43,996 nucleotides of DNA, from positions 5,082 through 49,077 of the forward strand of contig JARXKP010000002.1 of NCBI GenBank assembly GCA_030271615.1. Direction: 5' to 3'. Both the position numbers and the translations under genes were made by a program. This document shows, piece by piece, positions 1 to 43,996 of this stretch (its first letter is position 1; each line of letters begins with the position of its first letter). Under the pieces are notes generated by a model. The model did no database searches. It was not told where the DNA came from and was given only the letters and a program-made list of their open reading frames with translations. The DNA comes from Pseudomonadota bacterium. GTDB taxonomy: Bacteria; Pseudomonadota; Gammaproteobacteria; Burkholderiales; Burkholderiaceae_C.

Positions 1-510
1 GGCTGCTGGCCGAATCCTGCGCGTGCCGAAGGGCCCGAACTCAGTCACTTCGAGGTATCGCGCAGCGAAGAGGGCCTGCTGCTCGACTTTGCCGTGCGCT
101 TCGACCTCCCGCACAGCGTCGAAGAAGCGCTGTTGAAAGGCGTGCCTCTGTATTTCGTGGCAGATGCCTCGCTGTTCCGTGAACGCTGGTACTGGCGCGA
201 TCTGCGGGTCAACCGGGTGACGCGCACCTGGCGCCTTGCGTACCAGCCGCTGACGCGAACCTATCGGGTGAGCTTCGGTGGGCTGAACCAGAGTTTCGAC
301 AGCGTCGCCGACGCAGTGGCCGCAGTCCGCCGCATCAGTCACTGGAAACTGGCCGACCCGGGCCAGCTCGACGACGGCGAGCAGCACTACGTGGAGTTCA
401 GCTACAAGCTCGACACCACCTTGCTGCCGCGCCCGATGCAGATCGGCATCGGCGGCCAGCCCGACTGGAGCTTGCAGCTCGAAAAGACCCAACGCGTCAG
501 CCGACCTTAG
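1..510 (+). CDS. DUF4390 domain-containing protein (5' truncated by window edge)
   Basis: Frame 1 is open from base 1 to the stop at 510; sequence and position directly before an NtrY-like kinase fit DUF4390 proteins. Confidence 0.7.
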   Translation, partial: GCWPNPARAEGPELSHFEVSRSEEGLLLDFAVRFDLPHSVEEALLKGVPLYFVADASLFRERWYWRDLRVNRVTRTWRLAYQPLTRTYRVSFGGLNQSFDSVADAVAAVRRISHWKLADPGQLDDGEQHYVEFSYKLDTTLLPRPMQIGIGGQPDWSLQLEKTQRVSRP

Positions 511-549
511 GGCTGCGTCCATGACCACATCGGGCCGCCCCACGCACGA

Positions 550-2931
550 ATGCCACCGCTCCTCGGCGCAGCGCGCTGCGCTCAGGGGTCTTGCGTGACG
601 AAGGCCAGCCGATGGGCGTGGATCATTTCGCTGGTGGCCGCCACCGGCGCTGGTCTGGTGCTGACCTTTCTGCTGTCCATCGCCACCAACAACCGCGCGT
701 TCTACGAGCGGCACTACACGTGGTTGTTCTGGGTGAATCTGGTGGTCGCCGGCCTGCTGGTGCTGGTCATCGGCATCGCGGCCGTGCGGCTGATGCTGCG
801 GGTGCAGCGCGGCAAGTTCGGCAGTCGGCTGTTGCTGAAGCTGGCCGCGATCTTTGCGCTGGTCGGGGTGCTGCCCGGCGTGTTGATCTACACCGTGAGC
901 TACCAGTTCGTGTCGCGCGGCATCGAGAGCTGGTTCGACGTCAAGGTCGAGGGTGCGCTCGACGCCGGTTTGGCCCTGGGCCGTGGCACCCTGGATGCGC
1001 AGGTCAATGATCTGGCCAACAAGACCCTGTTTGCAGCCGAACGATTGAGCGAAGGACGAGGCGAGGTGCAACCCCTGGCGCTGGAGCGGTTGCGCGAGCA
1101 GCTGGCCGCGCAGGATGTGGCCATCGTCAATGGCACCGGGCAGGTACTGCTGGCGGCAGACAGCTCGGCAGCCTTGCTGATGCCCGATCGCCCCGCGCTG
1201 TCCTTGCTGCGCAGCGCACGCAATGGCCGGGTGGTGGCGCAACTCGAGGGGCTCGACGACGACAGCTCCGGTGCCGCCGCCAGCACCACGGGCACTGCAG
1301 CCGCCGCCAGTGGCGGGCCGGCCCGCATCCGGGCATTGGCGTTCCTGCCCAGCATCGACATGGCGCTGGCGCAGCAGGAGCGCTACCTGCTTGTTACCAC
1401 GCTGCTACCCGCCGCACTGGCCACCAACGCACTGGCGGTGCAGGCGGCTTACCGCGAGTACCAGCAGCGATCGCTGGCGCGCGAGGGCCTTCGCAAGATG
1501 TACATCGGCACACTGACCTTGACGCTGATCCTGGCCGTGTTCGGTGCGTTGCTGCTGGCGGTGACGCTGTCGAACCAGCTGGCCCGGCCGCTGCTGTTGT
1601 TGGCCGAAGGTGTGCGCCAGGTAGCGCAGGGCGACCTCGGGGTGAAGCAGGTGTTCAACTCCCGCGATGAACTGGGCGGGCTGACGCGCTCGTTTGCCGA
1701 CATGACCGAGCAGCTGTCAGAAGCGAGGTCGCTGGTGCAACGCAGCGTCTCGCAGGTCGAAGGCGCGCGCGCGAACCTGCAAACCATTCTCGACAACCTG
1801 ACCGCCGGCGTCATCGTGTTCGATCGCGAGGGTCGCATCGACACGGTGAATCCCGGCGCGACCCGCATCCTGAAGCTGCCGCTGTCGGCTTACCGAGGCC
1901 GCAGACTGAACGAGGTGGCGGGCCTCGAAGAATTTGCCGCCTCGGTGTGGCACCGCTTCGAGCTGCACGCCGACAGCCTCGAAACCGGCGAGCGCGGCCA
2001 CTGGCAAGAAGCCTTCGAGTTGCAGACCGGGCCGAATCGCGACACGCTGACGTTGCTGGTGCGCGGCGCGGCGATGCCGCAGGAGGCTCGCCTGATGGTG
2101 TTCGACGACATCACCGAGGTCGTGTCGGCGCAGCGCATCGAAGCCTGGAGCGAGGTCGCTCGCCGGCTGGCCCACGAGATCAAGAACCCGCTGACACCGA
2201 TCCAGTTGTCAGCTGAGCGCTTGCAGCACAAGCTCGCAGCCAAACTGGAAGGCGCTGACCAGGCCATGCTGGTGCGCTCGGTGGGCACCATCGTGACCCA
2301 GGTGCAGGCAATGAAAACGCTGGTCAACGAATTTCGCGACTACGCCCGTCTTCCGGCAGCCCAACTGAAGCCCCTTGACCTCAACCTCCTGGTCAGCGAG
2401 GTGCTCACCCTATACGCCACCGCACAAGAGGCCGGGACGCTGGGGTTCGTTCCAGCCACCGACCTGCCCCTGATCGTCGGAGACCCCACCCAGTTGCGGC
2501 AGGTGATACACAACCTGGTGCAGAACGCCCTCGACGCGGTGGCCGATCCGTCGCAGACCCATCCCGTCGCACAGGCGCGAGTGCGCGTGAGCACCGAGGC
2601 CGCTCGCACCGACCAAGGGACTGTGCGCGTGGTGCGGCTGCACGTCATCGACAACGGACCGGGATTCCCCGACAAGGTGCTGAAGCGAGCGTTCGAGCCC
2701 TATGTCACCACCAAGACCAAAGGCACGGGCCTCGGCCTTGCCGTCGTCAAGAAAATCGCCGATGAGCACGGTGCACGCGTGCGCCTCAGCAACCTCTCAG
2801 CGACCGACAACAACCGCACGGACGACTCTTCCACCGTTCGGGGCGCACAAGTTTCGTTATCATTTTCAAAATTCGCGCCGGGAGACGTGCACACTGCGGA
2901 CGCGACGGCTGACATCGCTCCCGCGCACTGA
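550..2931 (+). CDS. NtrY-like membrane sensor histidine kinase (HAMP-PAS-HisKA-HATPase); true start may be GTG at 595
   Basis: Two N-terminal TM segments, HAMP-like region, H-box ARRLAHEIKNPLTPIQLSAERL, N/G boxes (LVQNALDAV, DNGPGF, GTGLGLAVVKKI). Confidence 0.9.
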   Translation: MPPLLGAARCAQGSCVTKASRWAWIISLVAATGAGLVLTFLLSIATNNRAFYERHYTWLFWVNLVVAGLLVLVIGIAAVRLMLRVQRGKFGSRLLLKLAAIFALVGVLPGVLIYTVSYQFVSRGIESWFDVKVEGALDAGLALGRGTLDAQVNDLANKTLFAAERLSEGRGEVQPLALERLREQLAAQDVAIVNGTGQVLLAADSSAALLMPDRPALSLLRSARNGRVVAQLEGLDDDSSGAAASTTGTAAAASGGPARIRALAFLPSIDMALAQQERYLLVTTLLPAALATNALAVQAAYREYQQRSLAREGLRKMYIGTLTLTLILAVFGALLLAVTLSNQLARPLLLLAEGVRQVAQGDLGVKQVFNSRDELGGLTRSFADMTEQLSEARSLVQRSVSQVEGARANLQTILDNLTAGVIVFDREGRIDTVNPGATRILKLPLSAYRGRRLNEVAGLEEFAASVWHRFELHADSLETGERGHWQEAFELQTGPNRDTLTLLVRGAAMPQEARLMVFDDITEVVSAQRIEAWSEVARRLAHEIKNPLTPIQLSAERLQHKLAAKLEGADQAMLVRSVGTIVTQVQAMKTLVNEFRDYARLPAAQLKPLDLNLLVSEVLTLYATAQEAGTLGFVPATDLPLIVGDPTQLRQVIHNLVQNALDAVADPSQTHPVAQARVRVSTEAARTDQGTVRVVRLHVIDNGPGFPDKVLKRAFEPYVTTKTKGTGLGLAVVKKIADEHGARVRLSNLSATDNNRTDDSSTVRGAQVSLSFSKFAPGDVHTADATADIAPAH

Positions 2932-2937
2932 GGGTTC

Positions 2938-3621
2938 ATGGCCACCATTCTTGTTGTTGATGACGAGCTCGGAATACGAGCGCTGTTGTCAGAGATATTG
3001 ACCGACGAAGGTCACTGCATTGAGCTCGCGGAAAACGCAGCTCAAGCCCGCGCTGCGCGTGATCGGGGTCGTCCGGATCTCGTGCTGCTCGACATCTGGA
3101 TGCCCGATGTCGATGGAATCACTCTGCTCAAGGAATGGAATGCCAGTTCGTTGTTGACGATGCCGGTGATCATGATGAGCGGGCACGGCACGATCGACAC
3201 CGCCGTTGAAGCGACAAAGAACGGCGCGGTGGCATTTCTCGAAAAACCGATCACGCTCCAAAAACTGCTGCGTGCGGTAGAGCAAGGCCTGGCCAAGCCA
3301 GCCGCCCGCGTGTCGACGAATGTCACTGCCTTGCGCGGCGAACCGGGTCATGTTTCCGCGGGTGCTCATGCAGGCTTGATGTCAATGCCCAGCGTGACGC
3401 TGGTCCTCGGCCCCCAGCCTGAACAGAGCTTCGACCTCGACCGCCCCTTGCGTGAAGCGCGCGATGCCTTCGAGAAGAGCTACTTCGAGTTTCATCTGGC
3501 GCAGGAAAACGGCAGCATGACCCGTGTTGCCGAAAAGACAGGTCTCGAGCGCACGCATCTGTACCGCAAGCTCAAGCAACTCGGCGTCGATCTCTCCCGG
3601 AGCAAACGCGGCAGCCTGTGA
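2938..3621 (+). CDS. NtrX-like response regulator (REC + Fis-type HTH, no AAA+ domain)
   Basis: REC domain ILVVDDE...LVLLDIWMPDVDG...MMSGHG...EKP, C-terminal Fis-like HTH (MTRVAEKTGLERTHLYRKLKQLG); only 227 aa. Confidence 0.85.
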   Translation: MATILVVDDELGIRALLSEILTDEGHCIELAENAAQARAARDRGRPDLVLLDIWMPDVDGITLLKEWNASSLLTMPVIMMSGHGTIDTAVEATKNGAVAFLEKPITLQKLLRAVEQGLAKPAARVSTNVTALRGEPGHVSAGAHAGLMSMPSVTLVLGPQPEQSFDLDRPLREARDAFEKSYFEFHLAQENGSMTRVAEKTGLERTHLYRKLKQLGVDLSRSKRGSL

Positions 3622-3648
3622 GCGGCACACTGCTATAGTTATGGGCTT

Positions 3649-3724
3649 GGCCTGGTAGCTCAGTTGGTAGAGCAGCGGATTGAAAATCCGCGTGTCGGTG
3701 GTTCGATTCCGCCCCAGGCCACCA
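3649..3724 (+). tRNA. tRNA-Phe (GAA), CCA encoded
   Basis: 76-nt cloverleaf: acceptor GGCCTGG/CCAGGCC, D-arm TAGCTCAGTTGGTAGAGC, anticodon arm GCGGATTGAAAATCCGC, T-arm GGTTCGATTCC, 3' ACCA. Confidence 0.97.
3675..3724 (+). repeat. attL: 50-bp direct repeat (3' part of tRNA-Phe)
   Basis: GCGGATTGAAAATCCGCGTGTCGGTGGTTCGATTCCGCCCCAGGCCACCA, identical to 11691-11740. Confidence 0.95.
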
Positions 3725-3740
3725 GTTAGATCAAGGACTT

Positions 3741-3772
3741 AGCCCAACCCACAAGGTTGGGCTTTGTTGTTT
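3741..3772 (+). terminator. Putative intrinsic terminator just downstream of tRNA-Phe, carried by the element
   Basis: Perfect 9-bp stem AGCCCAACC-cacaa-GGTTGGGCT followed by TTGTTGTTT. Confidence 0.65.
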
Positions 3773-3782
3773 CTGGGTCTGC

Positions 3783-3805
3783 TGTAGGCGATCTGTAGGC
3801 AATTT
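3783..3805 (+). repeat. Putative integrase arm-type site repeat, left copy
   Basis: TGTAGGCGATCTGTAGGCAATTT; 22/23 identical to 11545-11567; itself two TGTAGGC units 11 bp apart. Confidence 0.7.
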
Positions 3806-4102
3806 GGATGCGTTCAGCGAAAAAGTGATCGCGGCTTTCCTCAGAGTCTTGTGCCGTTGATGCGCCGCGTAGCATTGCTGCTGACTGCAAGGCGCAATCC
3901 ACAATGGCTACGATGATTCTGCACAAGTACGCGGTCCGAGGCATTGACGAGCTACTTCGCTTGGGCGGTGGCAGTGCTGGTTGTGCAAAACGTCGCTGGC
4001 GACTTGCTTCGGGTTCAGTCCCTTGATGCAACGCAAGGCAGGAATCTGCGAGCGTGGATCCGATCAAGTCGATGAAGCCACCCAACCCGGAGTGCTGTAA
4101 CG

Positions 4103-5011
4103 ATGACAACCCAACCGTCCAGCGCACGAGACGGCCACACCATAACCGCGCCCTTCGCAGCACCAGTCGAACAGTTCTCACTGTTCGGCAACGAAGATGT
4201 GAGCACAGCAGAACAGGCGGCCAGCTCAGCACCTACGGGCAAGTTCAGCAACTTTGTAGTGTTCGTAGACGAAAGTGGTGACCACGGCTTGCAGACCGTG
4301 GACCAGAACTATCCCGTCTTCGTTTTATCTTTCTGCGTGTTCTACAAACGCCACTACTGCGAAAAGGTCGTTCCTGCTCTGCAAAAGTTCAAGTTCAACC
4401 ATTTCGGCCACGACGTTGTGGTGCTTCATGAACATGAAATTCGCAAGGAAACGGGCAGTTTTAAGTTCCCAAGTCGCCGGCATAAGAACGACTTTCTCAA
4501 TGAGCTAACAGGGATCATCGACGCGAGCAATTTCATCCTCATCAGTTGTGTGATCAACAAGCTGCAACTGCGAGAAAAGCATCTCACTCCGGAGAATCCA
4601 TATCACCTAGCCCTCGGCTTCTGCCTCGAAACGCTCTACGAGTTTCTGCAAGAAAAGAATCAAGACGACGCACTAACACACGTAGTGGTGGAGTGCCGGG
4701 GTGGGAAAGAAGACAAGGATTTAGAACTGGAATTCCGCCGCATCTGCGACGGCAGCAATCGCTTGGGCGTGAACTTGCCCTTCGACGTGATATTTGCCGA
4801 CAAGAAGACCAATTCCTCTGGGCTTCAATTGGCGGACTTGGTGGCTCGGCCCATCGGCTTGAGCGTGTTGCGTCCTGACCAACAGAACCGGACGTTGGAG
4901 GTACTGAAGCGCAAGTACTTCTGCAGCGGCGGCCGCAACAACGTCGGTGAAGGCTTCAAGGACTGGGGGCTGAAGATATATCCGCCCCAAGAAAGCGAAA
5001 AGCCCCGATGA
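4103..5011 (+). CDS. DUF3800 domain-containing protein
   Basis: FVDESGDHG near the N-terminus and SSGLQLADLVARP near the C-terminus, typical of DUF3800. Confidence 0.8.
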   Translation: MTTQPSSARDGHTITAPFAAPVEQFSLFGNEDVSTAEQAASSAPTGKFSNFVVFVDESGDHGLQTVDQNYPVFVLSFCVFYKRHYCEKVVPALQKFKFNHFGHDVVVLHEHEIRKETGSFKFPSRRHKNDFLNELTGIIDASNFILISCVINKLQLREKHLTPENPYHLALGFCLETLYEFLQEKNQDDALTHVVVECRGGKEDKDLELEFRRICDGSNRLGVNLPFDVIFADKKTNSSGLQLADLVARPIGLSVLRPDQQNRTLEVLKRKYFCSGGRNNVGEGFKDWGLKIYPPQESEKPR

Positions 5012-5237
5012 AACTCACCGAGGCTGTAACGCCGACCGGGATCTCCCAGTCCACTTGAATCTTAGTGTAGGGCAAAAATACACCAATAGCGAACAAGTTA
5101 ACCGTTCGTTGTAGCGTGAACCCGTCGATATTTCGCCTGAAGAAGCGTTGGCGGGTCAGCGCGGATTGACCGTCGCACGCGGGCCGTGCGGCAGCTTGCC
5201 AGTTAACAACTCGGTTGCCTTGCGTTGCTCGGACTCG

Positions 5238-5986
5238 TCAGGGCGCCTTCATGTTTGATCCGTCGCCAAAGGCGATGAATTGCGGCTCCCAGATCACGGT
5301 GAACTTGTCATCGGGAAGTTCTGCCAACTTCCTGTCCTTGTTGTTTCCGATGCTGTATTGACCGAGCGACCGCCGGTCCAAGTAGCGCTCTGACCAGCCT
5401 TGATGGTGTCGTCGTTGGAAATTTGCACAACGGATAGCTCATCGCCAAAGACATCCTTCATCGTGACGCGGCCCTTCACACCACTGATGTCCTTGGCTGT
5501 GTTGTTCTTGTAGCTGAGCGTGACCACGAATTTCTCATCCGTCACGATGCCGCTATAGCCATGCTCAGCCTCAATCTTCTTGTTAACCAAGACGACTGAA
5601 ACGGCATCGCGCATCACCTTTACGGCGGCTTCGTGAGCGGCCTTGAGCTTGATTTCTTCTTCTTTCTTCTTGGCCTCAACAAGTACCTGATCTGCCTTCC
5701 AACTTCTTTGCTCGTCAATCGCTTTACCGATGGTCATCCCAACCGGAATTCCTTCGATGTCTTGCCCAGCCAATTTGCCGAAAGCCGCCCCGATGGTGTG
5801 GCGCATTACGTAACCTGCGACCAACTCGCGCTCCTCCGGTTGGAGCTTTTCCATTGCTGGTTTGATCGCCTCCATCTTGGAGATGTCCTGCGGCAAGGGA
5901 GTGTCACGAGGGCCGCTACATGCCGCCAACGTAGCGGCGATCAGGACCGTGGCAGCGAGCTTCGCAACCCTTGATGGATGAGTCAT
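5238..5986 (-). pseudogene. Putative lipoprotein gene with apparent single-base frameshift near 5358-5364
   Basis: MTHPSRVAKLAATVLIAATLAACSG lipobox; the intact frame ends at 5294, but the shifted frame continues QYSIGNNKDRKLAELPDDKFTVIWEPQFIAFGDGSNMKAP* to 5238. Confidence 0.65.
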
Positions 5987-6068
5987 TTTTTTCTCCGTTT
6001 TTATGTGACCCTCATCTGATTGATGCCGGTGTCTCAGCAAAGTCTACGGTGCCAATCCGGCGAATTGC

Positions 6069-6248
6069 TCAGTGGTTACGTTGGCGCAGCAATAGGCCCA
6101 TATCGAAAGTTGAGGCCCGCAAGGCACGCCGATCGAGTGTGGCAACAGCTTCGCGCAGTCCCGGGAAAAGTTGGTCGGCCATCCGCGCCGTGGCAGCTCG
6201 CTGTGATGCGCGCTTGGCGCTCTCGATGGTCTTCAGCGTGCTGCTCAT
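6069..6248 (-). CDS. Small hypothetical protein (59 aa), last gene of the element operon
   Basis: Read manually on the minus strand: MSSTLKTIESAKRASQRAATARMADQLFPGLREAVATLDRRALRASTFDMGLLLRQRNH*; start overlaps upstream stop as ATGA. Confidence 0.5.
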   Translation of the reverse strand: MSSTLKTIESAKRASQRAATARMADQLFPGLREAVATLDRRALRASTFDMGLLLRQRNH

Positions 6249-6511
6249 GCGCAGGCCTCCAGCAACAGTGCCAGCGATCCAGCGCCCGCGATGACGCGAC
6301 CGACGAAGCCAGCCTCACCCTCTCCGGGGTCGCGGTGCCACATGCGGACATGAGCAGACGGCCACGCCTGCCGCTGCTCGATGGTGTCGAGGTCGCGCAT
6401 GGTGCCGTCCATGCCAACGTACCGCACCACGGCCTGCGGCAGATCGGCGCGGCTGCGATCCCGTAGTAGCTGCCGCTCCAGTCGTTCAAGGCGTGCTGAT
6501 CTGTTGCTCAT
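6245..6511 (-). CDS. Hypothetical protein
   Basis: MSNRSARLERLERQLLRDRSRADLPQAVVRYVGMDGTMRDLDTIEQRQ...; start overlaps the end of the upstream CDS. Confidence 0.55.
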   Translation of the reverse strand: MSNRSARLERLERQLLRDRSRADLPQAVVRYVGMDGTMRDLDTIEQRQAWPSAHVRMWHRDPGEGEAGFVGRVIAGAGSLALLLEACA

Positions 6512-6776
6512 TCGTGATCTCCTCCAGCGCGGTGAGGCGCGATTCAAATTGCACGGCCTCCAACACCTTGCCCAGGGTGGACAAGATGAAGGCCAGCTTC
6601 GTGGCATCGGAGACAGCGATCTCGCCGCTGCGGGCGCTTCGATACACGCGGGCCATTTCCCGCCCCACGTCTTCAAGGCTCGCCAGCGGTAGGCGCAGGC
6701 GACGCGGGGTGGGGTCACCACCACCTCCGCGTCCGCGCTCGCCGTCGGTCGAACCGACGGTGTCAGCGAGCGCCAT
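6486..6776 (-). CDS. Hypothetical protein
   Basis: MALADTVGSTDGERGRGGGGDPTPRRLRLPLASLEDVGREMARVYRSARSGEIAVSDATKLAFILSTLGKVLEAVQFESRLTALEEITNEQQISTP; start just after upstream stop (TGAGATG). Confidence 0.6.
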   Translation of the reverse strand: MALADTVGSTDGERGRGGGGDPTPRRLRLPLASLEDVGREMARVYRSARSGEIAVSDATKLAFILSTLGKVLEAVQFESRLTALEEITNEQQISTP

Positions 6777-6777
6777 C

Positions 6778-7494
6778 TCAGACCTCGAAGCCTTCGCTGC
6801 GCAGGGTCGCAAGGATTGCGTCGAGGCGACCTTGAACCAGGGCTCCAGGGTCAACGACGAAACGGGCGCGGTCGAGGAAGCCAGCGCCGACAGACTGCAT
6901 GTCGAACGGGGGCAAGTTGGTTGGACCAAATTCCAGGTCAGCACCGCCTGCGCCATGAGCCAAAACCGACAGCACGGCAGCGTCGGCGCTGACCATCGCG
7001 AACGCCTGCGCCGCCTGCCGCTGTCGGGAGGACAGATCAGCGGCCAATTCGCGAACGCGAGACAGCCGGACAGTTTTCGCCTGCGCCGCGCACTCGCGCA
7101 ACTGTTGACCCAGTGCCACGCACTCGGCATCGATCGACGCGATCGCCGATTGCAGGGCCTGCGCCTCGATTTCCAGGCCAGCACCCTGCGCGGCCTTGTC
7201 CGACGCGCTGGCGACCTGTTTGCGGGCCTCCGCGAGGGCGAAGGGGTCGCCGCTCGAATAGGCGGTGCTGAGATCGGCGCGAACACGATCGACCTCAGCG
7301 ACTACCGCGCCGATGGCGACCTGGACAGCGGACAGCTTGCTGCTCAAGTCCTCGCGCTTTTCCTTGCGTGATGCGATGCGGCTGTCCAAGTCGGCGGCGT
7401 CGGCGTTGATTTGCTGGATTGCGGTGTTGAGGTTCATGGCGGGCTCGGCTTTCGTGTTGGGGGCGGTGCGGCGTGTGTCGATTGCGCTTCTCAT
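6778..7494 (-). CDS. Hypothetical coiled-coil-rich protein
   Basis: MRSAIDTRRTAPNTKAEPAMNLNTAIQQINADAADLDSRIASRKEKREDLSSKL...; start overlaps upstream stop as ATGA. Confidence 0.6.
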   Translation of the reverse strand: MRSAIDTRRTAPNTKAEPAMNLNTAIQQINADAADLDSRIASRKEKREDLSSKLSAVQVAIGAVVAEVDRVRADLSTAYSSGDPFALAEARKQVASASDKAAQGAGLEIEAQALQSAIASIDAECVALGQQLRECAAQAKTVRLSRVRELAADLSSRQRQAAQAFAMVSADAAVLSVLAHGAGGADLEFGPTNLPPFDMQSVGAGFLDRARFVVDPGALVQGRLDAILATLRSEGFEV

Positions 7495-7865
7495 GCAGCG
7501 TCCTCGATGAGGTAGGCGAGCGAGCCGCCGACTGGCGAGTACGCGGTGAACCCGAGCGCCAGAAGGACGGGTGCGAGGGCGGGGCCTGCGTCGCAAGCGC
7601 ACTCGCGATTGAGTCGAATGAAGCGGCCCGCGATCTCGACAGAGAACGTCACCTGTGCAGCGCGACCACCAGGACCGGCCATGCCTGCGGGAAGGGTGAC
7701 GACGCGGCCTGTGTCATCGATGGCGGACAGCGGTAGGGTTACTTCTTCGACTTTTCCAGCCTGTCCGATCGGGGCCTGATCGATGTCAACGTAGATGCCT
7801 GCGCAGCGGATCGAACCGGCTTTGACAGCCGTCAGGAATGATGTGGTTGCGCGGAAAACTGTCAT
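7491..7865 (-). CDS. Hypothetical protein
   Basis: MTVFRATTSFLTAVKAGSIRCAGIYVDIDQAPIGQAGKVEEVTLPLSAIDDTGRVV...; start overlaps Rep-like stop as ATGA. Confidence 0.6.
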   Translation of the reverse strand: MTVFRATTSFLTAVKAGSIRCAGIYVDIDQAPIGQAGKVEEVTLPLSAIDDTGRVVTLPAGMAGPGGRAAQVTFSVEIAGRFIRLNRECACDAGPALAPVLLALGFTAYSPVGGSLAYLIEDAA

Positions 7866-8737
7866 GGTGATTCCTTGAATGAAGCCGGGGTCACCGGCTG
7901 AGTGGGGGTGGCCGATCCGTTGAAGATCATTCGCGATCGAGCGGCGATGTACTGCGGGGAGAGAACGGGGAGTCGGCCCATCCAAAGCATTCGGCCCATG
8001 CGAGTAGCGCTACCCCGTCGGCTGCGCACCGGGGATGGCAACATGTATAGGAGTCCAGTTTCTGGACCTTGCCGATTCTGAGGATCGACGGTTGACGCAT
8101 CGGCCGGAAAGCTAGCACCGGCGCGGGGTTCAGGCTCAACTTCGCCCGGTTGGCATAGTCCAGAATCTGGAGCGATGGCACTTGGCAGAGTCCACGGAAT
8201 GGAGCGAGGCAGTCCAGAATCTGGAGCGACACAGCCCAATTTCTGGAGCTTCGCTTTTTTCTGCGGACCGCCGACATTCGGGTGGTCGGGTCGCTTCGCG
8301 GCCTCGTGCGCTGCATTGATTGCCGACAACGCGGCAGCCGTCGTTTCCCACCGAAGGTGGTCGTTCGTTGCCTTCGTGGCGACAACGCCTTTCTTCGCGA
8401 TCGCATGCGCCGGCTCGTTCGTGAACCGATACAGGCAGCACAGAGCGCCGCCGTGGGTCAGCCCGCCGACATCGCGGGTCTTGGCGATCAACCCGACAGC
8501 TTGAAGCCCGCGCAGAGCCTTCGCGATCGTGGTCGCAGACCTAAAGCCGAAGTGACGCAGCGTCGATAGGGTGCCTTCGATGTCGCCGTTGCAGCCTTCG
8601 TTTTTCAACTGGCGACGCATGGCGATATAGACGGCAATCTCGGTCGCCGACAGCGCATGCCATGCAGGGCTGTCGATCACGTCCCAATGAAGGCGGATGT
8701 GACCGCCGCGAGGGTCCGTCCGCTTGGCGGCGCTCAT
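7862..8737 (-). CDS. Winged-helix/HTH replication-like protein
   Basis: N-terminal HIRLHWDVIDSPAWHALSATEIAVYIAMRRQLKN...GFRSATTIAKALRGLQAVGLIAKTRD resembles phage/plasmid replication-protein wHTH; iteron-like repeats in its middle. Confidence 0.55.
   Translation of the reverse strand: MSAAKRTDPRGGHIRLHWDVIDSPAWHALSATEIAVYIAMRRQLKNEGCNGDIEGTLSTLRHFGFRSATTIAKALRGLQAVGLIAKTRDVGGLTHGGALCCLYRFTNEPAHAIAKKGVVATKATNDHLRWETTAAALSAINAAHEAAKRPDHPNVGGPQKKAKLQKLGCVAPDSGLPRSIPWTLPSAIAPDSGLCQPGEVEPEPRAGASFPADASTVDPQNRQGPETGLLYMLPSPVRSRRGSATRMGRMLWMGRLPVLSPQYIAARSRMIFNGSATPTQPVTPASFKESP
8053..8249. repeat. Iteron-like repeat cluster inside the Rep-like gene
   Basis: Minus-strand consensus CGCTCCAGATTCTGGACT; TGGAGC blocks at 8168, 8200, 8222 and 8244 (spacing 32, 22, 22); outlying GTCCAGTTTCTGGAC at 8053-8067. 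Confidence 0.6.
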
Positions 8738-9192
8738 TCAGTCGCCCCGTTTTTTGCGAGCGTGTAAGCCTTGACAAGGCGGGTGCCTCCGGTCGCAGTG
8801 GCGAGTCGGACCCACCGACTGACGAGCAGAAAGCCCGCGTGACGGAGTCCGCTAAACCGGGCGTGCGGCTGTTGCGCGTCGAGTTCTTCGACAGCATGTG
8901 CAGCCGTCAATTCGCCGGTCTTCAAGGCCCGGAGGATTCGCTGATCGTGGCCTCCGATGGTCAACGCGATTCGGCGAAGTTGGGCGCGGCGTTTCGGCGT
9001 GAGTCGGAAGATCGACGCCGCCTTCTTCTCGTCGGCACGCTGCTTCGCGATGACGAGGCTGCGGCTGTCGGCCAACAGTTGCGGTGCGCGCTTGTGACGC
9101 TGCAAATGAGGCTTGCTTTGTGGCGGGTTCTTGAATGGGGCGACGCTTCGAACGCTGCCCTTTTTCTTTGGGCGTCGAGTGGTGTGCTCCAT
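8734..9192 (-). CDS. Hypothetical basic protein
   Basis: MEHTTRRPKKKGSVRSVAPFKNPPQSKPHLQRHKRAPQLLADSRSLVIAKQRADEKKAASIFRLTPKRRAQLRRIAL...; overlaps Rep-like start as ATGA. Confidence 0.55.
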   Translation of the reverse strand: MEHTTRRPKKKGSVRSVAPFKNPPQSKPHLQRHKRAPQLLADSRSLVIAKQRADEKKAASIFRLTPKRRAQLRRIALTIGGHDQRILRALKTGELTAAHAVEELDAQQPHARFSGLRHAGFLLVSRWVRLATATGGTRLVKAYTLAKNGATE

Positions 9193-9193
9193 G

Positions 9194-9436
9194 TCACACA
9201 CCCATGACTCGGCGGATATCCGCGACAGCCCAGGCCAGACGGCCGTTCACGCGACGTGGGCGCAGCGGCCCCAATTCGTGGCAGGCCCACTTGCGCAACG
9301 TCTGCGGTGCGCGCCCCAGGTGCGGCGCAGCTTCAGCCGTGGGCAGATAGGCCCGGGCCTCCTGGTCAAGCGGCGTCAAGTGAGAGCGTGACTTTCCATT
9401 GGACGCGACAACGCCCACATATTCCGACTGTTGCAT
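9194..9436 (-). CDS. AlpA/excisionase-like helix-turn-helix protein
   Basis: LPTAEAAPHLGRAPQTLRKWACHELGPLRPRRVNGRLAWAVADIRRVMGV is MerR/Xis-like HTH; AGAGG RBS before ATG at 9436. Confidence 0.65.
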   Translation of the reverse strand: MQQSEYVGVVASNGKSRSHLTPLDQEARAYLPTAEAAPHLGRAPQTLRKWACHELGPLRPRRVNGRLAWAVADIRRVMGV

Positions 9437-9458
9437 TACCACCTCTGTGGTTAACCAA

Positions 9459-9486
9459 TTGCATCAGCCGGGGCGAGCGATATAAC
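9459..9486 (+). promoter_or_regulatory. Putative sigma70 promoter
   Basis: TTGCAT - 16 bp - TATAAC. Confidence 0.4.
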
Positions 9487-9492
9487 TAACCG

Positions 9493-9632
9493 GCAGGGTA
9501 TGTATTACTACCCCACAGGTAACCGTTCTGCGCTACCATCACACCTGTTCGGCTCGGGATGAATCGGACAGGTGCGGTGCCCCGGCACCGACAGGCCCTT
9601 CACTGTTCCACCAGTGAGGGGCTTGTTTTTTT
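9493..9632 (+). ncRNA. Candidate structured small RNA in the element control region
   Basis: Downstream of TTGCAT-N16-TATAAC; stem CACCTGTTC/GGACAGGTG (9542-9574), stem CGGTGC/GCACCG (9575-9590), then terminator hairpin with T7; no ORF support on + strand. Confidence 0.35.
9593..9632 (+). terminator. Intrinsic terminator
   Basis: 13-bp stem AGGCCCTTCACTG/CAGTGAGGGGCTT (two wobbles) followed by GTTTTTTT. Confidence 0.7.
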
Positions 9633-9814
9633 CTACGCATTTCTGCGTAGAAGGGCATGAGCTTGACGCCTTAGGCATGGTTCGGCAACCTGCTATCTGT
9701 CGGGTATCCAGCCCAATGCCGAATAATTACTGCAAGTCCTTGTCGGTATTGAAAGAGTCTAGGATCGACAATACCAACCTAACCAGCTAGGTTATTTCTC
9801 GGTAGCGCGACTAC

Positions 9815-10042
9815 TCAAAGGTTTTGTCCGATGAAACCCGCTTGATTCCATTTCGCTCGGCGCTCCTCCGCAAAGTCCAGGCACTGATCGACCCACTCGC
9901 TGACCTTCGCGATCTGCTCACTGCGCGGTGCGGCTCGGAACCATTCCTTAGTCTGTCCAACTCCGTATGCGGCTCGCACAAGCCGGTCGGTGCGGCGCTG
10001 CTCGCGGGCCACGAAATCGGTGAGATTGAACAGTTGCTTCAT
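9815..10042 (-). CDS. Small hypothetical protein (MKQLFNLTDFVAREQRRTDRL...)
   Basis: 75-aa ORF between the control region and int; in-frame upstream extension overlaps int and is unlikely coding. Confidence 0.5.
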   Translation of the reverse strand: MKQLFNLTDFVAREQRRTDRLVRAAYGVGQTKEWFRAAPRSEQIAKVSEWVDQCLDFAEERRAKWNQAGFIGQNL

Positions 10043-10071
10043 GATTGATTGCCCTGGGCTGGTTTGACTGT

Positions 10072-11529
10072 TCACGCTGCATTGGAGACCGCTTTCAGGC
10101 CACCGCGTGAGGCTTTGGCATCGAACGGCACACCCGCTTCCGCAAGCATCCAAGCCTCGATCTTTTCGTGATGAACACGCAGAAGATCGAGAGGACGGCG
10201 GATGTAGTTCTGCTCGCGCACGCCTTGCGGCGCGTGGCCTTGAATCTGTGCGCTGATGCCGCCCGGGATATCGAGCCACTCGCACAGGCTCGCGAAACTC
10301 CTGCGCAGCCCGTGCAAGGTCAGGCCATCCAACCCAGCGGCTGTGCATGCTTGGCGGTGCGCAATGCTGGGTTCAACAAGACGCCCGGAGGCGCTCGCAA
10401 ATGCCACATCACCGGCTGGCGCCTCGGTGCCTTTGGCAGCGTGATAACGGGCTCGGCGTGCGGCGTTCTTGCCGTCGAGATTGATAGCCCGGGCGCTTGA
10501 GAAAACCCACTCATTGCGGCGCGGTAGGCTTGCGATCAAGTCGGCGACGTAGGGCGTGAGGGGAACAGCGCGACGACCTTCGATCTTGTCCTTCAGGTCG
10601 ATTCCGCACCACTGGGTGTTCACGTCATCCCAGCGCAATTCGGCCAGTTCCTCGCGACGGGCGCCCGTCAACAGTAGGCATTGAAGGTAGGCGCTGATGA
10701 CTGGATTGCCGATCTTGCGGACATGCTCAAACCATGTCCGCAGTTGCTCGCGTTGCAGGTAGTCGTTTTTCGCCTTCGCCTTGCCGACAGCCTCGCGAGC
10801 CTTCTTCGCGCTGGCAGCAGCGGGATCGGCGCGGTCCTTCAGATCAGGCTCGGAGGCTGCCCAACGAAGAAACGCTTTCAACAGTCGCAGCGCCAAGCGC
10901 AATCGAGCAAGACGCGCAACGGGCTCGCTTGCCTCCTTGGAGACCCAGGCTTCGACGGCTGAGGCATTTAGGTCGGCAAGGCGCATCGGCATCAATGCAG
11001 CCAGCGGTCCCGGTTTCGTCATTACGTCCGGGCGGCGCAAGCGCGCCTTGCCGCCCAACTGGGCCAGCTTCAGATGGTCGGCGTAGTTGCGCTCGCCCCA
11101 ATGCGGTCTCCGTTCCTCGATGTAGCGCGTCCAGGCCTCGCCGACTGTCAGCGCCCGCGCAGCGACCTCGGCAGCAGCCGCCTCGGTTGCGGCTTGCTTC
11201 GCAGCGACGGCAGCAGCACGTGCCTCCGCTTTTTCCTCGGCTACCTCGCGGGGATCAAGGCCATCGTCCACGAGGCGCTTCTGCTCGGCAGCCCGAAGCC
11301 GTGCCATGTCGAGGGTCCAGTCGGCTGGGGAACCGATCGCAGTTCGGATCGTCTGGCCCTTCAGTCGCGCCTCGAAGACGTATGTCTTGCGCCCTGTTCG
11401 CGTGGCTCGCAGGGCCATCGTTGGCGTGTTGGTGTCCCAGAGGAACGCCTGCGACTTGTTCGGTGGACAGGTGAACAGTTCGACCCGTTTGGCTGTCAGC
11501 AGCACCCGGGCTGTTTTCGTCTCTGCCAT
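10072..11529 (-). CDS. int: P4-type tyrosine recombinase/integrase (DUF4102 N-terminus)
   Basis: N-terminal MALRATRTGRKTYVFEARLKG; catalytic GARREELAELRWDDV, LTLHGLRRSFASL, QGHA, C-terminal Y; adjacent to attR. Confidence 0.95.
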   Translation of the reverse strand: MAETKTARVLLTAKRVELFTCPPNKSQAFLWDTNTPTMALRATRTGRKTYVFEARLKGQTIRTAIGSPADWTLDMARLRAAEQKRLVDDGLDPREVAEEKAEARAAAVAAKQAATEAAAAEVAARALTVGEAWTRYIEERRPHWGERNYADHLKLAQLGGKARLRRPDVMTKPGPLAALMPMRLADLNASAVEAWVSKEASEPVARLARLRLALRLLKAFLRWAASEPDLKDRADPAAASAKKAREAVGKAKAKNDYLQREQLRTWFEHVRKIGNPVISAYLQCLLLTGARREELAELRWDDVNTQWCGIDLKDKIEGRRAVPLTPYVADLIASLPRRNEWVFSSARAINLDGKNAARRARYHAAKGTEAPAGDVAFASASGRLVEPSIAHRQACTAAGLDGLTLHGLRRSFASLCEWLDIPGGISAQIQGHAPQGVREQNYIRRPLDLLRVHHEKIEAWMLAEAGVPFDAKASRGGLKAVSNAA

Positions 11530-11544
11530 CGCCGCACCCCAACT

Positions 11545-11567
11545 TGTAGGCAATCTGTAGGCAATTT
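11545..11567 (+). repeat. Putative integrase arm-type site repeat, right copy
   Basis: TGTAGGCAATCTGTAGGCAATTT; 22/23 identical to 3783-3805. Confidence 0.7.
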
Positions 11568-11607
11568 CGATCGAAACTGCGGCATTTCGATCAACAACTT
11601 TACTGTC

Positions 11608-11628
11608 AGGATATCCAGCAGATATCCT
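11608..11628. promoter_or_regulatory. Perfect inverted repeat upstream of int
   Basis: AGGATATC-cagca-GATATCCT. Confidence 0.5.
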
Positions 11629-11690
11629 ATAAGCTGTTGATTTATATGCATCATACCAACAGAGATCAACAAAGGGAAATGCAAAAACGT

Positions 11691-11740
11691 GCGGATTGAA
11701 AATCCGCGTGTCGGTGGTTCGATTCCGCCCCAGGCCACCA
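11691..11740 (+). repeat. attR: 50-bp direct repeat (partial tRNA-Phe)
   Basis: Identical to 3675-3724; no 5' half of tRNA present. Confidence 0.95.
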
Positions 11741-11761
11741 AGTAGTACGCAATCGAAAAAC

Positions 11762-11796
11762 GCACTTAACGGTAACCCCGCTAAGTGCTTTTTTTT
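11762..11796 (+). terminator. Intrinsic terminator, probably the original tRNA-Phe terminator
   Basis: GCACTTA-acggtaaccccgc-TAAGTGC followed by T8. Confidence 0.7.
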
Positions 11797-11836
11797 GGCT
11801 GTTGCTGCGGCTACCCGGGTGGAGGCTCAGTAAACC

Positions 11837-12520
11837 TCAGCGTTCCTTTGACCTGCGGCGAAGTCGCGGCATCACGGGAATCACTGCCAGCCCCAAGACA
11901 GCAAGTGCCCAGCTCGCCGGCTCGGGCACGCCGACGCTGCTGCCGTCGAAGCTCACCTCGTCGACGAATACCCACTCATTGCCATAGGCGAACGCGACAT
12001 TGATGGACAAGGCGCTGGTGATACCGAGGTTATCGAACACCAGCCAGCTTGGCGCTGTTCCGAGATCGGGGTCGACTACCGCAAGGCTCACATTGCCCGT
12101 GCCCCAATCGAAGCTCACACGCGACGGCAGCGCCACGCCACCCGCCCCGCCGCTGTCATCGGCGTGGATCGAGATCATGTCGACGTTCACCGGGCCACCA
12201 AAGCTGAATTGAATCTGGAAATTGGGAAGGGTAGTTCGGCGCCAGCCGACGTAGGGCCCGGTTCCGGCAACGTTCTCGGTCGAGTACCAATTCAGGGTGC
12301 TGACGACGCCGTCGGTCAGGTTGCCTGTGCCGCCCGACAAGGCAGCGTTGTCGAGCGAGGTGGTGCCACTGCCGGTGTATTCCTTGTCCCAGTAGTTGTA
12401 CTGACCGCCTGCGGCCTGGCCGTTGCCGTTCGGCATGTCGTAGCCGACGGGCGTCACCGGGGTAGCGCTGGCAATCGAAGCGGCGCTTCCGAGCAGTAGC
12501 GCAAATGCAGTCTTTTTCAT
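11837..12520 (-). CDS. PEP-CTERM sorting domain-containing secreted protein
   Basis: Signal peptide MKKTAFALLLGSAASIASA; C-terminal VPEPASWALAVLGLAVIPVMPRLRRRSKER. Confidence 0.9.
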   Translation of the reverse strand: MKKTAFALLLGSAASIASATPVTPVGYDMPNGNGQAAGGQYNYWDKEYTGSGTTSLDNAALSGGTGNLTDGVVSTLNWYSTENVAGTGPYVGWRRTTLPNFQIQFSFGGPVNVDMISIHADDSGGAGGVALPSRVSFDWGTGNVSLAVVDPDLGTAPSWLVFDNLGITSALSINVAFAYGNEWVFVDEVSFDGSSVGVPEPASWALAVLGLAVIPVMPRLRRRSKER

Positions 12521-13025
12521 GGGTAATCCCTCCGGAACGTTTGTATTTCGATCCTATTGGGAAGCTCTGACTTGAAGCAATCCCTACAAACTGACATCCG
12601 GCTGCGAGTCGCACGCGATCGCTTCCGACACTTGCGCTTCGGCCAGCGGCTTTGCCTTGAGTTCCTGGGAGGTGACGCCAGTTTCGTTCGGGCGGGTGCG
12701 ATAGCGCGCAAGCGGAGCCGGCAACTCTGCCCGCCTGGTGCACGGCGGCAAGCCGATTCGCCACCAGCAACGCTCGGCGGTGGCCCGTCCTACAAATCGC
12801 GGTGAATGCCGCGTCGGCCCCTATGAAACTCCGCCGGACTGAAAAGTGGTTTTGCAGATCGAATCCGCTGCAATTGCCTGTCGCAAGCCAGCTTCCCGCC
12901 AAATTGGCGGCATCCGTCCCGTGCACGAGAACATGACGACATACGCACTGGTGCTGTCAGGGTTGACTGCGCTCACGGCTATACGGCGTCGTCGGAGGAG
13001 CTCGAAGTGATTCGATTCGACACCC

Positions 13026-13274
13026 TCAGCGATAGAACGCCTCGACCTTGCCCTTCAACTTGATCATCAGCGGTTGGCCCTTTCGGTCCACCGCCTTGCC
13101 AGCAGGCACCCTGATCCAGCCCTCGCTGATGCAGTACTCACCGACATCGAAACGTTCCTTGTCGTTGAAGCGAATACCGATGTCCCGTTCGAACACGGCA
13201 GCGACGTGATGCAGGCTGCGCGGGTCGATGGCCAGCCGGTCGGGCAAAGGGATCGTCGGGATAGCGTCGGTCAT
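13026..13274 (-). CDS. DUF3297 family protein
   Basis: LAIDPRSLHHVAAVFERDIGIRFNDKERFDVGEYCISEGWIRV. Confidence 0.85.
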   Translation of the reverse strand: MTDAIPTIPLPDRLAIDPRSLHHVAAVFERDIGIRFNDKERFDVGEYCISEGWIRVPAGKAVDRKGQPLMIKLKGKVEAFYR

Positions 13275-13351
13275 CGAAATCTTCTTTCTTGATCACCAGA
13301 TCAATCGTCAATCATCGTGAATCTGGCCGCGGGCGCCAGCCCCTGCGCCGC

Positions 13352-14062
13352 TCAGCCCTGCAAGCCAGCGAACACGTTCTGCACGTCTTCGTTCGCATCG
13401 AGCGCAGCCAGGAAGACTTCCACCTCGTCCAGTTGTTCGGCGCTCAGGCTGGCCGGGTCGATGGGATTCTTGGGCACATACCCCAGCTTGGCAGACAAGA
13501 CAGTGAAACCCTGTGCCGGCAGCCCGCGGCTGACCAGATCGAGATCCGCAGGAGCGGTCAGGAACATCGTGGCGCCCTCCTCCGCAGCGGCAAAATCCTG
13601 CGCGCCCGCTTCGATGGCAGCCATCTCGGGGTCGCTACCCGCCACAGCGGGCTCGGCCTCGATCATCCCCACGTGGTCGAAATCCCAGGCCACCGAGCCG
13701 GAGGAGCCGAGCTGGCCCTTTCGAAACAGCACGCGCATTTCCGAGGCGGCCCGGTTCACGTTGTCGGTCAGGCATTCAACCATCACGGGCACGCGATGCG
13801 GAGCAAAGCCCTCGTAGAGGGCGTGCTCGAAATGCACCGCCTCACCCGTCAGCCCCGCGCCCTTCTTGATGGCGCGCTCCAGCGTCTCCTTGGGCATGGA
13901 GACCTTGCGCGCCTGCTCGACAACCAGCCGAAGACGTGCATTTGCAGCGGGATCGGCCCCGTGACGGGCAGCGATCATGATGTCCTTTGCCAATTTCCCG
14001 AACAGCTGGCCCTTGGCGTTGGCGGCCAGATCCTTGTGCTTTGCTTTCCACTGCGCGCCCAT
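13352..14062 (-). CDS. YebC/PmpR family transcriptional regulator
   Basis: [28 protein letters not shown]...[15 protein letters not shown] typical of YebC/YeeN. Confidence 0.92.
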
Positions 14063-14343
14063 GTCTGACGTTCCTTTGAGTTGCCGGGATCCGATCCATG
14101 ACCATGAAACGGGCCGATGGAAGCCTGCGTGCGCCTTTCAAGGGCACGACACATAGCCGACGGATTTTAGGTGGCGCCCTGGCCGGTGAGAGCTCACGCG
14201 CAGAAACGACGCCGGGATCCGTCGCTCCCGGTCTGATGTCGAGTCACCGACGCAAGATCCTCTCCACTTTCGACAGGAAGTCGGGCGCGAGCGACAAGGA
14301 TAATTGTTGATCCGTACCTGCGGCTCCTCCATTTACCGGAGCG

Positions 14344-15336
14344 TTGAACATGTCTTTCGATTATTTACTGGAGAAAATATCTTCGGGGAAATTTACGGAT
14401 ACACCTTTTCCGCACATACATATCAATGATTTCTTCGAAGATCGGCATTTTTCACAGATCATTTCTTCTCCGGAAATAAAGATCTCCGATCTCGATTCGG
14501 ATCGGGCGTTGTTCGATGCACTGTTCGATGGCGGTTACAAGATCATCGATTTCCCCGGCTGCATCACCGACAGACATGAATACATTCAATGGCACAAGAA
14601 TAAGCGTGCGGGCAGGATCAAGAACAATTCATCGTGCGAAGGTGCCGGCATCACATTGCGGCTCATGAACCCGCATTCTTCGATAATTTCAGAATTGACG
14701 AGCTTCCTGTCAGGTCGTGAGTTCATTGAAACTCTCGCAGCCAAATTTGAGATCCGCCTCGCAGAGGTCTGCTTCGATGGTGGCCTGCACAAGTACCTCG
14801 ATGGCTATGAGATCAGCCCGCATCCGGACGTCAGGCGCAAGGCGGTGACCTATATGGTGAATGTCAACCCCGATATTCACGCCGAAGAAAACGATCACCA
14901 TACTCAATATCTGGAGTTCGAATCTGCCTACAAATACGTTCAAACCTATTGGGAGGCTCACGCCGATGCGGACAGATGCTGGGTACCCTGGGATTGGTGC
15001 AAGACAAAGAAAATACAGCGAACCAACAACAGCATTATTCTTTTTTCCCCCGCAAATAATACGATGCATGGTGTCAAGTCCCGATACAATCACCTCGTCA
15101 ATCAGAGAACCCAGCTTTACGGAAATCTCTGGTACAACGAAAAAACAGTTACCCGAATCCCGATGTGGGAAGATTTCGTTATTCGCGAAACCAACCGGGC
15201 GCCTGTTCCATCCCGTGCGTCAAAGATAGGGGATTCGATTGCTGCGCCGTTCCGGCATCTCGTGAAATCGATCGGGGCTCGACGGAATGATGCTGTCGAC
15301 AGCCAAGTGCTGCTGGATCGTTTCAAGAAGAAGTGA
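14344..15336 (+). CDS. 2OG-Fe(II) oxygenase-like protein
   Basis: HPD (HxD-like) in YEISPHPDVRRKAVTYMVNVN and distal MHGVKSRYNHLVNQRTQLYGNLWY; clearly more AT-rich than neighbours. Confidence 0.6.
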   Translation: MNMSFDYLLEKISSGKFTDTPFPHIHINDFFEDRHFSQIISSPEIKISDLDSDRALFDALFDGGYKIIDFPGCITDRHEYIQWHKNKRAGRIKNNSSCEGAGITLRLMNPHSSIISELTSFLSGREFIETLAAKFEIRLAEVCFDGGLHKYLDGYEISPHPDVRRKAVTYMVNVNPDIHAEENDHHTQYLEFESAYKYVQTYWEAHADADRCWVPWDWCKTKKIQRTNNSIILFSPANNTMHGVKSRYNHLVNQRTQLYGNLWYNEKTVTRIPMWEDFVIRETNRAPVPSRASKIGDSIAAPFRHLVKSIGARRNDAVDSQVLLDRFKKK

Positions 15337-15454
15337 TCTGGAGCCCGCGGGCGGCAGCCCCCGTCGGTAGCCCAGGCACGGCGCCCGCGCCGGAGACGAT
15401 CGTCAGGCGCATCCTCATTGCTGTGGGATACCCCAGAGAGCCTCGCAACCCCGC

Positions 15455-16096
15455 ATGACACCCGACCCGCGCCACCACAGCCCCGCCGCCGATCGCAACA
15501 AAGCTCCCATCCTGGCCGAACTGCTGCGGGTGTTGCCTGCGTCCGGCATAGCGCTGGAAATCGCCAGCGGCACCGGCCAGCACGCCGCGCATTTCGCCAC
15601 AGGGCTGCCCGGCTGGCGCTGGCAGCCGACCGATGCCGACCCGTTGGCGCTGGCTTCGATCGATGCGTGGTGTGACGGCCTTGACAACGTCCTGCCCGCG
15701 CAGCCTCTGGACGTGCTGGCGAACCGGCGACACCCGTCGGCGCATGGCCTGACCACGCCGTTCGACGCGATCTTCTGCGCCAACATGCTGCACATCTCGC
15801 CATGGGACACCTGCACCGCGCTGATGCAACTGACCTCGCGGCACCTGGCAGTCCACGGCCTGCTGCTGCTTTACGGACCGTACCTCGAAGACGACGTGCC
15901 GACCGCGCCGGGCAACATCGCCTTCGATGCCGATCTGCGCGCCCGCGATCCTGCATGGGGGCTGCGGCGTTTGTCCGAGGTGCTGGATCAGGCGCGCGCG
16001 GTTGGCCTGCGCTTGCGCGAGCGGGTGCCGATGCCGGCGAACAACCTGCTGCTCGTGCTGGAACGGCGGGCGCTGCCGCCAGAGGTCGACGCGTGA
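15455..16096 (+). CDS. DUF938 SAM-dependent methyltransferase-like protein
   Basis: RNKAPILAELLRVLPASGIALEIASGTGQHAAHFA...FCANMLHISPWDTC...LLLYGPY. Confidence 0.88.
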   Translation: MTPDPRHHSPAADRNKAPILAELLRVLPASGIALEIASGTGQHAAHFATGLPGWRWQPTDADPLALASIDAWCDGLDNVLPAQPLDVLANRRHPSAHGLTTPFDAIFCANMLHISPWDTCTALMQLTSRHLAVHGLLLLYGPYLEDDVPTAPGNIAFDADLRARDPAWGLRRLSEVLDQARAVGLRLRERVPMPANNLLLVLERRALPPEVDA

Positions 16097-16596
16097 GCTT
16101 GAAGTACCTCGCGGGATATGCGCCCGACGTGCTGGCTCGCGTGAGCGATCTGATCGCGCGGGGCGGCCTGGGCGACAACGTGCGGCAACGCTATCCCGAC
16201 GCGCACGCCGTGCGCAGCGACCCGGCGCTGTACGACTACGTGATGGAGTTGAAGTCCCGTTTCATGCGCAGCGCGCCGCCGGTTTCCAAGGTAGCCTACG
16301 ACACCCGGCTGCAGGTGCTGCACAACGCACTGGGCACGCACGCCACCGTCTCGCGGGTGCAGGGAAACCGACTGAAATCGAAGCGCGAAATCCGCGTGGC
16401 GAGCCTGTTCAAGGAGGCGCCGAGCGCATTCCTCACGATGATCGTGGTGCACGAACTCGCGCACCTCAAGGAGCGCGATCACGACAAGCCTTTCTATGCG
16501 CTGTGCAGGCACATGGAACCGGCCTATCACCAGCTGGAGTTCGACCTGCGGCTGTGGCTCACGGCCCGGGAACTCGAAGCACCCGGGTCTCAGTGA
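16093..16596 (+). CDS. YgjP/DUF45-like M48-type metallopeptidase (GTG start)
   Basis: VVHELAHLKERDHDKPFYALCRHMEP zinc motif. Confidence 0.75.
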   Translation: MSLKYLAGYAPDVLARVSDLIARGGLGDNVRQRYPDAHAVRSDPALYDYVMELKSRFMRSAPPVSKVAYDTRLQVLHNALGTHATVSRVQGNRLKSKREIRVASLFKEAPSAFLTMIVVHELAHLKERDHDKPFYALCRHMEPAYHQLEFDLRLWLTARELEAPGSQ

Positions 16597-17129
16597 GATG
16601 GCTTGCGAAAGTCGTCGTCGATCCAGGCGCTGGCACTCGCAGCGGTCAGCTTGAACCCTGCTGACACGCGCACTTGGGCCAGGGCAGTGCCGAACTCGTC
16701 GACCGCACCGAGCACGGCATAGGGATCGTCTTCATCGACCACGATGTCGAGCGTGACGGTGACGCGCCCGGCGCCTGCGTTCACGGCGATGCCCTTGTGC
16801 AGTTGCGCGTGCAACTGCTGCTCGTGCCGGCGCAGCACTTCGGCTGCGGTCTTCACCAGAACGTTGAACGCCGAGGTGTCGAGCGGCTTCGGGTTCTTCT
16901 TGTCGCGCCCCATCGTCCAGGGGCCGACCAGCGCCGGCTCGGACTCCCCTTTTCTGAGCATCTCCACGGCCCAGCCCTCGTCGTCTTCGTTCTTGATGAC
17001 GCGCGCGGTCCAGCCGTTGTCGCGCCAGAGGCGGGGCTCGTGGGTCGATGCCTCGGCGTCGACGGGTTCGATCGTGCGGTTGAGAGTCATCTGGAAAGTC
17101 GTGGTGCTGTCGGGTGGGTGGTCAGACAT
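16590..17129 (-). CDS. Hypothetical protein
   Basis: MSDHPPDSTTTFQMTLNRTIEPVDAEASTHEPRLWRDNGWTARVIKNEDDEGWAVEMLRKGE... Confidence 0.65.
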   Translation of the reverse strand: MSDHPPDSTTTFQMTLNRTIEPVDAEASTHEPRLWRDNGWTARVIKNEDDEGWAVEMLRKGESEPALVGPWTMGRDKKNPKPLDTSAFNVLVKTAAEVLRRHEQQLHAQLHKGIAVNAGAGRVTVTLDIVVDEDDPYAVLGAVDEFGTALAQVRVSAGFKLTAASASAWIDDDFRKPSH

Positions 17130-17257
17130 GTGCCATCGGGCGACGCCATCCGCGCGCGGCTTGACGCGACTCAAACTCGCGACAGCGGGTCGTGTTACAC
17201 CGACTGACCGTGCGACGGAACACGCTGCAATTCCCGCCGACCCATAAAGGATACGTG

Positions 17258-17656
17258 ATGAAGATTCGTTGTCTGCCCTTGTCCGCCGTGCTCGCGCTGG
17301 CGGCTACGGTCCTCGTCGCGACGGCCCAGACCCGTGCGCCGCTGCCAGTCGTGGGGGCGTCGGCACCGGTCGCTGGCAAGCCCGGCCCGCGACTGATCAA
17401 CCCGGTCGAATTGAACGAGAACGCATCACCCCCGGGCAATCTGCGCCCTGAAAGCCCGGTGACACCCCAAATCGTCATTCCGCTGCACAAGGCGCCGGTT
17501 TCCCCATCGAAGACCGAGAAGCGCGCGCTGCACTCCACGAAGGCCGCACCCTCGGGCGGGATCAACGACTCGGCAGCGCGTTGCGAAGCCGAATCGGACG
17601 AGCAGGCACGCGCCATGTGTCGCGACAAGATCAAGCGTGAGACCGGCAGGCGCTGA
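17258..17656 (+). CDS. Hypothetical secreted protein
   Basis: Signal peptide MKIRCLPLSAVLALAATVLVATAQT. Confidence 0.65.
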   Translation: MKIRCLPLSAVLALAATVLVATAQTRAPLPVVGASAPVAGKPGPRLINPVELNENASPPGNLRPESPVTPQIVIPLHKAPVSPSKTEKRALHSTKAAPSGGINDSAARCEAESDEQARAMCRDKIKRETGRR

Positions 17657-17700
17657 CTTTCACTCGGCACTCGGGTCAGCACCGACCCCGAGCGCCAGAT

Positions 17701-17714
17701 TTGACGGTGATCAA
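17701..17714 (+). promoter_or_regulatory. FNR/ANR box upstream of ccoI
   Basis: TTGACggtgATCAA. Confidence 0.7.
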
Positions 17715-17722
17715 GTAAGCTG

Positions 17723-20074
17723 GTGCCTGCGCCTCACACACTCGCGTCGCTGGCGCTGTGCCTGCAGCCTGCGCCGATGAGCACGACCACCCTGACCCAC
17801 CGATCCGCCTCTGCTTTCCTCGCCACGCCGGACGCTTCTGCATTCGACGAGCCGGAACAGATCGCGCGGTTCACGAGGTGGGCGGTCGATCAGGGTGAAC
17901 GGTCCATCGGTGTGTCGTCCTTGCGGCTGTCGGGCGTCACGTGTGCGGCGTGTGCGCTGCCGATCGAGGAGGCGCTCCGGTCTGTCGACGGCGTGATCGA
18001 GGCAACGGTCAACGCCGCCGCGATGCGCGCCTCCGTGCGCTGGGATCCCACGCGCACGCGGCCCTCGGCACTGGTCGATGCGGTGCGAAAGGCAGGTTTC
18101 GACGCACTTCCCGACACCGCCGCCGGTGCGCGCGATTTGCGCCGCGGCGAAGCCCGTCAGGCGCTCTGGCGCTTGTTCGTCGCGGCTTTCTGCGCGACGC
18201 AGGTGATGATGCTGGCGACCCCCGCCTACGTGGCCGGGGCCGGCGGCATCGAACCCGATCTGCTGCGCCTCCTGAACTGGGGCAGTTGGGTGATGGCCCT
18301 GCCGGTGATGGCGTTCTCGGCGATGCCGTTCTTTCGTGGCGCGTGGAACGCGATTCGCTCGCACCACATCGGCATGGACGTGCCCGTGTCGATCGGCATC
18401 ATCGTCAGCTTCATCGCCAGCACCGGTGCGGCGTTCGACCCGCACGGCCCGTTCGGCAGTGCCGTGTATTTCGACTCGCTGACGATGTTCGTGGCGCTGC
18501 TGCTGGCAGGGCGCATGCTGGAAGTGCGGGCTCGCCACCGTGCGGCCGAGGCGCTAGAAGACGCGCTCGGCGCGCTGCCGGAAACAGCGCTGCGGGTGCT
18601 GGCCGATGGCCGCACCGAATGTGTCGGCATCGCCCGGCTCTGCGTGGGCGACCGCGTGCGCGTCGCGGTCGGCGAGGCCTTTCCTGCGGACGGCTGCGTG
18701 CTCGAAGGATGCACTTCGGCCGACGAGGCGCTGCTGAGCGGCGAATCCTCGCCACAGCGTAAGGCGCCGGGCGCCGAGGTCGTGGCCGGCAGCGTGAACC
18801 TGGAGGCGCCGGTCGTCGTGCAGGTGCTGCGCACCGGGGCCGACACGCGCCACGAGGCCATCGTCGCACTGATGCGCGAGGCGCAGTCGCAGCGGCCGTC
18901 CAGTGCGCGCTGGGCCGACCGCTGGGCGGCGCCGTTCCTGTGGGCGGTGCTGTTGCTCGCGGGCGGTGCGGCGGCCGTGTGGAGCGTGATCGACCCCAGC
19001 CGCGCCGTGTGGGTGGCGGTGTCGGTGCTGATCGTCACCTGCCCGTGCGCACTGTCGCTGGCCACGCCGTCGGCGCTGCTGGCGGCTGCCAATTCGCTGG
19101 CACGACGCGGCGTACTGCTGCGGCGGCTCGACGCGCTGGAAGTCATGGCGGGCTGCACGCGCCTGTTCGTCGACAAGACCGGCACGCTCACCGAAGACCG
19201 TCCGCGCTACACCGCCTGCGAACGTCTGCCCGCGGCGGCATTGATCGACGAATCGGCTCTGCTGCAGTGCGCCGCATCGCTGGCCGCGTGGTCGCGTCAT
19301 CCGCTCGCGAGAGCGCTCTGCGAGTCGCAGCCTGCCGCAACGCCGGCGGCCACCCACTGGCACGCGCTGCGCGAGCAGCCGGGCGCCGGCGTCGAAGGGC
19401 AGGACGCACAGGGCCGGCGCTGGCGACTCGGCAGCGCGCGCTGGGTGGGCGGTATCGATGCGGGGACCCCCGACGCCACCGAAGACAGTGCAGGGCTCGA
19501 GACCTGGTTCGGGCCGGTCGGCCAGCCGATGGCCCGATTGCACTTCGAAGAAGCCCTGCGCCCCGACGTGTCGGCAGCGCTGGTGGCCTTGCGCGCCGAG
19601 GGCCTGCGCGTCACCCTGCTTTCAGGCGACGCGTCATACCGTGTGGAACGCATGGCCACGGCCCTGGGTCTGGATTCGGCGATGGGCGGTGCCACACCCG
19701 AGGCCAAGCTGGCGGCGGTTCGCGCAGCGCAGGCCGCCGGCGAGACGGTCGCCATGCTCGGCGACGGTATCAACGACGCTCCGGTACTCGCACAGGCCGA
19801 CGTGTCGCTGGCGATGGGCGCGGGAGCGCTGCTGGCTCGCGGCCAGGCCGATGCGGTGCTGCTGGCCGACCGCATCGGCGACGTGGTGGAGTTGCGCCGC
19901 ATGTCACGGCGCTGCGTTCGCGTGATCCGCCAGAACATCGCCTGGGCCGCCACCTACAACGCGGTGTGCGTGCCGCTGGCTCTGGTCGGGCTGTTGCCGC
20001 CGTGGGCCGCAGGCATCGGGATGGCGGCGAGCTCGCTGTTTGTGGTCGGCAACGCGTTGCGGCTTCGTCGCTGA
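17723..20074 (+). CDS. ccoI: Copper-transporting P-type ATPase CcoI (cbb3 oxidase maturation); start may be ATG at 17777
   Basis: HMA motif GVTCAACALPIEEAL, CPCALSLATPSALL, DKTGTLTEDRP, GDGINDAPVLAQADV; adjacent to ccoS/ccoN. Confidence 0.92.
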   Translation: MPAPHTLASLALCLQPAPMSTTTLTHRSASAFLATPDASAFDEPEQIARFTRWAVDQGERSIGVSSLRLSGVTCAACALPIEEALRSVDGVIEATVNAAAMRASVRWDPTRTRPSALVDAVRKAGFDALPDTAAGARDLRRGEARQALWRLFVAAFCATQVMMLATPAYVAGAGGIEPDLLRLLNWGSWVMALPVMAFSAMPFFRGAWNAIRSHHIGMDVPVSIGIIVSFIASTGAAFDPHGPFGSAVYFDSLTMFVALLLAGRMLEVRARHRAAEALEDALGALPETALRVLADGRTECVGIARLCVGDRVRVAVGEAFPADGCVLEGCTSADEALLSGESSPQRKAPGAEVVAGSVNLEAPVVVQVLRTGADTRHEAIVALMREAQSQRPSSARWADRWAAPFLWAVLLLAGGAAAVWSVIDPSRAVWVAVSVLIVTCPCALSLATPSALLAAANSLARRGVLLRRLDALEVMAGCTRLFVDKTGTLTEDRPRYTACERLPAAALIDESALLQCAASLAAWSRHPLARALCESQPAATPAATHWHALREQPGAGVEGQDAQGRRWRLGSARWVGGIDAGTPDATEDSAGLETWFGPVGQPMARLHFEEALRPDVSAALVALRAEGLRVTLLSGDASYRVERMATALGLDSAMGGATPEAKLAAVRAAQAAGETVAMLGDGINDAPVLAQADVSLAMGAGALLARGQADAVLLADRIGDVVELRRMSRRCVRVIRQNIAWAATYNAVCVPLALVGLLPPWAAGIGMAASSLFVVGNALRLRR

Positions 20075-20205
20075 CTCATGAAACTCACCACTTCGCTTTG
20101 CAAACGCCGCGCCAGCCGAGCTGGGCCGCTGGCCCAGCTCCTCGCCGGCCACAACCCAGCCACCGGACCGGTTGATTCCGAGCCTGGCGGCGGTTGAGGT
20201 CCCGA

Positions 20206-20415
20206 ATGGACGTGCTCTACCTGCTCGTGCCGTTGTCCGTGCTCGCGATGCTGGGCATCCTGGCGGTCTTCGCCTGGGCGCTGCACGGGGGGCAGTTCGA
20301 AGAGATCGATGCCGTGGCAGCACAGATTCTTGCGGCCAGCGACACCCCATCCGCAGCAACAATTGACGCGGATCAAGCCGCAGCAGGCAAAGACCACAAG
20401 AATCGCAAGGTCTGA
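20206..20415 (+). CDS. ccoS: CcoS cbb3 oxidase assembly protein
   Basis: [35 protein letters not shown]. Confidence 0.9.
20363..20376 (+). promoter_or_regulatory. FNR/ANR box upstream of ccoN (inside ccoS)
   Basis: TTGACgcggATCAA, 65 bp before the ccoN ATG. Confidence 0.7.
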
Positions 20416-20440
20416 AACGTTAACGCAACAGGAGTTCCCT

Positions 20441-21889
20441 ATGAGTCTCAGTCATGCGCAAACGGCGCAAGGCGCACCGGTCTACGACGACGATCCGGTG
20501 CGATGGTTCGCGCTGGCCGCCGTTCTGTGGGGCGTGGTGGGCATGCTGGTGGGGGTGATCATTGCTGCGCAGCTGGCGTGGCCCGAGTTGAATTTCGGCC
20601 TGCCCTGGATCAGCTTCGGCCGCCTGCGGCCGTTGCACACCAACGCGGTGATCTTCGCCTTCGGCGGATGCGCATTGATGGCGACCTCGTTTCACGTGGT
20701 GCAGCGCACCTGCCAGACAACCCTGTTCGCGCCAAAGCTCGCGCGCTTTGTTTTCTGGGGCTGGCAGGCGGTGATCGTGGCGGCGGCGATCTCGCTCCCG
20801 CTCGGCTACACGCAAGGCAAGGAATACGCCGAGCTCGAGTGGCCGATCGACATCCTGATCACGCTGGTGTGGGTGTCCTATGCGGTGGTGTTCTTCGGCA
20901 CCGTGGGAACGCGCAAGGTCCGTCACATCTACGTGGCGAACTGGTTCTTTGGCGCGTTCATCCTCGCGGTCGCACTGCTGCACTTGGTCAACAGTGCGGC
21001 GATTCCCGCGGGTTACATGAAGAGCTACTCGGCCTATGCCGGCGTACAGGACGCGATGGTGCAGTGGTGGTATGGCCACAACGCGGTGGGCTTCTTCCTC
21101 ACGGCGGGCTTCCTCGGAATGATGTACTACTACATCCCGAAGCAGGCCGAGCGCCCCGTCTACAGCTACCGCCTGTCGATCGTGCACTTCTGGGCGCTGA
21201 TCTTCACCTACATGTGGGCGGGCCCGCACCACCTGCACTACACGGCACTGCCCGACTGGGCGCAATCGATCGGCATGGTGTTCTCGCTGATCCTGCTGGC
21301 GCCAAGCTGGGGCGGAATGATCAACGGCGTGATGACGCTCAGCGGTGCTTGGCACAAGCTGCGCGATGACCCGATCCTGAAGTTCCTGATCGTCGCGCTG
21401 TCGTTCTACGGCATGAGCACCTTCGAGGGCCCGATGATGGCCATCAAGACCGTCAATGCACTCAGCCACTACACCGACTGGACCATTGGCCACGTGCACA
21501 GCGGCGCGCTTGGCTGGGTCGGTTTCGTGTCGATGGGCTCGCTGTACTACCTGATCCCGCGGATGTTCGGACAGACCAAGATGTACAGCGTGCGGGCGAT
21601 CGAAATGCACTTCTGGATCGCTACCGTCGGCATCGTGCTGTACATCGCCGCGATGTGGATCTCGGGCGTGATGCAGGGCCTGATGTGGCGCGCGGTCAAC
21701 CCCGATGGCACGCTGGTCTACAGCTTCGTCGAGAGCGTCAAGGCCACCTTCCCCTTCTACGTGGTGCGCCTGCTCGGCGGCGTGCTGTACCTCAGCGGCA
21801 TGCTGATCATGGCCTGGAACGTGGTGATGACGGTGTCGCGGGGCAAGGCGGTCGCCTCCCCGGTGCCCGGCGTCGTGGCCCACGCTTGA
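20441..21889 (+). CDS. ccoN: cbb3-type cytochrome c oxidase subunit I
   Basis: [64 protein letters not shown]. Confidence 0.97.
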
Positions 21890-21902
21890 ACGAGAACCTG
21901 CG

Positions 21903-22535
21903 ATGAACACCAAGACCGAAAGCCATCCCGCACCCTCCGGGCACGAGCGGATCGAGACCAACAACCTGCTGATGATCGTGCTGATCCTGATCGTGGTTGC
22001 GATCGGCGGCATCGTCGAGATCGTGCCGCTGTTCTTTCAGCGCTCGACCACCCAGCCAGTCGAAGGGTTGAAGCCGTACACCGCGTTGCAGCAAGCCGGA
22101 CGCGACATCTACACGCGGGAGGGTTGCTACAACTGCCACTCGCAGATGATCCGGCCGCTGTATGCGGAAACGCTGCGCTACGGCCACTATTCGGTGGCCG
22201 GCGAATTCGTCTGGGACCACCCGTTCCAGTGGGGCAGCAAGCGCACTGGGCCGGACCTGCACCGCGTCGGTGGCAAGTACAGCGACGAGTGGCACCGGGT
22301 TCACCTGAACAACCCGCGCGACCTGGTGCCCGAGTCGAACATGCCGGCCTACCCATGGCTGGCGCGCACCCCGGTCGATGCCGAATCGATGCCCCGACAC
22401 CTGCGTGCGCTGCGCACGGTCGGCGTGCCGTACAGCGAAGAAGAGGTCGCCCAAGCCGGCGAGGCCGTCAAGGGCAAGACCGAGCTCGACGCGCTGATTG
22501 CCTATCTGCAGGTGCTTGGCACCTCCGTCAAGTGA
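21903..22535 (+). CDS. ccoO: cbb3-type cytochrome c oxidase subunit II
   Basis: [48 protein letters not shown]. Confidence 0.97.
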
Positions 22536-22545
22536 GGACACTTTC

Positions 22546-22698
22546 ATGGACGTGAACACCCTACGAATCGCCGTCACAGTGCTGTCTCTCTTTGCCTTCA
22601 TCGGCATCGTGTGCTGGGCCTGGTCGCGCAAGAACGCGGCAGGCTTTGCCGAAGCAGCTCAATTGCCCCTGCTCGAAGACGAAGGGAGCCTGCGATGA
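22546..22698 (+). CDS. ccoQ: cbb3-type cytochrome c oxidase subunit CcoQ
   Basis: MDVNTLRIAVTVLSLFAFIGIVCWAWSRKNAAGFAEAAQLPLLED. Confidence 0.9.
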   Translation: MDVNTLRIAVTVLSLFAFIGIVCWAWSRKNAAGFAEAAQLPLLEDEGSLR

Positions 22699-23609
22699 GT
22701 GACTTTTTCTCCAATGGCTGGTCGGTGTTCGTTGCCGTGGCCTCGGTGGTGTCGATGCTGGCCTGCCTGGCTCTGCTGGCTGGGGCCGCGCGGCGACGTG
22801 TGATGGCCAGCGACAACACCACCGGTCACGTCTGGGACGTCAATCTGACCGAGCTCAACAACCCGCTGCCGCGCTGGTGGATGTGGCTGTTCATCATCAC
22901 CGTGGTGTTCAGCCTCGTGTACCTGCTGCTCTATCCCGGTGCGGGCAGCCGCGCCGGCAGTCTGGGCTGGACCAGCGCCGGTCAGCACCAGGCCGAACAG
23001 CAGGCCGCGCGTGTGGCGATGCAACCGGTCTATGCGCGCTATGCGTCCGCCACGGCCGAAACGCTGATGCAGGATCCGGCGGCGATGGGCATCGGTGAGC
23101 GCTTGTTCGTCAACAACTGCGCCGCCTGCCACGGCTCGGATGCGCACGGCAGCAAGGGCTTTCCCAACCTGACCGACAAGGACTGGCTGCATGGCGGCGA
23201 CCACGCCACGATCATCAAGACCATCACCGACGGACGCGTCGGCATGATGCCGCCGCTGGCAGCGGCGGTCGGCGACGCCAAGGACTTGCACAACGTGGCG
23301 CAGTACGTGTTGAGCCTGTCGGGCGCGACCCATGACGCCGCAGCCGCTGCGGCCGGACAGCCCAAGTTCGCGATCTGCGCGGCCTGTCACGGTGCCGACG
23401 GAAAGGGCAACCAGGCGATCGGCGCCCCCAACCTGACCGACAAGATCTGGCTGCACGGCTTCGGCGAGGACGCCATCGTCGCGATGGTGACCAACGGCAA
23501 GACCAACGTGATGCCGGCACAGGCGCAACGGCTCACGCCGGAACAGATCCATGTGCTGGGTGCGTATGTGATGAGCCTGTCGCGCAGCCACACGCCAGCC
23601 GCGCCTTGA
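22695..23609 (+). CDS. ccoP: cbb3-type cytochrome c oxidase subunit III (diheme)
   Basis: Two CAACH heme motifs; N-terminal TM region NNPLPRWWMWLFIITVVFSLVYLLLYPG. Confidence 0.96.
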   Translation: MSDFFSNGWSVFVAVASVVSMLACLALLAGAARRRVMASDNTTGHVWDVNLTELNNPLPRWWMWLFIITVVFSLVYLLLYPGAGSRAGSLGWTSAGQHQAEQQAARVAMQPVYARYASATAETLMQDPAAMGIGERLFVNNCAACHGSDAHGSKGFPNLTDKDWLHGGDHATIIKTITDGRVGMMPPLAAAVGDAKDLHNVAQYVLSLSGATHDAAAAAAGQPKFAICAACHGADGKGNQAIGAPNLTDKIWLHGFGEDAIVAMVTNGKTNVMPAQAQRLTPEQIHVLGAYVMSLSRSHTPAAP

Positions 23610-23644
23610 GCCGTGTGCGCAGTGCAGTACCCTGAAGGCGTGGC

Positions 23645-25093
23645 ATGAGCCGCCCGGTGATTCCGATCGTCCCGGCGCCTGCTGCGGCCGAAGGCGAAGG
23701 CGAGACCGTCTGGCTGTACGAGAAGCGCACGCAGATCTACCCGCGTGCGGTGAAGGGCTGGTTCGCCAGCTGGCGCTGGGTGATGGTGTGGATCACGCAA
23801 CTGGTGTTCTACGGCACGCCATGGCTGATGTGGAACGACCGGCCGGCAGTGCTGTTCAACCTGGAGGCACGCCGGTTCTACATCTTCGGTCTGGTGCTGC
23901 ACCCGCAGGACTTCATCTACCTGACGGCGCTGCTGGTCGTCTGCGCCTATTCGCTGTTCCTGTTCACTGCGGTGGCCGGCCGGCTGTGGTGCGGCTTCAG
24001 CTGCCCGCAGACGGTCTACACCGAAATATTCCTGTGGGTCGAGCGGCACATCGAGGGCGACCGCATGGCGCGCATGAAGCGCGACGCCGGCCCGCGCACC
24101 GTCGATCGTGTCTGGCGCAAGGGTGCCAAGCACGCGGTGTGGCTCGCCATTGGCGTCTACACCGGCTTCACCTTCGTCGGCTATTTCACGCCGATCCGCA
24201 CGCTGTGGGCCGAGTCGTTCACGATGGGGTTCGGGCCGTGGGAGTGGTTCTGGGTGTTGTTCTACGGCTTCGCCACCTACGGCAACGCCGGCTGGCTGCG
24301 CGAGCAGGTCTGCCTGTACATGTGCCCGTACGCGCGCTTCCAGAGCGCGATGTTCGACCACGACACGATGATCGTCAGCTACGACTCGCAACGCGGAGAT
24401 CCTCGCGGATCGCGGCCGCGCAGCGCCGACCCGCGCGCCCTCGGCAAGGGAGACTGCATCGACTGCACCCTGTGCGTGCAGGTCTGCCCGACGGGCATCG
24501 ACATCCGCGAGGGACTGCAATACGCCTGCATCGGCTGCGCGGCCTGCATCGACGTCTGCAACGACGTCATGGACAAGATGAAGTACCCCAAGGGGTTGAT
24601 CCGCTTCGCGACACAGAACGGTCTGGCGCAGCGACTCAACCCCAGGCAGACGCTGATGCGTGTGTTCCGACCCCGGGTGCTGATCTACACCGCCGTGCTG
24701 GTGGTCATCTGCGGCGCCTTCGTCACCAGCCTGGCGCTGCGCAGCCCGTTCCGGGTCGACGTGGTGCGCGACCGCGGCACCCTGGCGCGCATGGTCGGCG
24801 AGGGGCAGATCGAGAACGTCTACCGCTTGCAGGTGATGAATGCGACCGAGTCGGTCCAGCACTTCCGGGTGAAGGTCGAAGGCATCGACGGTGCTACGGT
24901 AGCGACCCAGCAGGATTTCGAACTCGGCCCGGCCGAGGCCCGCTGGTTGCCAGTCAGTGTGCAGATCGACGCCGAGACAGCACACCGCCTCGGCGCCGGC
25001 GTCCACCCGATTCGGTTCGAGGTCGAGACCGTGGAGTCCCACGGAAACAAGGCCGAAGTGAAAGAGAAATCGACCTTCGTGGTCCCGCGCTGA
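23645..25093 (+). CDS. ccoG: CcoG (cytochrome c oxidase accessory, 4Fe-4S)
   Basis: CGFSCPQTVYTEIFLWVERHIEGDR, CIDCTLCVQVCPTGIDIREGLQYACIGCAACIDVCNDVM. Confidence 0.95.
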   Translation: MSRPVIPIVPAPAAAEGEGETVWLYEKRTQIYPRAVKGWFASWRWVMVWITQLVFYGTPWLMWNDRPAVLFNLEARRFYIFGLVLHPQDFIYLTALLVVCAYSLFLFTAVAGRLWCGFSCPQTVYTEIFLWVERHIEGDRMARMKRDAGPRTVDRVWRKGAKHAVWLAIGVYTGFTFVGYFTPIRTLWAESFTMGFGPWEWFWVLFYGFATYGNAGWLREQVCLYMCPYARFQSAMFDHDTMIVSYDSQRGDPRGSRPRSADPRALGKGDCIDCTLCVQVCPTGIDIREGLQYACIGCAACIDVCNDVMDKMKYPKGLIRFATQNGLAQRLNPRQTLMRVFRPRVLIYTAVLVVICGAFVTSLALRSPFRVDVVRDRGTLARMVGEGQIENVYRLQVMNATESVQHFRVKVEGIDGATVATQQDFELGPAEARWLPVSVQIDAETAHRLGAGVHPIRFEVETVESHGNKAEVKEKSTFVVPR

Positions 25094-25115
25094 GCGCCGT
25101 TTTCCAGGAGTCCCC

Positions 25116-25355
25116 GTGATGACACAAGTTGCCGAAACCGTGAGCCGGAACCGCCCCTGGTGGCGCGAGCCGATGGTGTGGATGGTGATCGGAGGTCCCG
25201 CGATCGTGGTGGTGGCGGCCATTTCCACCGGTATCGTCGCTTGGCGCGGGGCCGATCCACTGGTCCTCGACGCGGCACCGATCACCACCGGTCAGGTCAA
25301 CCCGGCGCTCGAGCCCGCGCTGAAGGCCCGCAACCACGCGGCCACGCCGCGCTGA
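25116..25355 (+). CDS. ccoH: FixH/CcoH-like small membrane protein
   Basis: RPWWREPMVWMVIGGPAIVVVAAISTGIVAWRGADPLV; position after ccoG. Confidence 0.75.
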   Translation: MMTQVAETVSRNRPWWREPMVWMVIGGPAIVVVAAISTGIVAWRGADPLVLDAAPITTGQVNPALEPALKARNHAATPR

Positions 25356-25357
25356 CC

Positions 25358-25603
25358 ATGAAGCCGGCCTTGCTGATCAGGCGCAGCATGCAAATCCTGT
25401 GGCCCGCCTTCGTGATGGCCGGCGTGACCGAAATGCTGGTCTTCGCGGTGGTCGATCCCGACGACTTGCGCTGGTTTGGCGGCGAGGTCTTCGACTGGTC
25501 TCGCTCAGCGACCTACACGATGAGTTTTCTGATCTTCTGGGCGCTGATCGCCACAGCGGGTGCCATCACGATGCTGCTGGTGGTCGAAGAGCCCGCTGCT
25601 TGA
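25358..25603 (+). CDS. Small hypothetical membrane protein
   Basis: MKPALLIRRSMQILWPAFVMAGVTEMLVFAVVDPDDLRWFGGEV...; two TM segments. Confidence 0.75.
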   Translation: MKPALLIRRSMQILWPAFVMAGVTEMLVFAVVDPDDLRWFGGEVFDWSRSATYTMSFLIFWALIATAGAITMLLVVEEPAA

Positions 25604-25613
25604 TCGGCGTCAA
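25600..25613 (+). promoter_or_regulatory. FNR/ANR box upstream of hemN
   Basis: TTGATcggcGTCAA, overlapping the stop codon of the preceding gene. Confidence 0.65.
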
Positions 25614-25646
25614 GCCCTTCTTCTGCAGGCTGGGCACAGTGCGGGC

Positions 25647-27062
25647 ATGACGACCGATCCCCTCGCCGCAGATCAGGTGAGCCAGTTGCTGTCCCGGCTG
25701 GACGTACCTGGACCGCGCTACACCTCTTACCCAACGGCCGACCGATTCGTCGAAACCTTCGGTGCGGCGAGCTATCGCCAAGCGCTGGAACAGCGTGCCA
25801 GAGACACCGCAGCGGGCGGCGCCGCGCCGCTGTCGGTCTATGTGCACATCCCGTTTTGCGAGTCGGTGTGCTACTACTGCGCTTGCAACAAGGTGGTGAC
25901 CCGTCATCACGAGCGCTCGGGCGAGTACCTGCAGGCGCTGCGACACGAGATCGAACTGCACGTGGCGGTGCTGGGCCGGGGTCAGCCGCTGACCCAGCTT
26001 CATTTCGGCGGTGGCTCGCCCACCTTCCTCGACGATGACGAACTCGAGAGCCTGATGGCGATGTTGCGCGAGGCTTTCGTGATCGCGCCGGACGCCGAGG
26101 TGTCGATCGAGGTCGACCCGCGCACGGTCGACGGGAACCGTTTGAAGCACCTGGCGGCCCTCGGCTTCAACCGGCTCAGCTTCGGCGTTCAGGATTTCGA
26201 CCCGGAGGTGCAGAAGGCGGTGCATCGCGAGCAGCCCTTCGAAGCGGTGGAGGCGCTGATGCGGCAGGCCCGCGAGATCGGTTTCGAGTCGATCAACGCT
26301 GACCTGATCTACGGTCTGCCACGCCAGACGCCTGCGACCTTCGCCCGCACGGTGGCGCAGATGGGTGCGCTGCGGCCCGATCGCATCGCGCTGTACGCCT
26401 ACGCGCATTTGCCCCAGCGCTTCAAACCGCAGCGGCGCATCCATGCCCACGAATTACCGGCGGCCGGCGAGCGCGTGCACATGCTGCGGGCGGCCATCAG
26501 CGGTTTTCAGGGCCTGGGTTACACACACATCGGCATGGACCATTTCGCGCTGCCCAACGATCCGCTCGCGGTGGCCAAGCGCCAGGGTCAGCTGCATCGC
26601 AATTTCCAGGGATACAGCACGCAGGCCGACTGCGACCTGATCGGGCTCGGGGTATCGGCGATCGGCAAGGTCGGGCGCTGCTACGCCCAGAACGACAAGA
26701 CGCTGTCGTCGTACTACGAAGCGATCGGGCAATCCCGATTCGCCACGGTTCGCGGCCTCGAATTGAAGCCTGACGACCTGTTGCGGCGCGACATGATCAT
26801 GGCGCTGATGTGCCAGGGCCGCGTCGGTTTCGACGCCATCGAACGCGTGCATCAGGTGCGCGTGCGCGACTACTTTGCCGGCGAACTCGAGCGGCTTCAT
26901 CCCCTCGAAGTGCAGGGACTCGTGGCCCTGGAGCCGACCGCGATCCAGGTGACACCGCTGGGCTGGTACTTCGTTCGTGCGATCGCGATGGTGTTCGACC
27001 GTCATTTGCCGAGCGAGGCGCGTCGCGAACCTTTCTCCACGGTGTATTCCCGTGTGGTCTGA
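25647..27062 (+). CDS. hemN: Oxygen-independent coproporphyrinogen III oxidase
   Basis: GPRYTSYPTADRF, VHIPFCESVCYYCACNKVVT radical SAM motif. Confidence 0.97.
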   Translation: MTTDPLAADQVSQLLSRLDVPGPRYTSYPTADRFVETFGAASYRQALEQRARDTAAGGAAPLSVYVHIPFCESVCYYCACNKVVTRHHERSGEYLQALRHEIELHVAVLGRGQPLTQLHFGGGSPTFLDDDELESLMAMLREAFVIAPDAEVSIEVDPRTVDGNRLKHLAALGFNRLSFGVQDFDPEVQKAVHREQPFEAVEALMRQAREIGFESINADLIYGLPRQTPATFARTVAQMGALRPDRIALYAYAHLPQRFKPQRRIHAHELPAAGERVHMLRAAISGFQGLGYTHIGMDHFALPNDPLAVAKRQGQLHRNFQGYSTQADCDLIGLGVSAIGKVGRCYAQNDKTLSSYYEAIGQSRFATVRGLELKPDDLLRRDMIMALMCQGRVGFDAIERVHQVRVRDYFAGELERLHPLEVQGLVALEPTAIQVTPLGWYFVRAIAMVFDRHLPSEARREPFSTVYSRVV

Positions 27063-27093
27063 GTCCCCGGCCCCCTGGGGCATCATCTGATCG

Positions 27094-27783
27094 ATGGACG
27101 CTGCGCTGATTCTTGGCGCCGGGCTGATGGGACTGGCCGGCACGCCCCACTGCGCAGCAATGTGCGGTGCGCCCTGCGCGGCGGTGACGCAGCGTTGCGG
27201 CAGCGCCCATCGAAACGGTCTGATGGCGGGCTTTGCGCTGGGTCGCCTGCTGAGCTACGCCGTTGGCGGTGCACTGGTAGCGGCCAGCGTGAGTGCGGTG
27301 AGCCTGCTCGGCGCGATGGCGCCCGCGCTGCATCCGTGGTGGACGCTGTTGCATCTGGCGGTGCTCGGGCTCGGACTGTGGCTGCTGCTGACGGGTCGCC
27401 AGCCGGGCTGGTGGACACGCCTGGGCAGCAGGCCAGCCCCCGCGGCGCCGGCCCCTGGCTGGCAGCGTGTGACGGCACCGCTGCGGGCCGGGGCCGCGGG
27501 CAGTCTGCTGCTGGTCCTGCCCTGCGGCTTGCTGCAGTCGGCCCTGCTGGTCGCGGCGCTGGCCAACACGCCACTGCACGGCGCCTTGGCGATGGCGAGT
27601 TTCGCTGCGGCCTCGTCGCTCGGTCTGTGGCTGCCGGGAACCCTGTGGGCACGCGCTCCGAGGAGCGCGACCGTCAGCGTCCTGATGTTGCGGCTGGCCG
27701 GAGCCACGCTGGCTGCGGCATCGGCCTGGGCCCTGACGCACGACCTGTGGCTGCGTGGGTCGGCATGGTGCCAGGCGGCCTGA
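27094..27783 (+). CDS. Sulfite exporter TauE/SafE family protein
   Basis: GLMGLAGTPHCAAMCGAPCAAV, FALGRLLSYAVGGALV, LLLVLPCGLLQSALLVAALA. Confidence 0.85.
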   Translation: MDAALILGAGLMGLAGTPHCAAMCGAPCAAVTQRCGSAHRNGLMAGFALGRLLSYAVGGALVAASVSAVSLLGAMAPALHPWWTLLHLAVLGLGLWLLLTGRQPGWWTRLGSRPAPAAPAPGWQRVTAPLRAGAAGSLLLVLPCGLLQSALLVAALANTPLHGALAMASFAAASSLGLWLPGTLWARAPRSATVSVLMLRLAGATLAAASAWALTHDLWLRGSAWCQAA

Positions 27784-27792
27784 TTTGCGGAC

Positions 27793-28539
27793 GTGTCGCA
27801 GAATTGGCAGGTGACCGATACCCACATTGCCATCGTCGACGACGAACCCGACATCACGCAACTGCTTGCGGGCTACCTGACGCGTCAGGGCTTTCGTGTC
27901 AGCGAGCTGGCCTCGGGCCACGCCCTGAAGGCCCTGATGCAGGCAGATCCTCCCAACCTGGTGTTGCTCGACCTCGGCCTGCCCGGCGAAGACGGGTTCG
28001 CGATCGCGCGCAAGCTGCGCGAACACTGGCGCTGCGGGTTGATCATCGTCACCGGCCGTGGCGACGCGGTCGACAAGGTGGTCGGTCTGGAGATCGGCGC
28101 CGACGACTACGTGACGAAGCCTTTCGACCTGCGCGAGCTGCTGGCGCGCATCAAGGCAGTGCTGCGGCGCCTGGCTCCGGCCGCCGCGCCCGCGGCAGAG
28201 GCAACTGCCATGGTGGCTCGCGAGCGGCTTTGTTTCGAGCACTGGGAGATCGACGTGGCGTCGCGACAGCTGACCGGCCCCAACGCTCGGCCGGTGGCGC
28301 TGACCGCCGGAGAGTTCGACCTGCTGTGCGTGCTGGCTCGACATGCAGGACGGGTGCTGTCGCGCGACTTCCTGCTGGAGCAGACGCGTGGTCGCGAGGC
28401 TGCGCCGTTCGATCGCACCATCGACGTGCAGATCGGCCGCCTGCGTCGCAAGCTCGACGACGATCCGGACGAACCTCGCATCATCAAGGCGGTGCGCGGT
28501 GCTGGCTATGTGCTGGTACCGGCGGTGACCGCGCGTTGA
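27793..28539 (+). CDS. OmpR-family response regulator
   Basis: IAIVDDEPDITQLLAGYLTRQGF, REC-wHTH with DVQIGRLRRKLDDDPDEPRIIKAVRGAGYVL. Confidence 0.93.
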   Translation: MSQNWQVTDTHIAIVDDEPDITQLLAGYLTRQGFRVSELASGHALKALMQADPPNLVLLDLGLPGEDGFAIARKLREHWRCGLIIVTGRGDAVDKVVGLEIGADDYVTKPFDLRELLARIKAVLRRLAPAAAPAAEATAMVARERLCFEHWEIDVASRQLTGPNARPVALTAGEFDLLCVLARHAGRVLSRDFLLEQTRGREAAPFDRTIDVQIGRLRRKLDDDPDEPRIIKAVRGAGYVLVPAVTAR

Positions 28540-28555
28540 TGCGCAGAGGCTGCGC

Positions 28556-30628
28556 ATGAGACGGCCGGCGTCTCCCCCCGCTGCGGCGCCCGCCGAGGGA
28601 TCGATCTACCGCTCGCTGTTCGGTGCCTATCCGGACGCGCTGCTGCTGGTCGACAGCAGCGGCTGCATCGTGCTCGCCAACCCGGAAGCAGAGCACTTGC
28701 TCGGCTATGCCGCGGGTGAATTGGCCGGCCTGATGGTCGAGGCGCTCGTGCCGGACGCCATACGCCCGCGCCACGCAGCGTATCGCGAGGCCTACAGCCA
28801 CGAACCGAAAGCGCGCCCGATGGGCACGCAGATGGAGCTGGTGGCCAGGCGGCGAGATGGCCGCGAGGTGATGGTCGAGATCGCACTCAGCCCGCTGTAC
28901 ATCGAGGGACAGCCATACGTCGTGGCCGCCGTGCGCGGGATCGAGGCGTATCCGCGCGTGCGGCAGGCGCTGCAGCGGGCGCGCTACAGCGAGTTCGTCG
29001 CGCAGATGGGACGGCTTGCGGTGGACACCCGCGACCCGCAGTTGCTGCTGCAGCAGGTGCCGGCGGTCGCAGCCGATGCCCTGCAGGTCGACGCGGCGGT
29101 CGTGTTCCTGCTGGAACAGAGTCGACTCGAATTCCACGTGGCGGGCGGCGTGGGGCTGCTCGCGGGCGAAGGCCTGGGCAGCCGCTGTCCCAACCGACCC
29201 GACGCGCCGCCGGGTTTCGTGCTGGCACAGGGGCGATCGGTGACTGTCGCCGACTTTCGCAGCGAGCGCCGCTTCGCGGTGCCGCCGGACTATCTGGCAC
29301 AGGGTCTGGTCAGCGCGCTCGCGGTGCCGTTGGTGGATCGTGGACAGATCATCGGCGTGCTGACCGTCCGATCGCGCCAGCCCGAACGTTTCGGCGACGA
29401 CGAACTGCACTTTCTCGAATCTCTGTCGAACCTGCTGGCCGCGAGCCTGCAACGCTCGCAGAGCGAAGAGGCACTGAATCACGCGCAGCGCATGGAAAGC
29501 GTCGGCCAGCTGACCGGCGGTATCGCGCACGATTTCAACAACCTGTTGACGGTGATCCAGGGCAACCTGCAGGTGCTGGAGGAGCATCCCGCTCTGGAGG
29601 CAGATGCCGATGCACAGCAGCTGGTGGCCGCCGCGACGCGGGCCAGTCGCCGCGGCGCCGAACTGACCGGCAAGCTGCTCGCGTTCTCGCGCCGACAACA
29701 GCTCAGCCCGACCGAGGTCGATGTCGGCGAGCTGATCGAGTCGCTGGCCGACATGCTGCGGCGCACGCTGGATCAGCGGATCCGCATCGAGGTCACCGCG
29801 GCGGCGCATGGCCTGCGCTGTGTGGCCGATGCCGGCCAGCTGGAATCGGCGTTGCTCAACATCGCCATCAATTCACGCGATGCCATGCCCGCTGGCGGCA
29901 CGCTGTCGTTTGCGTGCACGCCGTGTACCGCGCTTCCAGCCGATGTGGCGGCCGATCTGGGCGAGCGGGTCCACCGCGAAGCCTTCGTCAAGATCACCAT
30001 CGCCGATACCGGAGAAGGCATGACGGACACGGTGCGCGAACGGGTGTTCGAACCCTTTTTCACGACCAAGGAGCTCGGTCGCGGCACCGGCCTGGGCATG
30101 AGCACGGTCTACGGCTTCGTGAAGCAGTCTCGGGGGTCGATCCGGCTGAACACGGCACCGGGGGCCGGCACCCAAGTCACGCTGTACCTGCCGCAGGTGC
30201 GCGGCGACGCCGAACACGAAGACCCTGCCCTCGACGCCGCCGCGTGCCTGCCGACAGGACTCGACGTGCTGCTGGTCGAGGATGACCCCGAGGTGCGCAG
30301 CGTGGTTCGGCAGTTCCTGCTCGCGCTGGGCTGCCGTGTCAGCGAGTTCGAGGATGCCGAGTCGGCGCTCGCCAGTCTCGCCGCTGGCGGCCGCTGCAAC
30401 GTGCTGTTGACCGACATCGCCCTCGGCGCCGGCATGCGTGGCAGCGAACTCGCTCGCCAGGTCCAGTCGCGCTGGCCCAGTGTGGCCGTGCTGTTGATGT
30501 CGGGTTACTCGGCCGAGCTGTTACAGGCGCAGACCGGCGGCGCGGCGGCCTGGGAACTGCTGCGCAAACCCTACGAACGCGCCGAACTGGCGCGGGCCAT
30601 TGCGCGCGCCCTGAAGGCGCGCAGCTGA
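28556..30628 (+). CDS. Hybrid sensor histidine kinase (PAS-GAF-HisKA-HATPase-REC)
   Basis: PAS near N-terminus, GAF region, H-box TGGIAHDFNNLLTVIQGNL, REC DVLLVEDDPEVRSVVRQFL. Confidence 0.92.
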   Translation: MRRPASPPAAAPAEGSIYRSLFGAYPDALLLVDSSGCIVLANPEAEHLLGYAAGELAGLMVEALVPDAIRPRHAAYREAYSHEPKARPMGTQMELVARRRDGREVMVEIALSPLYIEGQPYVVAAVRGIEAYPRVRQALQRARYSEFVAQMGRLAVDTRDPQLLLQQVPAVAADALQVDAAVVFLLEQSRLEFHVAGGVGLLAGEGLGSRCPNRPDAPPGFVLAQGRSVTVADFRSERRFAVPPDYLAQGLVSALAVPLVDRGQIIGVLTVRSRQPERFGDDELHFLESLSNLLAASLQRSQSEEALNHAQRMESVGQLTGGIAHDFNNLLTVIQGNLQVLEEHPALEADADAQQLVAAATRASRRGAELTGKLLAFSRRQQLSPTEVDVGELIESLADMLRRTLDQRIRIEVTAAAHGLRCVADAGQLESALLNIAINSRDAMPAGGTLSFACTPCTALPADVAADLGERVHREAFVKITIADTGEGMTDTVRERVFEPFFTTKELGRGTGLGMSTVYGFVKQSRGSIRLNTAPGAGTQVTLYLPQVRGDAEHEDPALDAAACLPTGLDVLLVEDDPEVRSVVRQFLLALGCRVSEFEDAESALASLAAGGRCNVLLTDIALGAGMRGSELARQVQSRWPSVAVLLMSGYSAELLQAQTGGAAAWELLRKPYERAELARAIARALKARS

Positions 30629-30646
30629 GGCCTCGGGCCGAGACGA

Positions 30647-31411
30647 TCAGTGCAGCGTCGTAGCAGCCAGGCTGCGTTCGACGAAGACACGCAAAGCTTC
30701 GACGTCGGGGATCTCGATGTCGCGCCGACCCTTCTCGGAAAAGCCGATGACCTTGTCGCGGGCCAGACGCGACAGCGCACGGCTCACGGTCTCGAGCTTC
30801 ATGCCCAGGAAGTTGCCGATCTCGGCGCGTGTCATGCGCAGCGTGATGCAGTCGGTGCGCAGGCCACGCTGCTCGAGCGTGTCGGCCCAGTTGCGCAGGA
30901 AGTCGGCCACCCGGGCGTCGGCTGGCAAGGTGCACAGGGCCAGCATCGAATCCCGGTCGCGTGCCAGTTCACGACTCATTGCGGTGTGCACCGCCGCCAT
31001 CATCCGCGGCGTGCGGCTGCAACGCTCGAGCAACTCGTCGTAACGGATCACCCAGACCTCGCCGGTGTCCATCGCGATCGCGTCGCAGCCGAAGCGGCCT
31101 TCGGCAATGCCGTCGAAGCCCAGCCAGTCGCCCTTGAAGTGCAGACCGGCCACCTGCTCGCGGCCGTCGGCCGAGACGTTGACCGTCTTGAACAAGCCGG
31201 CGTGCACGACGTAAAGCGCTTCGAAAACCTCACCGGCGCGATAGACCTGTTCACCCGCGTGCACGACGCGGCGCACCACGGTCAGCTCGCTGTCGATGAG
31301 GGCGAGCAACTGGGCAATGCGTTCGCCTGCCGGACGATGGGCCGCGGCGATCGCCGGCTTGCAGGAGGCGATGGCGGCGTGTGTCATGGGGGTTGGGGAG
31401 ATGGCTTGCAC
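30647..31411 (-). CDS. Crp/Fnr-family transcriptional regulator
   Basis: cNMP-fold plus HTH RAEIGNFLGMKLETVSRALSRLARDKVI with FNR-type ETVSR recognition helix. Confidence 0.92.
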   Translation of the reverse strand: MQAISPTPMTHAAIASCKPAIAAAHRPAGERIAQLLALIDSELTVVRRVVHAGEQVYRAGEVFEALYVVHAGLFKTVNVSADGREQVAGLHFKGDWLGFDGIAEGRFGCDAIAMDTGEVWVIRYDELLERCSRTPRMMAAVHTAMSRELARDRDSMLALCTLPADARVADFLRNWADTLEQRGLRTDCITLRMTRAEIGNFLGMKLETVSRALSRLARDKVIGFSEKGRRDIEIPDVEALRVFVERSLAATTLH

Positions 31412-31547
31412 GGCAATGTCCTGATCGAGTACTGGGAATGCGTGCAGGCTAGGGTGCGGCCATCAACCGCCGAAGAACGTTACGAGTCGTTCGGTAACAC
31501 CCCGTAAATGGTCGGTAAACGCTTCGGCGCAAATCGATGCGCGGCAA

Positions 31548-31561
31548 CTGATGTGGATCAA
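31548..31561 (+). promoter_or_regulatory. FNR/ANR-like box upstream of usp
   Basis: CTGATgtggATCAA, one mismatch from TTGAT-N4-ATCAA. Confidence 0.55.
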
Positions 31562-31628
31562 GACCGGCGGTCGAGCCAGCGCGTATCGTGACGACGTCAG
31601 TCCGCTTGGACACAGCCAGGGTTTCCTC

Positions 31629-32051
31629 ATGAAAATCTTGTTGGCCGTTGACGGCAGTTCGTACACAAAGCGAATGCTGGCCTTCCTGGCCGCGCGCGAC
31701 GACTTTCTGGGCGACCATCACGAGTACACCGTCATCACCGTGACGCCCAAGATCCCGCCTAACGCAGCCCGGTTTTTCGCGGGCACGACCTTGCAGGACT
31801 ACTACGGCGAGGAAACGGACGCGATCCTCGCGCCGGTGAAGGCATTCCTCTCGCAACTGGGGTGGACCGTGCACTACCGCCACGAAGTCGGCCCACCCGC
31901 GGAAATGATCGCGGCCACCGCGGAGGACGGGCACTTCGACCTGCTGGTACTGGGCTCGCACGGCCAGTCGGCCCTCGGCAATCTGGTGATGGGTTCGGTG
32001 GCGACGGGCGTGCTGGCTCGGTGCCGTACCCCGGTGCTGCTGATACGCTGA
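31629..32051 (+). CDS. Universal stress protein
   Basis: MKILLAVDGSSYTKRML...DLLVLGSHGQSALGNLVMGSVATGVLARCRTPVLLIR. Confidence 0.93.
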   Translation: MKILLAVDGSSYTKRMLAFLAARDDFLGDHHEYTVITVTPKIPPNAARFFAGTTLQDYYGEETDAILAPVKAFLSQLGWTVHYRHEVGPPAEMIAATAEDGHFDLLVLGSHGQSALGNLVMGSVATGVLARCRTPVLLIR

Positions 32052-32151
32052 CGCGATTCTTCAAGACGCAATAATCCTGTCGCGGCGGGTGAGAAGACTT
32101 CGGCGTCCAAGCGCGGCGGTGCTGCGTGTCACCTGCTGCGCCGTGCCTTGA

Positions 32152-33462
32152 ATGACTGCCCCCGACCCGCTTCCTGAATCCCCCGCTGACGCCCCCATCG
32201 ATCGCTTCGTCGCGCGCTGTGCTGCGAGCCTCGAGGACGGCAGCTTCGAGACACTGCTGCTGTCCAAGCACCGCGGGCCCGAGCCCGATCTGACGCGGGT
32301 GACCGTGCGGCCCATCGTGTTGCGCGGCGAGCCGCACCTGACCTTCGTGTACCGCCACACCACGCGCGATGTGACGAAAAACCTGCCGATCGCCGACGCA
32401 CTGCGATCGCTGCGCGAGTTGCTTGGGCCGGTGTTTCGCAACGCACACCTGCACACGAGGGAAGAGACGGTCGAACTCGCGATCAGCCAGCGCGGGGTGT
32501 GCACCTTGCGCAGCACGCCGGTCACCTCCCAGGCCGCCTCGAACGGCATCGGCGCGGCCGCCCGGCCCGACGCACACGACCGCGAGAAGCACCGCTTCGT
32601 CGATGTGACGCGGCCCTTCCTGACCGAGCTCGGCGTCACCACCGCGCAGCACACGGTGGTGCCAGCGATGTCACGCAAGTGGAAACAGATCAACAAGTTC
32701 GTCGAGGTGTTCGCGGGCGCATTGCGGGCCTCGCACCTGCTCGATGACACGTCGGCAACGCCGGGATCAGCCCGCCCGGTGCGCGTGGTCGACTTCGGCG
32801 CGGGCAAGGGCTACCTGACCTTCGCGGTGCACGACCACTTGCGCCAGCAACCGGGCATCGACGCGCAGGTGACCGGTGTCGAGTTGCGGTCCGACATGGT
32901 GCGGCTGGGCAACGCGGTGGTGGACAAACTCGGACTGGCCGGCCTGCGCTTCGACGAAGGCGATGTGCGCAGCCAGGCGGCACGCCCGATCGACGTGATG
33001 ATCGCGCTGCACGCCTGCGACACCGCGACCGATCACGCGATCGACGTGGGCGTGCGCGGCGGGGCGGCGGTGATCGTGTGCTCGCCGTGCTGTCACAAGG
33101 AGCTGCGGCCACAGTTGCTGAGCCCGCATCCGATGCGACCGATCCTGCAGCATGGCGTGCACATGGGGCAGCAGGCCGAGATGCTCACCGACGGTCTGCG
33201 CGCGATGCTGCTCGACGCCTGCGGCTACGACACCCAGGTGTTCGAATTCGTCGCCCTGGAGCACACGCAGAAGAACAAGATGATCCTGGCCGTCAAGCGC
33301 GCGCAGACGCAGCCGGCCAATGATGCGGTCTGGGCACAGATCGACGACATCAAGGCTTTCTACGGCATCCGCGAGCAGTGCCTCGAAAGCCTGTTGCGCG
33401 GCAGGCGCAGCGACGTCGCACCACAATCGTCCGATGGAACCGTCGACCCCCACGCTTTCTGA
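32152..33462 (+). CDS. Class I SAM-dependent methyltransferase
   Basis: RVVDFGAGKGYLTFAVHDHL, ALHACDTATDHAI, VCSPCCHKEL. Confidence 0.85.
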   Translation: MTAPDPLPESPADAPIDRFVARCAASLEDGSFETLLLSKHRGPEPDLTRVTVRPIVLRGEPHLTFVYRHTTRDVTKNLPIADALRSLRELLGPVFRNAHLHTREETVELAISQRGVCTLRSTPVTSQAASNGIGAAARPDAHDREKHRFVDVTRPFLTELGVTTAQHTVVPAMSRKWKQINKFVEVFAGALRASHLLDDTSATPGSARPVRVVDFGAGKGYLTFAVHDHLRQQPGIDAQVTGVELRSDMVRLGNAVVDKLGLAGLRFDEGDVRSQAARPIDVMIALHACDTATDHAIDVGVRGGAAVIVCSPCCHKELRPQLLSPHPMRPILQHGVHMGQQAEMLTDGLRAMLLDACGYDTQVFEFVALEHTQKNKMILAVKRAQTQPANDAVWAQIDDIKAFYGIREQCLESLLRGRRSDVAPQSSDGTVDPHAF

Positions 33463-34126
33463 GTTGCCGTTGTTTCCGCTGCAAAGCGTGCTGTTCCCGG
33501 GCGGCTACCTGCCGTTGCGGATCTTCGAGGTGCGCTACCTCGACATGATCGGCCGCAGTCACAAGGCCGGCACCCCGTTCGGTGTCGTGTGCCTGACCGA
33601 AGGCCGCGAGGTCCGTCAGCCGGCCGCGCGTGATGCATCCGATGCCGCGCGCGGCGAGGGCTTTGCACACGAATCCTTTCACGATGTTGGAACGCTCGCC
33701 ACCATCACGCAGCTGGAGCGCCCGAACCCGGGCCTGATGACGATCTGCTGCACGGGCATGCAGCGGTTTCGCATCCAGTCCCGCGAGCGCTTGAAGCACG
33801 GGTTGTGGGTCGCCCGGATCGAGCTGTTGCCGGACGATGCCGTCGTGCCGGTGCCGAGCGACCTCGAATCCGTGTCGGCCACGCTGCAGGAGGTGGTCAA
33901 GGGCCTCACCGAACGGGCATCCGGTCCGTGTGAAATGCCCCTGCAGCCGCCCTATCGCTGGAACGATTGCGGCTGGGTCGCCAACCGCTGGTGCGAATTG
34001 CTGCCGCTCGGCACGCAAGACAAGCAGCGATTCATGTCGCTGGACAGCCCCTTGCTGCGCCTGGAACTGGTGGCCGACGTGCTGGACCAGACCGGCCTCG
34101 CCCGCTCGTTGTCCGGCAGGACCTGA
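33434..34126 (+). CDS. LON peptidase substrate-binding domain protein
   Basis: SELPLFPLQSVLFPGGYLPLRIFEVRYLDMI. Confidence 0.93.
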   Translation: MEPSTPTLSELPLFPLQSVLFPGGYLPLRIFEVRYLDMIGRSHKAGTPFGVVCLTEGREVRQPAARDASDAARGEGFAHESFHDVGTLATITQLERPNPGLMTICCTGMQRFRIQSRERLKHGLWVARIELLPDDAVVPVPSDLESVSATLQEVVKGLTERASGPCEMPLQPPYRWNDCGWVANRWCELLPLGTQDKQRFMSLDSPLLRLELVADVLDQTGLARSLSGRT

Positions 34127-34170
34127 CGTTCACCAGATCGCGACGGATCTCACTGCACCACACTGACACG

Positions 34171-34590
34171 ATGGCCCGCCCCGCCGATCCGCAAAAATTC
34201 GCCGTCGCCGTGCAACCCAGCCGCATCGACGGACAGGGGGCGTTTGCCGCCGAGGCGATCCCGGCGCGGCGCAAGATCGGCGAGATCCGCGGCGAATCGA
34301 TCAGCGTGAAGGTCGCGCGACAACGCGCTCGCCTTCAGCAGCGCATCATGATCGTCGAGGTCAGCGAACGCCGCGCAATCGATGCATCGCAATCGACCGA
34401 CCCGCTGCGATACACCAATCACTCGTGCCAACCCAACGCGGTGCTGCGCATCCGCCAAGGGCGCATCGAGCTGTACGCGATGCGCGATGTGGCCGTCGGT
34501 GACGAGCTCACGGTCAACTACGGCGAGACGCACCACGAGGGCAAGCTGCGTTGCCGCTGCGGCGCCGCCGGGTGCGTCGGCGCGCTGTGA
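34171..34590 (+). CDS. SET domain-containing protein
   Basis: IDGQGAFAAEAIPARRKIGEIRGE, YTNHSCQPNAVL, DELTVNYG, C-terminal CRCGAAGCVG. Confidence 0.9.
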   Translation: MARPADPQKFAVAVQPSRIDGQGAFAAEAIPARRKIGEIRGESISVKVARQRARLQQRIMIVEVSERRAIDASQSTDPLRYTNHSCQPNAVLRIRQGRIELYAMRDVAVGDELTVNYGETHHEGKLRCRCGAAGCVGAL

Positions 34591-34600
34591 GCCGGAGACG

Positions 34601-35281
34601 TCAGCGCGGGACGCGGTCTCGCCGCTGCTCCAGCCGCCACGTGGTCAGCATATCGCTGCGTGTGTAGGGCTGACTTCGGCTGGACAGTGCAAGCGACCAG
34701 CGGGTCACCAGATCATGCGTGATCGAAGGGGGCGCCTTGGCCGATGCCGTTCCCAGCCACAGGCTCACCATCACCGGCAGCCACAGCGGCAGCCTCGCCA
34801 AGGGCATCGGTGCCGCACGCAGCACCGCGGCCGCCGCAACGCCCCCGACGATCCAACCGGCAACGATCTCGGATGCGGAGTGCACACCGAGCATCGCACG
34901 CGAGATACCCACCAGCAGCGCCAGCGCGACACCGACCGCCAGACCCGCCCGCTGCCAGACGCGGGCGCGACCACCGTCCTGCGCGCCGGCCAGGGCCATG
35001 CCGGCCACCGGAAGGATCGCTGACGCGAACATGGCATGGCCCGAGATGCCGGTGAAGTCGATCTCCGGCCAGCCCCAGCCGTAGCCGATGAAGGCCACCT
35101 TCGACGCGGTCGTCACAGCCGCAGCGGCCACGATGCCCAGCCACCAGGCGGCGGCCAGGCGCCACGCCCGGGCCCGCCAGGCCAGCCACAGTGCGAGCAC
35201 GAGTGCGGTCGGCAGCAGGATCTGCGCCTCGCCGAGTCGGGTGACCACTCTCCAGAAAGCATCCAGCAACGACATCGGCAT
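34601..35281 (-). CDS. PAP2-superfamily phosphatase
   Basis: KVAFIGYGWG...FTGISGHAMFASAILPV...GISRAMLGVHSASEIVAGWIVGG. Confidence 0.88.
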   Translation of the reverse strand: MPMSLLDAFWRVVTRLGEAQILLPTALVLALWLAWRARAWRLAAAWWLGIVAAAAVTTASKVAFIGYGWGWPEIDFTGISGHAMFASAILPVAGMALAGAQDGGRARVWQRAGLAVGVALALLVGISRAMLGVHSASEIVAGWIVGGVAAAAVLRAAPMPLARLPLWLPVMVSLWLGTASAKAPPSITHDLVTRWSLALSSRSQPYTRSDMLTTWRLEQRRDRVPR

Positions 35282-35536
35282 GGCCAGATGCTAAGGGGTG
35301 ACCGTGACCGGTCGAACACGGCTCCTGCAGCACTCCGGCGCTGTGCAGCGGGTTGCGCGAGCACGAAATGTGAAGTGCCTACACCTGCAGATCGGGGGGG
35401 AACGGGGCACAGCATGAGCCCGGGCTGGACGCGCGGGCGACACTCTCGACATGGACACCTTCAGTTACTTTTCTGGCGCCGCAGTCGGCGCCATTCTGCC
35501 CGGGCAGACGCCACCGCAGACCCGGGAGCCGACACC

Positions 35537-35977
35537 ATGAGCCTGTTCGGATGGTTCGGCCGCGGCGGCCGATCGACGGAGGTCGTGCACCCTGCCAAGA
35601 TGGCTCGGCCATCCCCGACGCCGAGAACCGAATCGGGATGGCCGCGCCTGCGCGAACCGCCGCGTCCGCAGGATTCAGCGCTGACGGAGATGGCCCGTCA
35701 GTGGCACAACGCCTTGCAGGAGCGCCACCGCCCCGCCCAGCTGTGCGCGCTGTACCCCCGCCTGGCCAATCGCCTGGCGCTGTGCTGGGGTGACCCGGCA
35801 CTGGCGTCAAAGGTGCTGGACGACCTGGTGGTGGACCGACGGCGCAACCGGACCGGCTTCCCACCGGCCGTGTCGCAGGAGTTGATCCGCCTGCGGCTGC
35901 TGCGTCCGGCACCGGCCGCGCCCAGCGGATTCACGCCGCTCTGGGATGCAAGCAGCATGGCCTGCGGCGACCGCTGA
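35537..35977 (+). CDS. Hypothetical protein
   Basis: MSLFGWFGRGGRSTEVVHPAKMARPSPTPR...ALTEMARQWHNALQERHRPAQLCALYPRLANRLALCW... Confidence 0.65.
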   Translation: MSLFGWFGRGGRSTEVVHPAKMARPSPTPRTESGWPRLREPPRPQDSALTEMARQWHNALQERHRPAQLCALYPRLANRLALCWGDPALASKVLDDLVVDRRRNRTGFPPAVSQELIRLRLLRPAPAAPSGFTPLWDASSMACGDR

Positions 35978-35983
35978 GGCAGC

Positions 35984-37183
35984 TCACGTCGGCACCCGTG
36001 CGGACGGTGCCGACCGCGCAACAGCGCGAGGCGACGGTTGCTTGCGCAGACCGTGCGGCACATAGCCTTTGGTATCCAGGCACCAGCCGTCGGTGGCGTC
36101 GGCATCGGCGAGCTGCTCGATGCGCACGCCGTCCGGCACCAGCCGTTCGTTCGCCGCGCGCAATAGAACCGCCTCGCACCGGGCCGGCGTCAACAACAGT
36201 GCGAAACGCACCCAGCGCTGCATCACCGCTGCGTGGCGCCACGCATCCTCGATGGCCCAGCGAGCGCACTGCGGGTCGGCAGGACGACCGGCTTCGAGCA
36301 CCCTCGGCAGCAGCGTCTGGAAGAACGATCGGAACGCGCGGCGCGCCGCGGGGCCCGGCATCAACGCCTCGATCGCGTTGATGCGCTGGCTCCAGCCGGC
36401 GCCGAGCAGTTGCTGGCTGACGAATGCCTGCAAAGCCTGCACCGGATTGAACAGGCGCAGACGGTTCGGCGGCAGCACCAGCAGCGGCAACTCGCAGGCC
36501 CGCGCGTGCGTGAGTGGTTCGACAAAGCTGCACAGCACGACGATGCGCCCCCACTGAACGGCGTCGAGACCGTCTTGCTGTGCGGGCGCGGTGTTGCCGC
36601 GCTCGCCTTCGGCCTCCAGCTGCCGCGCGATGCGCACCGCGTCGCTGAAGCGGTGGGCGGCCTTCGCGACATGGGCGCGGGCACTCATCACGACCAGGTT
36701 GCCGGCAGCGTAGCCGGCGTCGTTGCGCACCCGATCGATCGAGGCCTCGCGGCGAGCGTCGGTGCGGCTGTCGAGCACCTCGCGGGTGATCGGGCAGTGC
36801 GTGACGGCCAGGCGCTGCAGGTAATGCGGCGTGACCTGGAACAGCTCGACGCTGCGGCCGCGCAGCCACGCATGCAGCCGCAATTGCAGCCATTCACGCA
36901 CCGCCGGGCTCGGCGTCAGCGTGCGGGCGCCGAAGGCGGCCTCGCCGGCGAGCCAACCATGGCGCAGAGGTGAAGGCTCCTGATCGTAAGGAGCGGGCGG
37001 CGTGACGCCGTAGTGCGCGTGGTCCCAGCCGAGCTCGAAGCCGATGTGCTCGTGCGTGGTCAGCAAGGCGGCGGGAGCGCGCGGTTCGGCGCACGGGTGG
37101 GCGACGGCGGTGAGGTCGGCGGAGAACAGGTCGTGGGCAAAAAGATCGGCGGTCATGGCGGGCTCCTCGGGACGCAGCGACAT
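35984..37183 (-). CDS. Hypothetical protein with possible HNH-like segment, divergent from WYL regulator; start may be downstream MTADLF
   Basis: Segment HCPITREVLDSRTDARREASIDRVRNDAGYAAGNLVVMSARAH resembles SIDR..n..GY..GN treble-clef HNH signatures. Confidence 0.65.
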   Translation of the reverse strand: MSLRPEEPAMTADLFAHDLFSADLTAVAHPCAEPRAPAALLTTHEHIGFELGWDHAHYGVTPPAPYDQEPSPLRHGWLAGEAAFGARTLTPSPAVREWLQLRLHAWLRGRSVELFQVTPHYLQRLAVTHCPITREVLDSRTDARREASIDRVRNDAGYAAGNLVVMSARAHVAKAAHRFSDAVRIARQLEAEGERGNTAPAQQDGLDAVQWGRIVVLCSFVEPLTHARACELPLLVLPPNRLRLFNPVQALQAFVSQQLLGAGWSQRINAIEALMPGPAARRAFRSFFQTLLPRVLEAGRPADPQCARWAIEDAWRHAAVMQRWVRFALLLTPARCEAVLLRAANERLVPDGVRIEQLADADATDGWCLDTKGYVPHGLRKQPSPRAVARSAPSARVPT

Positions 37184-37214
37184 GCCGCGATGGCTTCAGT
37201 GTCTCCATCGACAA

Positions 37215-37295
37215 GCTCATGACGTGAGCCAGAAGGACACGGCGCGGAAAAATTTCGCTTATGCTTTCGTTCGTGCTGGCTCATCTGGTGAGCCA
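37215..37295. promoter_or_regulatory. Two copies of inverted repeat GCTCA-N5-TGAGC in divergent intergenic region
   Basis: GCTCAtgacgTGAGC (37215-37229) and TGGCTCAtctggTGAGCCA (37277-37295). Confidence 0.65.
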
Positions 37296-37331
37296 CAAAT
37301 GTGCTAGATCGACACTTTTCCGGAACCGCTG

Positions 37332-38342
37332 ATGGACCGCACCGAACGCTTCTACAAGATCGAGTTGCTGCTGCGCAGTCGCGGCTGCGTGAGCTTCGAT
37401 GCGCTGCTGAGCGAACTGGCGGTGTCGCCGGCGACGCTGAAGCGCGACTTGCAGTACCTGCGCGGCCGAATGGGCGCGCCCATCGCCTACGACCGGGCGG
37501 ACAACGGCTACCGCTTCGATGCGCCCGCTGCGGGCACGGGCCACACGTCGAAAGCGGTGCACCACGAGCTGCCCGGCATGTGGTTCAGCGAACGCGAGCT
37601 GCACGCTCTGCTGACGATGCACCAGCTGATGGCCGGTCTCGACGACGACGGCGTGCTGGCACGGCACCTGCAGCCGATGATGGACCGCCTGCAAGGCTTG
37701 CTGGGCGCCGATGAAACCGAGGCTCGCGAGCTGGTGCGTCGCGTCAAGGTGATCGGCACCGCACGCCGCAGGGTGCCGAGCAAGCATTTCGAGCTGCTGG
37801 GCAGCGCGCTGGTGCAGCGCAAGCGGGTGTGGCTGCGCTACTTCAAGCGCAGTGACCGCGTCACCAGCGAGCGCGAGGTGTCGCCACAGCGGCTGGTGAA
37901 CTACCGCAACACCTGGTACCTCGATGCGTGGTGCCACGCGAGCGACGGGCTGCGCCGTTTCGCACTCGATGCCATCGAAGCCGCTCGCGCACTCGACACG
38001 CGCGCCAAGTCGGTGGCGCTGAAAGACCTCGAAGCCGAACTCGATGCCGGCTACGGCATCTATGGCGGCGCCGGCTCGAAGGTGAAATGGGCCACGCTGG
38101 TGTTCGAGGCCGACGCAGCGCAATGGATTGCCAACGAGGAATGGCACCCGCAGCAGAAGTCGCGCTGGCTGGGGGATCGCCGTGGCGAGGGGCGCTATGA
38201 ACTTCAGGTGCCCTACATCGATCCGACCGAACTGATGATGGACATCCTGCGTCATGGCGACAGCGTCCGCGTCGTCGGCGACAAGGCCCTGGCAACGGCG
38301 GTGGCGCGTCGGCTGCAGAAAGCGGCAGCGCTGTACGCTTGA
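37332..38342 (+). CDS. WYL-domain transcriptional regulator (HTH_11 + WYL)
   Basis: MDRTERFYKIELLLRSRGCVSFDALLSELAVSPATLKRDLQYLR; RKRVWLRYFKRSDRVTSEREVSPQRLVNYRNTWYLDAWCH. Confidence 0.93.
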   Translation: MDRTERFYKIELLLRSRGCVSFDALLSELAVSPATLKRDLQYLRGRMGAPIAYDRADNGYRFDAPAAGTGHTSKAVHHELPGMWFSERELHALLTMHQLMAGLDDDGVLARHLQPMMDRLQGLLGADETEARELVRRVKVIGTARRRVPSKHFELLGSALVQRKRVWLRYFKRSDRVTSEREVSPQRLVNYRNTWYLDAWCHASDGLRRFALDAIEAARALDTRAKSVALKDLEAELDAGYGIYGGAGSKVKWATLVFEADAAQWIANEEWHPQQKSRWLGDRRGEGRYELQVPYIDPTELMMDILRHGDSVRVVGDKALATAVARRLQKAAALYA

Positions 38343-38409
38343 TGCCTGTTTCGCGGCAGCGCACGGGTTTCGTCCCCGCTGCCGTCCCGACCCACACGAG
38401 AGGACTCCG

Positions 38410-38688
38410 ATGAAAGCCACCTGGAACGGCGTGACCCTGGCCGAAAGCGACGACATCGTGACTGTCGAAGGCAACTCCTATTTCCCCGAAGCCAGCCTGA
38501 ATCGCGACTACGTGACCTTCAGCAACCACCGCACCGGCTGCGCGTGGAAGGGGCAGGCGCATTACTACAGCCTGATGGTCAATGGCGACATGAACGAGAA
38601 CGCGGTCTGGTACTACCCCGAACCGACCGAAGCCGCCGCCAACATCAAGGGCCGCGTCGCGTTCTGGAAAGGCGTGAAGGTCGAGTGA
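38410..38688 (+). CDS. DUF427 family protein
   Basis: ATWNGVTLAESDDIVTVEGNSYFPEASL...NENAVWYYPEPTEAAANIKGRVAFWKGVKVE. Confidence 0.92.
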   Translation: MKATWNGVTLAESDDIVTVEGNSYFPEASLNRDYVTFSNHRTGCAWKGQAHYYSLMVNGDMNENAVWYYPEPTEAAANIKGRVAFWKGVKVE

Positions 38689-38751
38689 ACGCAGAGGATC
38701 CGAGGCACGCCCTGCCGACGCGACAACCCCGCTCACTCTGATCCCGCCCCG

Positions 38752-40323
38752 ATGCAACGCAGACATTTCATTTCCAGCCTGGCAGCGCTGGCCGGCACCA
38801 CCGCCGTGCCGGCCTGGGCCGAGAAACTGCAGGCGATCGGCGCGCCGCAGCGTTTCGACTACGCGGCGCTGAAGGGGCAAGCGCAAGCGCTGTCCCGCAA
38901 GCCTTACGAGAAGCCGCCCGCCGCCTTGCCAAAGGAGGTCGAGGGCCTCGACTGGGACGCCTACCAATCGATCCGCTTTCGTCCCGACCACGCGCTGTGG
39001 CATGACGACAAGCTGCGCTTCCAGGCTCAGTTCTTCCACCTCGGGCTGTTCTTCAAGTCGCCGGTGCGCCTGTACGAGCTCACCGATGGACAGGCACAGG
39101 AACTGGCCTATGTGCCCGAGATGTTCGACCAGGGCACGAGCGGGCTGGCGAACGCCAAGCTGCCGCGCGATCTCGGCTTTGCCGGATTCCGGTTGAACTT
39201 CCACACCGACCTGCAGCGCGACATCACCGCGTTCCTGGGTGCGAGCTACTTCCGCGCGGTCGGTGGCGAGTGGCAGTACGGCCTGTCGGCGCGCGGCCTC
39301 GCGATCGACACCGGGGCACCGAAGCCGGAGGAGTTCCCGAACTTCGTCGGCTTCTGGCTCGAGCGCCCGGCCGCGGGCTCGAACAGCATCACGGTGTACG
39401 CACTGCTCGATTCGCCGAGCGTGGCCGGCGCCTACCGTTTCGTCATCACGCCGGGCGACACGCAGGTGATGGACATCGATGCCGCGCTGTACCCGCGCAC
39501 GACGATCGACCGGCTCGGCATCGCACCGTGCACCAGCATGTTCCAGACCGGCGAGAACGACCGCCGCATGGGCTACGACTGGCGCGGCGAGATCCACGAC
39601 AGCGATGGCCTCGCCATGTGGACCGGCAACGGCGAATGGATCTGGCGCCCACTGACCAACCCGCGGCGCCTGGCCTTCAACGCCTTCCAGGACCACAACC
39701 CGCGCGGCTTCGGACTGCTGCAGCGCGACCGCGAGTTCGACCACTACCAGGACGACGGCGTGTTCTACGAGAAGCGCCCGAGCCTGTGGGTCGAGCCCAA
39801 GTCGGGGTGGGGGGCAGGATCGGTGCAACTGGTCGAGATCCCGACGGTCGACGAGACCTTCGACAACATCGTCGCGTTCTGGAACCCGGCGCGCCCGGTG
39901 CAGGCGGGCGAAGAATTGCTGTTCGGCTATCGCCTGCACTGGGGCGGCAAGCCGCCGGCGCGGCCGCCGCTGGCGAAATGCGTCGCGACCCGCACCGGGC
40001 TGGGCGGCGTCGTCGGCAAGAAGCGCACGTACTACTCGTGGCGCTTCGCGGTCGACTTCTCGGGCGGCGACCTGTCGCTGATCGGGCCGAACGCCGTGGT
40101 GACACCGGTCATCACGGCATCGGCAGGTGCACGCATCGAGGTCACGTCGGCGCGACCGCTGCACTCGGTACGCGGGTATCGGGCCCTGTTCGATGTGGTG
40201 CCGACCGCGTCGACCGATCCGGTCGAACTGCGGCTTTATCTGAGCTGCGAGGGGCAGCCGCTGACGGAGACCTGGCTTTATCAGTGGGTGCCGCCGGTTG
40301 CCGTTGAGCGTACTTTGTACTGA
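38752..40323 (+). CDS. opgD: Periplasmic glucan biosynthesis protein (MdoG/OpgD family, Tat-like signal)
   Basis: MQRRHFISSLAALAGTTAVPAWA; DWDAYQSIRFRPDHALWHDD; FQTGENDRRMGYDWRGEIHDSDGLAMWTGNGEWIWRPL. Confidence 0.9.
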   Translation: MQRRHFISSLAALAGTTAVPAWAEKLQAIGAPQRFDYAALKGQAQALSRKPYEKPPAALPKEVEGLDWDAYQSIRFRPDHALWHDDKLRFQAQFFHLGLFFKSPVRLYELTDGQAQELAYVPEMFDQGTSGLANAKLPRDLGFAGFRLNFHTDLQRDITAFLGASYFRAVGGEWQYGLSARGLAIDTGAPKPEEFPNFVGFWLERPAAGSNSITVYALLDSPSVAGAYRFVITPGDTQVMDIDAALYPRTTIDRLGIAPCTSMFQTGENDRRMGYDWRGEIHDSDGLAMWTGNGEWIWRPLTNPRRLAFNAFQDHNPRGFGLLQRDREFDHYQDDGVFYEKRPSLWVEPKSGWGAGSVQLVEIPTVDETFDNIVAFWNPARPVQAGEELLFGYRLHWGGKPPARPPLAKCVATRTGLGGVVGKKRTYYSWRFAVDFSGGDLSLIGPNAVVTPVITASAGARIEVTSARPLHSVRGYRALFDVVPTASTDPVELRLYLSCEGQPLTETWLYQWVPPVAVERTLY

Positions 40324-40389
40324 CGGTGGCGGCTTGCCGTCGACTGTTGACTTGCGGTGGACCGCGTCGGGACCCGCCCCGACAGGCGG

Positions 40390-40493
40390 GTAACTTTCAT
40401 TTGCGGGCCCAAATGAAAGTCACCAAAGCAAAGGGCCCGAACACCAGCCATTTGCTTTGGTGACTTTCTTCTGTGCCAGCAGAAGAAAGTTAC
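40390..40493. repeat. 104-bp multi-hairpin intergenic palindromic element
   Basis: Outer GTAACTTTC/GAAAGTTAC (40390-40398/40485-40493); alternative perfect internal stems ACTTTCATTT/AAATGAAAGT, GTCACCAAAGCAAA/TTTGCTTTGGTGAC, ACTTTCTTCTG/CAGAAGAAAGT. Confidence 0.8.
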
Positions 40494-40589
40494 TCGGCAG
40501 CCGGCCCGAGACCCGGCGGGCTGCTGCAAGCGGCAAACCCCGCCCGCTGGGGCGGACACCCGGCACGGTCTACTGGAAGACAAACAGAC

Positions 40590-41714
40590 CTACTTGCCCG
40601 CCTTGAAGGAAGTGAACACCCGCGTCTGCACCCGCCGAATCGCCTGCGGCACGCTGTCCGGCGCTGTCATCAGCTTCTTGTCCGCATCGCTCAGAAAGAT
40701 GGTCGTGTTCTGCGCCACGTCCGGCTTGACGAACTTCAGCGACGCTGCATTCGGGTTCGCGTAGAAGACCTTGTTGGTCAGCGACGCGTGCACCTCGGGG
40801 CGCAGGATGTAGTTGATGAACAGGTGCGCGTTCTCGACGTTCTTGGCGTCCTTTGGAATGGCCATCGTGTCGAAGAACAGCGTCGAGCCGCCCTTCGGCA
40901 CCAGCGCCTGGATCTCGAACTTGGCTTTCGCCTCGATCGCGCGGGCGCGGGCGATGTTGATGTCGCCGGAATAACCCATCACCGCACAGACCGAGCCCGC
41001 CGCCAGATCGTTGATGTAGCCCGACGACGAGAAGCGCGTGACGTACGGGCGCACGGCCTTCAGCACCTTGGCTGCCGCGTCGTAGTCCGCCGCCTCGCGG
41101 CTGAACGGCGGCTTGCCGGCATACAGCATCGCGATCGGCAGCACCTCGGAGGCGGAGTCGAGGAAGTTGATGCCGCAGCTCTTCAGCTTGCTCGCGTACT
41201 TCGGATCGAGCACCAGGCTCCAGGCGTTTTCGGGCATTGGCAGCGGGTTCGGCGGGGCAGCGAGCGCGGCCTTGACCTTCTCTGTGTTGATGCCCACCGC
41301 GACATAGCCCCACAGCCAGTCGACCAGGTGCTCGTTGCCCGGGTCGACCTTCGCCAGTTGCTCCAGCAGGCCCTTGTCGAGGTTGCCCCAGTTGGTCAGC
41401 TTGCTGCGGTCCAGCTTCTGCAGCAGGCCACCTTCAATCTGCGCCTTGGCGAAGTGCGCGCCGGGCACGACGATGTCGTAGCCGGTCTTGCCCGCGACCA
41501 GCTTCGCGTGCAGCACCTCGTTGTTGTCGTAGTTGTCGTAGTTGACCTTGATGCCGGTCTCTTTCTCGAAGTTCTTGATGGTGTCGTCGGCGATGTAGTC
41601 GGACCAGTTGTAGATGTTTAGCACCTTCGGATCAGCAGCGACCGCGCTGGTAAGCGCGGCCAGGCAGGTCAAGCCGACCAGAGCGGCGCTGAGTTTCTTG
41701 AAGTGACTGCGCAT
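40590..41714 (-). CDS. Polyamine ABC transporter substrate-binding protein (PotF-like)
   Basis: Signal peptide; LNIYNWSDYIADDTIKNFEKETGIKVNYDNYDNNEVLHAKLVAGKTGYDIVVPG. Confidence 0.94.
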   Translation of the reverse strand: MRSHFKKLSAALVGLTCLAALTSAVAADPKVLNIYNWSDYIADDTIKNFEKETGIKVNYDNYDNNEVLHAKLVAGKTGYDIVVPGAHFAKAQIEGGLLQKLDRSKLTNWGNLDKGLLEQLAKVDPGNEHLVDWLWGYVAVGINTEKVKAALAAPPNPLPMPENAWSLVLDPKYASKLKSCGINFLDSASEVLPIAMLYAGKPPFSREAADYDAAAKVLKAVRPYVTRFSSSGYINDLAAGSVCAVMGYSGDINIARARAIEAKAKFEIQALVPKGGSTLFFDTMAIPKDAKNVENAHLFINYILRPEVHASLTNKVFYANPNAASLKFVKPDVAQNTTIFLSDADKKLMTAPDSVPQAIRRVQTRVFTSFKAGK

Positions 41715-41934
41715 GGCGATGTGATCCTTGTCGTTTCGGGTGGAGATACAGGGCAACAACGGACGGCGGCTTCCGATTCAGCAGGAACCGAGCCGACGTC
41801 GCGGCGCCGAAATTCTGTACGAGAACCGGCGTAACGAAGCGGCGTGCGGTTTCGATGACCGGCGCTCTCGGATACGCTTGCCTCCTGTCGTGGCTGCTCG
41901 CGACTGTTCCCGGCCTGCCCGGATGGAGTCTCCG

Positions 41935-42300
41935 ATGTCCCGTCCCCTGCTTGAAGAATCCCGCCTGCACCCTGCCATCCGCGACACGGTCAACCACCTG
42001 TACGCCGAGGTGGTGCACAACGTCCAGGCCGCATCGATGTCGAACGCCGTTCTGGTCGTCGGCATGGCCGGCAACCCGTTCTGCAGGCGGGCGCGCAAGG
42101 CCCTCGATGCCGCTGCGGTTCCGCATCACTACCTGGGATACTGCAGCTACCTGAGCCAGTGGAGCGAGCGTCTGGCACTGAAGATGTGGACCGGCTGGCC
42201 GACCTTTCCGATGGTCTTCGTCAAGGGCGTGCTGGTGGGCGGCGCCACCGATCTGGCGAAGCTGATCGCGAACGGTGAACTGAAGCGGCTTCTCGCTTGA
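41935..42300 (+). CDS. Glutaredoxin-like protein (monothiol motif)
   Basis: VVGMAGNPFCRRARKALDAAAVPHHYL...WTGWPTFPMVFVKGVLVGGATDLAKL. Confidence 0.8.
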   Translation: MSRPLLEESRLHPAIRDTVNHLYAEVVHNVQAASMSNAVLVVGMAGNPFCRRARKALDAAAVPHHYLGYCSYLSQWSERLALKMWTGWPTFPMVFVKGVLVGGATDLAKLIANGELKRLLA

Positions 42301-43853
42301 GTCGGCGACACGTCGCGCGCTGGCGGGCGGCGGCGATCGTCGGGTTGACTGCCGGCTGCACCATGGCAGCACACGCACAGGTCGATGCGGTCACCGCGCC
42401 GTGCCGCATTCCAGGTCTGGCCAATGAAGTGCGCTGCGGCATGGTCCGGCGCCCGCTCGACCCGACCCGGCCGACGGGGCCGCAACTCGACATTCGTTTC
42501 ATGGTCGTGCCGGCGGTTGCCCGCCGCCGCCTGCCGGATCCGGTGCTCCTGCTGGCGGGCGGGCCGGGGCAGAGCGCGATGGCACTGGCGCCTGCGGTGC
42601 TGCCGCTCTTTGCACGGCTGAACAACCGGCGCGACATCGTCTTCGTCGACCAGCGCGGCACCGGCCACTCGGCGCCGCTCGAGTGCGATGACACCCGTCA
42701 TGCGCCTCTGGCCGACGCGGTCGACACCGACGCGCAGCTGGTGCGCCTGCGACGCTGCCTGGAGCGACTGCAGACAACGGCGCCGCTGACCTCGGCAAAC
42801 GACCTGAAGTTTTTCACCACACCGATCGCGATGCAGGATCTCGATGCAGTGCGCGCCCGGCTGGGGGCCGAACGCGTCAACCTGGTCGGCGCGTCGTACG
42901 GCACACGGGCAGCGCTGGACTACGCGCGCCAGTTTCCCGACCACGTGCGACGCAGCGTGCTTGACGGCGTCGCACCGCCCGACATGGTGCTGCCGGCGAG
43001 CAGCGGCCTCGACGCGCAAGCCGCGTTCGACGCGATGCTGGCCGATTGCGAGCACAGCCCCGCGTGCCGCCGCGCGCACCCGACTCTGCGCGCCGATTGG
43101 ATCGGCCTGCTCGCCAACCTGCCGAAGGAAGTGAACGCCGCCCACCCGCTGACCGGACGCCGCGAGACTTTCACGCTCGACCGCGACCGGCTGCTCGGCA
43201 TGGTGCGTGGGCCGCTTTACGCGCCAGCACTGGCGGCAGGGCTGCCACAGGCGATCACCGAGGCAGCACAAGGCCGCTACGAGGCTCTGCTGGGCCTGTC
43301 CGCCGCGCTGTCGGGCCGGCGCGGCGGTTCGACAGCGATGGGCATGCATTTCAGTGTGGTGTGTGCGGAAGACGGGCCGCGCCTGCCGCCGGAAAGTCCC
43401 GCGGGAGCCACCAGCGCTTCTGGCGCGAGCCCGGCCCCGGACACGGCGCCGTTCATCGAACACCCGATACAGCTCTACCAGGGCGCCTGCGCCTTCTGGC
43501 CGCGCGGATCGGTGCCCGAAGCGTTCTATCGGGTCCGACCCGGTTCGAGCGCCGTCCTGCTGCTGAGCGGCGGCCTCGACCCGGCCACGCCGCCACGCCA
43601 TGGCGAACGGGTGGCGCGCGCTCTCGGACCAAAGGCGCTGCACGTGGTGGTGCCGAACGCGGGCCACGGACTGATGGGCGTCGGCTGCGTGCGCGATGTG
43701 ATGTTCCGCTTCATCGATGCGTCGGACGACCCGGCGGCACTGGCAGTCGATGCGTCGTGCGTGACGGGCATCCCGCGCCCGCCAGCGTTCGAGTCGGTGA
43801 ATCCGTTGGCGTCCGCCGCCGCAGCCTCGGCTGTCGAAAAGGGCGCCCGGTGA
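42297..43853 (+). CDS. Alpha/beta hydrolase, proline-iminopeptidase/tripeptidyl-aminopeptidase-like (TTG start)
   Basis: PVLLLAGGPGQSAM, DIVFVDQRGTGHSAPLEC, LVGASYGTRAALDYA nucleophile elbow, C-terminal LLLSGGLDPATPPRHGE, NAGHG. Confidence 0.9.
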   Translation: MSRRHVARWRAAAIVGLTAGCTMAAHAQVDAVTAPCRIPGLANEVRCGMVRRPLDPTRPTGPQLDIRFMVVPAVARRRLPDPVLLLAGGPGQSAMALAPAVLPLFARLNNRRDIVFVDQRGTGHSAPLECDDTRHAPLADAVDTDAQLVRLRRCLERLQTTAPLTSANDLKFFTTPIAMQDLDAVRARLGAERVNLVGASYGTRAALDYARQFPDHVRRSVLDGVAPPDMVLPASSGLDAQAAFDAMLADCEHSPACRRAHPTLRADWIGLLANLPKEVNAAHPLTGRRETFTLDRDRLLGMVRGPLYAPALAAGLPQAITEAAQGRYEALLGLSAALSGRRGGSTAMGMHFSVVCAEDGPRLPPESPAGATSASGASPAPDTAPFIEHPIQLYQGACAFWPRGSVPEAFYRVRPGSSAVLLLSGGLDPATPPRHGERVARALGPKALHVVVPNAGHGLMGVGCVRDVMFRFIDASDDPAALAVDASCVTGIPRPPAFESVNPLASAAAASAVEKGAR

Positions 43854-43996
43854 TCGTCGTCGCCGGCCTCGCCAAGCGGTTCGCACCAGCGCAGCGCAGC
43901 CTGCGCGATGTCCTGACGCGCCAGTCCGCCCAGCCGGGTGTGTGCGCCGTCGAACAGGTCAGCTTCACTGCTGCCGACGGCTGCATCACCGGACTG
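43850..43996 (+). CDS. ABC transporter ATP-binding protein, N-terminal fragment (cut by window edge)
   Basis: GTG start overlapping upstream stop; VIVVAGLAKRFAPAQRSLRDVLTRQ...AVEQVSFTAADGCITGL. Confidence 0.65.
   Translation, partial: MIVVAGLAKRFAPAQRSLRDVLTRQSAQPGVCAVEQVSFTAADGCITGL

Follow-up and report, generated by a model that had tools for sequence, protein, structure and literature searches.

A phased dyad array within a predicted winged-helix initiator gene as the putative replication origin of an 8.0-kb integrative element

We analyzed a 43,996-nucleotide stretch of DNA from a Pseudomonadota bacterium of the Burkholderiales (the window, hereafter) and find, inside a gene for a predicted replication initiator, an array of dyads that we read, with a probability of roughly 0.87, as the theta-type replication origin of an 8.0-kb element, bound by the winged-helix protein that this gene encodes. 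The reading draws on sequence-based evidence of several kinds: the array itself, its phasing, constraint at the level of DNA, a conserved tail beside the last dyad, co-variation between protein residues and dyad bases, and the predicted fold. Binding, dimerization, looping, melting, helicase loading and replication, as discussed below, are all deduced computationally.

With both strands read, the array comprises five minus-strand 15-bp dyads at window positions 8053–8248, spaced 22, 22, 32 and 105 bp apart. Iteron 1 (8234-8248; CTCCAGAAATTGGGC, frame 0) is degenerate, iteron 2 (8212-8226; CTCCAGATTCTGGAC, frame 1) follows 22 bp past it, and iteron 3 (8190-8204; CTCCATTCCGTGGAC, frame 2), again degenerate, lies a further 22 bp on. 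Iteron 4 (8158-8172; CTCCAGATTCTGGAC, frame 1), 32 bp past iteron 3, is identical to iteron 2, and these two are the only exact copies in the window array. Iteron 5 (8053-8067; GTCCAGAAACTGGAC) is a near-perfect dyad with 6-bp arms GTCCAG/CTGGAC and stands 105 bp, or about ten helical turns, past iteron 4. An earlier note on this DNA had described four related blocks at 8168, 8200, 8222 and 8244, with spacings of 32, 22 and 22 bp, and a separate palindrome at 8053; the blocks and their spacing are confirmed, and the palindrome is equally real, although it is the fifth member of one set rather than a separate feature. The repeat score of 8031-8270 is reached by 0/1000 shuffles and by 0/200 synonymous recodings of ORF 7862-8737 that keep the same protein. 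In the draft genome (3.5 Mb), the TCCAGNNTCTGGA core has seven strand-hits distributed over five places, three of which are within the window array. GC skew is uninformative, with no clear origin signature seen.

The element that carries the array is 8,016 bp long and is bounded by an exact 50-bp direct repeat of the 3' end of tRNA-Phe. The attL-like copy (3675..3724, plus strand) is the end of an intact tRNA gene (3649-3724, identified with ARAGORN), while the attR-like copy (11691..11740, plus strand) closes the element. A tyrosine integrase (10072..11553, minus strand; Pfam Phage_integrase and Arm-DNA-bind_3, phrog_1 with E=3e-35) is found at the end opposite the intact tRNA. An AlpA/Cox-like HTH_17 protein (9194..9442, minus strand) matches phrog_66, excisionase and transcriptional regulator, with E=7e-4, and its gene is a recurrent partner of these initiators, being kept in related loci (15 matches). 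An HTH_39 winged-helix protein (8734..9201, minus strand; PF14090, E=2e-11) is encoded directly upstream of the 291-aa predicted initiator (7862..8737, minus strand). The Pfam and PHROG scans of the element proteins further identify a DUF3800 protein (4103-5011, plus strand), whose gene adjoins the intact tRNA-Phe end, lies in DNA of lower GC content (about 53%) and is probably cargo. The remaining content consists of several unknown proteins, and no structural, terminase, primase, helicase or loader genes were recognized among the element proteins in these scans. The flanks carry host-type genes; just beyond the attR-like repeat, at 11837-12520 on the minus strand, we observe a gene for a discoidin-like protein with a PEP-CTERM sorting motif. 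We read the whole as an integrative, satellite-like element.

For comparison, we gathered about 100 homologous loci from genomes of the family, order and class to which the window belongs, from GTDB contigs and from IMG/VR. The collection was built by genome searches and subset alignments, broader alignments being too diverse for pattern searches, and a single-protein search of genome contigs, viral contigs and plasmids returned no close relatives. The named homologues are mostly from Burkholderiales, including Variovorax, Ramlibacter, Roseateles and Rhodoferax. Calling an array where the 400 bp that follow the wHTH-coding part score above the best of 20 shuffles, we detect a locus-specific dyad array in 89/104 loci, compared with 11/101 downstream and 17/101 upstream control regions, with the qualification that the loci were gathered by homology and so are not fully independent, and that dyads and half-sites were extracted automatically. 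By this automatic method about 15 loci have no array above shuffle, several of them being distant members. One locus (L120) also has strong dyad repeats in its upstream control region (score 16), which are possibly operators or a second array.

In about 90 loci, the distance between the array and the wHTH coding region is nearly constant, and the array keeps its spacing where it does not keep its letters. Among window-type loci, intervals of 22-33-32/33-103..105 recur across diverged elements with entirely different letters, the dyad cores being TTCAG, TACAG, TGCAG, TTCGA and TCCAG, and a locus from another family of the order (L029) has intervals of 22, 22, 32 and 93, nearly the pattern of the window itself. 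Further spacing subtypes are 22-43-44 and 33-33-45. The latter is found in loci of the window's own bacterial family with SADVI/SNDVI-type helices (L030, L077-L096), in which the dyads lie mostly in one frame, repeated peptides such as TPSPG are encoded and the tail is of the ACCATCTAGA type. Because the helical-period fit of all spacings is high but not sharply peaked (0.79 at 10.25 bp), we state the phasing as clusters (22, 32-33, 43-45, 54, 65 and 103-105 bp) rather than as an independent statistic.

Abutting iteron 5 on the minus strand is a conserved tail (8036..8052; TCCTATACATGTTGCCA), which we regard as a candidate minimal unwinding element. In most loci, the last dyad is directly followed by a short stretch biased towards AT, with CC on one side and (A/G)CCA on the other, as in ACCTTTATAGATATACCA and ACCTATGCATGTTGCCA, and this pattern occurs there in 60/78 distinct loci versus 47/3900 random positions (1.2%). 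The earlier note had cautioned that no strong AT-rich unwinding tract was evident; the tract is indeed short, some 11 bp from the CC to the GCCA that flank it, and no strong AT-rich tract lies next to the window array, but the caution overlooked the conserved tail, which partly answers it. No iterons are found beyond the window tail, and DnaA boxes are not enriched near the arrays (2 near, or 0.028 per kb, versus 0.024 elsewhere). When viral contigs were scanned for the tail string alone, 2/4 matches in a first set had upstream iterons (L135 and L137) and 0/5 in a second; since the string alone mostly gives chance matches in AT-rich genomes, the tail is informative only beside an array. In L135, an unrelated-looking wHTH gene on a viral contig is accompanied by four CTAGGGTTATAAATGACC copies ending at a CACCTTTATAGATATACCA tail (7528-7546 and upstream), which suggests that the tail may reach beyond the initiator family of the window.

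The encoded protein belongs to a family for which no recognizing Pfam model exists: no model matches the window protein, none matches its relatives strongly, and the RepA_N model (PF06970) has 0 matches among 59 members. An AlphaFold2 (AF2) model from a 59-row alignment has a mean pLDDT of 83, exceeding 90 over most of residues 11-149, and predicts a wHTH domain at about residues 14-150 with a recognition helix at 68-81 and wing strands at 84-88 and 102-105; from about residue 150 onward, in the part that encodes the array, confidence is low. A single-sequence model (pLDDT 41) was discarded in favor of this alignment-based one. The protein is 34% identical to the 'replication protein O' of Pseudomonas phage vB_Pae_U1, and its homologues match PHROG replication-initiation families, with weak matches to O-like PHROGs in some relatives. 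The family profile weakly matches solved RepA_N initiator chains (E=5e-5), so that the RepA_N N-terminal domain may be the nearest detectable relative of known structure, whereas hhalign yields no significant alignment to lambda O (79 columns, probability 2.4%, E=0.019). The label 'lambda O-like' in the earlier note thus describes the arrangement well, with dyads in the gene after the DNA-binding domain, and does not extend to homology, where RepA_N may be nearer.

The fold itself is generic, as Foldseek returns winged-helix matches alone and the resemblance is to MarR-type regulators. With every site a dyad, as for dimeric repressors, and with HTH-type regulator genes adjoining the initiator gene, the repeats could instead be operators through which the wHTH protein acts as a transcriptional repressor, with no role in replication. 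We consider this improbable, because the array is found inside the ORF of the regulator itself or shortly past its end, and not at a promoter, at the near-constant distance described above, because the tail is conserved, and because relatives match replication-initiator profiles and RepA_N initiators. Autoregulation is possible as a secondary role of an array that serves as an origin.

Co-variation links the array to the protein. In all 64 loci of a 90%-non-redundant set, position -4 of the half-site is C, while base -3 follows residue 69, located at the N-terminal end of the recognition helix. Among the 102 wHTH-domain columns, residue 69 has the strongest co-variation with this base at each of three redundancy cuts (z = 12.1, 7.7 and 5.7). 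With related sequences counted, Asp or Glu at this residue accompanies G at -3 in 25/25 loci, and Ala, Thr, Val, Asn, Met or Leu accompanies A in 37/38. Base -5 is most strongly associated with residue 104 of the wing, and residue 68 scores as well, though this association is less secure because subfamily structure lifts the background. On a tree built with the helix residues masked, residue 69 is kept in 10/11 neighbor pairs that share a core versus 5/21 pairs with different cores (Fisher p=0.0005), and very close pairs have changed helix and core together, as in L063 (SPST, TACAG) and L065 (SSTT, TGCAG). In our view these patterns support, but do not prove, binding by each protein to its own array. 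Together with the confident winged-helix model, the co-variation between residue 69 and base -3 supports the proposal, made when the repeats were first described, that they are bound by the N-terminal wHTH of the protein encoded around them.

Iteron arrays in iteron plasmids can serve partition or copy-number control, and the absence of a strong adjacent AT-rich tract would also fit a role in centromere-like partition, incompatibility or packaging, in which the initiator or a different element protein occupies the array and the origin is situated outside it. This seems to us still more improbable than operators, given that the co-variation points to the initiator itself as the partner of the array, that no ParA-like gene is found among the element proteins scanned, and that the tail is placed directly beside the last dyad, as unwinding elements adjoin the iterons of known origins.

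The pressure on the repeats acts on DNA rather than on peptide. In the window, the copies are read in three frames, one giving APDSGL, APDSGL and GPETGL and the others LQKLG and RSIPWT. The repeated APDSGL noted earlier is thus real, occurring twice with GPETGL once in a single frame, but spans just part of the array. Elsewhere, copies occupy more than one frame in 63/79 loci, the ORF stop precedes the last dyad in 65/87 homologous ORFs, synonymous recoding never rebuilds the array in 18/19 loci, and the peptides encoded by the arrays differ entirely among homologues. Multiple frames, stops before the last dyad and loss on recoding argue for selection on the DNA and not on the APDSGL peptide. 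The comparison of homologues proposed in the earlier note, run here on about 100 loci, finds dyads and helical phasing kept and the peptide not, which is the reverse of what that note had named as counting against an origin. That tandem APDSGL-like motifs of a disordered tail were selected as protein, with the DNA repeats a by-product, is scarcely credible even with the peptides that recur in one frame of the window and the mostly shared frame and repeated peptides of the 33-33-45 subtype, as it is contradicted by the frames used, the arrays that extend past stop codons, the score lost on synonymous recoding and the wholly different peptides of homologues.

When compared to known systems, the putative origin shares features with several. 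In lambda-type phages, the origin lies inside the initiator gene with an AT-rich tract beyond the iterons (PMC7466680). The five dyads of the window, placed in ORF 7862-8737 just after the wHTH region, have this lambda O-type arrangement of an N-terminal DNA-binding domain with dyad iterons in the gene of the same protein (in lambda, some 350 nt from its start), and the annotated lambda iteron starts are 20, 24 and 23 bp apart, about two turns, like the spacing in the window. Lambda nevertheless has neither the 32/33 and 103-105 intervals nor the CC-AT-GCCA tail, differs in iteron sequence and half-site, and has a much longer AT-rich tract than the window tail; no match to its partner loader, gene P, was found among the downstream element proteins. 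In RepA_N theta plasmids of Gram-positive bacteria, such as pSK41 and pTZ2162, a wHTH N-terminal domain binds Rep boxes central in the rep gene and the C-terminal domain contacts primase (PMC5703833), and in the PLE satellites of Vibrio, the N-terminal domain of RepA and the origin co-vary (PMC8263062, PMC7145576). The window family resembles both in its wHTH N-terminal domain, semi-palindromic iterons and putative origin co-varying with that domain, and resembles RepA_N plasmids in that this putative origin lies within the rep gene, beside the part for the N-terminal domain. It departs from RepA_N in the length of its dyads (15 bp), in the C that is invariant at their position -4 and in its lack of a Pfam RepA_N match, and as most relatives end near the array (the same 65/87), they are without the C-terminal domain that is conserved among RepA_N proteins. 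The origin of PLEs, for its part, is in a noncoding region rather than inside repA.

Phage-inducible chromosomal islands (PICIs) carry iterons near the 3' end of rep and an AT-rich melting site (PMC6092414), and the element is like them in being small and integrative with int, an AlpA-like regulator, rep and a putative origin. In PICI origins, the AT-rich region stands between two iteron sets, whereas the window has its tail outside the last dyad on one side, and no primase or terS gene was recognized in the element. A further comparison is with phage vB_Pae_U1 (16 kb), the source of the 34% identical initiator, which has a similar gene order (integrase, cox, small genes, Rep O) and a dyad array, GTACAGAAACTGTAC, of the same position and tail class with different dyad letters. 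Its array crosses the stop codon into the next gene, annotated as a DNA primase, whereas that of the window stays inside the ORF.

A mechanism consistent with these observations would have initiator dimers bind each 15-bp dyad, with the recognition helix in the major groove and residue 69 reading base -3. Since the proximal cluster (22/22/32) and the distal dyad lie on roughly one helix face, the bound protein could form a single nucleoprotein complex, the distal dyad joining the cluster by looping over ten turns. The tail beside the distal dyad would then melt, and a host or helper helicase would be loaded for theta replication after excision. Helicase loading is the least known step, as there is neither a recognized loader gene, nor DnaA-box enrichment, nor a conserved RepA_N-type C-terminal domain.

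More broadly, the evidence leans towards one shared, unrecognized initiator-origin module in prophages and satellites across the Gammaproteobacteria (as defined in GTDB, and including Burkholderiales). Such a module would combine a Pfam-less wHTH initiator, phased locus-specific 15-bp dyads with invariant C at -4, a CC-(AT-rich)-[AG]CCA tail and a compact code in which residue 69 sets base -3 and residues 68 and 104 probably influence base -5. Origins within genes, as for lambda O and RepA_N, and co-variation of initiator and origin, as in PLEs, are already established. Our searches of the open-access literature found no description of this initiator family, its spacing rule, tail or recognition code, an absence that is weak evidence of novelty. 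Within about 80 distant relatives, the spacing is kept while the letters change in step with the protein, and the family provides dozens of natural experiments, with initiator and iterons switching specificity together and the geometry of the origin fixed. This allows a protein–DNA recognition code to be tested directly, origins to be predicted in unannotated satellites and prophages, and incompatible elements to be forecast, and it supplies a defined, short candidate melting site whose role is testable by mutation. If the reading as a shared module is true, the sequence of the origin and the incompatibility of an element would be partly predictable from the protein alone.
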